From Palleronia aestuarii (GTDB taxonomy: Bacteria > Pseudomonadota > Alphaproteobacteria > Rhodobacterales > Rhodobacteraceae): DNA of 64,000 nt. Where the stretch lies: positions 310,001 through 374,000 of the forward strand of contig NZ_QKZL01000003.1 in NCBI RefSeq assembly GCF_003253995.1, given 5' to 3'. The translations under genes were made by a program, and so were the position numbers. This document shows, one piece after another, positions 1 through 64,000 of the stretch (position 1 is the first letter of the stretch; each line of letters starts with the position of its first letter). The notes beneath the pieces were generated by a model that had not been told where the DNA came from, did no database searches, and saw nothing but the letters and a program-made list of their open reading frames with translations.

Positions 1-835
1 ACGGGTTCGTGCGCCGGAGCGAACGGTAGAGCGCGAAGGGCGGCAGAGGGAATTCCTGCCGCCACCTCTGGGAGGGGACGACCTGGAAGATGTCGCCCGC
101 GGCAATGTATTCTTTCGCGCGGCGCACGATGTCGAAATACCCTTCGCGCGTGATGTTGGAGACGGGCTCCTGCTGCTCTCCCGCCTCTCCGAGATCGCGG
201 GCTTCGGCAGGCGGAGCGCGGTCGAGGTCGCGTAGGGCATCCATCACCCGCTCGGCCGCCTGTGCATAGGCTGCGCGCGCCGAAAGACCCGCCCCGGCCC
301 AGGCGGGCGCGATGACCGTCACCTCTCCCTTCACCCCGTCGAGCACGGCGACGATGGAGGGGCGCAGCATCACGGCGTCGGGAAGGCCCAACGGATCCGG
401 GTTGGCTTCTGGCAGACGCTCCACGAGGCGGATCATGTCGTAGCCGAGATACCCGAAGAGACCGGCCGAGGCCGCGGGAAGTTCCGCGGGCAGGTCGATG
501 CGCGACTGGGCAATGAGGCTTCGGAGCGCGTCGAGGGGCGCGGCCTCCAAGGGCTCGAACGCATCGGGATCGAACCGGGCCTGCCGGTTCACGCGGGATG
601 TCGTCCCGCGGCATTCCCAGATCAGGTCGGGCTTCATCCCGATGATCGAATACCGCCCGCGCACCTCGCCCCCGGTGACCGATTCGAGGAGGAACGTGTC
701 GCGCCCGGCGGCACCGAGCTTCAGCATCAGCGAAACGGGCGTGTCGAGATCGGCGGCCAGGCGGGCGTAGACGACCTGATTCTCGCCACGCTCGAAGCCC
801 TGGGCGAAAGTCTCGAAATCCGGAACGATCCGCAT
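1..835 (-). CDS. trpE: Anthranilate synthase component I (partial, N-terminal part)
   Basis: TrpE converts chorismate and ammonia or glutamine-derived nitrogen to anthranilate, the first step of tryptophan synthesis. The frame starts at 835 and runs off the window after about 278 codons, so the catalytic C-terminal half is missing. What remains begins MRIVPDFETFAQGF and contains the LLES segment, the usual tryptophan feedback site of TrpE. It ends as the chorismate-binding domain begins (NITREGYFDIVRRAKEYI, then IFQVVPSQRW). Its ATG overlaps the stop of the upstream ppiD gene (TGATG), so translation is probably coupled. Identification is firm; the TrpG partner is not visible here. Confidence 0.93.
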   Translation of the reverse strand, partial: MRIVPDFETFAQGFERGENQVVYARLAADLDTPVSLMLKLGAAGRDTFLLESVTGGEVRGRYSIIGMKPDLIWECRGTTSRVNRQARFDPDAFEPLEAAPLDALRSLIAQSRIDLPAELPAASAGLFGYLGYDMIRLVERLPEANPDPLGLPDAVMLRPSIVAVLDGVKGEVTVIAPAWAGAGLSARAAYAQAAERVMDALRDLDRAPPAEARDLGEAGEQQEPVSNITREGYFDIVRRAKEYIAAGDIFQVVPSQRWRQEFPLPPFALYRSLRRTNP

Positions 836-2697
836 CAGTTGAACTGCGCGTTGACCGCGCTGACGCTCGACTGGTCGATCTCGATACCCTTCTGACGCTG
901 CAACGCGGTCGTGAAGGCCGACGTGATGTCCTCGGCAAGGCCCTGGCCCGTCTGCCGGGTCAGCCCCGCGCGGATCTGCTCGGCCTGCTCGCTGGCGGGG
1001 TCGGGGGCGTGGATCGCATCGACGCGAACGAGGATTGCCCCGTCCGGGCTTTCGATCGTTTCGAGGCCGCCTTCTTCGAGTGCGAAGGCCCGCAGGACGA
1101 GATCCTGAGGCAGGTCCTCCAGAAACGCATCGCGCAGCACGCCGGTCTGGCGCGTGACCTCCGCGGCCTGATCCTCGAGCGGTGCGCCCCCGTCGACGGC
1201 TTCTCGTGCCGCCTCGGCCGCGTCGGCAAGGCGCGATTGCCGCTCGGAGGTTTCCCAATCCTGGATCACCCTCGCCTCGACGTCATCTAGCGGCTGCAGT
1301 TCCGGCGGCACGATCTCGTCGACCCGGAGTACGACGAGCCCGCCGTCCGAGAGCGTCGCGAGTTCCGGGAAATCTCCCTCCATCGTTTGACCGGCGAGGG
1401 CGCGGAACTCCTCGTAGGCATCGATGGTGGCGCCATCGACGCTCGCGATATCGGGAGACCATAGGATTTCCCCGGTCTCGAGGGGGCTCTCCTCGGCGAT
1501 CTCCTCGATCGTCGCGCCGCCCGCGAGGAGATCCTCGATGGGCTCGCGTTCGGCCTCGAGCGAACGGCGGGCTCGGTTGATCGCCACCTCCGCGCGCAGC
1601 TTGTCGGCAACATCCTCGAAGGCGACCTGCTGCGCGGCGAGGACCGCATTCACCCGGAAAAGCGCGGGGCCGAGATTGCTGTCGGCCGGGCCGGCGACGC
1701 CGGGTCCGTCGAGTGCGAACACCGTCTCGCCCGCCGTGCCCAGATCGCCCTGCGCCACCTCGCCCAGATCGACGTCGTCGAGGGTAAGGCCGCGCTCCGC
1801 CACGAAGTCGTCGAAATCGGCCTCGCCCGCCGCGATCCGGTCCGCGGCAGCCTGCGCGGCGTCCTCGTTGGGAAAGACCAGACGTTCGACGAGGCGCCGT
1901 TCCGGCTGGTCGAATTCCGCGCTGCGCTCCTCGTAGACCCTGCGCAACTCTTCCTCCGTGACGGACATCGCATCCACCACCATCTCGGGATTGGCCCAGG
2001 CGAAGGTGATCCGCTTACGCTCCGGCAGGGTGTAGGCGTCGGGATTGGCCTCGTAATAGGCCATGATCTGCTCGTCCGTCGGGGCAGGGACCGGCGTCTC
2101 GAGGTCGGCGGCGGTGAACCTTGCGACGCTCAGATCGCGCGTCTGTCGCGCGAAATCGTAGAGCGTGTCGACGAAGATCGCAGGCGGCTGGATGCCGGCG
2201 ATCACCGCGCCCTGAAGCAGCGTGCGCGCCGTCTCCTCGCGCAACGTCTCCTCGAAATCCTGAACGGACTGGCCGATGTTCTCGAGGGCGAATTCGTAGG
2301 CCTGGCGATCGAATTGTCCGTTGATCCCCTGGAAGGCGGGAATCGCGAGGATTTCCTCGCGCACCTCTTCGTCTCCGACCGACAGGTTCAGGTCCTGCGC
2401 TTCGTCTTCGAGCGCGGCGAGCGCCACGATCTGTTGCAGCACGATCCGATCGAGCCCGTATTGCTGCGCCTCCGCAAAGCTCAGGCGCTGGCCGGTCTCC
2501 GCCTCGAAGCTGCGGATCTGCTGCTGAAGGGCGCGGAAATAGCGCTCGTTCGAGATCTCCGTATCCCCGACCGAGCCGAGCATCCGGGAGGAGCCGCCGA
2601 AACTTGTGGCTCCGAACCCTGCCAAGCCGACAATCAGCAGTAGGAGGACGATCCAGACGAAGATCTTCGAAATGGAGGTCTTGGCGCGCGCCGCCAT
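835..2697 (-). CDS. ppiD: PpiD/SurA-type peptidyl-prolyl isomerase, membrane-anchored
   Basis: A 620-residue folding factor for exported proteins. The N-terminus has a short basic stretch and one transmembrane helix (about residues 12-32, FVWIVLLLLIVGLAG). A SurA-N-like chaperone domain follows (LGSVGDTEISNERY onward), then a parvulin-like region around residues 240-360 and a long C-terminal chaperone part. This is the PpiD order, with the bulk in the periplasm. The parvulin domain looks divergent, so isomerase activity is uncertain and a mainly chaperone role is possible. It is the first gene of a ppiD-trpE pair with overlapping stop and start. Confidence 0.85.
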   Translation of the reverse strand: MAARAKTSISKIFVWIVLLLLIVGLAGFGATSFGGSSRMLGSVGDTEISNERYFRALQQQIRSFEAETGQRLSFAEAQQYGLDRIVLQQIVALAALEDEAQDLNLSVGDEEVREEILAIPAFQGINGQFDRQAYEFALENIGQSVQDFEETLREETARTLLQGAVIAGIQPPAIFVDTLYDFARQTRDLSVARFTAADLETPVPAPTDEQIMAYYEANPDAYTLPERKRITFAWANPEMVVDAMSVTEEELRRVYEERSAEFDQPERRLVERLVFPNEDAAQAAADRIAAGEADFDDFVAERGLTLDDVDLGEVAQGDLGTAGETVFALDGPGVAGPADSNLGPALFRVNAVLAAQQVAFEDVADKLRAEVAINRARRSLEAEREPIEDLLAGGATIEEIAEESPLETGEILWSPDIASVDGATIDAYEEFRALAGQTMEGDFPELATLSDGGLVVLRVDEIVPPELQPLDDVEARVIQDWETSERQSRLADAAEAAREAVDGGAPLEDQAAEVTRQTGVLRDAFLEDLPQDLVLRAFALEEGGLETIESPDGAILVRVDAIHAPDPASEQAEQIRAGLTRQTGQGLAEDITSAFTTALQRQKGIEIDQSSVSAVNAQFN

Positions 2698-2763
2698 GCC
2701 GGTGTCCTTCCCTGTCGCGGTTCTCGCGCGGATCTATGGGATCGGCGATGCCCCCGCAAGCGA

Positions 2764-3321
2764 TCAGGGGATGATGCGGTTGTACTTCGTTCCCCGCAGC
2801 GAGGCTCCGGCGATGAGACCGGCCTGGCCGAACACGACGCCGATCACCGGCGACAGCGCGGTTGTGGTGGTCGTGCTGAGATTCCCGCCGCGATCGTTGA
2901 CCGCGTATTGCACATCCGCGCCCGCGACCCAGCCGGGCGAGTTTCGGAAATCGTAGAGCGCGTCGTCGGTCATGAAGAAGAGCACGTGGGCGTATTGCTG
3001 CGCCCCGATCTGCAGCCCGACGCTCGCCTGCGTGGCGGAGTAGTAGTCGATGGGCAGACCGTCCACGAGAAGCGCGCCGCGTCCGTAGGAGCCGCCGACG
3101 CCGAGGCCCGCTTCGGTCACGAGAGGCATCACGAGGATGCCCGTCGACTTGTCGCGGAGTGCGATCGTGTCGGGATAGGTCGTATAGAGATAACTCAACG
3201 TGCTCTCGACCCGCGCGTCGATCGTCGAGGCACCGCGGCTCGACACGCCATTGTCGCAGGCTGCGAGGACGAGCGACGCGGTCGCACCGGTCAGCACCGC
3301 GCGACGGGAATGAATTTTCAT
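2764..3321 (-). CDS. SYLF/YSC84-domain lipoprotein
   Basis: A 185-residue protein. I start it at the ATG whose product begins MKIHSRRAVLTGATASLVLAAC: a basic n-region, a hydrophobic core and a lipobox (LAAC), so it should be lipidated and exported. An upstream ATG in frame at 3414 would bury this signal. The body carries the glycine-rich pattern of the SYLF/YSC84 family (GVGGSYGRGALLVDG, then SVGLQIGAQQYAHVLFF), a domain that binds phosphoinositides in eukaryotes and is of unclear role in bacteria. It is monocistronic between ppiD and hemB. Confidence 0.78.
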   Translation of the reverse strand: MKIHSRRAVLTGATASLVLAACDNGVSSRGASTIDARVESTLSYLYTTYPDTIALRDKSTGILVMPLVTEAGLGVGGSYGRGALLVDGLPIDYYSATQASVGLQIGAQQYAHVLFFMTDDALYDFRNSPGWVAGADVQYAVNDRGGNLSTTTTTALSPVIGVVFGQAGLIAGASLRGTKYNRIIP

Positions 3322-3432
3322 GGAACGATCGCCCTTTTGACTGCCGGAAGCCTCTACGACGGCCTTATCCGGCCGTTCGGCTCGGAATATAGACAGATCG
3401 CCGCACCCTGTCACCCCTGCGGCACCGGGCTT

Positions 3433-5054
<1,622 letters not shown>

Positions 5055-5107
5055 GCTCCCGTACTCCTGCATTGACACGGGCTCGCGTCTCGTTACCTCA
5101 CCGCGTC

Positions 5108-8100
5108 ATGGCAAAGGCAGGACATATCACACTCGGCGGCGCGCCCGAAGGGTTCGACGCACGTCTCGTCCTCGACGAGGTGGCGCGCGCGGGCCGCGCG
5201 ATCCACGTGGCCCGCGACGACAAGCGGATGGCCGCGATGCGGGCAGCGCTGGCCTTCTACGATCCCGGGCTGCCGGTCTTCACCTTTCCCGCTTGGGATT
5301 GCCTGCCCTACGACCGCGTCTCACCGAACGCCGATATCTCCGCCGCGCGGATGGCCACGCTTGCCGCGCTTTGCCACGGGATGCCGAAACGCTTCGTGCT
5401 TCTGACGAGCGTGAACGCGGCCACCCAGAGGGTTCCACCCCGCGCGCTCCTCTCGGACGCGGCCTTCACCGCCGATGTGGGCAGCCGCATCGACGAGGAC
5501 GCGCTTCGGGGCTTTCTCGTCCGCATGGGGTTCACCCAGGCACCGACGGTGATGGAGCCCGGCGATTACGCGATCCGCGGCGGCATCATCGACGTGTGGC
5601 CACCAGGGGCGGAGGGACCGGTCCGGCTCGACCTCTTCGGCGACACGCTCGACGGCGCGCGGCGCTTCGATGCCTTTTCCCAGCGCACGACGGAGACGCT
5701 GAAGCATGTCGAGCTCGCCCCCGTATCGGAAGTCATCCTCGACGAGGCGGCGATCACCCGGTTCCGGCAAAGCTACCGCATCGAGTTCGGTGCGGCCGGC
5801 TCCGACGATCCGCTCTACGAGGCGGTGAGCGCCGGGCGGAAGCATGCGGGGATCGAGCACTGGCTCGGGTTCTTCTACGAGCGGCTCGAGACGCTCTTCG
5901 ATTACCTTCCGGACACGCCGGTCTGCCTCGACGAGCAGGTGACGCCCGTGCGCCTCGCGCGATGGGAAGGGATCGCCGACCAGTACGACAACCGCCGCGA
6001 GGCGATGACGAAGAAGGGCCGGGTCGACAGCGTCTACAAGCCCGCCCCGCCGGAGCTTCTCTACCTCGACGATGCCGCGTGGGAACAGGCCGTGGGGGCG
6101 ACCCGCGTGGTGCAGTTCCACCCGCTCGCGCAGGCCTCCGGACCCGGGGTTGCCGATGCAGGCGGTCGGATCGGACGCAATTTCTCGCCGGAGCGTCAGC
6201 AGGAAAACGTGAGTCTCTTCGGTGCGTTGGCCGATCATGTGAAGGCAAAGCGTCAAGCGGGACCGGTGATCGTCGCCTCCTATTCCGACGGCGCGCGGGA
6301 GCGGCTCGCCGGGCTACTGGAGGACGAGGGCACCGTGGGCGCCACGGGGATCCGCGACTTCCGCGACGTGCCGGACGCGGCGGGCGGGCTCTACCTCGTG
6401 GTCTGGGGACTCGATCACGGCTTCGAGGGGCCGCACGGGAACCAGCACCTGACGGTGATCTCCGAGCAGGACGTGCTCGGCGACCGGCTGGTCCGCAAGG
6501 GCCCGAAGAAGCGCCGGGCGGAGAACTTCCTCACCGAGGCGCAGTCGCTCTCGCCGGGCGATCTCATCGTCCACGTGGATCACGGTGTGGGACGCTACCA
6601 CGGGCTGGAGGTCGTCACGGCCCTCGGCGCCGCCCATGAATGTCTGCTGCTCGAATACGCGGGCGGCGATCGGCTCTACCTGCCGGTGGAGAACATCGAG
6701 CTTCTGTCGCGCTTTGGCCACGAAGAGGGCCTTCTCGACAAGCTCGGTGGCGGCGCGTGGCAATCGAAGAAGGCGCGGCTGAAGCAGCGTCTGCGGGAGA
6801 TCGCGGACCGCCTGATCCGCGTCGCGGCGGAGCGGCTGATGCGCCGTGCGCCGATCCTCGAGCCGCCCGACCACGTCTGGGAGGACTTCTCCGCACGGTT
6901 CCCCTACGAGGAGACCGAGGATCAGGCGAAGGCCATCGAGGACGTGATGGGAGACCTCGCCTCTGGCACGCCCATGGACCGGCTCATCGTCGGCGATGTC
7001 GGCTTCGGCAAGACGGAGGTCGCGATGCGCGCGGCCTTCATCGCCGCTCTCTCCGGCGTGCAGGTGGCCGTCATCGCGCCGACGACGCTCCTTGCGCGGC
7101 AGCACTACAAGAGCTTCTCCGAGCGCTTCCGGGGCTTTCCCGTCGAGGTGCGCCAACTCTCCCGGTTCGTGTCCAAGCGCGACGCCGATCTGGCGCGGGC
7201 GCGGATGGCGGAGGGGACCTGCGACATCATCATCGGCACGCATGCCCTTCTCGCCAAGGGCGTGAAGTTCAAGAACCTGGGTCTTCTCGTCATCGACGAG
7301 GAACAGCATTTCGGCGTTTCCCACAAGGAACGGCTGAAGCAGCTTCGCAGCGACGTCCATGTCCTGACGCTGACCGCGACGCCCATTCCCCGGACCTTGC
7401 AGCTCTCCCTCACCGGCGTGCGCGACCTTTCCATCATCGGCACGCCCCCGGTCGACCGGCTTGCGATCCGGACCTACGTGAGCGAATTCGACGCGCTGAC
7501 GATTCGCGAAGCGCTGCTGCGGGAGCATTACCGGGGCGGGCAGAGCTTCTTCGTCGTGCCGCGGATCAAGGACCTGCCGGAGATGGAGGCCTTTCTCCGC
7601 GACGAGGTGCCCGAGGTGACCTTCATCACCGCGACGGGGCAGATGGCCGCGGGCGAACTCGACGAGCGGATGAACGCGTTCTACGACGGGGCCTACGACG
7701 TGCTCCTGGCCACGACGATCGTCGAATCCGGGCTCGACATCCCGACGGCCAACACGATGATCATCCATCGCGCCGACATGTTCGGGCTCGCGCAGCTCTA
7801 CCAGATCCGGGGCCGGGTCGGGCGGGCCAAGACCCGAGCCTATGCCTATCTTACGACGAAGCCCCGGGTCCGCCTGACCCCCACGGCGGAGAAGCGGCTG
7901 CGGGTCTTGGGATCGCTCGACAGCCTCGGGGCGGGCTTCTCGCTCGCGAGCCAGGATCTCGACATCCGCGGCGCAGGCAATCTCGTGGGGGAGGAGCAAT
8001 CCGGCCAGATCCGGGAGGTTGGCTACGAGCTTTACCAGTCGATGTTGGAGGAGGCGATCGCGAAGCTGAAATCGGGCGAACTCGAGGGGATCGACGGGCT

Positions 8101-8584
8101 CGACGATGCCGGCGAATGGTCGCCGCAGATCAATCTCGGCGTCGCCGTCCTGATCCCCGAAAGCTACGTGCCCGACCTCGACGTCCGCCTCGGGCTCTAC
8201 CGCCGGCTTTCCGACCTTACGACCAAGGTGGAGCTCGAGGGCTTCGCCGCGGAACTGATCGACCGGTTCGGTAAGTTACCTCGCGAGGTCAATACCTTGT
8301 TGCTCGTTGTTCGCATCAAGGCTGAATGCAAGCGCGCCGGGATCGCGAAGCTCGATGCCGGGCCGAAGGGCGTCACGATCCAGTTCCACAACGACAAGTT
8401 CGCCAACCCCGCGGGTCTCGTGAAATTCGTGACCGATCAGGACGGGCTCGCCAAGGTGAAGGACAACAAGATCGTCGTGCGCCGCGACTGGACGAAGGAA
8501 GCCGACAAGATCCGCGGCGCCTTCGCCATTGCACAGGATCTGAGCCGGGCACTGAAGGTGGAGGCGGCGAAGCAGTCGACGTGA
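5108..8584 (+). CDS. mfd: Transcription-repair coupling factor Mfd
   Basis: Mfd pushes stalled RNA polymerase off damaged DNA and recruits UvrA. The 1158 residues show all expected parts: an N-terminal UvrB-like module (FTFPAWDCLPYDRVSPNAD), and the CarD-like RNA-polymerase-binding domain near residue 485 (GDLIVHVDHGVGRYHGLE). The superfamily 2 translocase follows, with Walker A GDVGFGKTE at about 629 and DEEQ at about 729, then motif VI QIRGRVGRAKT and the C-terminal TRCF domain. The open frame extends about 165 codons upstream, but MAKAGHITLGGAPEGF at 5108 is the natural start. It lies 53 bases after the membrane-protein gene. Confidence 0.97.
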   Translation: MAKAGHITLGGAPEGFDARLVLDEVARAGRAIHVARDDKRMAAMRAALAFYDPGLPVFTFPAWDCLPYDRVSPNADISAARMATLAALCHGMPKRFVLLTSVNAATQRVPPRALLSDAAFTADVGSRIDEDALRGFLVRMGFTQAPTVMEPGDYAIRGGIIDVWPPGAEGPVRLDLFGDTLDGARRFDAFSQRTTETLKHVELAPVSEVILDEAAITRFRQSYRIEFGAAGSDDPLYEAVSAGRKHAGIEHWLGFFYERLETLFDYLPDTPVCLDEQVTPVRLARWEGIADQYDNRREAMTKKGRVDSVYKPAPPELLYLDDAAWEQAVGATRVVQFHPLAQASGPGVADAGGRIGRNFSPERQQENVSLFGALADHVKAKRQAGPVIVASYSDGARERLAGLLEDEGTVGATGIRDFRDVPDAAGGLYLVVWGLDHGFEGPHGNQHLTVISEQDVLGDRLVRKGPKKRRAENFLTEAQSLSPGDLIVHVDHGVGRYHGLEVVTALGAAHECLLLEYAGGDRLYLPVENIELLSRFGHEEGLLDKLGGGAWQSKKARLKQRLREIADRLIRVAAERLMRRAPILEPPDHVWEDFSARFPYEETEDQAKAIEDVMGDLASGTPMDRLIVGDVGFGKTEVAMRAAFIAALSGVQVAVIAPTTLLARQHYKSFSERFRGFPVEVRQLSRFVSKRDADLARARMAEGTCDIIIGTHALLAKGVKFKNLGLLVIDEEQHFGVSHKERLKQLRSDVHVLTLTATPIPRTLQLSLTGVRDLSIIGTPPVDRLAIRTYVSEFDALTIREALLREHYRGGQSFFVVPRIKDLPEMEAFLRDEVPEVTFITATGQMAAGELDERMNAFYDGAYDVLLATTIVESGLDIPTANTMIIHRADMFGLAQLYQIRGRVGRAKTRAYAYLTTKPRVRLTPTAEKRLRVLGSLDSLGAGFSLASQDLDIRGAGNLVGEEQSGQIREVGYELYQSMLEEAIAKLKSGELEGIDGLDDAGEWSPQINLGVAVLIPESYVPDLDVRLGLYRRLSDLTTKVELEGFAAELIDRFGKLPREVNTLLLVVRIKAECKRAGIAKLDAGPKGVTIQFHNDKFANPAGLVKFVTDQDGLAKVKDNKIVVRRDWTKEADKIRGAFAIAQDLSRALKVEAAKQST

Positions 8585-8590
8585 AACGTA

Positions 8591-9229
8591 TTAGGCGTTC
8601 TGTGCCGCAATTTCGTCGATGGCCTGCAACCAGAGTTCGGGCGGTTGCGCGCCCGGAAGCACGTGGCGTTCGCCCACGATAAAGGTCGGCACGCCGGTCA
8701 CGCCACGGGTGCGGGCATGGGAGTCGCGCGTGCGGATGTCGTCGAGATCGGCGTCGGACGCGAGGAGGCGGGATACGACCTCCCCGTCCATGTCGGCGCT
8801 GACGGCGATCTCGAGCAGCGTTTCGGCCGCGCCGATGTCACGGCCCTCGACGAAGTAGGCGCCGAACAGGGCGGAGACGATCGCGGGCTGCCGCCCCTCG
8901 AGACCGGCCCAGTGGATCAACCGATGGGCATCGAGCGTGTTGGGCGTGGTCGCAATCCGCTCCCAGACGATCCCTAGGCCGGCAGCGTTCGCCGCTTCCA
9001 TGACCGGGGCATAGGCACTCGCCGCCTGTTCTCGGCCGCCGAACTTCGTCTCGAGATAGGCGCGTCGGTCCATTCCGCCCACCGGCATGTCGGGATTGAG
9101 CTGGAAAGGGTGCCACTCGATCTCGAAGGGGTGGCCCGGGCGATCCTGCAAGGCGGCATCGAGATGCGCCTTGCCGATCATGCACCAGGGGCAGATCGGA
9201 TCGGAGAGGATATCTAGCTTGATACTCAT
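8591..9229 (-). CDS. FrnE-like DsbA-family oxidoreductase
   Basis: A 212-residue cytoplasmic thioredoxin-fold protein. The start MSIKLDILSDPICPWCMIGK places the CPWC redox motif immediately after the first beta strand, as in the FrnE/DsbA subfamily. The insert helices follow, and the cis-proline loop is GVTGVPTFIVGE near the C-terminus. There is no signal peptide, so a role in cytoplasmic disulfide exchange, glutathione-dependent isomerisation or polyketide-like modification is possible; substrate is unknown. It is convergent with mfd, with six bases between the stops. An upstream in-frame start at 9355 is rejected because its 42 extra residues are low-complexity and basic. Confidence 0.85.
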   Translation of the reverse strand: MSIKLDILSDPICPWCMIGKAHLDAALQDRPGHPFEIEWHPFQLNPDMPVGGMDRRAYLETKFGGREQAASAYAPVMEAANAAGLGIVWERIATTPNTLDAHRLIHWAGLEGRQPAIVSALFGAYFVEGRDIGAAETLLEIAVSADMDGEVVSRLLASDADLDDIRTRDSHARTRGVTGVPTFIVGERHVLPGAQPPELWLQAIDEIAAQNA

Positions 9230-9251
9230 CTGCCTGCGTGTCCGCCCGCGT

Positions 9252-9599
9252 TCAGCTTTCGCGCCCGATCGGGCGCTCCGGCGTATCCGCGTCACCGAAA
9301 TCGCGGTCGTCGGAATAAACGTCCTCGCCTTCGCCGATATGCGCGGCGGAGGCATGGATCTGCTCGTTGTCGCGGGTCTCGTCCATCACGACATCGGCAG
9401 GCACCGCACCTTGCAGCCAGGCGGTGATCTGCTCGTCGGCTTCCTGCGGGGTCAGTTCGTGACGCTCCGCGAGATAGCTGGAAAGCCGCTCGCGGTCGCC
9501 TTCGAGCGCGAGGAGATCCTCTTCTTCCGTTTGCGGCCAGCGCTGCATGATCGGCTCGACGAAAGCCGGCCAGTTCTCCCTAACGGCATTCCATTGCAT
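9252..9599 (-). CDS. CsbD-like small stress protein
   Basis: A 115-residue soluble protein. The N-terminal 60 residues (MQWNAVRENWPAFVEPIMQRW, a DLLALEGDRERLSSYL helix, then EADEQITAWLQ) match the CsbD/YjbJ pattern of short amphipathic helices with conserved tryptophans and a GxR turn. The family is small, abundant and stress-induced, with no known biochemical role. The C-terminal 45 residues are acidic and predicted disordered, which is longer than usual. It lies between the FrnE-like gene and the solute-binding protein gene, all on the minus strand. The assignment is from pattern similarity only. Confidence 0.65.
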   Translation of the reverse strand: MQWNAVRENWPAFVEPIMQRWPQTEEEDLLALEGDRERLSSYLAERHELTPQEADEQITAWLQGAVPADVVMDETRDNEQIHASAAHIGEGEDVYSDDRDFGDADTPERPIGRES

Positions 9600-9671
9600 G
9601 ACGGTCTCCTTCTGTATCTGTCCCCGGCCAATGCGGGGCCCGTCATCGGGTTCCGGTCTGGGAACCGGGTG

Positions 9672-11507
9672 TCACTCCTCGTACCACCAGACATCGGGCT
9701 GGAACGTCAGCCAGTCGCCATAGATAGGCAGCGTCTCGGGATAATGGAGATCGGCCGCGTGGGCGAGATAGGAGACGGGGTTGTACCATACCGGGATGAC
9801 GTAACGCCCGGAGGTAAGGACCCGGTCGAGGGCCCGCGTCGCGGCCTGAAAATCCTCGGGGCCCTCGGCCGAGACCATTTCATCCACCAATCCGTCGATC
9901 GCCTCTGATTTCACACCCATCCAGTTAAGCGAGCCCGGCTCGTCCGCGGCCTCCGACCCCCAATAGAGATATTGTTCGTTTCCAGGGCTGAGCGAGAGGG
10001 CTCGCATGTACCACGTCATGTCGAAGGCGAAGGCGTCGGTCCGCTCCTTGTACTGCGCCGCATCGACGAGCGTGATCGTCACGTCGATCCCGAGCCGGCT
10101 GAGCGACGCGGCGAAGAGGTCAGCCGTCGTCTGCGCCGTCTGGGGCTCGAATCCGCCCTGGCTTAGCAGTATCTCGAAGGCGAAGGGCGCGCCGTCCGCA
10201 TCGCGCAGCACGCCGTCATCGCCGACATGCCAGCCCGCCTCCTCGAGGAGCGCCTTGGCCTGACGCGTGCCCGCGCGGTTGCGCTCCGATCCGTCGGAGA
10301 CCGGCAGCGCGTAGCCTTCCACCGCACCGGGAAGCAGCGTTTCGGTGTAGGGCGCGAGATATTCCGCCACGCGGCCCTCCGCCGGACCCTCGTCCATGCC
10401 GAGGTCGGAATTGGAGAAGTATGACGCGATCCGTGGCAATCGCCCGCCGTTCAGGACCTGGTTCACGAACTCGTAGTTGAAGGCCTGGACCATCGCCTCG
10501 CGGACCCGCCAATCGTCGAAGGGCGCTTCGCGCGTGTTCATGACGAAGCCGGTGATGCCCGTGGGGCGTTCGTGGGGGATCTCGGATTTGACGATCTCCC
10601 CGGACCGGATGGACGGGAACTCGTATTGCGTTGCCCACTTCTCGGCACTCGTCTCCCGGAAGGTGGTGAGTGCGCCGGACTTGAACGCCTCGAACATCAC
10701 GGACGCGTCGCCGTAGAACTCCATCCGGATTTCATCCAGATTGGCCTGACCGCGCATGAACGGTATGTCTTTGCCCCAATAATCGGGATCCTTCTCGAGC
10801 GTCACGTATCGTCCCGGCTCGAAATCGGAGATGACATAGGGCGCGGTCGTGATCGGGATCTCCGTCAGACCCGATTGCGCGAAGTCCCGCCCCGCCCACT
10901 GGGCCTTCTTCAGGATGGGGCGCATCCCCATGATGAGCGGCAATTCCGCGTCCGGCGCGTTGAAGGTGAAGCGAATGCTCCGTTCGCCGGTCGCCTCGAG
11001 TGACGCGACCTTGTCCCACGCGGCTAGGTAGCGAGGATGACCCTCGGTGCCGAGCGTTTCGAAAGACCAGATCACGTCCTCGACGGTGACGGGGCTGCCA
11101 TCCGAGAAACGGGCTTCGGGGCGCAGGGTGAACTCCACCCAGGAGCGATCCTCCGCCGTCTCCACGCTCTCTGCGAGAAGGCCGTACAAGGTGAAGGGTT
11201 CACCGTAGGACCGCCCCATAAGCGACTCATAGGCAAGGAACCGTAGCGCCCACGGCGTCGTTCCCTTGAGGATATGGGGATTGAGGGAGTCGAACGTTCC
11301 GACTTCGCCCATGACGATGCGGCCGCCCGTCGGAGCCTCTGGATTGACGTAGGGAAGCGCTTCGAAATCCGCAGGAAGGGCCGGATCCCCGTACATCGCG
11401 ATGCCGTGTTGCGGCTCTGCGTTCGCCGATAACGTGCTCAACCCGAGGAGCACGAGGGCGCCGATTGTCACCGGCCGTCTTCGCGCGGCATTTCCCATAA
11501 CGATCAC
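9672..11507 (-). CDS. Periplasmic solute-binding protein, family 5 (YejA-like)
   Basis: A 611-residue ABC-transporter substrate-binding protein for oligopeptide-like ligands. The N-terminus has a signal peptide (RRPVTIGALVLLGLSTLSANA). SBP family 5 features follow: GRIVMGEVGTFDSLNPHI, FTLRPEARFSDGSPVTVEDV and the C-terminal IPVWYNPVSYLA. The length and the HGIAMYGDPALPADFEALPYVNP beginning resemble YejA, the binding protein for microcin C-type and other peptides. No permease or ATPase gene is adjacent, so it is an orphan here and must work with components encoded elsewhere. A second in-frame ATG four codons downstream is an equally good start. Confidence 0.87.
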   Translation of the reverse strand: MIVMGNAARRRPVTIGALVLLGLSTLSANAEPQHGIAMYGDPALPADFEALPYVNPEAPTGGRIVMGEVGTFDSLNPHILKGTTPWALRFLAYESLMGRSYGEPFTLYGLLAESVETAEDRSWVEFTLRPEARFSDGSPVTVEDVIWSFETLGTEGHPRYLAAWDKVASLEATGERSIRFTFNAPDAELPLIMGMRPILKKAQWAGRDFAQSGLTEIPITTAPYVISDFEPGRYVTLEKDPDYWGKDIPFMRGQANLDEIRMEFYGDASVMFEAFKSGALTTFRETSAEKWATQYEFPSIRSGEIVKSEIPHERPTGITGFVMNTREAPFDDWRVREAMVQAFNYEFVNQVLNGGRLPRIASYFSNSDLGMDEGPAEGRVAEYLAPYTETLLPGAVEGYALPVSDGSERNRAGTRQAKALLEEAGWHVGDDGVLRDADGAPFAFEILLSQGGFEPQTAQTTADLFAASLSRLGIDVTITLVDAAQYKERTDAFAFDMTWYMRALSLSPGNEQYLYWGSEAADEPGSLNWMGVKSEAIDGLVDEMVSAEGPEDFQAATRALDRVLTSGRYVIPVWYNPVSYLAHAADLHYPETLPIYGDWLTFQPDVWWYEE

Positions 11508-11574
11508 CTGCTCAAGTCTTGTTAATTTGGCACAGTTCTACCGGAGATCTCCGGAAGGGGACAACTTTTTGCCT

Positions 11575-11602
11575 TTGATTTCCGCAGAGAATTGCTTATA
11601 CA
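11575..11602 (+). promoter_or_regulatory. Sigma-70-type promoter for the small-RNA candidate
   Basis: TTGATT at 11575-11580 and TATACA at 11597-11602, separated by 16 bases, in an AT-richer stretch. Transcription would start near 11608-11609, just upstream of the paired hairpins. Assigned by consensus only. Confidence 0.5.
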
Positions 11603-11608
11603 TCCAGT

Positions 11609-11682
11609 ACTGCTCGATAGGTTTCTTGCCTGTATGAAACCTGCCTCAACAACTTAGCGCCCGCTTCGGCGGGCGTTTTTTT
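11609..11682 (+). ncRNA. Candidate free-standing small RNA with intrinsic terminator
   Basis: About 74 nt between divergent coding genes. The 5' hairpin pairs AGGTTTC (11619-11625) with GAAACCT (11636-11642), a perfect seven-base stem with a ten-base loop. A short single-stranded linker, GCCTCAACAACTTA, follows. The 3' end is a perfect seven-base stem CGCCCGC/GCGGGCG closed by TTCG (11658-11675), then seven T. No plus-strand gene ends upstream, because the nearest gene (9672-11507) reads the other way. The terminator therefore serves its own transcript. This is the layout of a Hfq-type trans-acting sRNA. I cannot assign it to a named family. Confidence 0.65.
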
Positions 11683-11838
11683 GTTTTCCGCATCTGTTTC
11701 CCGGTTCTGACCCGCAAAGCGTTCGCATCACGCAAGAATCACCGTAAGGACGATTCGACCGGGATCCGCAGCTTCGACGCCTGCGTTGCCGAAGCGGGTG
11801 CCGCCGGAAAACGTGGTGCCACAATGCAGGAGAGAATT

Positions 11839-12612
11839 ATGCAACTATCGGGCAAGACGGCGATCGTTACCGGATCCAATTCGGGCATCGGCCTCGGCAT
11901 CGCGCGGGAACTGGCACGGTCCGGCGCGGACCTCGTGATCAATTCCTATACCGATACCGAGGAGGACCACGAGCTCGCGCGGAAGATGGCGGAGGAGTTC
12001 AGCGTGACGGTGCGCTACATCCAGGCCGACCTCAGCGACGGACATGCCGCGCGGGGTCTCGTGGAACGCGCGGGGGCCTGCGACATCCTCGTCAACAACG
12101 CGGGCATCCAGCACGTGGCGGCGGTGCCGGACTTTCCGGTGGAGAAGTGGAACGCGATCATCGCCATCAACCTCAGCTCCGCCTTCCATACCGCAGCCGC
12201 CGCGCTGCCGATGATGCGCAAGGCCGGATGGGGGCGGATCGTCAACATCGCGTCCGCCCACGGACTGACCGCGTCGCCGTTCAAGTCGGCCTATGTCTCC
12301 GCGAAACACGGCATCGTCGGTTTCACGAAGACCGTGGCGCTCGAGACGGCGGAAGAGCCGATCACCTGCAACGCCATCTGTCCCGGCTATGTCCTGACGC
12401 CGCTCGTGGAGGCGCAGATACCCGACACAATGAAGGAATACGGCATGGACCGGGAAACCGTGATTCGCGACGTGCTCCTCGATCGGCAGCCCTCGAAGGA
12501 ATTCGCGACCGTCGAGCAGCTGGGTGGAACGACGCTCTTCCTCTGCTCGGATGCGGCCGCGCAGATCACCGGCACGACGATCAGCGTGGACGGGGGCTGG
12601 ACGGCGCTGTGA
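11839..12612 (+). CDS. bdhA: 3-Hydroxybutyrate dehydrogenase
   Basis: BdhA oxidises D-3-hydroxybutyrate to acetoacetate with NAD, in polyhydroxybutyrate or ketone-body use. It is a 257-residue short-chain dehydrogenase with TGSNSGIGLG for the cofactor, the VNNAGIQH segment and the catalytic YVSAKHG. The residues that bind the hydroxybutyrate carboxylate in characterised enzymes are present: Q in GIQHV, H in ASAHGL and Q in LVEAQIP. The start at 11839 has AGGAG six bases upstream; an ATG five codons earlier has no comparable site. It is followed after 13 bases by a patatin-like gene on the same strand. Confidence 0.93.
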   Translation: MQLSGKTAIVTGSNSGIGLGIARELARSGADLVINSYTDTEEDHELARKMAEEFSVTVRYIQADLSDGHAARGLVERAGACDILVNNAGIQHVAAVPDFPVEKWNAIIAINLSSAFHTAAAALPMMRKAGWGRIVNIASAHGLTASPFKSAYVSAKHGIVGFTKTVALETAEEPITCNAICPGYVLTPLVEAQIPDTMKEYGMDRETVIRDVLLDRQPSKEFATVEQLGGTTLFLCSDAAAQITGTTISVDGGWTAL

Positions 12613-12625
12613 CGGCAACCCAGTG

Positions 12626-13654
12626 GTGAAAAGGATCAACCTGGCCCTGCAGGGTGGGGGCGCGCATGGTGCCTTCACCTGGGGCGTCCTCGACCGTCTG
12701 CTCGAATCGCCCGATATCGAGATCGCGGGAATATCCGGAACGTCCGCCGGCGCCCTGAACGCGGCTGCCGTCAAGTCCGGCCTGGTGCAGGGCGGGCCGG
12801 ACCATGCCCGGGCCAACCTCGATTGGGTCTGGGGGCGGATCACGGGCCTGCCGAGCCTCGATGCGCCCGACTGGCTGCGCTACTTCCTGCCGACCACGCC
12901 GCAGATCAGTCAGGCTATCGAGTATTCTCTCCCTTATCTCGTGGGCGACCTCATCTCCCGCGGGACGAGCCCCTATGCCTACGGCCCGTTCTACGCCAAC
13001 CCGCTCGAGCCGATCGTCAACGATCTTCACTTTCATCATATCCGCTCGGATGATGGCCCGGCACTCTTCATCTGCGCCACGAACGTGCGGACGGGCAAGA
13101 TCCGGGTCTTCGCGGGCGACGCGATCACGCCAGAGGCGATCCTCGCTTCGGCCTGCCTGCCGACGATCTTCAAGGCCGTCGAGATCCTGGAGCCGGACGG
13201 ACGGCTGGAAGCCTATTGGGACGGCGGCTATTCCGGCAATCCGGCGCTCTTCCCGCTGTTCGACCCGGAGCTTCCGAACGATATCGTCGTCATCAACATC
13301 AATCCGCTGACGCGTGATACGCTTCCCTACACTCCGCAGGAGATCCTGAACAGGATCAACGAGATAAGCTTCAATTCCACGCTCTTGCGCGAACTCCGCG
13401 CCATCAATTTCGTCGAACGCCTGATCGAACAGGGGGCCGTGGCGGAGGGGGCGATGAAGAAGCTGCGGATCCACATGATCGCCGATGACAAGCTGATGAA
13501 CGACCTGTCCGTCGCCACGAAGGTCGTGCCGTCGGCCCTCCTCATCTCGCGCCTCAAGCTCGCGGGACGCGCCGCGGCGGAGGGCTTCCTGGAGGCTCAT
13601 CTCGACGATATCGGCACGCGCAGCAGCATCGACGTCGAGGAAATGTTCGGCTGA
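12626..13654 (+). CDS. Patatin-like phospholipase/esterase
   Basis: A 342-residue serine hydrolase. The glycine-rich oxyanion segment LQGGGAHGAFTWGVL opens the protein. The nucleophile elbow is GISGTSAGALNA (GTSAG) and the dyad aspartate lies in WDGGYSGNPALFPLF. The GTG at 12626 is chosen because the product then begins VKRINLALQGGG, as in relatives; GTG 12623 is also possible and the Shine-Dalgarno is weak. It is downstream of bdhA in an apparent two-gene operon, so a role in mobilising polyhydroxybutyrate or membrane lipid acyl groups is reasonable but not shown. It is convergent with the DUF502 gene with one base between. Confidence 0.88.
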   Translation: MKRINLALQGGGAHGAFTWGVLDRLLESPDIEIAGISGTSAGALNAAAVKSGLVQGGPDHARANLDWVWGRITGLPSLDAPDWLRYFLPTTPQISQAIEYSLPYLVGDLISRGTSPYAYGPFYANPLEPIVNDLHFHHIRSDDGPALFICATNVRTGKIRVFAGDAITPEAILASACLPTIFKAVEILEPDGRLEAYWDGGYSGNPALFPLFDPELPNDIVVININPLTRDTLPYTPQEILNRINEISFNSTLLRELRAINFVERLIEQGAVAEGAMKKLRIHMIADDKLMNDLSVATKVVPSALLISRLKLAGRAAAEGFLEAHLDDIGTRSSIDVEEMFG

Positions 13655-13655
13655 A

Positions 13656-14357
13656 CTATTCCGCGGCCTGCGGAGAGGCGTCGAGAGCGGGCCGCGTCGG
13701 ATCGCGCGGATTGGGATAGACCAGTCCGGCGGAGATCACGAGTTTCGCCGCGTCCTCGACGCTCATCTCGAGCGTGATCAGGTCTTCGTGCGGCACGAAG
13801 AGGAGGAAACCCGAGGTGGGGTTCGGCGTCGTCGGCAAAAAGACCGCCGCCTTCGCGCCATCGCGCGGAATACCGTCTGCGATCTCGCCGCGCGCATCCG
13901 TGGCGATGAACGCGATCGCCCAGAGTCCCTTGCGCGGATATTCGACGAGCACGGCCTTGTCGAACGAGCTTTCCTTCTGCGCGAAGACCGTCTCCGCGAT
14001 CTGCTTGAGGCCGTTGTAGACTGACCGGACGACCGGCGTCCTGTCGACGAGGCTCTCTCCCCACCGCAGGAAGGAGCGACCGATGAAGCCCTTCGCGAAC
14101 CAGCCCACGAGGATCGTGAAGAAGAAGAAGAAGATGACACCGACGCCGCGCAGGTTGATGCCGATATACTGCTCCGGCTTGAAGCGGTTCGGCACGAAGG
14201 GCAGCACGAAGCCATCGACCCAGCCGATGATTGCCCAGATCAGCCAGACCGTGAGGCCGATCGGCGCAATGACGACGAGACCCGTGAGGAAACTCGCCTG
14301 CAATGTTCCCGCGAGCGTTCGGCGCGGTGTCGGAAGGTCGGGCTTTCGCGTACTCAT
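13656..14357 (-). CDS. DUF502 membrane protein
   Basis: A 233-residue inner-membrane protein starting MSTRKPDLPTPRRTLAG. Two transmembrane helices are evident, FLTGLVVIAPIGLTVWLIWAI and GVGVIFFFFFTILVGWFAKGF. A soluble domain follows with the DUF502 signatures RTPVVRSVYNGLKQIAETVF and FLPTTPNPTSGFLLFVP. The family is widespread and includes plant COV (continuous vascular ring) proteins; its bacterial role is unknown. It is transcribed separately from psuGK, 69 bases after psuG's stop on the same strand. Confidence 0.85.
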   Translation of the reverse strand: MSTRKPDLPTPRRTLAGTLQASFLTGLVVIAPIGLTVWLIWAIIGWVDGFVLPFVPNRFKPEQYIGINLRGVGVIFFFFFTILVGWFAKGFIGRSFLRWGESLVDRTPVVRSVYNGLKQIAETVFAQKESSFDKAVLVEYPRKGLWAIAFIATDARGEIADGIPRDGAKAAVFLPTTPNPTSGFLLFVPHEDLITLEMSVEDAAKLVISAGLVYPNPRDPTRPALDASPQAAE

Positions 14358-14426
14358 GAGGGGTCCTCGAAACTCCCTCCATTTAAGCCACCGTGGCCGC
14401 AGCGACAACGCCGTGCCGTGCGGCGA

Positions 14427-15350
14427 TCAGCCCGCGAGGCGGATTGCGTCGATCTCTTGGGCAATGGAGGCGCCGAGGCGTGCATTGTTCATCACGAGGG
14501 CAATGTTCGCTTCGAGCGAACGGCCGTTCGTCAGATCGAAGATGCGCGCGAGCATGTAGGGTGTCACGGCCTTGCCAACGATCCCGTCGCGACGGGCCTC
14601 CTCTCGAGCGGTCTCGATGACTTGCGAAAGATCCTTCATCGCGATCTGGTTCGCTTCGGGGATCGGATTGGCCACGAGTTGTCCCCCCGGCAACCCGAGC
14701 GCGCCACGCATCACGTGGGCGCGCGCGATCTCGCCGGGATCGTCCATGCGCAGCGGCGCGGGGTAGGGTGAGTCGCGCGACCAGAAGGCGGGCAATCTGT
14801 CCTGTCCCATGCAGATGACTGGAACCCCGAGCGTCTCGAGCGTCTCCCAGGTCTTGGCGAGGTCGAGGATGGCCTTGGCGCCCGAGGCCACGACGGTGAC
14901 GGACGTCTCCGCGAGTTCGCGCAGATCGGCGGAGATGTCGAAGCTCTCTTCCGCTCCGAGATGGACGCCGCCGATCCCGCCTGTCGCGAAAACCTCGATT
15001 CCCGCGACGCGCGCGGCGATCATCGTGGCGGCAACCGTGGTCGCGCCGTTTCCACCCGTGGCCATTGCCGCGGCGAGATCCGCGCGGGAGAGCTTTGCGA
15101 TCCCCTCCGACCGGGCGAGGTGCTCGAGCGCCTTGTCCGACAGGCCGATATGAAGGGTGCCCTCGATCACCGCGATCGTTGCAGGCACCGCACCCCCCGC
15201 CCGAACCTCGTTCTGGACGGCGTGGGCCACTTCGAGGTTCCGCGGCCAGGGCATCCCGTGCGTGATGATCGTCGATTCGAGCGCGACGATGGACCGGCTT
15301 TCAGCGCGGGCTGCGTCGATCTCGGGCGAGAAGGCGAGGTTTGTGATCAT
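14427..15350 (-). CDS. psuG: Pseudouridine-5'-phosphate glycosidase
   Basis: PsuG cleaves the C-glycosidic bond of pseudouridine 5'-phosphate to uracil and ribose 5-phosphate. The 307 residues carry family signatures: VALESTIITHGMPWPRNLE near the N-terminus, GGIGGVHLGAEESFDISADL in the middle and VANPIPEANQ later. Its start overlaps the psuK stop by four bases (ATGA), so psuK-psuG are translationally coupled, kinase first. Together they form the complete degradation route for pseudouridine released from RNA turnover. No dedicated nucleoside importer is adjacent. Confidence 0.94.
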   Translation of the reverse strand: MITNLAFSPEIDAARAESRSIVALESTIITHGMPWPRNLEVAHAVQNEVRAGGAVPATIAVIEGTLHIGLSDKALEHLARSEGIAKLSRADLAAAMATGGNGATTVAATMIAARVAGIEVFATGGIGGVHLGAEESFDISADLRELAETSVTVVASGAKAILDLAKTWETLETLGVPVICMGQDRLPAFWSRDSPYPAPLRMDDPGEIARAHVMRGALGLPGGQLVANPIPEANQIAMKDLSQVIETAREEARRDGIVGKAVTPYMLARIFDLTNGRSLEANIALVMNNARLGASIAQEIDAIRLAG

Positions 15351-16246
15351 GATCCAACATCTCCGGATACGTAGGCTGCGGCTGTCGCGAGGGCATATTC
15401 GAGCGCTTGTCGCGGAGCGTCGTTGCGGGTTTCGGCCGCGATATGGGCGGCCATGAAGGTGTCGCCGGCACCGGTCACGCGGGCGATCAGCACGCGCGGC
15501 GGCATAGCGGTAAGAACGTCCGATGCATCCGCTACCGCGGCTTCCCGGCCCCCATCCGTGACCACGGCCCGCGCGGCGCCGTGGGCGACGAGCATCCGCG
15601 CGGCATCCGCCGCCGTCATGCTGTCATCCTGCGGCAGGCCGAGAAGCAGAGTGGCCTCCTCCAGATTGACGTAGATCACGGCCTTCGCATGACCGAGGAA
15701 AGGTTTGAGCCGAAGCGCCTTTCCGGGCGAGGCGGGCGCGACGCGGAGATCGGCCTCTGCAAGGAGCGCCCCCGTCGCGATCTGCGCGAGGAGCGGCTCG
15801 GACAGGTTGCCGTCGAGCGCGACCGTTCCACGATAGGGCGCATCGGGCCGGGAGAGGCGGCCATCCGAAAGCGGCTCGAGGATGCGCTCGCCGGCCACTT
15901 CGAGCGAATGGGCGTCGGCGATCGCGGCGATGAGGCCGTTCGCCCCCTCGATCGCCATGTAGCGGTCGGTCGGCAGATCGTCCGAGCGGTAGGCCAGCGA
16001 GGTGTCGATCCCGAGCCGCTCGGCTGCCGCGACAAGCAGATCGCCTTCCGCGTCCCGCCCGATGGACGTGAGGAGCCGCGGCTGAAGCCCGAGACGCGCC
16101 AAAGCCATGGCGATGTTCATCGCCACGCCGCCCGGAACCTGCGCGATCCGGCCCGGAACGTCATTGCCCAACCGCATCGCGGAGGCGGACCGGCCGATCA
16201 CGTCCCAAAGGACGCTGCCGATGCAAAGGATGGGATCGGATCTCAT
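15347..16246 (-). CDS. psuK: PfkB-family pseudouridine kinase
   Basis: A 299-residue ribokinase-fold enzyme that would phosphorylate pseudouridine to feed PsuG. It shows the PfkB substrate motif QVPGGVAMNIAMALARLG and the C-terminal catalytic motif ARVTGAGDTFMAAH with the base aspartate. Substrate assignment rests on the four-base overlap with psuG. The start MRSDPILCIGSVLWDVIG is chosen from the family N-terminus. The frame stays open far upstream antisense to rpsB, which is a GC-content artefact. Confidence 0.9.
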   Translation of the reverse strand: MRSDPILCIGSVLWDVIGRSASAMRLGNDVPGRIAQVPGGVAMNIAMALARLGLQPRLLTSIGRDAEGDLLVAAAERLGIDTSLAYRSDDLPTDRYMAIEGANGLIAAIADAHSLEVAGERILEPLSDGRLSRPDAPYRGTVALDGNLSEPLLAQIATGALLAEADLRVAPASPGKALRLKPFLGHAKAVIYVNLEEATLLLGLPQDDSMTAADAARMLVAHGAARAVVTDGGREAAVADASDVLTAMPPRVLIARVTGAGDTFMAAHIAAETRNDAPRQALEYALATAAAYVSGDVGS

Positions 16247-16310
16247 GCCGCCTTCCTGACCGGCGTGTCGAACCGAGACAAGGGCATGTGGCACTTCCGC
16301 CCGGCAGGGC

Positions 16311-16339
16311 TTGCCTTTTGGCCGCACTCCCTGTAACGG
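16311..16339 (+). promoter_or_regulatory. Probable rpsB-tsf promoter
   Basis: TTGCCT (16311-16316) and TAACGG (16334-16339) with a 17-base spacer. Transcription would begin near 16346 and give a leader of about 120 bases before rpsB. This is typical of ribosomal-protein operons, and the leader could hold autoregulation by S2. I see no known leader motif by eye. Confidence 0.45.
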
Positions 16340-16468
16340 CAGCCGCACTTCACAGGTGAGGCGAGGGCCTACGGGGGAGACATCCCCGTCAGGTCCGCCG
16401 GTTGGTCCGGAGAGATACCGGATCGAGACGCTTCGCCGAGGATTGAAACCGGAAACAAGGACGGCATC

Positions 16469-17320
16469 ATGGCTCTTCCCGAGTTCTCTCTGCGTCAGCT
16501 GCTCGAAGCGGGCGTTCACTTCGGTCACCAGACCCAGCGGTGGAATCCCCGCATGGGCGAGTACATCTACGGCGACCGCAACGGCATCCACATCGTCGAC
16601 CTGACGCAGACGGTGCCGCTTCTCGATCAGGCGCTGCAGGTCATCCGCGACACCGTGGCGAAGAACGGCCGCATCCTCTTCGTGGGCACCAAGCGCCAGG
16701 CGCAAAAGCCCATCGCCGATGCCGCGGAGCGCTGCGCGCAATACTACATGAACCACCGCTGGCTCGGCGGCACGCTGACCAACTGGAAGACCGTGTCGCA
16801 GTCGATCAACCGCCTCAAGGAGATCGACGAGCGCATGGCCGAAGGCGCCGAGGGCCTGACCAAGCGCGAGCGTCTGTCGATGGAGCGGGACCAGGCGAAG
16901 CTCAACGCGTCGCTCGGCGGCATCCGCGACATGGGCGGCGTGCCCGACCTCCTCTTCGTCATCGACGTGAACAAGGAGGATCTGGCGATCGCCGAGGCGA
17001 AGAAGCTCGGGATCCCGGTCGTGGCCGTCGTCGACACCAATTGCTCGCCCGACGGCGTCGACTACATCATTCCCGGCAACGACGACGCGGCCCGTGCGAT
17101 CGCGCTTTACTGCGATCTGGTGAGCCGTGCGGCCCTCGACGGGATGTCCGCGCAGCTCGGCGCCGCGGGTGTCGACATGGGTGCGATGGAAGAGCTTCAC
17201 GAGGAAGAGATCGTCGAGACCCCCGCCAATGCGGAGGAGACGGTCGAAGTCTCCGACGAGGCGGTCGCGAACGACGCCGTCGCCAAGGACGCGCCCTACG
17301 AGCTCGAGAACAAGGAGTAA
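16469..17320 (+). CDS. rpsB: 30S ribosomal protein S2
   Basis: S2 sits on the solvent side of the small subunit near the head and is needed for S1 binding. The 283 residues begin [27 protein letters not shown] and include [25 protein letters not shown] and the late [10 protein letters not shown] motif. The last 45 residues are acidic ([20 protein letters not shown] and beyond). Such an extension is common in alphaproteobacterial S2 and absent from E. coli. The start follows an AAGGA site. tsf follows 82 bases downstream, the usual rpsB-tsf order. Confidence 0.98.
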
Positions 17321-17342
17321 CGCCCCGGCGTTGCCCGTTCCC

Positions 17343-17369
17343 GGCCGGTGGTGCATCGCACCGCCGGCC
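17343..17369 (+). other. Intercistronic hairpin between rpsB and tsf
   Basis: GGCCGGTGGTGC (17343-17354) pairs with GCACCGCCGGCC (17358-17369) over twelve bases with one G-U pair and a three-base loop. There is no T tract, so it is not a classical terminator. It may stabilise the rpsB 3' end or set the rpsB:tsf ratio. Confidence 0.6.
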
Positions 17370-17402
17370 CCTGCGACATGACGAGATGAGGAGAGCCCCG
17401 AG

Positions 17403-18278
17403 ATGGCGATCACCGCTGCAGAAGTGAAACAATTGCGCGAATCCACCGGCGCTGGGATGATGGACGCCAAGAAGGCGCTGACCGAATCGAACGGCGACAT
17501 GGAGGCCGCGGTCGACTGGCTGCGCACCAAGGGCCTGGCAAAGGCCGCGAAGAAGGCCGACCGGACCGCCGCCGAAGGCCTTGTGGCCGTCAAGGTCGAC
17601 GGTAGCACCGGTGTTGCCGTAGAGATCAATTCCGAGACCGACTTCGTCGCCAAGAACGCCGAATTCCAGGGTCTTGTGGGCGATGTCGCGACGGTGGCGC
17701 TTTCGGCGCAGAACGTGGCCGAGCTTAACGAGACCGACATGGGCGGCAAGCACGTCAAGGAGAGGATCACCGACGCGATCGCAAAGATCGGCGAGAACAT
17801 GACCCTGCGCCGTATGGAGCGTCTCGAGGGTGCCTCTGTGACCGCCTATACCCACAACGCCGTGACCGACGGAATGGGTAAGATCGGCGTGCTTGTCGCC
17901 TTCACGGGCGACGATGCGGCGACGGCGCGGCAGATCGCGATGCATATTGCCGCGGCCAAGCCCGCCGCGCTCAACGAGGCGGAACTCGACCCCGCGATCG
18001 TCGAGAAGGAAAAGCAGATCCAGATGGACATTGCGCGGGAGAGCGGCAAGCCGGAGCAGGTCATCGAGAAGATGATCGAAGGCCGGATGCGAAAGTTCCT
18101 GAGCGAGATCACGCTCGTGAACCAGGCCTATGTCATCGATCCCGATGTGACCGTCGCCGATGCCGCCGCCCGCGCGGGGATCGAGATCACCGGCTTCGTA
18201 CGGATGGAAGTCGGTGAGGGGATCACGGTCGAGAAGGAAGATTTCGCGGCCGAGGTCGCGAAGGCCGCACGCGGCTAA
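17403..18278 (+). CDS. tsf: Elongation factor Ts
   Basis: EF-Ts recycles EF-Tu by exchanging GDP for GTP. The 291-residue length is standard. The N-terminal UBA-like domain ([24 protein letters not shown], split by the start) contains the family signature. The core has [21 protein letters not shown] with the TDFVAKN motif, and the C-terminal helices are present. A GAGGAGAG site precedes the ATG. A strong intrinsic terminator lies 75 bases after the stop, so the operon is rpsB-tsf only. The downstream frr-pyrH genes found in many relatives are not here. Confidence 0.98.
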
Positions 18279-18352
18279 AAGCGGGACGATGGTCGAGGGC
18301 ATCGGGAAACCGACGCCCTTCTCATCTTCGGACTACTGTTGTCGAAATGAAG

Positions 18353-18388
18353 AAGCGGTGCGATCTTGCGATCGCACCGCTTTTCTTT
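18353..18388 (+). terminator. Intrinsic terminator of rpsB-tsf
   Basis: A perfect 13-base stem, AAGCGGTGCGATC (18353-18365) with GATCGCACCGCTT (18370-18382), loop TTGC, followed by TTCTTT. Because the stem is flanked by A on the other side, it can also act on the minus strand. Confidence 0.85.
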
Positions 18389-19032
18389 GGGGCCGCTTAG
18401 ACCAGATGGGGATGTGGAACGCGCGTACCCTCTATGACGTGGCCGCCGGTCGGCGTAATTCGCCGACACTACGACCTCCGGTGACCCGGGCCTCGACTCC
18501 GGCCTGCAGAATGTTGCAGCGGGCCGAGAGTTCCAACGGACCAAGCCGTTGCTCACGGAACAACTTTCTTATGCCAGCCATCACCGCCGCGGAGAAGCGT
18601 TCGATTGTAGCCCGCGGCATCCACCGACCGGTTTCACACGGTCTGAAAGCGAAAAGCACAGCGTCCGTCGGATCTTGAGTTCGGCGTGAATAAATCGTCC
18701 TAGCGCTCACGGACGTATCCCTTGGCGTGTAGTACTATCTCCATGAGTAATCTCGTGCGCAAATCGATGTGATCGATTCGCTTTTGACGTGCGCAATCTG
18801 CAAATGCCGCCTGCCTGTCGATCCGAGTGTTCCTAGCTCGGCGCAATTTTGTCGGGTGTGTAGGTAGCGTAGACTTCGGAGCCGCTCGCCTGGCAAATCA
18901 AGGTTCTGGCCGTCCAGGATCGCCGCGCAGTTGGTTTCGGAACCGGAGCTACGAACTGCCTCTAGGACAACGCCGCGCAGCTCTCAAAGAGCGCCGCGCG
19001 ATTGGTCACTCCGGACGGAGGGCTCGTCGTTC
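18389..19032. other. Intergenic region of lower coding signal, 644 bases
   Basis: No convincing gene. Short frames exist on both strands (for example 92 codons at 18432-18710 minus) but have no recognisable domain, start context or codon pattern. Visible elements are an inverted repeat AATCGAT-gtg-ATCGATT at 18762-18778, a small hairpin in GACCGGTTTCACACGGTC around 18630, and three copies of CGCCGCGC (18921, 18971, 18992), two of which continue into TTGGT. Base composition is less GC-rich than the flanks. It could be a decayed gene or hold regulatory RNA; nothing decides this. Confidence 0.5.
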
Positions 19033-19596
19033 TTACTCCGATCCACGGGCGAGGGCGGCGACACCGGTGCGGGCTACCTCGACGAGGCCGAGCGGCCGCA
19101 TGAGTTCGGCAAAGGCATCGATCTTCTCCGGCGTGCCGGTGATCTCGAAAGTGAAGCTCGCAAGCGTCGAGTCGACCACGTTCGCTCGGAAGATGTCGGC
19201 AAGGCGCAAAGCTTCCACCCGCTTTTCTCCCTCTCCGCGCACCTTGAAGAGTGCGAGTTCTCTCTCGACCGATGCACCTTCCACGGTGAGGTCGTGGACC
19301 TCGTGAACCGGAACGATGCGCCCAAGCTGTGCTTTGATCTGCTCGATCACCGCGGCCGTGCCGCTCGTGACGATGGTAATGCGGCTGGTATGGCCGGTAT
19401 GATCGATCTCCGCCACCGTGAGACTTTCAATGTTGTATCCGCGGCCGGAAAAGAGCCCGATCACCCGCGCGAGGACGCCGGCTTCGTTGTCGACGATGAC
19501 GGCGAGCGTATGACGCTCGATCACCTGCGAATTTGGGTCGCGCAGGTCATAGGCCGAATGGCGGGACGTTCCCCTCTTGATCTTCAAGGCATTCAT
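19033..19596 (-). CDS. ilvH: Acetolactate synthase small (regulatory) subunit
   Basis: The regulatory subunit of acetohydroxyacid synthase, which gives the IlvB catalytic subunit full activity and valine inhibition. The 187 residues contain an ACT domain (ERHTLAVIVDNEAGVLARVIGLFSGRGYNIESLTV), the HEVHDLTVEG linker and the C-terminal regulatory domain ending in the LGLVEVARTG segment. It normally follows ilvB directly. Here a gene on the opposite strand (folB) lies between, so it needs read-through across folB antisense or its own promoter in 19597-19818. Confidence 0.96.
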   Translation of the reverse strand: MNALKIKRGTSRHSAYDLRDPNSQVIERHTLAVIVDNEAGVLARVIGLFSGRGYNIESLTVAEIDHTGHTSRITIVTSGTAAVIEQIKAQLGRIVPVHEVHDLTVEGASVERELALFKVRGEGEKRVEALRLADIFRANVVDSTLASFTFEITGTPEKIDAFAELMRPLGLVEVARTGVAALARGSE

Positions 19597-19818
19597 TTCC
19601 GTATTCCTTTCAAGCGTTCATCCCGTCGTCGCGGGTGACGTGCGTTTCCATTCCCGGGGCACGATGGCGAGATCCCGAACGACGAACCGGATCGCGGCGA
19701 TCGCGGTCGATCAAACCCAGGCGCGAACGTACGTCGCCGGGGTCGGAGGTCAGCGCGGCCTGTGCCATTGTGACGGATCAGCCTGCCTGCTAGGAGGCCG
19801 CGACACGGGGGGACGGTG

Positions 19819-20169
19819 ATGGACGAGATCTTCGTGAAGAACCTGCGCTTGGCCATGTCGATCGGTGTCGAACCGTTCGAACGCGAATGGCGTCAGCCGG
19901 TGCAGGTTTCCCTGCTCATACGGGTCAGCTCCGCGATCCGCCGTTCCGGGGCGTACTATTCCTACGCCCCCGCGGTCGAACATCTTCGAGAGATCGCATC
20001 GTCCGGCGAGCATATAGACCTCATCGAGACGCTCGCCGAGATCGCCGGCCGGCGCGTTCTCGAAGATACGCGCGTGGATTCCGTCGAGGTCAGCGTCGCG
20101 AAGCCCGATATCTTCCACGACGCCGAAGCCGTCGGGATCACCATCCTGATGACCCGCGACGATCTCTAG
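19819..20169 (+). CDS. folB: Dihydroneopterin aldolase-like protein
   Basis: FolB splits dihydroneopterin to 6-hydroxymethyl-dihydropterin and glycolaldehyde in folate synthesis. The 116 residues are the usual length. Features are MDEIFVKNLRLAMSIGVEPFERE (strand plus the IGV turn with the conserved glutamate), DLIETLAEIAGRRVLE, and SVEVSVAKPDIF with the conserved lysine-proline. ATG 19819 is chosen over the GTG one codon earlier; a GGGGGGA stretch precedes both. It lies on the plus strand between ilvB and ilvH, tail to tail with ilvB (11 bases apart). The family is also used for neighbouring tunnelling-fold enzymes, so the exact substrate is probable, not proven. Confidence 0.82.
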   Translation: MDEIFVKNLRLAMSIGVEPFEREWRQPVQVSLLIRVSSAIRRSGAYYSYAPAVEHLREIASSGEHIDLIETLAEIAGRRVLEDTRVDSVEVSVAKPDIFHDAEAVGITILMTRDDL

Positions 20170-20180
20170 ACCCGAGCCGG

Positions 20181-21956
20181 TCACACCAGGACCGCGCCCG
20201 GCGCGGTGATCTGGCCCTGCGTCCGCGCATTGGCGAGCAGCATCTTGTTGTGCGGTTCTCCGGACGGAATCATTGGGAAGCAATTCTCGTGCTTCTCCAC
20301 CAGACAATCGAAGAGGACGGGGCCGGGATGCTCGATCATCTCGCGGATCGCGTCATCGAGATCGTCGGGATCGGTGCATTGGATCCCCTTCGCCCCGAAC
20401 GCCTCCGCGAGCTTCACGAAGTCGGGCAGCGCCTCCGACCAGGAATGCGAATAGCGCTCGCCGTGCAGGAGCTCCTGCCACTGGCGCACCATGCCGAGAC
20501 GCTCGTTGTTGAGGATGAACTGCTTGACGGGCAGCCTGTACTGCACCGCCGTTCCCATCTCCTGCATGTTCATGAGCCACGAGGCCTCGCCCGCGACATT
20601 GATGACGAGCGCGTCCGGATGCGCGATCTGCACGCCGATCGAGGCGGGATGGCCATAGCCCATCGTTCCGAGGCCGCCAGAGGTCATCCATCGGTTGGGG
20701 GCCTCGAAACCGAGATATTGTGCGGCCCACATCTGGTGCTGGCCCACTTCGGTCGTGATGTAGCGGTCGTGGTCCTTCGTCAGCGCCTCCAGCCGCGACA
20801 GCGCGTGTTGCGGCTTGATCGTCTTCGACGACGGGTCGAACTTAAGGCAGTCGACGGCACGCCATTCCTCGATCTGCGCCCACCATTTCTTAAGCGCCGC
20901 GGCATCTGTCCGCCGGCCCTGCGATTTCCAGACCCGCAACAGATCCTCGAGCACATGGGCGACATCCCCGAGGATCGGGATGTCGACATGGATCACCTTG
21001 TTGATCGAGGAGGCATCGATATCGATATGCGCTTTCCGCGAATGGGGGGAGAAATCCTGCGTCCTGCCGGTGATGCGGTCATCGAACCGCGCACCGATAT
21101 TGATGAGCAGGTCGCAGCCATGCATCGCGAGATTGGCCTCGTAGAGGCCGTGCATCCCCAGCATACCGAGCCAGTTCGCCCCGGAGGCCGGATAGGCGCC
21201 GAGACCCATCAGCGTGGACGTGACCGGAAAGTTCGTCTCCGCCACCAGCTCGCGCAGCAATTGCGAGGCGGCCGGCCCCGAATTGATCACGCCGCCGCCC
21301 GAATAGATGACCGGCCGTTTCGCCGTGGCGATCGCGCCGGCGAGTTCCGCGATCATCTCGGGATCGCCCTTGACCTGAGGGGTGTAGCGGCTGTTGCGCT
21401 TCGCGGGCTCCCGACCGATGTACTTTCCGGTCGCGAACTGGACGTCCTTCGGGATGTCGACGAGAACGGGGCCGGGACGACCCGACCGCGCGACGTGGAA
21501 CGCCTCGTGAATCGTACCCGATAGCCGATCGGGCTCCTTCACGAGCCAGTTGTGCTTGGTGCAGGGCCGGGTGATGCCGACGGTATCGGCTTCCTGGAAC
21601 GCGTCGTTGCCGATGAGGAAGGTCGGAACCTGCCCGGAAAGGACGACGATCGGGATCGAATCCATTAAAGCGTCGGTCAGCCCCGTGACCGCATTCGTCG
21701 CACCCGGGCCGGACGTGACCAGCGCGACGCCGACCTTGCCGGACGACCGTGCATACCCTTCCGCGGCGTGGACGGCGGCCTGCTCGTGGCGCACCAGGAT
21801 GTGCCGGATGTCTTCCTGCTGGAAGATTTCGTCGTAGATCGGGAGGACCGCGCCGCCCGGATAGCCGAATACGACGTCCACGCCCTGATCCTTCAGCGCC
21901 TGAACCACCATCTTCGCGCCCGTCATCGGCTTTGTCATCTCATCCGTCTCCGTCAT
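20181..21956 (-). CDS. ilvB: Acetolactate synthase large (catalytic) subunit
   Basis: The thiamine-diphosphate enzyme that makes 2-acetolactate or 2-aceto-2-hydroxybutyrate, the first common step to valine, leucine and isoleucine. The 591 residues show the VFGYPGGAVLPIYDE active-site segment, RHEQAAVHAAEGYAR with the catalytic glutamate, the FAD-binding middle, and the diphosphate/metal motif region VAGEASWLMNMQEMGTA. That motif normally reads GDGSF; here it is GEASW, a variant seen in relatives. I start at 21956 (MTETDEMTKPMTGAKMV), because the earlier ATG at 21983 lies inside the attenuator terminator. 21938 is a further alternative. Confidence 0.95.
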   Translation of the reverse strand: MTETDEMTKPMTGAKMVVQALKDQGVDVVFGYPGGAVLPIYDEIFQQEDIRHILVRHEQAAVHAAEGYARSSGKVGVALVTSGPGATNAVTGLTDALMDSIPIVVLSGQVPTFLIGNDAFQEADTVGITRPCTKHNWLVKEPDRLSGTIHEAFHVARSGRPGPVLVDIPKDVQFATGKYIGREPAKRNSRYTPQVKGDPEMIAELAGAIATAKRPVIYSGGGVINSGPAASQLLRELVAETNFPVTSTLMGLGAYPASGANWLGMLGMHGLYEANLAMHGCDLLINIGARFDDRITGRTQDFSPHSRKAHIDIDASSINKVIHVDIPILGDVAHVLEDLLRVWKSQGRRTDAAALKKWWAQIEEWRAVDCLKFDPSSKTIKPQHALSRLEALTKDHDRYITTEVGQHQMWAAQYLGFEAPNRWMTSGGLGTMGYGHPASIGVQIAHPDALVINVAGEASWLMNMQEMGTAVQYRLPVKQFILNNERLGMVRQWQELLHGERYSHSWSEALPDFVKLAEAFGAKGIQCTDPDDLDDAIREMIEHPGPVLFDCLVEKHENCFPMIPSGEPHNKMLLANARTQGQITAPGAVLV

Positions 21957-21984
21957 CCGCGCCGTCGTCCGTCGATGGCGCATG

Positions 21985-22056
21985 AAAAAGCCCCCGTTTT
22001 GAGGCGGGGGCGCGTGGGAAAATCGATCCCGGATCGTATGAACGATCCCAGCGCCC
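21985..22056 (-). promoter_or_regulatory. ilvB attenuator: terminator, anti-terminator and pause hairpin
   Basis: On the minus transcript, GCCCCCG (22011-22005) pairs with CGGGGGC (21996-21990) and is followed by five U (21989-21985), an intrinsic terminator just before ilvB. A competing structure pairs GGGCGCTGGG (22056-22047) with CCCACGCGCCC (22018-22008), with one bulged C; this takes four bases of the terminator's first arm. Between them a perfect hairpin GGATCGT/ACGATCC (22048-22031) forms. A ribosome finishing at the leader stop would cover 22056-22047 and favour termination. One stalled on the Ile-Leu-Val codons would leave it free and favour read-through. Confidence 0.85.
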
Positions 22057-22086
22057 TCAGATAGGTCCTACGAGAATATGGGGCAT
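22057..22086 (-). CDS. ilvB leader peptide MPHILVGPI
   Basis: A nine-residue frame with AAGGAG seven bases upstream of its ATG, ending in TGA. Codons 4-6 are Ile-Leu-Val and codon 9 is Ile, so four of nine residues are the end products of the ilvBH pathway. It sits immediately upstream of the mutually exclusive hairpins before ilvB. It therefore acts as the sensor of charged branched-chain tRNAs in transcription attenuation. Confidence 0.88.
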   Translation of the reverse strand: MPHILVGPI

Positions 22087-22107
22087 CGTCGATCTCCTTC
22101 CCGAGGA

Positions 22108-22136
22108 CCATTAGTCAGCGTGTCGCACATGGTCAA
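22108..22136 (-). promoter_or_regulatory. ilvB promoter
   Basis: On the minus strand, TTGACC (22136-22131) and TAATGG (22113-22108) with a 17-base spacer. The predicted start near 22101 places the leader-peptide Shine-Dalgarno almost at the 5' end of the transcript, as expected for a short attenuator leader. The rest of 22137-22413 is AT-rich and should also hold the TRAP operon promoter, which I cannot place. Confidence 0.7.
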
Positions 22137-22413
22137 CCATCAAAAGGCACAAAAGATGTCACGGAGGGGATCATAGAAGAAATTTAATTACTTAGATTGC
22201 GGGTATCTTGAAATAATTTGAACGTAGCCTGCGTCCGCTTTCTCGGCTGCTACCCTATATCGACGATGCCTCACGGCCTGGGCTCAGGCTGCGTTTGCGC
22301 CGAATGACCGCCTCGCAGACCGATTTCTTGTCTGATTCCCAAATTTCGGGCACCTTGCGAACAACTTGATTCGATGTATGCCGCCGAATACACAGGCGGG
22401 AAGGGAGCGATAG

Positions 22414-23499
22414 ATGGATCGCAGGACGTTTCTAAGGAATTCCGCTCTGGGCGGGTCGGCCGCGGCCGCTTCCGGGCTTGCCGCACCGGCCTATGCGCAA
22501 GGGAACCGGACGCTCACGCTCGTGACGACCTGGGGGCGGGGCCTCGCGGGTGTCCACGACAGCGCGCAGTACTGTGCGGACAAGATCACGGCCCTCACCG
22601 ACGGCGCGTTGACGGTCGATCTGAAGGCCGCGGGCGAGCTTGTCGGCGCATTCGAGGTGTTCGACGCGGTGACGGCCGGACAGGCCGACATGTACCATGC
22701 GGCGGACTACTACTTCACCGGGCAGCATCCGGCCTACCAGTTCTTCACCTCGCTCCCGTTCGGCATGACGTCTCAGGAACTCCATAACTGGTATTACCAT
22801 CGCGGGGGGCAGGGTCTCCACGACGAGCTCGGCCAGATCTTCGGGCTCAAGTCCTTCCTCGCGGGCAATACCGGCGCGCAGGCGGGCGGCTGGTTCCAGA
22901 AGGAGATCAACGGTCCGGAGGATTTCCAGGGTCTCCGGATGCGGGCCCCGGGACAGAGCGGCGAGGTCTTCGCCAAGCTCGGCGCCTCGGTGCAGAACAT
23001 TCCCGGCGCCGAAGTCTACCAAGCGCTGAGCTCCGGTGCGCTCGACGCGGTCGACTGGATCGGGCCCTGGGCCGACGAGGCCGCGGGCTTCCAGGAAATC
23101 ACGAAGTTCTATTACACCGCGAGCGCGGGAGAGCCCGGTCCGGGGATCAGCCTTGCCACCAACCGGACGGTATTCGAGGAGCTGTCGCCCGCGCATCAGC
23201 AGGTGATCGAGCAGGTCTCCGCCGCCGCCAACAGCTGGACGCTCGCGCTTTTCGTCGCGAACAACGCCGCGGCGCTCGGGCGTCTGCAGCAGGCTGGCGT
23301 TCGGACGCTGACCTTCCCCGATCCGGTCTGGGATGCCCTCGGCGCGGCCTCGCAGGAAGTGTACCAGGAGTACATGGGCGATCCGCTCTACAAGAAGATC
23401 TTCGACAGCTACCAGACCTCGATGGCGTCCTCCGCGCAGTGGATCGAGATGTCGGAGCAGGCCTATTCAAGACAGCGGGATCGTATCCTGCAGATGTAA
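22414..23499 (+). CDS. TRAP transporter substrate-binding protein (DctP/TakP family)
   Basis: The periplasmic receptor of a tripartite ATP-independent transporter. The 361 residues start with a twin-arginine type signal (MDRRTFLRNSALGGSAAAAS, cleavage after AYA). The ligand-binding arginine is in GLRMRAPGQSGEVF and the GALDAVDWIGPWADEAAGF segment follows. That tryptophan-glycine-proline stretch is typical of the TakP branch, which binds 2-oxo acids or other monocarboxylates, so a keto acid or lactate-like ligand is likely but not shown. A GGGAGCG site precedes the ATG. The two permease genes follow downstream after a 321-base gap. Confidence 0.9.
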   Translation: MDRRTFLRNSALGGSAAAASGLAAPAYAQGNRTLTLVTTWGRGLAGVHDSAQYCADKITALTDGALTVDLKAAGELVGAFEVFDAVTAGQADMYHAADYYFTGQHPAYQFFTSLPFGMTSQELHNWYYHRGGQGLHDELGQIFGLKSFLAGNTGAQAGGWFQKEINGPEDFQGLRMRAPGQSGEVFAKLGASVQNIPGAEVYQALSSGALDAVDWIGPWADEAAGFQEITKFYYTASAGEPGPGISLATNRTVFEELSPAHQQVIEQVSAAANSWTLALFVANNAAALGRLQQAGVRTLTFPDPVWDALGAASQEVYQEYMGDPLYKKIFDSYQTSMASSAQWIEMSEQAYSRQRDRILQM

Positions 23500-23820
23500 G
23501 CGAACACCGTCGGTCCGGTTCAGGAGGATCGGACGACGTCGGTGCCGATGACGGTTCCGCAGCGTGGCGAGCGGGAAGGGCTTCTGACCGGGACTTGATC
23601 CGTGGGAGGCTCCGGTTGGCTTGGGGAGAAGCCGGCACCGCCCGCGGGAGAGGCTTGCGGAGCCGTCGCCGTGCGCCGGGAGCCCTCTCTCGGCTGATGG
23701 CGCGATCAGGGGCGAATTGATCTGGAAGCCTCTGGCTTCCGGCGATATGACCGCGCCGTCTTCCACGTCCCGGAGCCGAGATACGGCCGGGCCGGGGGGG
23801 CGGGCGATGGGGGATCGGCG
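23500..23820 (+). other. Long intercistronic gap in the TRAP operon
   Basis: 321 bases between the binding-protein and permease genes, with no recognisable gene. It holds an inverted repeat GGAAGCC-tct-GGCTTCC (23724-23740) without a T tract. Such a gap with a hairpin is usual when the abundant binding protein must be expressed more than the permease: the structure can stop exonucleases behind the first gene or attenuate transcription. That function is inference. Confidence 0.5.
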
Positions 23821-24696
23821 ATGCTCGACGGGATCATCTGGATTGCGGCCGGGATTTCGGGCGCGTTCGTCGATGCGGCCCGCGCGCTCTGGCATCCTGC
23901 CTCCTGGCTCGATTGGTCCGATCCCGTCGCACTCATGCGGTTCATCCATTACGGCGCCTCCCAGGACTTCTTCTTCGTCGTCTTCACGGCCCTGATCCTC
24001 CTCACCGGTGTGGGTTTCTGGCATCGCCCGATCCTCTGGGGCGCGGTGCGCGGGCTCGAGGGCTTCGCCAATACCGTGGGACGCGTCATCGCCTGGGCCG
24101 GTCTTCTGATGATCCTGCAGCAGATCGTCATCGTCTTCGCGCAGCGTGTCTTCGCGGCGTCGGAGCTGGGATTCGGGTTCGGCACGCTCGTCCGCTTCGA
24201 CGTGAGCTGGTGGTCGGAAGAGCTGAAGCTCTACAATGCCGCCATCGTCGCGCTCTGCTGCGCCTGGACTTTCGTCCAGGGCGGGCATGTGCGCGTTGAC
24301 CTTCTCTACGCCCCGGCCTCGTTTCGCGCGAAGCGGATCGTCGACATGGTGGGCGCGGTTCTCTTCATGATGCCGGTGGCGGTCGTGATCTGGTTTTACG
24401 GCTGGTTCTTCATGTGGCGCCATCTGGTGACGCCGAAGGTCTCGGCCACCGACACTCTCGAGATGCTCGAGCGCAAGGCCAGCGTGCTGCGCTGGAACGT
24501 CGAGACGGTCGGGTTCTCGCCCAACGGCTTCAACGCCTACTTCCTCTTCAAGGTTCTGCTCCTCGTCCTGGCCGCGATGCTGTTCCTGCAGGCGGTCGCG
24601 GTCTTCTACCGCGCGCTCCTCGAATGGCTCGAGGGAGAGGGATCGGAGGGACGATATCTCGACCGGGACGCGGCAGCTCCGGCGGAAGCCCGGTAG
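23821..24696 (+). CDS. TRAP transporter small permease (DctQ)
   Basis: A 291-residue integral membrane protein, the DctQ subunit that joins the large permease and orients it with the binding protein. An N-terminal amphipathic part is followed by helices around DFFFVVFTALILLTGVGF, GLLMILQQIVIVFAQ, LKLYNAAIVALCCAWTFVQ, the motif GGHVRVDLLYAPASFRAKR and VGAVLFMMPVAVVIWFYGW. A last helix is KVLLLVLAAMLFLQAVAVF. HVRVDLLY is the DctQ signature. It is longer than the typical 160-220 residues. It ends 11 bases before the DctM start with the Shine-Dalgarno overlapping its stop. Confidence 0.88.
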   Translation: MLDGIIWIAAGISGAFVDAARALWHPASWLDWSDPVALMRFIHYGASQDFFFVVFTALILLTGVGFWHRPILWGAVRGLEGFANTVGRVIAWAGLLMILQQIVIVFAQRVFAASELGFGFGTLVRFDVSWWSEELKLYNAAIVALCCAWTFVQGGHVRVDLLYAPASFRAKRIVDMVGAVLFMMPVAVVIWFYGWFFMWRHLVTPKVSATDTLEMLERKASVLRWNVETVGFSPNGFNAYFLFKVLLLVLAAMLFLQAVAVFYRALLEWLEGEGSEGRYLDRDAAAPAEAR

Positions 24697-24707
24697 GAGT
24701 AACAGAC

Positions 24708-27062
24708 ATGTTCTTCGGATTGGACGGGGTCGAGATCGGCCTCATCATCGTTTTCCTCTGCCTTTTCGGCGCGATCCTGTCGGGTTTCCCCGTGGCCTTC
24801 GCGATCGGCGGCGCGGCGCTCCTCAGCTTCGCGATCATCGCGACGCTCGATGCGGGTGGGCTGCTGGTCCGCGAGGCGGTCGATCCCGCCAGCGACGCCT
24901 ATCGGGCCCTCGTCGCGGATGGAGTCCCGGCTCAGACGATCTCGCGCTTCCGCTATCCCGACCTGCCGATCCTTGCGGAGCCGATCTTCCCCGGCGGCTG
25001 GGAACTCGCCTTCGACCGCAATGTCAGCTTCATCGTCAATCGCATCAACGAGCGCGTACTCGCCGGGCAGTCGATCGAGACCCTCCTCGCCGTCCTGATG
25101 TTCGTCCTGATGGGGATCACGTTGGAGCGGTCGCGGATCGCCGACGACCTTCTTACGACGATGGCGCGGATCTTCGGCCCGCTGCCCGGGGGGCTTGCCG
25201 TGTCCGTCGTCGTCGTGGGCGCCTTCCTCGCCGCCTCGACCGGGATCGTCGGCGCAACCGTGGTGACGATGGGGCTCCTGTCGCTGCCGACGATGATGCG
25301 GGCGAAATACTCTCCGGAGCTCGCCACGGGCGTCATCGCGGCGTCGGGCACGCTGGGGCAGATCATTCCGCCCTCCATCGTCATCGTGCTTCTGGGCACG
25401 CTCGCGGGCGATCTCTACTCCACCGCGCAGGAGGCCAGGGCACAGGGGCTAGGTTGCCCCGACGCACTGACCTTCCTCGGCCAGGCGGCCGTCGTGTCGG
25501 TCGGCACGCTCTTTCAGGCGGCGCTCCTGCCGGGCATCCTTCTGGCGCTCCTCTATGCCGCCTATGCGTTCTTCTACGCGATGCTGAAGCCGCATAAGGC
25601 CCCGCCGGTCGCCGGCGGACAGATCGCGGCCGAGCCCGTCACGCGGGGCGAGGCACTCACCTGGTTTCTCGGCGTTCCGCTCGCGCTCGTCTTGGGGCTC
25701 GTCGCGCTCAACGCCGTAGGCGTCGCCGGATCGCAATCGATCGCGGTAAGCGGATTTACCGACGCACCCTCCGGCGCATCGCTCCGCACCAATGTCTCCG
25801 AGCAGTGCCAGGCGGCGATGATCGATCTGCACGGCCAGGCCGCCTGGGACCGTGCCGTGGCGGAGCAGGCCGCGATCACGGGAACGGGCGGCGGCGCGCA
25901 GAGCGTACGCCTCGACGACGCGGCCCGCGCGGAGGCGGTGGCAGATCGCATCGCCAGCCGGGCGCCGATCGGGCTGGGGATCGGCGTCGCCGTCCTGCTC
26001 GCCGGTTTGATCCTGTCGGCTGCCCGCGGGGTCGCTCCGACCGACCGGCATCGCGGTCTTGCCGCGGGCGCGCTCGGTTGCGTGCTCGCGCTCGTGGCGG
26101 ACATCCTCCTCGTCTCGCCCACGACCAGCCCCGGCGTGACCTTCCTGATCCTTCTCCCGTCGATCCTGCTGGTCTGCTACGGGCTCAGGGATGCGGCCGG
26201 GATGCTCGCACGGAACGACCTCGTGCGGGTCGTCTTCCCGCCCCTCGTCCTCATCGTCGCGGTGCTGGGATCGATCCTCGGGGGGATCACCAATCCGACG
26301 CCCGCCGCGGCGCTCGGCGCGGGTGGCGCGATACTCCTCGCCGCCTGGCGCAGGCTTCGCGACGAGGGGCGGTCGGGGCGCGTGATCCTCGGCACGACGC
26401 TCGCCATCGGTCTGATGCTGCTCGTCGGGATCAATTTCGACCTCCGCGTGGGCGTGGGCGAGACCAATGCGGAGCAGGTGATCGCCTATGGCGTGGCACA
26501 GCTCGCCTATCTCTACGCGATCTTCGGCCTGCTCTATGCCTGCTGGGTTCTCTACGCGGGCGGGGTGCTCACGCCCATCGTGCGGGAGACGGCGAAGGTC
26601 ACCTCGATGGTCTTCACGATCCTCATCGGCTCGCAACTCCTCAACCTCGTCGTGATCTCCTTCGGCGGCGAGCACTACATCCAGAGCTTCCTGCAATCCT
26701 TCGACGACGAGCTGACCGTCTTTCTCATCGTCATGCTCGTCCTCTTCGTGCTCGGCTTCGTTCTCGATTTCCTGGAGATCATCTACATCGTCATCCCGAT
26801 CGTGGGTCCGGTCATCTACGGCGGGACGCTGGATCCGAAATGGGTGACGATCATGATCGCGGTGAACCTGCAGACCTCGTTCCTGACCCCGCCCTTCGGC
26901 TTCGCGCTCTTCTACCTGCGTGGCGTCGCCCCGGCCGAGATCACCACGCGGCACATCTATCGCGGCGTGGTGCCCTTCGTTGCGATCCAGGCGGTGGGGC
27001 TGGGGCTGCTGTGGCTGTTCCCCGGTGTCGTGACGATCGTGCCCGATCTGTTCCCGAACTGA
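24708..27062 (+). CDS. TRAP transporter large permease (DctM), extended form
   Basis: The ion-coupled translocation subunit. At 784 residues it is almost twice the usual DctM length of about 430. The N-terminal third has the DctM pattern (LSGFPVAFAIGGAALLSF, GLAVSVVVVGAFLAASTGIVGA, LGQIIPPSIVIVLLG at about 220). The last third has the matching C-terminal pattern (FLIVMLVLFVLGFVLDFLEI, LQTSFLTPPFGFALFYLRG). Between them lie about 300 extra residues: a soluble insert (about 340-420) and several more helices. A TAGGAG site eight bases upstream fixes the start at 24708. It is convergent with bpt, nine bases away. Confidence 0.9.
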   Translation: MFFGLDGVEIGLIIVFLCLFGAILSGFPVAFAIGGAALLSFAIIATLDAGGLLVREAVDPASDAYRALVADGVPAQTISRFRYPDLPILAEPIFPGGWELAFDRNVSFIVNRINERVLAGQSIETLLAVLMFVLMGITLERSRIADDLLTTMARIFGPLPGGLAVSVVVVGAFLAASTGIVGATVVTMGLLSLPTMMRAKYSPELATGVIAASGTLGQIIPPSIVIVLLGTLAGDLYSTAQEARAQGLGCPDALTFLGQAAVVSVGTLFQAALLPGILLALLYAAYAFFYAMLKPHKAPPVAGGQIAAEPVTRGEALTWFLGVPLALVLGLVALNAVGVAGSQSIAVSGFTDAPSGASLRTNVSEQCQAAMIDLHGQAAWDRAVAEQAAITGTGGGAQSVRLDDAARAEAVADRIASRAPIGLGIGVAVLLAGLILSAARGVAPTDRHRGLAAGALGCVLALVADILLVSPTTSPGVTFLILLPSILLVCYGLRDAAGMLARNDLVRVVFPPLVLIVAVLGSILGGITNPTPAAALGAGGAILLAAWRRLRDEGRSGRVILGTTLAIGLMLLVGINFDLRVGVGETNAEQVIAYGVAQLAYLYAIFGLLYACWVLYAGGVLTPIVRETAKVTSMVFTILIGSQLLNLVVISFGGEHYIQSFLQSFDDELTVFLIVMLVLFVLGFVLDFLEIIYIVIPIVGPVIYGGTLDPKWVTIMIAVNLQTSFLTPPFGFALFYLRGVAPAEITTRHIYRGVVPFVAIQAVGLGLLWLFPGVVTIVPDLFPN

Positions 27063-27071
27063 GGCGGCGGC

Positions 27072-27902
27072 CTATCGCCGCGCGCGGCCGTCGGGCAGGG
27101 TGATCCGCGCCACCTGCTCGGCGATCGGGTCGGTCGAGGTCGGACGCGTCGCCTCTTCGTAGGCCGAGGGGTCCCCCAAGGGCTCCCAGCGGCGGTCGCG
27201 GAAAATCTCGAGCGCATCGAAATTGGCCTTGTATCCCATCTTGGCAGAACCGGGCACCCAGTAGCCGAGATAGACATAGGGCAGTCCCGCCTCCCGAGCG
27301 ATCTCCACGTGGTCGAGGATCGCATAGGTCCCGAGGCTGTCGGCACGAAGCGTGGGTTCGTAGAAGGAATAAACCATGCTGAGCCCGTCATCGAGAAGAT
27401 CGGTGAGGCAGACGGCAGCAAGCGCGGCCGGCCCGCCGTCGGAATCCGGGCGGGCATATTCCACGACGCGACTGCGGATCGGGGTTTCCTCGATCATCGC
27501 CGCGAATTCGAAGATATCCATGTCGGCCATGCCGCCATCGGCGTGACGGCTGTCGAGATACGTGCGGAAGAGCGCGAACTGCTCCTCCGTCGCCCACGGC
27601 GCGTTGGCGCTGCGGATCAGATGGGCGTTCCGCTTCTGGATCCGGCGCTGCGTCTTCGTCGGCTGGAAATCCGCAACGCGAATCCGTGCGGAGAGGCAGG
27701 CGGAACATTCGGCGCAACTCGGCCGGTAGAGCACGTTCTGGCTCCGCCGGAAGCCCTGCTTCGAGAGCGTGTCGTTGAGGATCTGTGCCTCGTCGCCTTG
27801 CAATGCCGTGAACAGCTTCCGCTCGACCCGACCGTCGAGATACGGACAGGGCTGCGGGGCCGTGACATAGAATTGCGGCGCAATTGGGAGCGTGTGTCTC
27901 AT
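27072..27902 (-). CDS. bpt: Aspartate/glutamate leucyltransferase (N-end rule, Bpt)
   Basis: Bpt attaches leucine from tRNA to proteins with N-terminal Asp or Glu, marking them for ClpAP. The 276 residues have the N-terminal cysteine motif [15 protein letters not shown], the [16 protein letters not shown] cluster and the GNAT-like core ending [20 protein letters not shown]. These are shared with eukaryotic arginyltransferases. Bacterial proteins of this length are usually Bpt rather than Ate. It is monocistronic, followed convergently by the TRAP permease. Confidence 0.9.
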
Positions 27903-27975
27903 GGAAATCCGGCAGTTTTGCGGCGAAGCCTAGCGCGCTGCCCCGTTTGCGCCAAGCCCTCGCCTGCACGGATGG

Positions 27976-28416
27976 TTACGACGCGGTGCGGTTGATCGCC
28001 GCCGATCCCATGACGTGATCGGTGAGCCCCTGTCCACGCGGCGTGGCGACCATCAGGACGCCGGAGACGAGCTGCAGCGGAAACATCGCGACGGAGGCGG
28101 TATAGCCCGCAGTGTGCAGGAACGCGCTCCAGAGATCGAATCGCTCGCCGTCGAGATCGCGAAGCTCGATCGAGCAAAGGCGCATGCCCCAGGTCGCCGA
28201 GCCGCGCGCCAGCGTCGCGGTTCGATAGGCGAACCCCACGCAGACGTAGAAGAGCGGGAAGTACAAGATGGCGGTGAAAGCCGTGAGCGGCGTCAGCGCC
28301 AGCGAGATGAGCGCGATGACGATCACGTCGACGATCCAGGCCAGGAACCTTTTGGTCGGCACGTCGTCGTAAAGCGTGCCGTGGATCGCGGGATCGGGAA
28401 GGCCGGTTGCGTACAT
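27976..28416 (-). CDS. RDD-family membrane protein
   Basis: A 146-residue membrane protein with an RDD domain. The start MYATGLPDPAIHGTLYDDVP is chosen over an ATG 15 codons upstream because the family begins this way. Helices are FLAWIVDVIVIALISLALTP, FTAILYFPLFYVCVGFAYR and a weak third near the C-terminus, with the RDD-type ATWGMRLCSIELRDLDG loop between. Family members have been linked to ion exchange or are uncharacterised. It lies between bpt and the DUF2852 gene on the same strand. Confidence 0.8.
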   Translation of the reverse strand: MYATGLPDPAIHGTLYDDVPTKRFLAWIVDVIVIALISLALTPLTAFTAILYFPLFYVCVGFAYRTATLARGSATWGMRLCSIELRDLDGERFDLWSAFLHTAGYTASVAMFPLQLVSGVLMVATPRGQGLTDHVMGSAAINRTAS

Positions 28417-28444
28417 GACGTCTCCGAATCGAAAAGCATGCCTG

Positions 28445-28462
28445 CCCCGTCGACGGGGCAAG
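28445..28462. other. Perfect 18-base palindrome
   Basis: TGCCCCGTCGACGGGGCA, nine plus nine bases with no spacer, between the DUF2852 stop and the RDD start. In RNA it would fold with a GTCGAC apex. On the plus strand it is followed at a distance by ATTTTTG; on the minus strand by CTTTTC. It may be a weak terminator or processing hairpin. Confidence 0.55.
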
Positions 28463-28479
28463 CTCGGGATTTTTGTTAC

Positions 28480-28884
28480 TTAGGTATTCGAACGCATTTC
28501 GGAACCGCCGGACCGGTCACGGTCGGCCATGAATTGGTCGAATTCCGCCTTGTCCTTGGCTTCGCGCAGGCGCTTGAGGAAGCTTTCGAATGCCTGCTGC
28601 TCTTCCTCGAGCCGATGCAGCGTGTCGGCGCGATAGGCGTCGAACGCGGCATTGCCGGTCGATCGGCGGGACATGAAACTTCCGCGGCCAAGGGCCGGAC
28701 CGTCGCCCGTGAGCTTGCGCGTCCAGAGCATGTAGCCGAGGACGGCCAGCCCCACCGGCCAGAACAGGATAAAGCCCACGACCATCAGCGCGAGCCAGGC
28801 GGGTTTGCCGCGAGCGTCGAGCCAGGCCTCGGTCCGTGCGATGGGACCGGGTCGAGAAGCGGGAATATCGGCGAAGCTTGTCAC
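28480..28884 (-). CDS. DUF2852 membrane protein
   Basis: A 134-residue protein. I start it at GTG 28884 (VTSFADIPASRPGPIARTEAW), which has GGAG eight bases upstream; a GTG twelve codons earlier falls inside an operator palindrome. One or two transmembrane helices (AWLALMVVGFILFWPVGLAVLGYML) precede a basic, serine/glycine stretch and a charged coiled coil (LHRLEEEQQAFESFLKRLREA). This is the DUF2852 layout, known mainly from alphaproteobacteria and without known function. Its promoter region is flanked by two copies of one palindrome. Confidence 0.8.
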   Translation of the reverse strand: MTSFADIPASRPGPIARTEAWLDARGKPAWLALMVVGFILFWPVGLAVLGYMLWTRKLTGDGPALGRGSFMSRRSTGNAAFDAYRADTLHRLEEEQQAFESFLKRLREAKDKAEFDQFMADRDRSGGSEMRSNT

Positions 28885-28902
28885 GGGCGTTTCTCCAATG
28901 AT

Positions 28903-28923
28903 GATGTGAATGCCTTTCACATC
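28903..28923. promoter_or_regulatory. Palindromic operator, copy 1
   Basis: GATGTGAA-tgcct-TTCACATC, eight-base arms with a five-base spacer. It lies 19 to 39 bases upstream of the DUF2852 start, at the transcription start or 5' leader of that gene. It shares TGTGAA-N5-TTCACA with copy 2. Confidence 0.75.
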
Positions 28924-28962
28924 TTCTAGATGCGAATGCAGGGCCCGTCCTGCAAGACCCCC

Positions 28963-28981
28963 ATGTGAATATCCTTCACAT
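28963..28981. promoter_or_regulatory. Palindromic operator, copy 2
   Basis: ATGTGAA-tatcc-TTCACAT, seven-base arms with a five-base spacer, centred about 59 bases from copy 1. A minus-strand TTGCAG (28951-28946) lies between the two sites and could be the -35 element of the DUF2852 promoter. Sites on both sides of the promoter suggest a repressor. Confidence 0.75.
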
Positions 28982-29127
28982 TTCAGGTCCTAATTCGGTC
29001 GACGGTTTGCAGCGACATTCCGCGCGCCTCGACCGCCACCTTTTGTCTTGTCTTGCACGCATCAGGCGCGAGGATGGAACGGTGCGCCGATCCTTGAGGG
29101 CGCTGGGCGGTCTGATCGGAGAACGGC

Positions 29128-30444
29128 ATGGCGAAGCGGCGCAAGACCCAGATTGTCGTCGTCGGGGGCGGGGCCGCGGGCCTCGGTCTCGTGCGCAAGC
29201 TCGGCGCGCGCTATTCGCGCGATACCCACGACATCATCCTGATCGAAAAGAACCGGACCCACGTCTGGAAGCCGCTCCTCCACGAGGTCGCGGCCGGTGC
29301 GCTCGACGCGAATGCCGATGAGGTCGGGTATGGCGGTCACGCGGCGCGCTGGAACTACCGCTTCTTCAACGGCTCGCTCGAACGGATCGACCGGGAACGC
29401 CAGATGGTCGTCACCTCCCCGTTGATCGACGAGGATGGAGAGGTCGTCGTCGACCGCCACGAAATCCGGTACGATTGGCTCGTCCTCGCCCTCGGGGGCG
29501 TTTCCAACGATTTCGGGATCGAGGGCGTGCGCGAGCATGCAATGTTCCTCGAAAGCCGCCGACAGGCCGACCGGTTCCGCCGTCGGCTGCTCAATGCCTG
29601 CCTGCGGCTCAACGAGACACGCCAGCACGACGATTCCACCGCCACTTTGCCAATCTGCATCGTCGGCGGGGGAGCGACGGGCGTGGAGCTTTCGGCCGAA
29701 CTTGTGTCCTCCGCGAAGGCCCTGCGCTCCTATGGACTCGAGGTCTTCGACGACAGTGCCGTGAAGGTGACGCTGCTCGAGGCCGGGCCGCGGCTCGTCC
29801 CGGCCTTGCCCGAGGACGTGTCGGAGAAGGTGGAGGATCAGCTCCGGGCGCTCGGGGTCGAGGTTCGGACGGATACGATGGTGACGAAGGTCACGCCCGG
29901 GAGGGTCGAGATGCAGGACGGCCGTGCGATCGAGGCGAAGCTCCTGCTCTGGGCCACGGGCGTGCGCGGCGACCACGCGCTGTCGGAGATGAGCGATCTG
30001 GAGCTTTCGGACCAGGGACGCATCGTGGTCGAACCGACCCTCCGCACGCCGGCCGACCCGCGGATCTTCGCCATCGGCGATTGCTGCCACTGCGTCCTCG
30101 AGGACGGGGAGCCGCCCGTTCCGCCCCGGGCGCAATCGGCCCAGCAGATGGGCGACCACATGGTCGCGCAGCTTCATCGTGCCCAGCGGGGAGAGCCGCT
30201 CACGCCCTTCGTCTACCGCGACCGCGGCGCCCTCGTCTCGCTCAGCCGGTTCACCGCGATGGGATCGTTGATGGGCAATCTCGTCGGCGGGCGGATGGCG
30301 ATCGAAGGGCGGGTGGCGCGGTTCGCCTACATGTCGCTCTACCGTCTCCACATCATCTCGGTGCATGGCTGGCGGCGGGGGCTCGTCCACATCTTTTCCC
30401 ACGAGGTGAACAAGGTCACGCGGCCGGCCCTGAAACTCCACTGA
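29128..30444 (+). CDS. ndh: Type II NADH dehydrogenase (NDH-2)
   Basis: A single-subunit, non-proton-pumping NADH:quinone oxidoreductase. The 438 residues have the FAD-binding motif VVVGGGAAGLGLVRKLG, the NAD-binding CIVGGGATGVELSAEL at about residue 175, the ATGVRG segment and the second FAD motif RIFAIGDCCHC. They also have the quinone-side RAQSAQQMGDHM, and the C-terminus is the amphipathic membrane-binding region with the HGWRR segment. It is divergent from the DUF2852 gene, sharing a 243-base intergenic region that contains the two palindromes. It is 58 bases upstream of glnE. Confidence 0.92.
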   Translation: MAKRRKTQIVVVGGGAAGLGLVRKLGARYSRDTHDIILIEKNRTHVWKPLLHEVAAGALDANADEVGYGGHAARWNYRFFNGSLERIDRERQMVVTSPLIDEDGEVVVDRHEIRYDWLVLALGGVSNDFGIEGVREHAMFLESRRQADRFRRRLLNACLRLNETRQHDDSTATLPICIVGGGATGVELSAELVSSAKALRSYGLEVFDDSAVKVTLLEAGPRLVPALPEDVSEKVEDQLRALGVEVRTDTMVTKVTPGRVEMQDGRAIEAKLLLWATGVRGDHALSEMSDLELSDQGRIVVEPTLRTPADPRIFAIGDCCHCVLEDGEPPVPPRAQSAQQMGDHMVAQLHRAQRGEPLTPFVYRDRGALVSLSRFTAMGSLMGNLVGGRMAIEGRVARFAYMSLYRLHIISVHGWRRGLVHIFSHEVNKVTRPALKLH

Positions 30445-30502
30445 TCCCGCGCGGGCGGGCTCGGGCTGGACCCGTCATGCCGCGTCGCGGTAGGCACGAG
30501 CC

Positions 30503-33292
30503 ATGACACTCGCAAGCCGCATCATCCGCGTACCAAACCCCTTCGAACGCGACCGCGCGGAGGAGATCGGCACGCTCTTCTCGGATCAGCCCGGCGAGGT
30601 CCGTGCGCTCCTTTCGGGCACTGGCGGATGCAGCCCTTATCTGAAGGGTCTGATGGAGAGGGAGGCCGAATGGCTTCGCGGAGCGCTCTCGACCGACCCG
30701 GATGACGTGCTGGCCGGGATCCTCGCCGCCGTCAAAGACGCGGACGATGCCGATCTGAAGATTGCCCTGCGTGTCGGCAAGCGACGTGTCGCGCTCTGGA
30801 CGGCGCTGCTCGACCTCGCGGGGGTCGCCGATCTCGAGGCGACGACCGGAGCCCTGACGCGGTTTGCCGACCTGGCCCTCGAACGCGCGTTCCTCTCGCA
30901 GGTGGCGGTCGAGATCCGGCGCGGGCGCCTGCCCGGGCAGGGTGAGGAGGATATTGCCGAGGCGGGTGGGGCCGTGGTTCTCGCGATGGGCAAGATGGGC
31001 GCGTTCGAACTCAATTACTCCTCCGATATCGATCTCATCTGCCTCTTCGACGAATCCCGCTACGGACGTGATCTCTACATGGAGGCGCGCCGGGCGCTCG
31101 TGCGGGCGACGCAGAAAGCCTGCGCGCTCCTTTCGGAGACCAGTGCGGAGGGTTACGTCTTCCGCACCGATCTGCGGCTGCGTCCCGATCCGTCCGTCAC
31201 GCCCGTGATCCTCACCATGGAGGGGGCGGAGCGGTACTACGAATCGCTGGGACGGACCTGGGAGCGTGCCGCGCACATCAAGGCCCGCCCCGCCGCTGGA
31301 GATCTTGAGGCCGGGAACCGGTATCTCGACCGGCTGAGGCCGTTCATCTGGCGTCGGCATCTCGATTATGCCGCGATCCAGGATGCGCATGACATGCGGC
31401 TCCGGATCCGCGACCAGAAAGGGCTGCACGGTCCGATCACCCTCGACGGCCACGACATGAAGCTCGGGCGGGGCGGTATCCGGGAAATCGAGTTCTTCAC
31501 CCAGACCCGGCAGATCATTGCCGGCGGCCGCGATCCATCTCTCCGCGTTCGGGGAACGGTGGAAGGGCTCTCGGCGCTCGCGCAGGCGGGATGGATCGGA
31601 GACGACGTCTCCGCGACGCTCGCCGCCGATTACCGCGCCCATCGCGAGGTCGAACACCGGGTGCAGATGGTCGCCGATCAGCAGACCCACGCGCTGCCGA
31701 ACGACCGCCAGGGCTTCGCGCGGATTGCGGCGATGATGGACCGCGATCCCGAACCCCTCGGAAAGGAGATGCTCGAGCGGCTCGAGCGTGTCTCCGCGCT
31801 GACCGAGGATTTCTTCTCGCCCGACGCACCGCCGCGCGAGGCCGGGCCCGACCTCAGCGAAGCCCAGGCGGAAATGGTGGCGCGATGGCGCCATTACCCC
31901 GCACTCCGCTCCGAACGCGCGCTCGACATCTTCGACCGGATCCGCCCACGCGTGCTGCGGCACCTTCTCAGCGGGCCGGGGGGCGATCGGGCGCTGGCGC
32001 ATTTCGACGGATTCCTGAGGGGGCTTCCCGCCGGCGTGCAACTCTTCTCCCTCTTCGAGGCGCACCCCGCGCTGATCGAACTCATCGCCGACATCGCCGG
32101 GACGAGTGCGGAACTCGCGCAATATCTGAGCCAGAACTCCGCCGTGCTCGACGCGGTGATCGGCGGGTCGTTCTTCGCCGACTGGCCGGGGGAGACGGCG
32201 CTCGCGGCGGAACTGGCGAACCGGATGGCGGGCCGGCGGGATTACGAAAGCCGCCTTGATACCGCGCGAGCCTGGGCGCGGGACTGGCATTTCCGGATCG
32301 GGGTGCATCATCTCCGCGGCCTGATCGATGCAGGCGAGGCAGGGCGGCACTATGCCGATCTGGCCGCGGCGACGATCACCGCGCTCTGGCCGGTCGTGAT
32401 CGACGGGTTCGCGGAAAAACACGGGATCCCTCCCGGCGCGGGGGCGATGGTGCTCGGGATGGGATCCGTCGGCGCTGGGCGGCTCACGGCCAAGTCCGAC
32501 CTCGACCTCATCGTCATCTACGACGCCGAAGGGGTCGAGCAATCCGATGGACCCCGTCCGCTCGCGGCGCGCACCTATTATGCGCGGCTCACGCAGGCGC
32601 TCGTGACGGCGCTCTCGGCCCCGATGTCGGAGGGTCGCCTCTACGAGGTCGACATGCGCCTGCGGCCCTCGGGTCGGCAGGGCCCGGTAGCGACGGCCTT
32701 GTCCGCATTCGACCGCTACCAGCGGGAGGAAGCCTGGAACTGGGAGCATCTGGCGCTCACGCGAGGCCGTCCGCTCGCAGGCCCGGACGCGCTTTGCGCG
32801 CATGTCGCGGAAGTGCGGCGCGCGGTCCTCGAACAACGAAGGGACAACGATGCGGTGCGCCGCGAGACCTCCTCGATGCGCGAGCGGCTTCTGCGCGCCC
32901 GGCCCGGCGATCTCTGGGATGCGAAGTCCGGCCCCGGGCGATTGCAGGATATCGAGCTCGTCGCGACCGCCCTCGGGCTCATGTCGAATTGCCTGTCCAC
33001 ACGCGTTCCGGACCAGATCGCGGCGGGGGCGGCTGCGGGACATGCGAGCGCGGAGGATGCGGCGGCGCTTGGGGCCGCACACAACTTCCTCGCCCGGTTC
33101 CGCGCCGGTGCGCGCCTGCTCGGAACCGATACGTTCCGCCCCGAGGACCTCGGAGCGACGGGGGAAGCCTTCGTTCTGCGGGACACGGGATGCGGCTCGC
33201 TGGACGACTTATGCGCCGAACTGCAGGCGCATGCCGCGCGCGCATCCGATTGCGTCGTCCGCGTCCTCTCTCCCGATCGGGACGGGGATTAA
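30503..33292 (+). CDS. glnE: Glutamine synthetase adenylyltransferase/deadenylase
   Basis: GlnE adenylylates and deadenylylates glutamine synthetase in response to glutamine and PII. The 929 residues contain two nucleotidyltransferase domains: AMGKMGAFELNYSSDIDLI at about residues 160-180, and GMGSVGAGRLTAKSDLDLIV at about 650-670. Each has the metal-binding D-x-D, and a helical regulatory linker joins them. The order matches the family (deadenylase N-terminal, adenylylase C-terminal). The Shine-Dalgarno is weak. It is followed by a small conserved gene with a good AAGGAGG. Confidence 0.95.
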   Translation: MTLASRIIRVPNPFERDRAEEIGTLFSDQPGEVRALLSGTGGCSPYLKGLMEREAEWLRGALSTDPDDVLAGILAAVKDADDADLKIALRVGKRRVALWTALLDLAGVADLEATTGALTRFADLALERAFLSQVAVEIRRGRLPGQGEEDIAEAGGAVVLAMGKMGAFELNYSSDIDLICLFDESRYGRDLYMEARRALVRATQKACALLSETSAEGYVFRTDLRLRPDPSVTPVILTMEGAERYYESLGRTWERAAHIKARPAAGDLEAGNRYLDRLRPFIWRRHLDYAAIQDAHDMRLRIRDQKGLHGPITLDGHDMKLGRGGIREIEFFTQTRQIIAGGRDPSLRVRGTVEGLSALAQAGWIGDDVSATLAADYRAHREVEHRVQMVADQQTHALPNDRQGFARIAAMMDRDPEPLGKEMLERLERVSALTEDFFSPDAPPREAGPDLSEAQAEMVARWRHYPALRSERALDIFDRIRPRVLRHLLSGPGGDRALAHFDGFLRGLPAGVQLFSLFEAHPALIELIADIAGTSAELAQYLSQNSAVLDAVIGGSFFADWPGETALAAELANRMAGRRDYESRLDTARAWARDWHFRIGVHHLRGLIDAGEAGRHYADLAAATITALWPVVIDGFAEKHGIPPGAGAMVLGMGSVGAGRLTAKSDLDLIVIYDAEGVEQSDGPRPLAARTYYARLTQALVTALSAPMSEGRLYEVDMRLRPSGRQGPVATALSAFDRYQREEAWNWEHLALTRGRPLAGPDALCAHVAEVRRAVLEQRRDNDAVRRETSSMRERLLRARPGDLWDAKSGPGRLQDIELVATALGLMSNCLSTRVPDQIAAGAAAGHASAEDAAALGAAHNFLARFRAGARLLGTDTFRPEDLGATGEAFVLRDTGCGSLDDLCAELQAHAARASDCVVRVLSPDRDGD

Positions 33293-33315
33293 CATCGAAG
33301 CGAAGGAGGCACGCG

Positions 33316-33585
33316 ATGGCAGGACGTGATACTTACGACCCGAACGGCGTCATTGCGGAGGCCTTCGCGATGGAGGGCCTGACCAAGGCCGATTGCCGAT
33401 CCATCTTCCTCGATTGGGTTCTCTCGCTCGGACCGGAGATGCGGCCGGAAGACGGCGTCTCCGTGCTCCTGTCGCGTCACGCGGCCGCCCCGCCCGGCCA
33501 TCCCATGGTCGAAGTGCTGAAAGAAGCACTTGCCGCCCCCCCGAGGCGCGGGCGCCGCGGGGGAAGCGCGGGTCGGTTCAGCTGA
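33316..33585 (+). CDS. Small conserved protein of unknown function
   Basis: An 89-residue frame with AAGGAGG (33303-33309) six bases before the ATG, 23 bases after glnE. It is soluble, with a helical core (NGVIAEAFAMEGLTKADCRSIF) and a basic glycine/arginine tail. I recognise no domain. The good ribosome site, the codon bias and the position behind glnE support a real gene, possibly co-transcribed with it. Its last eight bases overlap the 3' end of eda on the other strand. Confidence 0.7.
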   Translation: MAGRDTYDPNGVIAEAFAMEGLTKADCRSIFLDWVLSLGPEMRPEDGVSVLLSRHAAAPPGHPMVEVLKEALAAPPRRGRRGGSAGRFS

Positions 33586-34222
33586 CCGGCAGCGCGGCGG
33601 CCTCGCGCGCGAGCCTGGTGATCCCCTCCCAATCGCCGGCCGCGACGAGATCGCCCGGCGCGACCCAGGAGCCGCCGACGCAGAGGGTGTTCGCAAGGCC
33701 CAGATAATCGGGCGCGTTCTTCAGGTTCACCCCGCCGGTAGGGCAGAAGCGGATCTGCGGCAACGGTGCGCCGATGGCCTTCAGCGCGGGCGCGCCGCCC
33801 GATGCTTCGGCCGGGAAGAACTTCTGGACCGTGTAGCCCCGTTCGAGGAGCACCATCGCCTCCGTCGCCGTCGCGGTGCCGGGCAGCATCGGCAGATCGG
33901 CATCCTCCGCAGCGCTCATCAGGCGGTCCGTCGCGCCCGGGCAAACACCGAACTTCGCGCCGGCCTCGACGGCTTTCGTCACGTCCTCGGGCGTGAGGAG
34001 CGTCCCCGCACCGACCGTGCCGCCCTCGACCTTCGCCATCTCCGCGATCACCTCGAGCGCGGCGGGCGTTCTCAGCGTGACTTCGAGCGCGGTGAGCCCG
34101 CCTGCGACGAGCGCTTCGGCGAGCGGGCGCGCGGTGGCGGGATCGGAGACGACGAGAACCGGGATGACCGGGGCGAGGCGGCAGATCTCCTCGGCACGGC
34201 GGGAGGCGTCCTGTGGCGTCAT
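33578..34222 (-). CDS. eda: 2-Keto-3-deoxy-6-phosphogluconate aldolase
   Basis: Eda splits KDPG into pyruvate and glyceraldehyde 3-phosphate, the last step of the Entner-Doudoroff pathway. The 214 residues carry the substrate glutamate in [10 protein letters not shown], the KFGVCPGAT segment, and the Schiff-base lysine in [11 protein letters not shown]. The CPTGGV phosphate site follows. It lies 28 bases downstream of edd on the same strand, forming the classical edd-eda operon. Confidence 0.96.
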
Positions 34223-34250
34223 GGGCAATCCTTCGATCTTTTGGGGGAGG

Positions 34251-36056
34251 TCAGACGACGACGCCCGCCCCGTGGGTGGCGAGGCCGACATTCCGGCGGA
34301 AAACCTCGAAGAGCTCCCGTCCGACGCCATGGCCGTTGTCGGACAGGTCGGCGGAAGCGGGCTCCCGCGTGTCGAGATCGACGCCCACGGCCTCGATTGT
34401 GCCGGCCTGGGCATCGATGCGGACGATGTCGCCGTCCCTGAGCCGGGAGATCGGCCCGCCATCGGCGGCTTCGGGGCAGACATGGATCGCGGCGGGTACC
34501 TTGCCCGACGCCCCCGACATGCGCCCGTCGGTCATGAGCGCGACCTTCAGCCCCTTGTCGAGGAGGTTCGCGAGCACCGGCGTCAGCGAATGCAGCTCCG
34601 GCATCCCGTTGGCACGCGGCCCCTGGAAGCGGACGACGACGACGGTATCCTCCGTGATCTCCTTGTTCTGGGCGGCCTTCTTGACGTCGGCCTGGTCGTG
34701 GAAGATGCGGCAGGGCGCCTCGATGACATGATGTTCCGGCTTCACGGCGGAGACCTTCATCACCCCGCGGCCGAGATTGCCGTTGAGATCCGCGAGCCCG
34801 CCGGTGGCCTTGAACGGGTCGGAGACGGGGCGCAGGATTTTGTCGTTGTGCGATTTCCCATCGCTTTCCCGCCAGACGACTTCACCGTTCTCTAGTACCG
34901 GCTCCTTTGTGTAGTCGTGCAGGCCCTCGCCCGCGACGGTAAGCGTGTCGTCGTGGAGAAGGCCGTTCTCCAAAAGCTCCCCGATCATGTAGCTAAGGCC
35001 GCCCGCGGCGTGGAAATGGTTCACGTCGGCGAGCCCGTTGGGATAGACCTTGGCCATCTGCGGCGTGACCGACGAGATGTCGGAGAAATCCTCCAGATCG
35101 AGCTGGATCCCCGCGGCCCGCGCCATTGCGGGGAGGTGGATGATGAGGTTCGTCGACCCGCCTGTGGCCATCAGCCCCACAATGCCGTTGACGAAAGCCT
35201 TCTCGTCGAGGACCTGGCTCGCGGGGCGGTACTCGTTGCCCATCGCGGTGATCTCCGTCGCACGCGTGGCGCCCGCGATGGTGAGCGCGTCGCGAAGCGG
35301 CGTGTTGGGATTGACGAAGGAGGCGCCGGGCAGGTGCAGTCCCATGAACTCCATCAGCATCTGATTGGTGTTGGCGGTGCCGTAGAAGGTACAGGTTCCG
35401 GGCCCGTGATAGGAGGCCATCTCCGCCTTCATGAGCTCATCCCGCCCGATCTCCCCGGCGGCGAAGCGCTGGCGGATCGCGGATTTTTCGTCGTTCGGCA
35501 ATCCGCTCGTCATCGGCCCCGCGGGCAGGAAGACGGCCGGGATGTAGCCGAAGGTCGCCGCGGCGATGACGAGGCCCGGCACGATCTTGTCGCAGACCCC
35601 GAGATAGAGGGCCGCGTCGTAGGTGTTGTGCGACAGGCCCACGCCCGCCGCGAGCGCGATCACGTCGCGGGAGAAGAGCGAGAGCTCCATACCCACCTGG
35701 CCCTGCGTGACGCCGTCGCACATGGCGGGCACGCCGCCCGCCACCTGCGCCGTGGCGCCGGCCTTCCGCGCCGCATCCCGGATGAGCCCGGGGAACCGCT
35801 CGAACGGCTGATGGGCCGAGAGCATGTCGTTATAGGCCGTGATGATCCCGAGATTGGGCTGGCGCGAGGTCGCGAGCGCCTCCTGGTCCTCGCCCATCGC
35901 CGCATAGGCGTGGGCCTGGTTGCCGCAGGTCAGGTGCGCGCGTTTCGGGCCCTCGTCCGCGGCGCGGGCCATGCGGTCGAGATAGGGGCCGCGGGTTTCG
36001 CGGCTGCGGGCCACGATCCGTTCCGTGACCTCGGCGATTGTCGCATTGAGGGGCAT
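34251..36056 (-). CDS. edd: 6-Phosphogluconate dehydratase
   Basis: Edd dehydrates 6-phosphogluconate to KDPG. It is a 601-residue member of the IlvD/Edd family with the Fe-S ligands in [26 protein letters not shown] and GVCDKIVPG. The late motif is [13 protein letters not shown]. The start [19 protein letters not shown] is the family N-terminus; the frame is open 37 codons further. It is first in edd-eda and divergent from the rRNA methyltransferase gene. The pathway matches the usual lack of phosphofructokinase glycolysis in Rhodobacterales. Confidence 0.96.
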
Positions 36057-36165
36057 CACGCATCCTCCGTCATTCGGGCGTCCAACACCATGTAGCACGC
36101 GCCGGATAGCGCTACCAGAGAGCGGCGGCTTTTCAATCCGGGGGCATCGGCCTATGCGGGATCGC

Positions 36166-37356
36166 ATGAGCGAACCTTATCCCACCGTCAGATTGCGGCC
36201 GAAGGCGAATGCGCGTGCGATCCGTCACGGATTCCCGTGGGTCTATTCCAACGAAGTCGTGCTCGATCGGCGAACCTCCCGGATGGAGCCGGGCAGTCTC
36301 GTGGTCCTCGAAGATGCGGAACGGCAGGCGACGGGGGTGGCAACGCTCAATCCCGGCTCCAAGATCGCGGTACGGATGCTCGACCGCGATCCCGGAGCGC
36401 GGATCGACGCGGATTGGCTGCAGCTGCGGTTCCGCGCGGCGCTTGACCATCGCGAAATGCTCTACGACGCGCCCTTCTACCGGCTCGTTCATGCGGAGGC
36501 GGACGGGCTGCCCGGACTGGTCGTCGACCGCTTCGGCGACGTGCTGGTGGTTCAGCCCAATGCCGCCTGGACGGAGCGGCTTCTGGAGCCGATCGCCGAT
36601 GCGCTGATGGCGGTGACGGGGGCCAAGTCCCTGATAAAGAACGCGAGCGGACGCGCGCGGGGGCTCGAAGGGCTCGACGACGAGAGCCTTGTCCTGAGCG
36701 GAACGATCGAGGGGCCGGTGGCGGTGCCGATGAACGGCGCGGTCTACATGGCCGATCTCGTCTCGGGGCAGAAGACCGGGCTCTTCTTCGACCAGCGGGA
36801 GAACCACGCCTTCGCAGCGCGGCTCGCGCAGGGGCGTTCGGTTCTCGACGTGTTCTCGCATGTGGGCGGGTTCGCGTTGGCGGCGCTCGCCGGCGGGGCG
36901 GCGTCGGCGCTTTCGGTCGACGGGTCGGAGGCGGCGCTCGGTCTGGCGCGGGAAGGCGCCGCGCTGGGCGGCATGGCGGAGCGCTTCGGGACGCGGAAGG
37001 GCGACGCGTTCGACGCCCTCGCGGCCCTTGGAGCGGAGGGGGAGCGGTTCGGGCTCGTGATCTGCGACCCGCCCGCTTTCGCACCGTCGAAACAGGCACG
37101 GGAGGCCGGTCTTCGCGCCTATGAGCGGATCGCGCGACTGGCCGCGCCGCTGGTCGAGGAGGGCGGGTATCTCTGCCTCTGTTCCTGCTCCCATGCGGTT
37201 GATCTGCAGGCCTTTCTTGCCGCTTCCGCCCGCGGCATCGGACGCGGGGGGCGGCGGGGTCGGCTGATCCATACAGGCTTTGCCGGGCCGGACCATCCGC
37301 AACTCCCGCAACTCGCGGAGTCAGGCTATCTCAAGGCGCTCTTCTTCCGGCTATGA
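36166..37356 (+). CDS. Class I SAM-dependent rRNA (cytosine-C5) methyltransferase, RlmI-like
   Basis: A 396-residue enzyme with an N-terminal PUA-like domain ([24 protein letters not shown]), a linker, and a Rossmann methyltransferase domain. The domain shows [19 protein letters not shown] for SAM and the catalytic [10 protein letters not shown]. RlmI methylates C1962 of 23S rRNA in E. coli, and that target is a family inference here. ATG 36166 ([10 protein letters not shown]) is preferred; 36154 is possible. Its stop overlaps the PIN gene start by four bases (ATGA), so the two are coupled. Confidence 0.85.
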
Positions 37357-37895
37357 GGGTCTGTTTCGACGCCTGCGTCCTCTATCCGACTGTCTTGCGG
37401 GAGATATTGGTGGGATGCGCGGGCGAGGGGCTCTATGCGCCCCTGTGGTCGGCGCGGATCCTCGAGGAATGGGCGCGGGCGACGGTGAAGCTCGGGCCGG
37501 GCGCGGAGGACGTCGCACGCGGCGAGATCGCGCGGCTTCGCAGCGAATGGCCGGCGGCGGAGGTGGTACCGCGGGCGGGCGATCTGGACCGGTTGAGCCT
37601 GCCCGATCCCGACGACGTGCATGTCCTGGCCGCCGCTATCGCCGGGTCGGCGGACCTCCTATGTACCTTCAACGCAAGGGATTTTCCGAAGGCAGCCCTG
37701 TCGGAGGAAGGAATCGTGCGGGTCGATCCCGACCAGCTTCTCCGCCAGGCCTGGCCCGGGGAGGAGGCGGGGATCCGGCGTGTGATCGAGCGCGTTCACG
37801 CGGAAGCGGAGCGGCTTTCCGGCGAGCGGATCGAGCTGAGGGGCCTTCTCAAGCGGGCGCGTTTGCCGCGGCTTGCCAAGCTCGTCGGGCGATGA
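37353..37895 (+). CDS. PIN-domain protein (RSP_2648-like)
   Basis: A 180-residue protein with a PIN nuclease fold. The acidic residues appear in order: CFDACVLYP (D6), LEEWARA, DPDDVHVLAAAI and LLCTFNARDFP. The family is named after a Rhodobacter locus. There is no antitoxin gene next to it. It is instead coupled to an rRNA methyltransferase, so a housekeeping RNA-processing role is more likely than toxin-antitoxin function. The last 50 residues form a basic helical extension. It ends one base before the M48 peptidase stop on the other strand. Confidence 0.82.
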   Translation: MRVCFDACVLYPTVLREILVGCAGEGLYAPLWSARILEEWARATVKLGPGAEDVARGEIARLRSEWPAAEVVPRAGDLDRLSLPDPDDVHVLAAAIAGSADLLCTFNARDFPKAALSEEGIVRVDPDQLLRQAWPGEEAGIRRVIERVHAEAERLSGERIELRGLLKRARLPRLAKLVGR

Positions 37896-38579
37896 TCAGG
37901 AGCCGAGCCACTTGCGCTCGTTGGCCTCGATGGCGGCGATGCGGTCGGCGGTGGCGGGGTGGCTGAGAAGCCAGGCGGGGGCGTTTCCCTTGCCGCCGGT
38001 CAGCTTTTCCAGCTTATGAAACAAGGACTTCTGCGGCGATGTGCCGATCCCGGCCTTGAGGAGGAGGGCGGAGGCGTATTCATCGGCCTCGTACTCGTCC
38101 CCGCGGGAGAGGCGCGCGGCGAGGAGGGAGGTGAGGGCGTTGGCGAGGATCGCGCCCACGCCCGGAATGATGCGCCCGAGGACCAGCATGAGCGCGGTCC
38201 GCAGCGCGTTCTGGCCGGAGAAGTCGATCATCCTGCGGCGCGAATGACCCAAGGCCACGTGGCCGAGTTCATGCGCGATGACCGAGGAAAGCTCTTCCGC
38301 CGAAACCTCCCCGGCGCGATATCTGTTGTAGAAACCGCGGGTTATGAAGATGCGCCCGTCGGGCGCGGCGAGGCCGTTCACGGGGTCGATCTCATAGATA
38401 TGCACCTTGATGCGGTCGAGATCGAGCGCCTGGGCCATCTTGTCGGTCAGCGCCTTGAGGCGCCCGTCGGCAAGCTCGGTGGACTTTCCGTCGAGCTCCT
38501 TGGCGGTGCGCCAGACGGAGAAGCGGTACATGGCGATCGCGTAGAGGATCGCGAGGAGGATCGGGAGAACCTTGATCAT
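37896..38579 (-). CDS. M48-family membrane metallopeptidase
   Basis: A 227-residue zinc protease related to HtpX and Oma1. The start MIKVLPILLAILYAIAMYRF gives one N-terminal membrane helix. The zinc motif is VIAHELGHVALGH and the third ligand lies in DEYEADEYASALLLKAG. A hydrophobic stretch near TALMLVLGRIIPGVGAILANAL may be a second membrane segment. It probably acts in membrane protein quality control. The longer frame upstream passes through the 11-bp repeat array and is not coding in my view. Confidence 0.87.
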   Translation of the reverse strand: MIKVLPILLAILYAIAMYRFSVWRTAKELDGKSTELADGRLKALTDKMAQALDLDRIKVHIYEIDPVNGLAAPDGRIFITRGFYNRYRAGEVSAEELSSVIAHELGHVALGHSRRRMIDFSGQNALRTALMLVLGRIIPGVGAILANALTSLLAARLSRGDEYEADEYASALLLKAGIGTSPQKSLFHKLEKLTGGKGNAPAWLLSHPATADRIAAIEANERKWLGS

Positions 38580-38625
38580 GCCGCCAAGATGGGGCGTCGC
38601 GACGGGCACCGCAATGCGGCGGATG

Positions 38626-38768
38626 CGTACACTGGGCGTACACGAAGCGTACACCGGACGTACCGCGGATGTGCGGCGCCCGTACACGGATCGTGCAGCG
38701 CGCGTACCGCGGGTGTCGGACCTGCGTATAGCGGATGTACGGACAGCGTACACAAGGCGTATGCCGCG
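38626..38768. repeat. Degenerate 11-bp tandem array, 13 units, helically phased
   Basis: Thirteen consecutive units of exactly 11 bases start at 38626 and every 11 bases to 38758. All thirteen begin Y-G-T. Ten have A at position 4 and ten have C at position 5, giving CGTAC or TGTAC in most units. Examples are CGTACACTGGG, CGTACACGAAG, CGTACACCGGA and CGTACCGCGGA. Eleven is not a multiple of three, so this is not a protein repeat, and the regular phase puts each GTAC on about the same helix face. The array lies 46 bases upstream of the M48 start and about 170 bases upstream of the NCS1 permease start. Confidence 0.9.
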
Positions 38769-38938
38769 CGCCCGATTAACGCGCAACGGCGCCGCGATCG
38801 GCGTCATCGAGGCCATCGAACGGCGAGCGAGCCACGATGGGGCATTGCGACCTTCCCCAACGTCACATACCGGTGAACGGGTCGGCCCTCCCGTGGAGGT
38901 GGTGGGACGACGGGCGCATTTCACGACGGGGGACCATC

Positions 38939-40390
38939 ATGCAGCCAGAGACCGATCTCAGCGTCACCCATGGGCATCCGTCGCTCTACAACGACGATCT
39001 CGCGCCGCTGCCGCACCGGAAACGCTCCTGGGGCGCGTTCGAGATCTTCAATGTCTGGTCGAACGACATCCAGTCGCTCTTCGGCTATACGCTCGCCGCG
39101 ACGCTCTTCGTCACCTCGGGGCTGAACGGGTGGTGGGTCTTCGCCGCGATCATCCTCGCGGGGCTGATCGTCATGGGGCTCGTCAACCTGACCGGATCGC
39201 CTTCGGTGAAGTACGGCATTCCCTACCCGGTGATGGCACGGGCGGCGATGGGGGTCCGGGGCGCGAACTTTCCGGCGCTCGTCCGGGGCATCGTCGCGAT
39301 CTTCTGGTACGGGGTGCAGACCTATTTCGCCTCCACCGCCGTCGCGATGCTGCTCTATGCGATCTTCGGCGGGGAGGGGACGGGGACGTTCCTCGGTCTC
39401 ACCGCCATCGACTGGATCGCCTATCTCTTCGTGTCGGCCTTCCAGGTGGCGCTGTTTTTGCGCGGCATCGAGTGGATCACCAAGTTCCTGAACTGGGCCG
39501 GGCCGCTCGTCTACGTGGTGATGATCGCGCTCGCGCTCTATATCTGGGCGGTCGCGGGCAACGGGCTCTCCACCGAGCTCGGAACGATCTTTGCGGGCAC
39601 CGGGGGCGGCGTGCTGGCCTTTCTCGGCGTTGTGGGCACGATGATCGCCTATTTCGCCGCGGTGGTCATCAATTACGGCGACTTCTCCCGCTTCGTGCGG
39701 ACCGAGCGCGAGATGAAGCTCGGCAATTTCCTGGGGCTGCCGGTGAGCCTCGCGCTCTTTTCCTTCCTCGCCATGTGGATCACGGCGGGCACCGCGGCGC
39801 TCTTCGGCACGACGCTCACGAACCCGGCCGAGATCGTGGGGCAGGTGGACAGCGTGATCCTGACGCTGATCGCGGCGCTCACGTTCTTCGGGGCGACGGT
39901 GGGGATCAATCTCGTCGCGAATTTCATCCCGCCGGCCTATGACCTCGCCAACCTCGCGCCCGCGCGCATCTCCGCGCGGACGGGCGGCTTCATCACGGCG
40001 GGCGTCGCGTTCTTCATCGGCGCGTTCTGGGTGGTCTTCATCAGCCAGATCGGCATCGCGGCCTTCGTCGACACGCTCGGCGCCGTGCTCGCGCCGCTCT
40101 ACGGGATCCTGGTCGCGGATTACTACATCGTGCAGCGGCGGCGGCTGTCGCTGCCCGACCTCTACTCGGTCGCGCCGGACGGGGCATATCACTACGACGG
40201 GGGGTGGAACCGGCGGGCGCTCTTCGCCTTCGGGATCGCCGCGATCTTCTCGATCGCGACGGTCTGGGTACCGGCCTTCGGGGCGCTGGGCGGATTTTCC
40301 TGGATCATCGGCGCGCTCATCGGCGGTGCGATCCACGTCGCCCTGATGCGGCGCGGTGCGCCCTCTCGCGAGGCTGCACCGGCCGAGTAA
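38939..40390 (+). CDS. NCS1-family nucleobase permease
   Basis: A 483-residue transporter of the nucleobase:cation symporter-1 family (cytosine, uracil, allantoin or hydantoin type). The N-terminal DLAPLPHRKRSWGAFEIFNVWSND is the family signature. About twelve helices follow, including GSPSVKYGIPYPVMARAAMG and the NYGDFSRFVR loop. The C-terminal LVADYYIVQRRRLSLPDLY is also characteristic. The substrate cannot be told from sequence, and no pyrimidine or purine catabolic gene is adjacent. ATG 38939 has GGGGGAC nearby and fits the family start. Confidence 0.88.
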   Translation: MQPETDLSVTHGHPSLYNDDLAPLPHRKRSWGAFEIFNVWSNDIQSLFGYTLAATLFVTSGLNGWWVFAAIILAGLIVMGLVNLTGSPSVKYGIPYPVMARAAMGVRGANFPALVRGIVAIFWYGVQTYFASTAVAMLLYAIFGGEGTGTFLGLTAIDWIAYLFVSAFQVALFLRGIEWITKFLNWAGPLVYVVMIALALYIWAVAGNGLSTELGTIFAGTGGGVLAFLGVVGTMIAYFAAVVINYGDFSRFVRTEREMKLGNFLGLPVSLALFSFLAMWITAGTAALFGTTLTNPAEIVGQVDSVILTLIAALTFFGATVGINLVANFIPPAYDLANLAPARISARTGGFITAGVAFFIGAFWVVFISQIGIAAFVDTLGAVLAPLYGILVADYYIVQRRRLSLPDLYSVAPDGAYHYDGGWNRRALFAFGIAAIFSIATVWVPAFGALGGFSWIIGALIGGAIHVALMRRGAPSREAAPAE

Positions 40391-40422
40391 CGGCGCCGCC
40401 TGCGCAGCGCCGGGGGGACGTC

Positions 40423-40851
40423 TCAGACGAGCTTCGCGTCCATCGTGACCTCGGCGCCGGTTACGAGCTTGGAGATCGGGCAGCCGGCCTTGGCGGCGTT
40501 GGCGGCCTCCATGAACTGCTCCTCGCTCGCGTTCGGCACGCTCGCCGTCACGTCGAGATGGATCTTGGTGACGGCGAAGCCGCCATCCTTCTCCTCGAGG
40601 TTCACGGTCGCCTTCGTGTCGATGTTGTCGGGCGTGAGATCGCTCTGGCCCAGGATCATCGAGAGCGCCATCGAGTAGCAGGCCGCGTGGGCCGCGCCGA
40701 TCAACTCTTCGGGGTTCGTGTTCGTGCCGCCTTCGAAGCGGGACTTGAAGCCGTAATTCTGCTTGTCGAGCACACCGGTCTGCGTCGAGACGGTTCCGTT
40801 GCCCTCTTTCAGGCTGCCCTTCCAGTTCGCGCTGCCATGCTTCTTGATCAT
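40423..40851 (-). CDS. osmC: OsmC-family peroxiredoxin
   Basis: A 142-residue thiol peroxidase of the OsmC type, reducing organic hydroperoxides. It begins MIKKHGSANWKGSLKEGNG and includes NPEELIGAAHAACYSMALS with the peroxidatic cysteine and KAGCPISKLV with the resolving one. The glycine-rich N-terminal strand and the length separate it from Ohr. It is monocistronic and convergent with the permease gene. Confidence 0.93.
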   Translation of the reverse strand: MIKKHGSANWKGSLKEGNGTVSTQTGVLDKQNYGFKSRFEGGTNTNPEELIGAAHAACYSMALSMILGQSDLTPDNIDTKATVNLEEKDGGFAVTKIHLDVTASVPNASEEQFMEAANAAKAGCPISKLVTGAEVTMDAKLV

Positions 40852-40999
40852 TGGAGATCCTTTCTGTTTCGGTCGGGGTCTGAACGTGACAGCCCGTCCT
40901 GCTGTTCCGTCGCGTGAAATTGTCCGGCGCCGTCGGCGATCCGTGCGAGGGTGGCGCGACGCGCGCCAAGGCACGCCAACGACCAGAATGGAGACGAAG

Positions 41000-41341
41000 A
41001 TGAGACCCAGCCGACATGCGATGATCCTCGGGGTGCTTCTCGCGCTGCCGCAGACGGCTCCGGCGCAGGAGGACGTGGATCCGACGACGCTGACCTGCGC
41101 GGAGGTGACGGCGATGGAGCCCGAGGCGCAGGACGAGGCGATGGCGCAGCTTCGCGAGGCGCTCGCCGCCGACGACCGCGCCATGGTCGAGGCGGGCGAG
41201 GCCGAGCCGGACGGCGCGAGCGCCGAGGGGGCCGGGGAGACGGAGGAGGGCGACATGGACGCCGATCAGGTCGCCCTGATGGCCGCCTGCGCCGACATGC
41301 CGGATGCGCTCGCCATGGAGGCGATGGAACAGATGATGTAG
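41000..41341 (+). CDS. HdeA-like small periplasmic protein
   Basis: A 113-residue secreted protein. A signal peptide (MRPSRHAMILGVLLALPQTAPA) precedes an acidic mature part with two cysteines, in LTCAEVTAMEP and MAACADMPDA. The spacing and the TC-motif followed by a helix resemble the acid-stress chaperones HdeA/HdeB, where the two cysteines form a disulfide. The middle is a low-complexity Glu/Gly/Ala stretch not seen in HdeA. GGAG lies six bases before the chosen ATG; 40988 is an alternative. Chaperone function is inference. Confidence 0.65.
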   Translation: MRPSRHAMILGVLLALPQTAPAQEDVDPTTLTCAEVTAMEPEAQDEAMAQLREALAADDRAMVEAGEAEPDGASAEGAGETEEGDMDADQVALMAACADMPDALAMEAMEQMM

Positions 41342-41374
41342 GTCCCTGCCGGGGCCGCCCGCGGGGTGTCGCGC

Positions 41375-42559
41375 TCAGCCGAGCGCCTTCATGCCGCGGG
41401 TGAGCCCGTCGAGCGTCATCGGGACCATGCGGTCCGCCCCGAAGATCTCCTGGATCATCGCGGTCGACTGGGTGTAGCGCCAGGCGGCCTCCGGCACGGG
41501 GTTGATCCACATATGCGCGGGCCAGTGGTCGCGGGCGCGGGCGAGCCAGGTGGCGCCCGTCTCGTGGTTCCAGTGCTCGTTGGCGCCGCCCGGAACGGCG
41601 ATCTCGTAGGGGCTCATCGCCGCGTCGCCGACGAAGATGCAGCGCCATTCGGGGCCGAAGCGGTGGATCACGTCCCAGGTGGGGATCTGCTGCGTCCAGC
41701 GGCGGCGGTTGTCGCGCCACACGCCCTCGTAGAGGCAGTTGTGGAAGTAGAAGAACTCGAGGTGGCGGAATTCCGACCGCGCGGCGGAGAAGAGGTCGGA
41801 GACGGTCGCCACGTGGTCGTCCATCGATCCGCCCACGTCGAGAAAGAGCAGCACGCGCACGGCGTTGCGCCGCTCGGGCCGGGTCTTGACGTCAAGATAG
41901 CCCTGATGCGCGGTGGAGCGGATCGTGCCGGCGAGGTCGAGCTCCTCCGCCGCGCCCTCCCGCGCCCAGCGGCGCAGGCGGCGCAGCGCGATCTTGATGT
42001 TGCGGGTGCCGATCTCGCGCTCGTCGTCGAGGTTGCGGAACTCGCGGCGGTCCCAGACCTTCGTGGCGCGGCGGTGGCGGCTCTCGGACTGGCCGATCCG
42101 CACGCCCTCGGGGTTGTAGCCGTAGGCGCCGAAGGGGGAGGTGCCCGCCGTGCCGATCCATTTCGAGCCGCCCTGGTGGCGCCCCTCCTGTTCGGCGAGC
42201 CGTTCCCGCAGCGTCTCCATGAGCTTGTCGAAACCGCCCAGCGCCTCGATCTCCGCGCGTTCCTCGGGCGAGAGGTGCTTTTCCGCCATCTTCTCGAGCC
42301 AGTCGGACGGCATGTCCACCGCCTCCATCACCGCTTCGGGCGGGATCGCCTCGACGCCCTGGAAGGTCGCGGCGAAGGCCTGGTCGAAGCGGTCGAGATG
42401 CGCCTCGTTCTTCACGAGCGCGGTGCGGGCGAGGACGTAGAAGGCGTCGACGTCGTAGGTGACGAGGCCGGTCTTCAGGACGGCGAGGAAGTCGAGGAAT
42501 TCCCGGATCGAGACGGGCACGCGAAAGCTGCGCAGCGTCTGGAAGAAGGGCAGGAACAT
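41375..42559 (-). CDS. CoxE-like von Willebrand factor A protein
   Basis: A 394-residue protein with a C-terminal VWA domain. The metal-site motif reads FLDVGGSMDDH, with glycine in place of the first serine of DxSxS. Later conserved parts are LEFFYFHNCLYEGVW and the FVGDAAMSPYE segment. Such proteins pair with MoxR AAA+ ATPases to insert metals or mature enzymes. Here moxR is about 3.9 kb away, separated by lipoprotein, channel and hydrolase genes. Its ATG overlaps the stop of a 54-codon membrane gene (TGATG), which in turn overlaps the DUF2927 gene. Confidence 0.85.
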   Translation of the reverse strand: MFLPFFQTLRSFRVPVSIREFLDFLAVLKTGLVTYDVDAFYVLARTALVKNEAHLDRFDQAFAATFQGVEAIPPEAVMEAVDMPSDWLEKMAEKHLSPEERAEIEALGGFDKLMETLRERLAEQEGRHQGGSKWIGTAGTSPFGAYGYNPEGVRIGQSESRHRRATKVWDRREFRNLDDEREIGTRNIKIALRRLRRWAREGAAEELDLAGTIRSTAHQGYLDVKTRPERRNAVRVLLFLDVGGSMDDHVATVSDLFSAARSEFRHLEFFYFHNCLYEGVWRDNRRRWTQQIPTWDVIHRFGPEWRCIFVGDAAMSPYEIAVPGGANEHWNHETGATWLARARDHWPAHMWINPVPEAAWRYTQSTAMIQEIFGADRMVPMTLDGLTRGMKALG

Positions 42560-42723
42560 CAGACGAGCCGTTCCACGACGATCGTGACGATGAGGCCCAG
42601 AAGCGTGCCCGCGATGGCGCAGGCGGCGCCGTATTGCGCCATGTCGAGCCGCTTTCCGCCACGCTTGCGGGCGAGCCGCGCGCCCCAGACCGCGCCGATG
42701 AGGGCGCCCGCGAGGACGATCAC
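42559..42723 (-). CDS. 54-residue membrane protein, coupled on both sides
   Basis: A short frame starting at GTG 42723 (VIVLAGALIGAVWGARLARKR) and ending at 42559. Its start overlaps the DUF2927 stop by four bases (GTGA) and its stop overlaps the coxE start by one (TGATG). It has two hydrophobic helices, IVLAGALIGAVWGARLA and YGAACAIAGTLLGLIVTIVV, joined by a basic loop. Similar short genes in Rhodobacterales have been called 'apolipoprotein acyltransferase', but at this size that label cannot be right. Function unknown. The tight coupling is the main evidence that it is real. Confidence 0.75.
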   Translation of the reverse strand: MIVLAGALIGAVWGARLARKRGGKRLDMAQYGAACAIAGTLLGLIVTIVVERLV

Positions 42724-44099
42724 GAGCCCGCCTCCGCCGCCCGTTCGGGCGCGATCGAGGCGATCTCGGCCATGTGGGCGGAAAGCTCCGCCGCGCCGAA
42801 GCCGTAGCGGCCCCAGCCCAGCGCCTCGCGGCGCAGCCGCCGCGCCTCCCCGGGCCGGCCCATGGCGTCGATGGCCTCTGCCTTGACGAGCAAAAGGCTC
42901 GAGAGAAGCGCGGCGTTCTCCGCGCCGATCGCCGTGTCGGTATTGGCGTCGACGATGGTGACCGCGACGTCGGGATGGCCCGTTCCGAGGGCGAAGGCGG
43001 CGAGCTGCATGGCGATATGGGCCTCGTGTATTCGTGTCGCGGGAGTTTCGGCATAGATCAGTCCCGCCTTGAGAAAGGCGGCGAGGGCGGTCTCGGACGG
43101 GTCGTCGAGCGTGAGGCGGCCCAGTGCGAAGTAGCTGAAGGCGAGGCGGTTGTCGTCCCATCCCGCCTGCTCCGCAAGGGCGATGGCGCGGGCCGCGGCG
43201 CGGCGACGTGTGGGCATGGCCCCCTGCGGCCCGAGCGCCTGCTCGATCGCCGCCTTCCACGCGCGGGTGGTGGGCGCGGCCGGCGCGGTGGCCGGGCGCT
43301 CGCCGCGCGGGTTAAGACGGGCGAGGATCCGCGGCAGCCGGCTCGCGACCTCGGCACGGGTCATGCCCGAACGCAGCTCCGCCGCGTAGGTCGCGCGCAG
43401 GATCAGCATGTCGAAACCGGTCAGCACGGTGTGGAAATTGTCGTCGTTGAAGACGCTGTCGTCGAGGCGGTAGAGGTCGTTCAGCGGCCCCAGCGCCTGC
43501 GCGAGCTCCTCGTGGAGGCAGTCGCGCATCTCCTGCGGGGCGACATCGGCGGGCACGAACATGGCCAGCCGCTCGCGTCGCGCGAGCGTCGCCCAGTCGA
43601 GCAGGTCGGACCGGCGCGCGGCGCGGAACTCCTCCCAGCTGCCAACGCGGGGGACGACGAAGCAGGCGGCCTCCGGCACGGCGCGGCGCATGATGCGGTC
43701 GGGGACGAGCTCCACGGTGATCTGGGCCGCGGCGGAGGGCGCGACGCGGGCGATCTCGATCCCCGCCTCGCCGCGCAACCGTCCGAGGAGCCGCGCGAGA
43801 TCGCCCTCGAGACCCGGAGGCGGTGCGGCGCCGGTGAGGCGGAGGGCGATCGGGCCTTCGAAGCGGGTGAAGACCGGCAGCGGGCGGCCAGATTCCAGCG
43901 TGAAGGAAAGGTCGAGAAAATCCCGCGCGATCTCGGCATTGGGGCGCGCGGGCGGGGTCACGCGAGGGGCGTCGAAGACCCTGATGGGCGGCAGTTCCGC
44001 CGGGCGCATGTCGCGGGCGCGCATCGCCTGCTCGGGCGCGGCGCAGGCGCCGAGCGCCGCGGCGGCGAGGAGGAGGAGCGGGAATCGCATCGCGGTCAT
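42720..44099 (-). CDS. DUF2927 lipoprotein
   Basis: A 459-residue exported protein. The start MTAMRFPLLLLAAAALGAC gives a lipobox (LGAC), so it should be membrane-anchored. AGGAGG lies six bases before the ATG. The DUF2927 domain (ARDFLDLSFTLESGRPLPVF to about residue 280) has the CLHEELAQALGPLNDL segment, with an HEE pattern and the later NDDNFHTVL. This resembles a zincin-like helix but has not been shown to bind metal. The C-terminal part is helical, TPR-like. It heads the DUF2927 - small membrane protein - coxE group. Confidence 0.82.
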   Translation of the reverse strand: MTAMRFPLLLLAAAALGACAAPEQAMRARDMRPAELPPIRVFDAPRVTPPARPNAEIARDFLDLSFTLESGRPLPVFTRFEGPIALRLTGAAPPPGLEGDLARLLGRLRGEAGIEIARVAPSAAAQITVELVPDRIMRRAVPEAACFVVPRVGSWEEFRAARRSDLLDWATLARRERLAMFVPADVAPQEMRDCLHEELAQALGPLNDLYRLDDSVFNDDNFHTVLTGFDMLILRATYAAELRSGMTRAEVASRLPRILARLNPRGERPATAPAAPTTRAWKAAIEQALGPQGAMPTRRRAAARAIALAEQAGWDDNRLAFSYFALGRLTLDDPSETALAAFLKAGLIYAETPATRIHEAHIAMQLAAFALGTGHPDVAVTIVDANTDTAIGAENAALLSSLLLVKAEAIDAMGRPGEARRLRREALGWGRYGFGAAELSAHMAEIASIAPERAAEAGS

Positions 44100-44199
44100 C
44101 CTTTCCCTCCTGCCCGGAATTGCAACCGCCGCCGGGGGGCGGATGGAGGCCGCGGGACGGGCCGCGGCGCTCCTGTCACGGGTCGGTCGGCGCCGCGCT

Positions 44200-45162
44200 T
44201 CAGTTGACCGAGTCGCGCCGGCTGCCGAAGAACCAGTCCCGGTAGCTCAGCGGCTCTCCGTAGGGTTCGAAGAGTTTCGATTCGCGATGCTCGGCGAAGA
44301 GCGCGTAGTTCAGGACGGCGACGAAGGTGACGCCGCCGACGGTATTGCCGAGCAGGACGGGCAACACGAAGGTCGGCAGGAGCGGCAGGAGGTGCACGTC
44401 GCTCACGCTGAAGGCGAGGTAGAAGACTTCGACCGACGAGGTGATGATGTGGTAGAGGCCCGCCACGCCGATGAAGTACATCAGCACGTAGACGAAGATC
44501 ACCTTCGAGATCGTGTCCTGCCCCGCATGGACGAGCCACACCATCGCCGCGACGATCCAGCCCGCGATCAGCGCCTTCGAGAAGAGGTCGAAGAAGGTCT
44601 GTTCATGGGCATGGCGCCCGATCTCGATCGCCAGGGCGACGCGTTCGGGGGTGAAGACGTCGAAGAACGACAGCAGGAGCGCGATGCCGACCGCGCCGAC
44701 CATGTTCGACACGAGAACGACGCCCCAGAGACGCAGGACGCTCGCGAAGCTCGCGAGCTTGGTGAGCAGGAGCGTCACCGGCGTCAGCGTGTTTTCGGTG
44801 AAGAGCTGGTAGCGTCCGAGGACGATGATGAGGAACCCGACCGGGTAGAGGAGGTTGCCGAGCAGGCCCGGCTCCTCCTCTCCCGAGACCTCGGTGAAGG
44901 CGACGCGGGCGAGGAAGGTCAGGCCCAGCGCCGCGCCGGCGCCCAGCCCGGACCAGAAGAGGTAGCGGTTGGAGACGCCGAGCTCGTGATCGGCCGATGC
45001 GAGGATCCGGGCGAAGATCTCGTTGAACGAGAAGTAGTCCGAGACGGTCTCTCCGCGTTCGGGCGCGTTGCTCAGCGACTCGTCGGGATCGCGCTGCAGC
45101 ATCTCCTCGTCTTCGTCGGCTTCCGTCCGGGCATCCGCTTCACCCTTGGTGGGTCCGCTCAT
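44200..45162 (-). CDS. Formate/nitrite-family channel (YfdC-like)
   Basis: A 320-residue member of the FNT pentameric channel family. A charged cytoplasmic N-terminus of about 60 residues is followed by six helices: the ASADHELGVSNRYLFWSGLGAG entry, the re-entrant parts GRYQLFTENTLTPVTLLL and GLYHIITSSVEVFY (the latter with the central histidine), and VLPVLLGNTVGGVTFVAVLNY at the end. The segments are closer to YfdC than to FocA or NirC, so the transported ion is unknown. The start lies inside a longer open frame; GGAG is nine bases upstream. Confidence 0.85.
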   Translation of the reverse strand: MSGPTKGEADARTEADEDEEMLQRDPDESLSNAPERGETVSDYFSFNEIFARILASADHELGVSNRYLFWSGLGAGAALGLTFLARVAFTEVSGEEEPGLLGNLLYPVGFLIIVLGRYQLFTENTLTPVTLLLTKLASFASVLRLWGVVLVSNMVGAVGIALLLSFFDVFTPERVALAIEIGRHAHEQTFFDLFSKALIAGWIVAAMVWLVHAGQDTISKVIFVYVLMYFIGVAGLYHIITSSVEVFYLAFSVSDVHLLPLLPTFVLPVLLGNTVGGVTFVAVLNYALFAEHRESKLFEPYGEPLSYRDWFFGSRRDSVN

Positions 45163-45361
45163 TCCAGTTCTCCGTGCTCGGCGCGATCGATTGAGCGCGC
45201 AATACAACCTGCAATCCATCCCAGCAGGACCATTGGTTCCGCGCGATCCAATGATAATCGTGCGTTCGTGTCGCTTTGACCCGATGTGTCCCTTGCGGGA
45301 AACACTCCACCTCCCGGATGGTTTCGCGCGGAGCGGGATCGGCGCCCGGAATCCGGGCGGC

Positions 45362-45392
45362 GGTCCGGAAGTGTTGCACTTCCGCCCGGACC
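45362..45392. other. Stable hairpin in the FNT-GDSL intergenic region
   Basis: The 310 bases between the divergent FNT and GDSL genes hold no gene. They contain CGGAAGTG (45366-45373) paired with CACTTCCG (45377-45384) around a TTG loop, extended by GGTC/GACC with a four-base bulge. No T tract follows. It may be an operator or leader hairpin of the GDSL gene. Confidence 0.5.
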
Positions 45393-45472
45393 CCCGTGGC
45401 GCTTGCACGCCGCGGTCGAGCGGGTAACCTCGTCCTGCCGGGAAACGGTGTCATGGTGGGGAGGAGAGTACG

Positions 45473-46422
45473 ATGCGAAGCTTGATGCTTGGATTGTTGG
45501 CATCGGTCGCGGTGGGGTGCGGGGCCGCGCGGTCGGCCTCCCTCACGCAGGATTATTCGAGCTTTCTCGTCCTGGGCGATTCGCTCAGCGACAACGGCAA
45601 TCTCTACGCCGCGACGGGCGGAACGCAGCCGCAGAGCCCGCCCTATTTCGACGGCCGCTTCTCCGACGGGCCGGTCTGGAACGAGGCGATCCTCGCGGAA
45701 TTCGCCGCCGCGGGCCTGCCTGCGGCCAATAGGGCCTTCGGCGGCGCGCGGGCGGTGTCGAACCCGGCCCCCGGTGCGGGGGGCGACATCGTGCCGGATC
45801 TGGAAGAGCAGAGCGCGCTCCTGATCGGGCGGGCGGGTGCAGCGCTCGCGGCGGGCGGGCGCGATGCCGTCTCGGTCTGGTTCGGGGCGAACGACGCCTT
45901 CGCGGCCATCGGGGCGGCGGACCAGGATGCGAGGCTCGACGCCGCGGCGGCACGGCTCGTGGACGGGATCGGCGCGCTCGGCGCGGCGGGGGCCGAGACG
46001 GTGCTGGTCTTCACGCTGCCCGATCTGGGGCGGGTTCCGCGCTACGCGCTCGGCGCGCCGGACCTCGCGCCGCTCGCGACCGAAGCCACCGCCCGGTTCA
46101 ACGGTGCGCTCACGGCGGGGCTCGCCGGTCTGGAGAGCCCCGAGGTGCGGATCGTCGAGGCCGCGCCGGTCTTCGACACGCTTCTTTCCTCCGATCTCGA
46201 GGGGCGGATCCCGTGCTTCCTGCCGGTGACGGGGGATGCGCTCTGCGACGATCCCGACGAGCGGGTCTTCTTCGACGCCGTGCATCCGTCCGAGCGGGTC
46301 CACGGCGTGATCGAGGCGGAAGCGCGCCGGGCCCTCGCGCCCGCGCCGGTCCCGATCCCGGCGGGGGGGATCCTGCTCGTCACGGGCCTCGGGCTCTTGG
46401 CGGGGCTGCGGCGGTTCCGGCG

Positions 46423-46426
<4 letters not shown>
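45473..46426 (+). CDS. SGNH/GDSL hydrolase with VPLPA-type C-terminal tail
   Basis: A 317-residue secreted esterase or lipase. A signal peptide (MRSLMLGLLASVAVGCGAARS) precedes the SGNH blocks: FLVLGDSLSDNGN with the nucleophile serine, RAFGGARA, FGANDAF and DAVHPSERVH with the catalytic D-x-x-H. Residues 293-317 are VPIPA, a hydrophobic helix and RRFRR. This is the layout of PEP-CTERM/VPLPA-CTERM sorting signals processed by exosortase. A VGCGA stretch in the signal could also be read as a lipobox. GGGAGGAGAG precedes the ATG. Its stop overlaps the moxR stop by four bases. Confidence 0.85.
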
Positions 46427-47262
<836 letters not shown>

Positions 47263-47438
47263 ACTAATTCAATATCCTTGCACGATGAGCGTGCCGTCAC
47301 GATAGGTCGCAGGGCGGGGGGCGTCCAGCATCCGGATTGGCGCGTGACAAGAGAGGGGCCTTCCGTTATTTCCCGGCCCGAGGCGACGGGTGGCGGTCAC
47401 GAGTGAAGCTCTGCTTCGAACGACGAGGGGATTGAGGA

Positions 47439-47861
47439 ATGATGGTCGATACCATCCTGCCGGACCAATACCGTCCGGCCGAGGACGAGCCGTTCATGAA
47501 CGAGCGGCAGCGCGCCTATTTCCGGCGCAAACTACTCAGCTGGCGCGAGGATCTGCTGGGCGACAGCAAGTCCACGATCACCGGGTTGCAGGACGGGACG
47601 CGCAACATCCCCGACGTGGCCGACCGGGCGAGCGAGGAGACGGACCGGGCGCTCGAGCTGCGCACCCGCGACCGCCAGCGCAAGCTCGTGGCCAAGATCG
47701 ACGCGGCGCTGCGCCGGATCGAGGATGGCGAATACGGCTATTGCGAGGTGACGGGAGAGCCCATTTCGCTCAAGCGGCTCGACGCGCGCCCGATCGCCAC
47801 GCTGAGCCTCGAGGCGCAGGAGCGTCACGAGCGGCGCGAGAAGGTGCATCGCGACGATTGA
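47439..47861 (+). CDS. dksA: DksA-type RNA polymerase regulator with one cysteine
   Basis: DksA binds the RNA polymerase secondary channel and, with ppGpp, adjusts transcription to nutrient state. The 140 residues have the coiled coil with tip DVADRASEETDR, which keeps the key aspartate-alanine, and the globular part LRRIEDGEYGYCEVTGEPISLKRL. Of the four zinc cysteines of E. coli DksA only C102 remains; T105, S123 and A126 replace the others. Non-canonical zinc fingers of this kind are known in Rhodobacter DksA. The ATG at 47439 has GAGGGG eight bases upstream; ATG 47442 is also possible. Confidence 0.93.
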   Translation: MMVDTILPDQYRPAEDEPFMNERQRAYFRRKLLSWREDLLGDSKSTITGLQDGTRNIPDVADRASEETDRALELRTRDRQRKLVAKIDAALRRIEDGEYGYCEVTGEPISLKRLDARPIATLSLEAQERHERREKVHRDD

Positions 47862-47886
47862 TCGGCAAAACGCCATTGCGACAACC

Positions 47887-47914
47887 AGACACCGGGGCCG
47901 ATGCTCCGGTGTCT
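47887..47914 (+). terminator. Hairpin after dksA, probable weak terminator
   Basis: AGACACCGG (47887-47895) pairs with CCGGTGTCT (47906-47914) over nine bases with a ten-base loop, followed by TGCGTT rather than a pure T tract. It sits between the dksA stop and the monooxygenase start, only 15 bases before the latter. Confidence 0.5.
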
Positions 47915-47928
47915 TGCGTTGAGGGGGC

Positions 47929-49065
47929 ATGACGGAACGCATCGGCATCCTCGGGGGCGGCATCGGCGGGCTCGCCTGCGCGCTCGCTTTGGCGCGACGC
48001 GGGATCGTCGCGGAGGTGTTCGAGCGGGCGCCGGAGATCGGCGATGTCGGGGCCGGGGTCCAGATTTCTCCCAACGGGGCGGCGGTGCTCAGGGCGCTCG
48101 ATCTCGGGCCCGCGTTCGAGGCGGCGGGCGTCGAGAGCCGCGCGGTGGTGGTCCGCGACGGGCTCGTGGATCGCGACCTCATCCGGATGCCGCTCTCCGG
48201 GGGCGCCTTCCGGATGCTCCACCGGGCCGATCTGATCGCGATCCTTGCGGACGCGGCGCGGGCGGCGGGGGTGGAAATCCGGACCAACCATGCGGCGCGC
48301 GAGGCGCTCGCGGACGGCCGGCCCTGCCTGCGCTTCGAGGATGGCACCGAGGAGACGTTCGACATGCTTGTCGGCGCGGACGGGATCCACTCCGTCCTTC
48401 GGCCCGCGCTCGGCAACCGGGAGGTCGCGTTCTTCACGGGGCAGGTGGCCTGGCGCGCGCTCGTGCCGGGGGATGCGCCCGCAGAGGCGCGGGTCGAAAC
48501 CGGACCGGGCCGGCACCTTGTCCATTATCCCGTCCGTCCGGGTGTCGTGAACCTCGTCGCGGTGGAGGAACGGACGGACTGGGCGGAGGAGGGATGGCAC
48601 ATTCCGGGCGACCCGGATGCGCTGCGGGCGGCCTTCGCCGGGTTCGCCCGGCCGGTCAGGGCGCTTCTCGACCGGGTTGAGGGGGTCCATCTCTGGGGGC
48701 TCTTCCGCCATCCCGTCGCCGCGCGCTGGCAGGACGGCGCAAGCGCGCTCCTGGGCGATGCGGCGCATCCGACGCTGCCCTTCCTCGCGCAGGGGGCGAA
48801 CCTTGCGCTCGAGGATGCCTGGTGCCTCGCCGCGGCGCTCGCCGCACCGGACCGGATGGCGGGGCTCGCGCGCTACGAGGCGGCGCGCAAGCCCCGCGTC
48901 GGCCGCGCCATCGCGGCCGCCGAGGCCAACGCGCGGAACTACCACCTGGACGGGCCCCGACGCCGCGCGGCGCACATGGCGCTGCGCCTCGCGGGGAGGG
49001 TCGCGCCGGGGGCGATGCTCCGGCGCTACGACTGGCTCTACGGCTGCGACGTCACGCAGCCCTGA
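47929..49065 (+). CDS. FAD-dependent monooxygenase (salicylate hydroxylase-like)
   Basis: A 378-residue group A flavoprotein monooxygenase. The FAD motif is GILGGGIGGLACALALARRG, the middle has the DG-type motif MLVGADGIHSVLR, and the GD motif is LLGDAAHPTLPFLAQGANLAL. Relatives include salicylate and 6-hydroxynicotinate 3-monooxygenases. Substrate is not predictable and no aromatic ring-cleavage gene is adjacent. It lies behind dksA after a hairpin and is convergent with tpiA. Confidence 0.87.
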   Translation: MTERIGILGGGIGGLACALALARRGIVAEVFERAPEIGDVGAGVQISPNGAAVLRALDLGPAFEAAGVESRAVVVRDGLVDRDLIRMPLSGGAFRMLHRADLIAILADAARAAGVEIRTNHAAREALADGRPCLRFEDGTEETFDMLVGADGIHSVLRPALGNREVAFFTGQVAWRALVPGDAPAEARVETGPGRHLVHYPVRPGVVNLVAVEERTDWAEEGWHIPGDPDALRAAFAGFARPVRALLDRVEGVHLWGLFRHPVAARWQDGASALLGDAAHPTLPFLAQGANLALEDAWCLAAALAAPDRMAGLARYEAARKPRVGRAIAAAEANARNYHLDGPRRRAAHMALRLAGRVAPGAMLRRYDWLYGCDVTQP

Positions 49066-49071
49066 CCGGGC

Positions 49072-49827
49072 TCAGACGCTGTCGAGCGCCGCGATGATGC
49101 CGCCGAAATCCTTGGCCTTGAGGGATGCGCCACCGACGAGCGCGCCATCCACATGCGAGACGGCGAAGATCTCCGCTGCGTTGTCGGGCTTCACCGAGCC
49201 GCCATAGAGGATGCGGACGGAGCGCCCGACGCCCTCGCCGAAGCGCTTCTCGAGCTTGGCGCGGATCATCGAATGCACCTCTCCGATCTGGTCGGTCGTG
49301 GGCACCTTGCCGGTGCCGATGGCCCAGACGGGCTCGTAGGCCACGACGAGGTTATGGCCGTTGGCCTTGTCGGGAATGGAGCCCGCGAGCTGCCCGCTGA
49401 TCAGGTCGAGCGTGTTCGACGCCTCCCGCTCCGAAAGCGTCTCGCCGACGCAGATTACGGCGGTGAGGCCGGCGTCCCAGGCGGCCTTGGTCTTAGCGCG
49501 CACGATCTCGTTCGTCTCGCCGTGATCCTGACGACGCTCCGAATGGCCGAGGATCACGTAGCTCGCGCCTGCATCCTTCAGCATCGCGGCCGATACGTCG
49601 CCGGTATGCGCGCCCTTCTCCTCGGCATGGCAATCCTGACCGCCGACGACGACCGGGCCGCCCTCGCAGGCGCGCGCCAGGCGCTCCAGAAGCGTCGCGG
49701 GCGGGCAGACCAGCACCTCGCAGGTCGCATCGGATCGCTCCTGAGCGAGCGTCTCGATCTCGGCCATGTCGGCGGCGGTGCCGTTCATCTTCCAATTGCC
49801 GGCGGCGAGTTTGCGGCGTTCGGCCAT
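49072..49827 (-). CDS. tpiA: Triosephosphate isomerase
   Basis: TpiA interconverts dihydroxyacetone phosphate and glyceraldehyde 3-phosphate. The 251 residues contain NWKMNG with the catalytic lysine, YVILGHSERR with the histidine and VAYEPVWAIGTGK with the glutamate and flexible loop 6. The phosphate-binding ILYGGSVKPDN is also present. All active-site residues are intact. It is monocistronic in appearance, 72 bases downstream of the DsbA-like gene. Confidence 0.97.
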   Translation of the reverse strand: MAERRKLAAGNWKMNGTAADMAEIETLAQERSDATCEVLVCPPATLLERLARACEGGPVVVGGQDCHAEEKGAHTGDVSAAMLKDAGASYVILGHSERRQDHGETNEIVRAKTKAAWDAGLTAVICVGETLSEREASNTLDLISGQLAGSIPDKANGHNLVVAYEPVWAIGTGKVPTTDQIGEVHSMIRAKLEKRFGEGVGRSVRILYGGSVKPDNAAEIFAVSHVDGALVGGASLKAKDFGGIIAALDSV

Positions 49828-49899
49828 GCGGGGGCTCCTTGCGGTTCGGGTTCGCCGAAAACCTATCCGGTTTGGCGGCTGCCCGAAAGAGGCCCGCGC

Positions 49900-50643
49900 T
49901 CAGCCCGCCTCGCGCGCGTCCTCCACGATCTCCCGCATCCCCTCGAGGGGCACGTAGCCGCGCAGCATCCGGTCGCCCACCACGAAGCTCGGCGTGCCGT
50001 TGACCCCGAGGCTCTGCCCGAGGGCGTGATTGGCCGCGATCGACGCCTCGATCTCGGGCGCGTCCATGCCCGCCATCACGGCTTCGGCGTCGAGGCCCTC
50101 GTCCTCCGCCAGCGCGCGCAGGCTCGCCTCCGTCACGTCGGCGCGCATCGTCATCAGCGCGTCGTGGACGCTCTCGTAGGCGTCCTCCCCGGCGACGCGC
50201 TGCACGGACATCGCGAATTGTGCGGCGAGGAGCGATTGCTCGCCCAGGATGGGGAATTCCTTGACGATGAGGCGGATGTTGCCGTCGCTCTCCACCAGCT
50301 CCGTCACCTCCGGGTGCGCGCGCCGGCAATAGCCGCAGCGGTAGTCGAGGAACTCCACCATCGTCACGTCGCCGTCGGGATTGCCGCCGATCCAGGAATA
50401 GCCGTCATCCACGAGCGCGTCGCGATTGGCCGCGACGAGCTCCGCATCCCCGGCGCTCTGTGCCTCCGCCTGGCGCTGCTCCAGGACGGCCATCGCCTCC
50501 ATCAGGACTTCCGGGTTCTCGACGAGGAAGTCGCGGACGGCGCCGTTGAACGCCTCCCGCTCGGCGTCGGTCATCGCGTCGATCTCGAACGCCGCGACCG
50601 GTGTCGCGGCCAGCGCGAGGAGAACGGGCAGGGCTTTCAGCAT
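49900..50643 (-). CDS. Periplasmic DsbA/Com1-like thiol:disulfide protein
   Basis: A 247-residue exported thioredoxin-fold protein. A signal peptide (MLKALPVLLALAATPVAAF) is followed by an N-terminal helical domain of about 60 residues (FNGAVRDFLVENPEVLMEAM), seen in Com1/BdbD/ScsC-like proteins and often used for oligomerisation. The redox motif is CGYC in FLDYRCGYCRRAHPE and the cis-proline loop is VNGTPSFVVG. It may introduce or shuffle disulfides in periplasmic proteins. A second DsbA-fold protein, cytoplasmic, is encoded at 8591-9229. Confidence 0.9.
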   Translation of the reverse strand: MLKALPVLLALAATPVAAFEIDAMTDAEREAFNGAVRDFLVENPEVLMEAMAVLEQRQAEAQSAGDAELVAANRDALVDDGYSWIGGNPDGDVTMVEFLDYRCGYCRRAHPEVTELVESDGNIRLIVKEFPILGEQSLLAAQFAMSVQRVAGEDAYESVHDALMTMRADVTEASLRALAEDEGLDAEAVMAGMDAPEIEASIAANHALGQSLGVNGTPSFVVGDRMLRGYVPLEGMREIVEDAREAG

Positions 50644-50775
50644 CGGGGTCTCCCGGAGATTGAGGATCGGGCGTCACTCTCGCAGATCGGGCGCCGCGCG
50701 CAAGCACGGGTCACGCGCAGTTGACGGGGCGGGAACGCACGGGCAGGGGGAGGCGATCGCGGCAGGAGGCGAAAC

Positions 50776-51915
50776 ATGCACAGATCGAACCGCGGGGACG
50801 TCGATCCCTTCCTCGTCATGGACGTGATGGAGCGCGCGCGTGCGGCCGAGGCGGCGGGACGGCGGATCGTCCACATGGAGGTGGGCCAGCCCGGCACGCC
50901 CGCCCCCGAAGGCGCGCGCCGGGCGCTTTCCGACGCGATGGCGGCGGGACCGCTCGGCTATACGGTCGCGCTGGGGCTGCCGGCGCTGCGCGCGCGGATC
51001 GCGCGCCATTACGCGGAGGTCCACGACGTCGATCTCGACCCCGCGCGGGTGGTGGTGACGGCGGGCGCATCGGCGGCGTTCGTGCTGGCCTTCACGGCGC
51101 TCTTCGAGGCGGGCGACAGGGTCGGGCTCGGCCTGCCCGGCTATCCGTCCTACCGCCATATCCTGAAGGCGCTCAGCCTCGACGCGGTAGGGTTCGAGAC
51201 GCAGGCGGAGGAGCGGTTCCAGCCGGTGCCGGACGCGCTTCCCGAGGGGCTGCGCGGGCTGATCCTCGCCTCCCCGGGCAATCCCGCGGGCACGATCCTC
51301 GACCGCGCCTCGCTCGCGGGGCTTCTGGACGCGGCGGCCGAGCAGGGGATCTCGGTCGTGTCGGACGAGATCTATCACGGTCTCGATTACGGGCGGCGTG
51401 CGGTCAGCGCGCTCGAGATCACGGACGACGTCTACGTGATCAATTCCTTCTCCAAGTACTTCTCGATGACAGGCTGGCGGATCGGCTGGATGGTCGTGCC
51501 CGAGGACCACGTGCGGCAGGTGGAGCGGCTGGCGCAGAACCTCTTCATCTGCCCACCCCATGCGAGCCAGGTCGCGGCGCTCGCGGCGTTCGAATGCCGC
51601 GCGGAGCTCGAGGCGAACCGCGCCGTCTATGCCGCGAACCGCCAGCGGATGATCGAGGGCCTGCCGGGGGCCGGTTTTCCGGTCTTCGCGCCGCCCGATG
51701 GGGCCTTCTACGTCTATGCCGACGTCGCGCATCTGGGCGGAGATTCGCTCGCGCTTTCGGCGGAAATTCTCGAGCGCGCCGGGGTCGCCGTCACGCCGGG
51801 GCTCGATTTCGATCCGGGTCGCGGCCACCGGACGATGCGGTTTTCCTATGCAGGCAGCGAATTGGAGATCGCGGAGGGGCTCTCCCGCCTCGCCGGATGG
51901 TACGCCGCGCGATAG
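50776..51915 (+). CDS. PLP-dependent class I/II aminotransferase
   Basis: A 379-residue fold-type I aminotransferase. Key parts are HMEVGQPGTPAPEGARRAL, the cofactor-binding TAGASAAFVLAFTALF, the SPGNPAGTIL substrate loop and VSDEIYHGLDY with the pyridine-nitrogen aspartate. The lysine lies in NSFSKYFSMTGWRIGW, and the C-terminal MRFSYAGS carries the carboxylate arginine. Substrate is uncertain: the family includes aspartate, alanine and aromatic transaminases. A GGAGG site precedes the ATG. It is the first of a same-strand run that continues to prfB, with 89 bases before the AmiC-like gene. Confidence 0.9.
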   Translation: MHRSNRGDVDPFLVMDVMERARAAEAAGRRIVHMEVGQPGTPAPEGARRALSDAMAAGPLGYTVALGLPALRARIARHYAEVHDVDLDPARVVVTAGASAAFVLAFTALFEAGDRVGLGLPGYPSYRHILKALSLDAVGFETQAEERFQPVPDALPEGLRGLILASPGNPAGTILDRASLAGLLDAAAEQGISVVSDEIYHGLDYGRRAVSALEITDDVYVINSFSKYFSMTGWRIGWMVVPEDHVRQVERLAQNLFICPPHASQVAALAAFECRAELEANRAVYAANRQRMIEGLPGAGFPVFAPPDGAFYVYADVAHLGGDSLALSAEILERAGVAVTPGLDFDPGRGHRTMRFSYAGSELEIAEGLSRLAGWYAAR

Positions 51916-52004
51916 GCGGAATTTTGCCTTTCGCCTCCGGCGGAGCTTTGCTAGCCTTCCGGTGAATGAGGGTCACGAGACCCCGGCAGAACCGAGGCAA
52001 GGCA

Positions 52005-53189
52005 ATGAAACGCGGCTTGCTGGCGATCGGCCCGTGGTTGATCTGCCTATCGACGCTTTCCGCGGCCATTGCGGAGGACCAGCCGGACGAGAGTACGGCG
52101 TGGATCGATACGGAGATCAGCCGGATCGCCGATTTCGGCTCCGATCTGCACATCGAACTCGCGCTAAGCCAGGCGGTTCCCTGGCAGGCCTTCACCCTCG
52201 ACGCGCCGCGCCGTCTCGTCCTCGATTTCGCGGAGATCGATTTCGCGGGGAGCGGCCTCGAGGATATCGTCATGTCGGACGTCGTGGCCGACATGCGGAT
52301 GGGACCGGTGCGCCCGGGCTGGTCGCGCCTCGTCTTCGGCCTCAGCGCGCCGTTCCAGATCGAGACGGCGGGCATGAGCATGAAGGCCACCGATGCCGCC
52401 GCCGTGCTGAAGATACAGCTCGCACCGACGGACGAGGAGACCTTCGCGGAACTCTCCGGTCAACTCGAGAGCGAGGTCTTCGCCGTCCCCGAGACGGATG
52501 CCGCGGCGTCCCCGACGGGGACGGAGGCGATCGTGCAACCGCTGCGCATCGTGCTCGACCCCGGAGCGCCGGAGGCCGGGTCGGGAGAGGACAGGACGCT
52601 GGCCTTCGCGATGCGCCTCGCCGACCGGCTGCGCGACGCGGGCATGGAGGTGATCCTGACGCGGCAGGACGCGCAGCATGCGGGCATCAATACGCGTGCC
52701 GCGGTGGCGCGGGCGGCGTCGGCCGACGTGCTCCTGTCGCTCAGGACCGGCATGGAGGGGGGCGCCGACGCGCCCCTGGGCGCCGCCGCGATCTACCTGC
52801 CGTCCCCCTTCGATCCGGAGGAGGCGGCGGTGCTCGACTGGACGAGCCCCGGCGCGGCCCATGCGGCGGATGCGTCGATGATCCGGCAGGGTCCGCTCGG
52901 GTCGGAAGAGACGCTGGCGCGGTCGCAACGGCTGGCCGATGCCCTGTCGCTGTGCCTCGCCGCGGCCACGGGCGACCTTGCGGGACGGCCCGTCACCCGC
53001 GACGTCAATGCGCTGAACCTGCCCGGCATTCCCTCCGTCACCGTGGATCTGGGATTCCTCTCGGACGGTGTTGAGGAGGCGGAGTTATCCGACCCGCTCT
53101 GGCGGGAGGAGGCCGTCGAGGGGATCCACGAGGCGCTCGTCGCCTGGGCGCGGGAGGATGACGGCGTACCCGGCACCCTCGCCGATTAA
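52005..53189 (+). CDS. AmiC-like protein with degenerate amidase domain
   Basis: A 394-residue exported protein with an N-terminal AMIN-like domain (RIADFGSDLHIELALSQAVPW to about residue 140) and a C-terminal amidase_3 fold. In active cell-wall amidases the zinc histidines lie in a DPGHGG motif and an S-L-H-A motif, and a catalytic glutamate in VELGF. Here the same places read DPGAPEAG (from D185), SLRTG (R247) and VDLGF (D348). All three are changed and the first loop is shortened. The protein probably does not cut peptidoglycan but may still bind it or recruit partners. It precedes PBP1A, the usual AmiC position. Confidence 0.8.
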   Translation: MKRGLLAIGPWLICLSTLSAAIAEDQPDESTAWIDTEISRIADFGSDLHIELALSQAVPWQAFTLDAPRRLVLDFAEIDFAGSGLEDIVMSDVVADMRMGPVRPGWSRLVFGLSAPFQIETAGMSMKATDAAAVLKIQLAPTDEETFAELSGQLESEVFAVPETDAAASPTGTEAIVQPLRIVLDPGAPEAGSGEDRTLAFAMRLADRLRDAGMEVILTRQDAQHAGINTRAAVARAASADVLLSLRTGMEGGADAPLGAAAIYLPSPFDPEEAAVLDWTSPGAAHAADASMIRQGPLGSEETLARSQRLADALSLCLAAATGDLAGRPVTRDVNALNLPGIPSVTVDLGFLSDGVEEAELSDPLWREEAVEGIHEALVAWAREDDGVPGTLAD

Positions 53190-53317
53190 GCGATCCCTGA
53201 ATCCCTCCGGGAGATCACGGAGCCGTCAACCGTCGTCGAAGTCCCCAGAGCCCTTTTGATCTTCTCGCGCGATCTTGGTATGGAAACGGGGCAACACCGG
53301 CTAAAGGCCTCTCCCCC

Positions 53318-55810
53318 GTGATCCGCTTCGTCTTCTCCTTCTTCGGCGCCATCTTCACGGTGCTGACCCTCGGCGCGCTCGCAGTGGCGCTCAGCATCGG
53401 CGCGATCTTCTGGATGTATGGGCGGGATCTGCCGAATACCGACCAGCTGTCGCGTTATCAGCCCCCGACGATCAGCCGGATCTATTCGGGCGAGGGCCGG
53501 ATCATCGACGAGTTCGCGGAGGAGCGGCGCCTCTTCGCGCCGGCTTCCGAGATCCCCGACATGGTCAAGCAGGCCTTCATCTCGGCCGAAGACAAGAACT
53601 TCTACCAGCACCAGGGCTACGATCCGCGCGGCATGATCGCCGCGGCGCTCGACGCGGCCCGCGGCGGGTCGGTGCGCGGCGCCTCCACGATCACGCAGCA
53701 GGTGATGAAGAACTTCCTCCTGGGCGGCGAGCGGTCGGCGGAACGCAAGGTCAAGGAGCTGATCCTTGCGTCCCGGATCGAGGAGACGCTGTCGAAGGAG
53801 AAGATCCTCGAGCTCTATCTCAACGAGATCTATCTCGGCGCCAATTCCTACGGCGTCGCGGCGGCGGCGCAGACCTATTTCAACAAGGCCCTTTCCGAGC
53901 TCAGGCCCGAGGAAGCGGCCTATCTCGCCGCGCTCCCGAAGGCACCCTCGACCTATCATCCCGTCCGCGAGAAGCGGCGCGCGATCGAGCGACGCAACTA
54001 CGTCCTGCGGGAGATGTTCGACAATTCCTTCCTGACGGAGCAGGAGTACCGCACCGCGCGCGTCGCGCCGCTCCTGACCGTGCAGGGCGGCAACATCCAG
54101 AGCTTCCGCGCCGCGTTGCCGCCGCGGGATTACTTCACCGACGAGATCCGCCGCCAGCTCAGCCGCGATTACGGCGAGGGGGAGTTCTTCTCCGGCGGCC
54201 TGTCGGTCCGCGCGACGATCGACCCGGACCTGCAGGCGGCCGCGGCGGAGAACCTGCGCCGCGCGCTCGAACAATACGATCGCGGCACCGGGCGCTGGCG
54301 CGGGACCGGGGAGACGATCGCCGAGGAGGACCTGGACGAATGGGAGCGGGCGCTCGCGCGGGCCGATGTCGCGCGCGACATCGACCTCGACGGCCACTGG
54401 CACCCCGCGGTGGTCCTCTCGGTGGCCGACCAGTCGCTCGGCCTCGGGATCGAGGGCGAAGGCGAGGCCAGCGTCCCGCGCGAGGACATCTCGTGGATGC
54501 GCGGCACCTTCGCCGACACGTTCGCGCGGGGCGACGTCGTGCATGTCCGGCGCATGACGTCCGATTCCGACGACAGCTTCATCCGCTGGTCGCTGCGGCA
54601 GGTGCCGGAGGTCGAGGGCGCGTTCATGGCGATGGACGTGGAGACGGGGCGCGTGCTCGCCATGCAGGGCGGCTTCTCCTACCAGCATTCGGTCTTCAAC
54701 CGCGCCACGCAGGCGACGCGCCAGCCGGGATCGTCCTTCAAGCCCTTCGTCTATGCCGCGGCGCTCGATTCCGGCTTTTCGCCCGCGACGATCGTCGTCG
54801 ACGCACCGATCGAGATCAACACGCCGCAGGGGCTCTGGCGGCCCAAGAACTACTCCAACCAGTTCTACGGACCGACGACCGTGCGGACGGGAATCGAGCA
54901 GTCGCGCAACCTGATGACCGTCCGCCTCGCGCAGGAAGTGGGTATGGACGTCGTGGCCGAGTACGCGGAGCGGTTCGGCGTCTACGACAACATGGGCCGG
55001 TTCCTCGCCAATTCGCTCGGGGCGGAGGAGACGACGCTCTACAAGATGGTCGCGGCCTATTCGATGTTCGCCAATGGCGGCGAGCGGGTGGAGCCCACGC
55101 TCGTCGACCGCGTGCAGGATCGGTACGGCGAAACGGTCTACCGCCACGATGCGCGCGACTGCATCGATTGCGACGACGCGACGCTTCCGCTGGGCCAGGC
55201 GCCCCGGATCGTGTCGCATCGGGAGCGGGTGATGGACGCGATCACCGCCTACCAGCTCACCTCCATGCTCAAGGGCGTCGTCGATCGCGGCACGGCACGC
55301 GGCGCGGTGAACCTGCCCGTTCCGGTCGCGGGCAAGACCGGCACCACGAATGACGCCAAGGACGTGTGGTTCGTCGGCTTCACCTCCAACATCGCGGCGG
55401 GCTGCTACATCGGTTTCGACCAGCCGCGAAGCCTCGGGTCGAACGCGTCGGGCGGCGGCATCTGCGCGCCGGTCTTCAATTCCTTCATGAAGGAGGCGAT
55501 CGCGAAATACGGCGGCGGCCCGTTCGAGGTGCCGCCCGGCGGACACTTCCTCAAGATCGACCGCTTCACCGGCGCCCGGCTGTCGGATGGCGTGTCGGGC
55601 GACAACGTCGTGTCGGAATATTTCCGGCTGGGCGAGGAGCCGCTCTTCGGCGTGGCGCTCGACGGCGGTTTCGCGATGGGGGCGAACCTGCCGCTCTTCG
55701 ACGAGGCAGGTGGCGGCGGACAGCAGGTCCAGAACGCCTCCGGCCAGACGGTGACGATCCCGCGGGAGAGGGCGACCTTCGGCACGCTCAGCTCCGGCGG
55801 GCTCTACTGA
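53318..55810 (+). CDS. mrcA: Penicillin-binding protein 1A (bifunctional)
   Basis: A class A penicillin-binding protein that polymerises and cross-links peptidoglycan. The start is GTG 53318, giving an N-terminal membrane anchor (RFVFSFFGAIFTVLTLGALAV). The GT51 glycosyltransferase domain has FISAEDKNFYQHQGYD with the catalytic glutamate, GGSVRGASTITQQ and KVKELILASRIE. The transpeptidase domain has the serine motif RQPGSSFKPFVYAAAL, SRN-like EQSRNLMTVRLA and KTGTTNDAKDVWFVG. 830 residues is the usual length. It lies between the AmiC-like gene and prfB, a conserved alphaproteobacterial order. Confidence 0.96.
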   Translation: MIRFVFSFFGAIFTVLTLGALAVALSIGAIFWMYGRDLPNTDQLSRYQPPTISRIYSGEGRIIDEFAEERRLFAPASEIPDMVKQAFISAEDKNFYQHQGYDPRGMIAAALDAARGGSVRGASTITQQVMKNFLLGGERSAERKVKELILASRIEETLSKEKILELYLNEIYLGANSYGVAAAAQTYFNKALSELRPEEAAYLAALPKAPSTYHPVREKRRAIERRNYVLREMFDNSFLTEQEYRTARVAPLLTVQGGNIQSFRAALPPRDYFTDEIRRQLSRDYGEGEFFSGGLSVRATIDPDLQAAAAENLRRALEQYDRGTGRWRGTGETIAEEDLDEWERALARADVARDIDLDGHWHPAVVLSVADQSLGLGIEGEGEASVPREDISWMRGTFADTFARGDVVHVRRMTSDSDDSFIRWSLRQVPEVEGAFMAMDVETGRVLAMQGGFSYQHSVFNRATQATRQPGSSFKPFVYAAALDSGFSPATIVVDAPIEINTPQGLWRPKNYSNQFYGPTTVRTGIEQSRNLMTVRLAQEVGMDVVAEYAERFGVYDNMGRFLANSLGAEETTLYKMVAAYSMFANGGERVEPTLVDRVQDRYGETVYRHDARDCIDCDDATLPLGQAPRIVSHRERVMDAITAYQLTSMLKGVVDRGTARGAVNLPVPVAGKTGTTNDAKDVWFVGFTSNIAAGCYIGFDQPRSLGSNASGGGICAPVFNSFMKEAIAKYGGGPFEVPPGGHFLKIDRFTGARLSDGVSGDNVVSEYFRLGEEPLFGVALDGGFAMGANLPLFDEAGGGGQQVQNASGQTVTIPRERATFGTLSSGGLY

Positions 55811-55875
55811 GCCTCAGCCTTGTTCCCCGGCCGCCTGCTTGGTAGGCGGGTCTCCTGACGACCGAGGAGTGAGCC

Positions 55876-57003
55876 ATGCGTTCCGAGACCCAGAATACCG
55901 TCGAGACGATCCGAAAGTCGCTCGACCTCCTCGCGCAGCGGATGGACCGGGAGACGGCCTCCTACCGGCTCGAGGAATTCAACGCCCGGGTAGAGGATCC
56001 GACCCTCTGGGACGATCCCGAGAGCGCGCAGAAGCTGATGCGCGACCGCCAGGCGCTCGTCGATGCGATGGAGCGTTACGACGGCATGTCGCGCGACCTG
56101 TCGGACAATGTCGAGCTCATCGAGATGGGCGAGGCGGAAGGCGATGCGGAGGTCGTGGCGGAGGCCGAGGCGGCGCTCGCGAACCTTTCGGAGCGCGCTG
56201 CGGCCGCCGAGATCGAGGCACTGCTCGACGGTGAGGCGGATGCCAACGACACCTTCCTCGAGATCAATTCGGGCGCGGGCGGCACGGAGAGCTGCGACTG
56301 GGCCGCGATGCTCGCGCGGATGTATGTCCGCTGGGCGGAGCGTAAGGGCTACAAGGTCGAGCTGCAATCGGAGAGCGCGGGCGAGGAGGCGGGTATCAAG
56401 TCGGCCGCCTACAAGATCTCGGGCCACAACGCCTATGGCTGGCTGAAAAGCGAGAGCGGCGTGCACCGGCTCGTGCGGATCTCGCCCTATGACAGCGCGG
56501 CGCGGCGGCACACCTCGTTCAGCTCGGTCTGGGTCTATCCGGTCGTCGACGACAATATCGAGATCGAGGTGAACCCCTCCGACATCCGGCTCGACACCTA
56601 TCGCTCGTCCGGCGCGGGCGGGCAGCACGTCAACACGACCGACTCGGCCGTGCGGATTACCCACATCCCGACCGGCATCGTGGTAACCTCCTCCGAGAAG
56701 TCGCAGCACCAGAACCGCGACATCGCGATGAAGGCGCTGAAATCGCGGCTCTATCAGATGGAGCTCGACCGCCGGAACGCCGACATCACCGCCGCGCACG
56801 AGGCCAAGGGCGATGCCGGCTGGGGCAACCAGATCCGCTCCTACGTGCTGCAGCCCTACCAGATGGTGAAGGATCTGCGGACGAGCGTGGAGACGTCGGA
56901 CACGCAGGGCGTGCTGAACGGCGATCTCGACCGGTTCATGGCCGCGACCCTGGCGCTCGACGTCTCGGGCAAGAGCCGGGCGGAGGCCACGGCGGAGGAT
57001 TAG
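55876..57003 (+). CDS. prfB: Peptide chain release factor 2
   Basis: RF2 ends translation at UGA and UAA. The 375 residues are in one continuous frame, so there is no programmed +1 frameshift with an internal UGA as in E. coli; this is usual in alphaproteobacteria. GGQ is at residues 248-250 ([16 protein letters not shown]). The stop-codon recognition tripeptide, SPF in E. coli RF2, is SPY here (203-205 in [17 protein letters not shown]). The coiled-coil first domain is complete. It overlaps the convergent glycosyltransferase gene by four bases. Confidence 0.97.
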
Positions 57004-58244
57004 AGCGCGGCGAGACGCTCGGCGGCGCGCGCCGCGCCGTCGGGGATCAGGCGCGCCGCGACTTCCCCCGCGCGCCGCGCGGTCTCCGGCCGGAGCATGT
57101 CCGAGAGCGCACCGCTCGCCCGCCCGGGATCGTCGATGCGGCGCGCGATGCCCAACGCCTCCGCGCGATGCGCGTTGTCGGGCTGATCGGCTCCGATCGG
57201 CAGGATGAGCTGGGGGCGCCCGGCGTGGAGCGCCTGTCCCAGCGTCCCCATCCCGCCGTGATGGAGGATCGCCGCCGCGCGGGGGAAGAGCATGGCATGG
57301 GGTACATACGGCACCGCGCAGAGATCGTCCGCTTCGGCGACCGGAACCTCGCCCGACAGAAGTACCGCGCGTAATCCCGCCCCGCGTGCGAGCGCGACCG
57401 CCTTTTCCCAGAACCCGGACCCGCCGAGCTCGTGCGCGACCGAGCCCAGGGAGACGACGAGGGGCGGCGGGCCGTCGTCGAGGAAGCGCTGGAGGGCGGG
57501 CGGCACGTGCCCCCGCTGATCGAGCCGGGCCGCACCCGTTACGGCAAGATCGGGAACATCATCGGGCGCCGGGGCCAGCACCGGATCCCAGAGCCCGAGG
57601 CGCAGCGGCGGCGTGACCGCGTGGCCGAAGAGGGGGGCCGCGCCGCTCAGGGGCAGGCCCAGTTCGCGGCGGACCCGGTTCTGCGCCCATCCATGACGGC
57701 GCAGCATCGCGAGCCGCACGACCTTGAGCCAGATGCGGTTCCAGCCCCGCGAGAACGCATTCGCGGGATCGGGGACCATCGGCGGGACGAGGCCGCGTAC
57801 GCGCGGCGGGTCGAGCGCCGAATGCATCATCACGGGTTGCAGGAGGAGCGGGACATAGGGCCGCCCGGCCTTCTCCGCCGCGAGCGGGCCCGTCATGGCG
57901 AGCGCCGTGCCCGCAACGAGGCGGGCCTCTTCGGCATGGGGCAGCATCGCGCGGGTAAGCTCCGCCAGGATCGGATAGCTCGCGCGGCGCAGGATTTCCG
58001 ACGGGTCACGGAAGACGGAGGCCGCGATCTCGCTGCGCGTCATGCCGAGCCGCGCGGTCACCTCTTCGGAGCTTGGCCCGAAGGCGATGGCGTCGATCCC
58101 GTGCTCCGCCGCGACGCGCGCATCGTCGGGCAGAAGGAGGAGGCGCACCGTCTCGCCCCGGTCCCGGAGCGCGCGGGCGAGCGCGAGGATGGGGAAGAGA
58201 TCGCCGAGCGATCCGAGCGTCGTGAGGAGAATAGGACGGTTCAT
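57000..58244 (-). CDS. UDP-glycosyltransferase-like protein (GT1 type)
   Basis: A 414-residue GT-B glycosyltransferase of the UGT/macrolide glycosyltransferase type. The N-terminal [21 protein letters not shown] is the acceptor-domain signature. The C-terminal donor signature is [23 protein letters not shown] with GADQPDNA. Such enzymes glycosylate sterols, lipids or small molecules. No biosynthetic cluster surrounds it, so the acceptor is unknown. It is a single gene, divergent from purU. Confidence 0.87.
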
Positions 58245-58383
58245 ATGGCCTCAGCCTAGCGCGCTTTTCCGGGCTGTCACACCGCGACATCGTCCGAGGT
58301 CGGGCGTTGCCGGGAAAGGTCGCATTCGCAGAAGTGGACGGGCGACAATCCCCCTAGGACGCGACAGGACCCGGCCGCGTGAG

Positions 58384-58428
58384 CGTGGGCCCGTGACGAC
58401 AGAAACAGGCAGGCGCCGGCCCACCACG
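58384..58428 (+). other. Structured 5' leader of purU
   Basis: GTGGGCC (58385-58391) pairs with GGCCCAC (58418-58424). The stem extends by GC against GC across a one-base bulge, enclosing a 26-base loop that could fold further. It ends about 22 bases before the purU ATG. It resembles a leader that could control initiation, but I could not match it to a known riboswitch class. Confidence 0.45.
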
Positions 58429-58450
58429 CCGCCGCGACAGGAGACACCGA

Positions 58451-59335
58451 ATGAACAAGCTCTGCCTCACCGTGACCTGCCCCTCGCGCCGCGGCATCGT
58501 CGCCGCGATCTCGGGCTTCCTCGCCGAGCAGGGCTGCAATATCCACGACGCCTCGCAATTCGACGATATCGAGACCGGCAACTTCTTCATGCGGATGAGC
58601 TTTTCCTCCGAAGCAGGCAAGGGGCTCGCCGATCTCGACGCGGCCTTCTCCGAACTGTCGAAGACGTTCGAGATGGAGCACGCCTTCTACGACGAGGCGC
58701 AGAAGATGCGGGTCGTCATCATGGTCTCCCGGTTCGGCCACTGCCTCAACGATCTGCTCTACCGCTGGCGGATCGGCGCGCTGCCGATCGAGATCGTTGC
58801 GGTGATCTCCAACCACATGGATTACCAGAAGGTCGTCGTGAACCACGACATCCCGTTCCACTGCATCCGCGTGACGCCGCAGAACAAGGCCGCGGCCGAG
58901 GCGCAGATCATGGCGATCGTGGAGGAGACGGAGGCGGAGCTCGTCGTGCTCGCCCGATACATGCAGATCCTGTCGGACGAGATGTGCACGAAGATGTCGG
59001 GACGGATCATCAACATCCACCATTCCTTCCTGCCCTCCTTCAAGGGCGCGAACCCCTACAAGCAGGCCTTCCTGCGGGGCGTGAAGCTGATCGGCGCGAC
59101 GTCCCATTACGTGACCGGCGATCTCGACGAGGGGCCGATCATCGAGCAGGACACGGTGCGCGTGACCCATGCGCAATCGGCCGACGATTACGTCTCTCTC
59201 GGTCGCGACGTGGAGGCGGCCGTGCTCGCGCGGGCGATCCACGCCCATGCGCGGCGGCGCAGCTTTCTCAACGGCAACAAGACGGTGGTCTTTCCCGCCT
59301 CGCCGGGGTCCTATTCCTCCGACCGCATGGGTTGA
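58451..59335 (+). CDS. purU: Formyltetrahydrofolate deformylase
   Basis: PurU hydrolyses 10-formyl-tetrahydrofolate to formate and tetrahydrofolate, balancing the one-carbon pool. The 294 residues begin with an ACT domain (LCLTVTCPSRRGIVAAISGFLAEQGCNI) followed by the formyl-hydrolase domain. The latter shows HDIPFHCIRV, IINIHHSFLPSFKGANPYKQAF and SHYVTGDLDEGPIIEQD with the catalytic Asn-His-Asp set. GACAGGAGAC precedes the ATG. It is monocistronic or followed by the PRC-barrel gene 74 bases on. Confidence 0.96.
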   Translation: MNKLCLTVTCPSRRGIVAAISGFLAEQGCNIHDASQFDDIETGNFFMRMSFSSEAGKGLADLDAAFSELSKTFEMEHAFYDEAQKMRVVIMVSRFGHCLNDLLYRWRIGALPIEIVAVISNHMDYQKVVVNHDIPFHCIRVTPQNKAAAEAQIMAIVEETEAELVVLARYMQILSDEMCTKMSGRIINIHHSFLPSFKGANPYKQAFLRGVKLIGATSHYVTGDLDEGPIIEQDTVRVTHAQSADDYVSLGRDVEAAVLARAIHAHARRRSFLNGNKTVVFPASPGSYSSDRMG

Positions 59336-59409
59336 GTGTTCAGGGGGCGGGGAACCGCTTCGCGAGATCGCGGTTGTCAGGTGTATGGAAATCTCGGAGG
59401 AACCGGTCC

Positions 59410-59784
59410 ATGAGAACGCCCTTGCTGATCACGCTTGCCTTCGGTCTCTCGACCGGATTGGCCGCGGCACAGGACCTCATCGTCAGCGGCGACGGAATAC
59501 GGGTCGATCAGATGACCGGGGGGCCGGTCTATTCGCTCGGGTCGGACCGCACCCTCACGCCGGGGGCGATCTTCGACACGATCGAGACCACGTGGACGGA
59601 GATCGGAACGATCGACGATGTCGTCCTGTCCCGGGCCGGTCAGCTTATCGGGATCATCGCAGACGTCGAGGGGCGGGAGATCTTCCTTCCGGTGGAGAAC
59701 GCCAACCTCGTCTCCACGCCGGATCAGGAATTCGCCTTCGTAACCGACATGTCGGTCGAAGAGCTGGAGGCGACGGCCCCCTGA
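59410..59784 (+). CDS. Secreted PRC-barrel protein
   Basis: A 124-residue protein with a signal peptide (MRTPLLITLAFGLSTGLAAAQ). The mature part shows a PRC-barrel-like pattern: GGPVYSLGSD, then TWTEIGTIDDVVLSRAGQLIGIIADVEGREIFLPVENA. PRC-barrels bind RNA or proteins or sense light in other contexts; a periplasmic one is of unknown role. GGAGGA lies eight bases before the ATG. It is convergent with the cupin gene, six bases apart. Confidence 0.78.
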   Translation: MRTPLLITLAFGLSTGLAAAQDLIVSGDGIRVDQMTGGPVYSLGSDRTLTPGAIFDTIETTWTEIGTIDDVVLSRAGQLIGIIADVEGREIFLPVENANLVSTPDQEFAFVTDMSVEELEATAP

Positions 59785-59790
59785 CGCGGC

Positions 59791-60213
59791 TCAGCGCCGG
59801 GGGATGTCGAAGCCCGGCGGGGCGAGCTCGAACCCCTCGAAGCGGAAGGCGGGGCTGACCGTGCAGCCCACGAGCGTCCATTCGCCGGTGGTCCGCGCCG
59901 CCTGCCAGTGACCCGGGGGAACGATCGCCTGCGGACCGCGCCCGGGACCGATCTCCGGGCCGAGCAGGTGGTCGCGGGCCGGTCCTTCCGCATCCGCGGC
60001 GATCGAGAGGACAAGCGGATCGCCACGGTAGAAGTGCCAGATCTCCGTGGCATCCACGCGGTGCCAATGGCTCGCCTCTCCGGCACGGAGCAGGAAGTAG
60101 ATGCAGGTGCCGGTGGGCCGTCCGGGGCCGTCCGCGATCCAGGTCTGCCGGAAGTGCCCACCTTCCGGATGAGGCGCGAGGTCGAGTTCGGCGATGATCT
60201 CCTCGGCGGTCAC
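59791..60213 (-). CDS. Cupin (DUF985-type)
   Basis: A 140-residue single-domain cupin starting at GTG 60213 (VTAEEIIAELDLAPHPEGGHF). The motifs LAPHPEGGHFRQTW, ASHWHRVDATEIWHFYRGDPL and FRFEGFELAPPGFD are those of the DUF985/cupin_5 family. The histidines and glutamate of WHRVDATEIWH form the metal site. Sugar-epimerase-like roles have been suggested for relatives, but the function is open. Its start overlaps the dehalogenase stop by four bases (GTGA), making it the last gene of the eno operon. Confidence 0.85.
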   Translation of the reverse strand: MTAEEIIAELDLAPHPEGGHFRQTWIADGPGRPTGTCIYFLLRAGEASHWHRVDATEIWHFYRGDPLVLSIAADAEGPARDHLLGPEIGPGRGPQAIVPPGHWQAARTTGEWTLVGCTVSPAFRFEGFELAPPGFDIPRR

Positions 60214-60883
60214 GCAAGGGCCTCCGCGAGTTCGGTGAAGTTCCCCACGCTCACATCCCAATCCGCCTCGGGGGCAAGGTCCGTCGCCTGCTCGGGTCCG
60301 TGCTCCGTCGGGCGCAGGACGAAGGCCGTGGCGAGCCCTTCCGCGCGAGCGGCGGCGAGGTCGCTGTTATGGGCCGCGACCATCATCACCTCCTGAGGGG
60401 CGAGCCGCAGCGCGGCGCAGGCGGCGCGGTAGACGGCCGGATCGGGCTTATAGGCCCGCGCGATCTCCGCTCCGAGGATGCAATCCCACCCGAGGCCCGC
60501 ATGGCGCGCGAGGCGCGTCATGAGCGCGATGGATCCGTTGGAGCAGGGGGCGACGATGCGGTCCCGTCGCAGCCGCGCGAGCCCCTCGGGGACGTCGGAC
60601 CAGGGATCGAGCCGTTCCCAGGCGCGGGCGAGATCGGCGGGATCGTCCGGGGTGACGCCGAAGCGCGTGCAGACCGTATCGAGATTCTCCCGATGCAGGT
60701 CGTCGAGCGCGGTATAGGACCGGGCGCCGGAGCGGATGCGCTCCATCGCGGGCTGGTACTCGCCGCGCCAGGCATCGGCGAAGGCCGTGGCGTCGAGGCC
60801 GGGCAGCGCCGCCGCTACCTCGCGCGCCACCGAGCTGCGCCAGTCTGTGCAGGTCCCGAAAACGTCGAAGATGAGCGCCCGGA

Positions 60884-60887
<4 letters not shown>
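60210..60887 (-). CDS. Haloacid dehalogenase, type II
   Basis: A 225-residue HAD-superfamily hydrolase. Motif I is ALIFDVFGTCTDWRSSV with the nucleophile aspartate, motif II APCSNGSIALM, motif III lysine in ARAYKPDPAVY and motif IV MMVAAHNSDLAAARAEGL. This is the L-2-haloacid dehalogenase pattern, including the conserved arginine in the following cap and the SNGS of type II enzymes. Housekeeping phosphatase or dehalogenase activity cannot be separated by sequence. It overlaps the genes before and after by four bases each. Confidence 0.88.
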
Positions 60888-63259
<2,372 letters not shown>

Positions 63260-63350
63260 CGGCGAGGCTCCGGAACGTGCCCGGTTTTCTAGACAATCGG
63301 GCGCGGCGCGGCCAGCCTTTTCGTGACGGACCGGCCGCGCTCCGTGGCGA

Positions 63351-64000
63351 TCAGACGGTGTAGAGTGGCGCCTTGCCCTGGGCGGCGTGGATGTCGTTGA
63401 CGGTGCTTTTCGCAAGGCCAAGGGCCCGCGCCAGCTTATCAAGATGCTCGGCCTCGGCACGATTATCGGGCTCGATCGCGATCACGCTCGCCGTGTAGAC
63501 CTCGACCTCGTGACCCTTCGGCGTGTCGCGGGCGAGGGCCTCTGGATCAACCGGTGCGGTCATCTGCGCCTCGATGAAGGCGGTCTCCTCCGCGTCGCTG
63601 TCGCCGATCACCTCCATCAGCGTGGCCCGTTCCTGCGCGTCGATCTCGCCATCGGCCCGGGCCGACTGGACCATCGCGCGGATCATCAGGCCGGAGACCT
63701 GTTCCTCCTCCTCGGTACCCTCGGGCGTCCGTCGCGTCGTGTCGAGAAGGCCTTCCATCCGTCCTGCAGCGGCCGCGCCTCCGGAGGCGCCGGCGAGCCC
63801 GCCGAGCAGACCGCCGAGCGAATTGCCCTGGCCCGAGCTGCCCGAACTCGTTGTGTCGAGGCCGAGCTGGCCCAGCAATCCGCCGAGCCCGCCGCTCGAT
63901 CCGCCGCCGGAGAGAAGTCCGCCCAAGCCGCTGCCGGAACCGCCGCGTGCGCGCTGCTGCTCGTTCAGGCGCCGCTTCATCCCCTCGATCCCGCCAGATT
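63351..64000 (-). CDS. DUF533 (YebE/TerB-like) protein, 5' end probably beyond the window
   Basis: At least 209 residues. An N-terminal glycine/serine/leucine-rich low-complexity region (repeats of GGLLG and SSG) is followed by a helical TerB-like domain. Its segments are LMIRAMVQSARADGEIDAQERATLM, with acidic helix turns as in tellurite-resistance TerB and YebE, then EVEVYTASVIAIEPDNRAEAEHLDKLARALG. The frame starts with an ATG at 63980, but it stays open to the window edge (SGGIEG before MKRR). The true start may therefore be outside. The function of the family is unknown; membrane association through the glycine-rich part is possible. Confidence 0.78.
   Translation of the reverse strand, partial: SGGIEGMKRRLNEQQRARGGSGSGLGGLLSGGGSSGGLGGLLGQLGLDTTSSGSSGQGNSLGGLLGGLAGASGGAAAAGRMEGLLDTTRRTPEGTEEEEQVSGLMIRAMVQSARADGEIDAQERATLMEVIGDSDAEETAFIEAQMTAPVDPEALARDTPKGHEVEVYTASVIAIEPDNRAEAEHLDKLARALGLAKSTVNDIHAAQGKAPLYTV

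Follow-up and report, generated by a model that had tools for sequence, protein, structure and literature searches.

The stretch of Palleronia aestuarii DNA analysed here (64,000 nucleotides, hereafter the window) holds, between a gene for an M48 peptidase and a gene for a permease, a row of 13 short units that follow each other at exactly 11 bp. Such a row raises the question of what keeps its period while its letters diverge, and whether it serves the two genes beside it or something wider. A sequence-only reading had counted YGT in 13 of 13 units, A at the fourth position in ten and C at the fifth position in ten; the counts were re-read and agree. The locus is laid out as follows.

38626 to 38768, + strand: whole array, 13 units of 11 bp with the YGT anchor in each (sequence read and lag count)
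38626 to 38658, + strand: head of the array, three perfect CGTACAC-N4 units (from the sequence; the most conserved part in 21 pooled arrays)
38659 to 38768, + strand: tail of the array, ten degenerate units on the permease side (sequence read)
37896 to 38579, - strand: M48 peptidase gene, neighbour to the array head (Pfam PF01435 above cut-off)
38939 to 40390, + strand: permease of the cytosine/purine/allantoin family, neighbour on the tail side (Pfam PF02133 above cut-off)

The start of the M48 gene was set by eye at ATG 38579 by comparison with congeners, the gene caller having given GTG 38609. The array begins sharply with its three CGTACAC units and then degenerates toward the permease. 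Its periodicity is confined to one lag: the best in-register YGT count in the 64-kb window is 13/13, at lag 11 and position 38626; neither the other strand nor lags 7-10 and 12-15 exceed 6/13. A register of at least 6/8 YGT is present a single time in the window at lag 11 and not at all at lags 7-10 or 12-16. The proposal that the GTAC cores line up on one face of the helix holds only approximately. The step is close to one turn, but 11 bp exceeds the 10.5 bp of a helical turn, and the calculated drift of about 17 degrees per unit carries the 13 cores through about half a turn.

The array had also been linked to the peptidase and permease genes through its position upstream of them. The M48 gene was found in all 13 congeners (G001 to G013; P. 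aestuarii itself is G000), with differing upstream sequences and no clear 11-bp array; G013 has one weak lag-11 window there (18/28), and G003 a different TGTACA element, not the 11-bp array. Judged by the refuting condition that the sequence-only reading had set, the position of the window array is thus not conserved among the 13 congeners. At least 22 further arrays lie elsewhere in the genome, and a specific tie of the array to the M48 gene or to the permease is not supported. In G003 a similar TGTACANNTTGTACANTTC...GAAACGTACA element lies both 3' of gltD and 5' of M48 (loci L157 and L033), with spacings of about 9 and 21, not 11. A second M48-family gene (PF01435; L009, 3331-4077) borders another array of P. 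aestuarii, which starts 2 bp past its stop codon.

At least 23 arrays, the window array included, were found over 12 contigs of the P. aestuarii genome (4.54 Mb). A strict pattern of three YGTAC at 11-bp steps gave 26 forward and 25 reverse matches against none for the reversed-pattern control, and these matches make up 18 array loci, among them the window array. A blastn search with the window sequence added four loci. One more, a degenerate array that lies about 0.6 kb from another array, came from scanning about 398 kb of a single contig without a fixed word. In about 398 kb of this genome, runs of five YGT number four at lag 11 and none at other lags. Unit statistics were taken from 21 arrays, leaving aside L012 (which has one 14-bp unit) and the degenerate array of the word-free scan; L196 was likewise excluded for G001. 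The anchor is carried by 9 to 13 units per array (counted up to 13 units). Pooled units 1-3 read CGTACAC, with 1.4-2.0 bits per position at positions 1-7, and pooled units 4-12 remain strong only at G2 (1.72 bits) and T3 (1.63 bits), while C1 and C5 reach about 1.1 bits. Tail units of the type YGTNSGACATC recur by eye.

How the units came to differ was judged from their identities. Within arrays of P. aestuarii the unit identity is 0.517 (units 4-12), and between arrays (units 4-11) it is 0.540 for units of different index and 0.559 for units of the same index; in G001 the corresponding values are 0.604 within arrays and 0.610-0.632 between them (12 of 13 arrays). In either genome, units of one array therefore resemble each other no more than they resemble units of other arrays, and an origin by slippage is disfavoured. 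A coding repeat is disfavoured as well, since 11 is not a multiple of three and in any frame the shortest residue repeat compatible with an 11-bp step is 33 bp long. Both origins had been doubted by the sequence-only reading, and the comparison bears this out. Recent transposition of the arrays is rejected in view of their upstream flanks, which are unrelated (mean identity 0.30 in P. aestuarii). The top pairwise identity of arrays in this genome, 0.689, lies at the column-shuffled mean of 0.692 and was reached by 251 of 400 shuffles; the spread of the pairwise identities is 0.044 against 0.036 when shuffled, a value reached by one of 400. A little shared descent is possible, the spread being slightly wider than in the shuffles; copies related by descent beyond the column profile, as in a REP/MITE-type family, were not found, and the units behave like nearly independent samples of one binding profile.

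The placement of 44 arrays was compared using gene calls from our own codon-usage script, with a neighbour call probably missing in six of them. Tandem, convergent and divergent spacers number 14, 4 and 4 for the 22 arrays of P. aestuarii, 10, 1 and 2 for the 13 of G001, and 5, 3 and 1 for the nine of G013, and in tandem spacers 15 arrays run on the same strand as the genes and 14 on the opposite one. Contact with a called gene is absent in 40 of the 44; the four overlaps (L019, L020, L022, L196) span 11-84 bp, and in L019 and L022 the gene start had been called too early. Measured from the array head, a stop codon is no more than 25 bp away in nine of the 22 arrays of P. aestuarii, and a start codon in five.

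The named neighbours are functionally mixed and have no common theme: they include TrmFO, ArfB, CobW, lipoamide dehydrogenase, HisB-HisH, LeuD, RecN, PPK2-ligase, IlvC-GlmM, thymidine kinase, SerA-SerC, a chromate transporter, BchL-BchM and GltD, among others. No recurring DNA-binding gene was seen beside the arrays among 60 protein entries (comparison genes included), a scan that covered 30 of 44 array flanks in P. aestuarii and 20 of 44 in G001 and G013 together; the single finds were a LysR gene (L216) and one resembling a BrnA antitoxin (L194). Mixed neighbours, all spacer orientations and the lack of strand bias together argue for a role at the level of DNA that is independent of promoters. 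As a side observation, five arrays (L019, L195, L204, L218, L024) lie near genes for P-loop ATPases with a KGGxGK[ST] motif (BchL, Mrp-like, MipZ, orphan ParA), which may be chance; the name Mrp, like gltB for another gene here, is the one we presume.

The word of P. aestuarii was found in none of the 13 congeners searched. Several of them carry dispersed 11-bp arrays of their own, built on the words YGYCGGR and YGTCGGA (G001, G011, G013). YGYCGGR at 11-bp steps gave 25 matches at 13 loci in G001, eight at six loci in G011 and nine at nine loci in G013 (eight of these nine were read), and one match each in G000, G004 and G012, those in G000 and G012 being bare pattern counts; the reversed control gave none in all 14 genomes. 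The arrays of G001 mostly have 8-10 units plus end units, and several have inverted ends: by eye, a left end CGTCCCGCA in five of 13, a right end YGTCGGGACRG in eight of 13, and both in three (L151, L188-L199). The arrays of G011 and G013 mostly have three or four units. Two three-unit arrays of G013 (L210, L212) directly follow a GC hairpin and T run, apparently the intrinsic terminator of the upstream gene.

Word-free scans covered G010, which has neither word, and G004. About 398 kb of G010 yielded a single array when searched for runs of five YGT, with 11 [CTG]GT units in mixed words (CGTCCCG, TGTGCAG, CGTCGGG, CGTACAG), and no five-YGT run at lags 7-10 or 12-16; thresholds of 6/8 and 8/12 YGT gave the same. 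A looser motif ([CTG]G[TC], 9/10) matched three times at lag 12 against once at lag 11, so that word-free scans need the strict YGT anchor. About 398 kb of G004 held five-YGT runs twice at lag 11 (one at gltD, one doubtful) and once at lag 10, and only the gltD array is convincing. These scans rest on counts of YGT runs; the identity counts of one genome, which a masked run of N inflated equally at all lags, were set aside. Across the genus the word thus varies, whereas the YGT anchor and the step of 11 bp do not.

The change of word can be followed at a single place, the 3' spacer of gltD (GltD as named by NCBIfam), which in P. aestuarii carries array L025. Arrays with other words occupy the same spacer in G013 and G011 (lag-11 identity 23/28 each) and G001 (20/28). 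In G004 the identity at lag 11 is 17/28, barely above other lags, but six YGT units stand in a row; G007 has three YGT units by eye and a lag score of 14/28, which is not raised; and G003 has a different TGTACA element. No 11-bp array was found in the gltD spacer of the other seven of the 13 congeners (G002, G005, G006, G008, G009, G010, G012). In four of these (G005, G008, G006 and G010; L145, L146, L150 and L154) another, dispersed-looking element was observed, consisting of a GC-rich hairpin followed by CCCGGAGGTATTT or CCCGAGGTATTT ... GATGAAG. Another inverted motif, of the GGTCAGCA...TGCTGACC type, is found repeatedly in gltD 3' spacers of the family (L118, L127, L130, L134).

A wider panel comprised the spacers of the best 80 GltD matches listed in the named-genome collection, which were not picked for arrays and include G004 and G013; its members are related, and its counts are not independent events. 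Among these best 80, 17 spacers reach a lag-11 identity of at least 18/28, against 0-1 at lags 7-10 and 12-16. A run of three YGT at lag 11 is present in 21 of the 80 (0-5 at other lags) and a run of four in 13 (0-1 at lags 7-10 and 12-16), and the remaining 59 have no run of three. With seven of 13 congeners lacking an array and 59 of the best 80 panel spacers lacking a run of three YGT, the gltD site is dispensable. The words in the panel of best matches include YGTACAC in Loktanella, Planktomarina and Nioella, YGTGCAC in Histidinibacterium, CGTATGG in Pseudotabrizicola and SATGCAC in Oceanicola sp. m2, with CGTAGGG, YGTCTGG and YGTCGGA as further ones.

Other positions are shared as well. 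ORFs within 1.5 kb of arrays were compared between genomes, and matches below 40% identity were left out as presumed paralogs. The gltD border is common to ten genomes (G000, G001, G011, G013, G004, G198, G261, G143, G268, G036), of which the array of G013 was found only through the gltD search and the other nine were also matched by a pattern. Further common borders include leuD (G000, G001, G296), bchL-bchM (G000, G013), serA (G000, G011) and the ligase (G000, G001), together with the neighbourhood of a queuosine transporter (G000, G261); placement in the same spacer was confirmed by eye for gltD, leuD, bchM, serA and the ligase only. Seven of the 28 array loci of G001 (13), G011 (6) and G013 (9) share a border with one of 22 arrays of P. 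aestuarii, where a rough estimate would put the chance expectation below one.

Of the 394 Rhodobacteraceae genomes searched, 13 carry the strict GTAC pattern, and they fall into 13 of 393 genera; it is repeated many times over in G198, G296, G268, G261, G367 and G143. For the reversed GTAC control, which spells CATGY, there is enrichment in G152, G273 and G036 and one or a few matches in a number of other genomes. RCATG at 11-bp steps was found in all seven genomes chosen for their reversed-control matches, with none for its control, and most often in G152 (13 and 11 matches), G273 (9 and 8) and G036 (9 and 6). CATGCAC is among the 11-bp words of other Rhodobacteraceae, and three CATATG at 11-bp steps were seen by eye in G032; not all species thus keep YGT, some having CATG or CATATG cores. 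Outside the genus the arrays that were read mostly have three to five units. Among class genomes outside the family the GTAC word, the one word searched there, was found in four of 284, at a single site each. Multi-copy use of this word was seen only in the family.

The sequence-only reading had suggested a multi-copy binding array for a protein, a bent or architectural element, or a cooperatively recognised site; a multi-copy array used cooperatively by a protein is the best reading of the wider evidence, with binding as its inferred part. That a protein binds the arrays is likely, although none was identified as the binder: of the candidates compared, neither the orphan ParA nor the conserved OmpR/PhoB regulators were supported. 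It is about an even call that each array is a landing strip for a putative cooperatively binding direct-repeat protein, with 11-bp units head to tail. A protein or protein family would contact YGT in every unit; binding may nucleate on the three strong head units, proposed to be of high affinity, and would then spread cooperatively along the weaker tail units. The bound row would wind slowly round the DNA, through about half a turn over 13 units, as in plasmid segrosomes. Outside the YGT anchor the specificity of such a protein would have shifted between species and the sites would have followed. A role at the level of the chromosome, such as organisation, tethering or segregation-like marking, is a further step and about half as likely as binding itself; it is favoured over regulation of neighbouring genes because the sites ignore promoters and reading direction. 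We would tentatively regard the arrays, up to a few dozen intergenic ones per chromosome, as a marking system of Rhodobacteraceae with a fixed YGT and a fast-evolving specificity, in which each species might, with the same reserve, rewrite its arrays in step while keeping the period, the polarity and some positions. Rapidly evolving recognition by centromeres or PRDM9 in eukaryotes follows a comparable logic.

Rows of direct-repeat sites are already known; what is new, as far as seen, is their dispersal over the chromosome, with a fixed anchor and period, some fixed positions and a species-specific word. No description of dispersed 11-bp arrays in Rhodobacteraceae was found in the open-licence literature, the coverage of which was limited. 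Over time, binding sites would be expected to retain their word while their positions are lost; in these arrays it is the word that changes within a genus, and the phase and some of the positions that stay. If a protein reads the arrays, the congeners would form a natural series for a shift of recognition specificity with dozens of sites at once, and the system might point to a factor for chromosome organisation or segregation in a large family of bacteria.

Alternatively, a transcription factor for tandem 11-bp repeats (of the OmpR/PhoB type or a winged helix-turn-helix protein of the MerR/CarH type) could use the arrays as operators and regulate neighbouring promoters, which we consider unlikely. 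OmpR/PhoB-type operators have a TGT-type core repeated in the same direction at intervals of about one turn (11 bp), and the arrays share both traits in their 11-bp repeats and their own TGT-type core. Tandem repeats at such intervals are typical of both families. The operators of CarH and CarA (MerR-type) consist of three to five tandem 11-bp repeats of nnnnTnnACAn, some of them degenerate, which are bound on one face and described as plastic in design (PMC9304148), and CenR of Rhodobacter sphaeroides (OmpR family) recognises a tandem direct repeat TGA-N8-TGA (PMC9275681). Several neighbours are also amino-acid genes (gltD, leuD, ilvC, hisB-hisH, serC-serA). However, CarH operators overlap the promoters of a defined regulon with their three to five units, whereas the arrays here have 9-13 units and no promoter preference, occurring in convergent and tandem spacers; and CenR sites consist of a pair of half-sites ahead of the units they regulate and are conserved in related species, in contrast to the long, word-drifting and promoter-independent arrays, whose named neighbours are mixed. 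The placement upstream of regulated promoters that marks OmpR/PhoB operators was not found. TGTACA-like units match the TnnACA type of CarH in some species, and YGTCGGA and CGTATGG do not.

A regulator of this kind should vary with the word. In five genomes of the genus, 50 of 51 PF00486 matches were read; seven OmpR/PhoB-domain clusters among them have five members in the five genomes, and six of the seven are clean ortholog groups. In these six the DNA-binding domains, with the segment that we take to be the recognition helix at its presumed position, are nearly unchanged while the array words differ. A co-varying OmpR/PhoB regulator is thus rejected among the six clean groups, the comparison being one of these groups and not of mixed or species-specific members.

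A partition (centromere-like) function, in which an adaptor like ParB, ParR or StbA occupies the arrays together with an ATPase or a host tether, on a resident replicon or on the chromosome, is in our view improbable, although the architecture recalls it: plasmid partition sites too are rows of short direct repeats one turn apart. In plasmid R388 the stbDRs, two sets of five 9-bp direct repeats with 2-bp gaps and hence an 11-bp step like that of the arrays, are bound by StbA, and this binding acts in plasmid stability and positioning (PMC3098194). In parC of plasmid R1 with ParR, and in other ParMRC systems, tandem 11-bp direct repeats are bound by the adaptor; ParR wraps the DNA into a segrosome, and its binding specificity differs among related plasmids (PMC9426499). 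However, the stbDRs sit around the stb promoter of the plasmid, and R1 parC is a single site beside the par operon. The arrays here are dispersed over the chromosome, and no par or stb operon was seen beside those of P. aestuarii whose flanks were named (30 of 44 flanks). Sites that do lie at parA-like genes were found elsewhere.

L316, 5671-5709: four or more TGTACA units at 11-bp steps at the 5' end of a parA-like gene (IMG/VR)
L326, 8722-8760: four or more TGTACA units at 11-bp steps at the 5' end of a parA-like gene (IMG/VR)
L070, 1469-1527: six CATG units, 11 bp apart, where a parA-like gene begins (family genome G379)

These three are likely partition sites and speak for the partition alternative. 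The first two, with their arrays directly upstream of the gene, are two of 19 IMG/VR stretches; the other 17 have no KGGxGK[ST] ORF. The small gene downstream of the parA-like gene encodes 84 amino acids without a Pfam match in L326, and 79 amino acids with a weak RHH_1 match (E 0.005, below cut-off) in L070. On the chromosome, an orphan ParA gene lies beyond the next gene from one array of P. aestuarii (L024). It was found in 14 of 20 genomes searched (E <= 1e-30) and is absent from six, all with 11-bp sites (in one of the six, G032, a single three-unit one), so that it is rejected as a general partner. The non-palindromic words YGTCGGA and CGTATGG are, moreover, unsuited to one symmetric RHH dimer per unit.

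Quite unlikely, too, is a dispersed intergenic repeat family, REP/MITE-like or selfish, that is copied and homogenised within each species and has no host function. REP/BIME-like repeats have many intergenic copies of species-specific sequence, and the arrays are likewise multi-copy, intergenic and species-specific and fill short spacers; the inverted ends of several G001 arrays and the other dispersed elements in the gltD spacer of congeners also fit. Against such repeats, the arrays keep an exact 11-bp phase while their letters drift, carry hardly any signal of copy descent beyond the column profile and have unrelated flanks (0.30), and their orthologous positions are common to different genera with different words.

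An RNA-level element (terminator, Rho site or mRNA stabiliser) is very unlikely: an Rfam scan of 37800-39400 gave no match up to E 1, and although nine of 22 arrays in P. aestuarii start no more than 25 bp past a called stop codon and two of nine in G013 follow a terminator-like hairpin by eye, the arrays have no strand bias relative to transcription, with 15 on the same strand and 14 on the opposite one.
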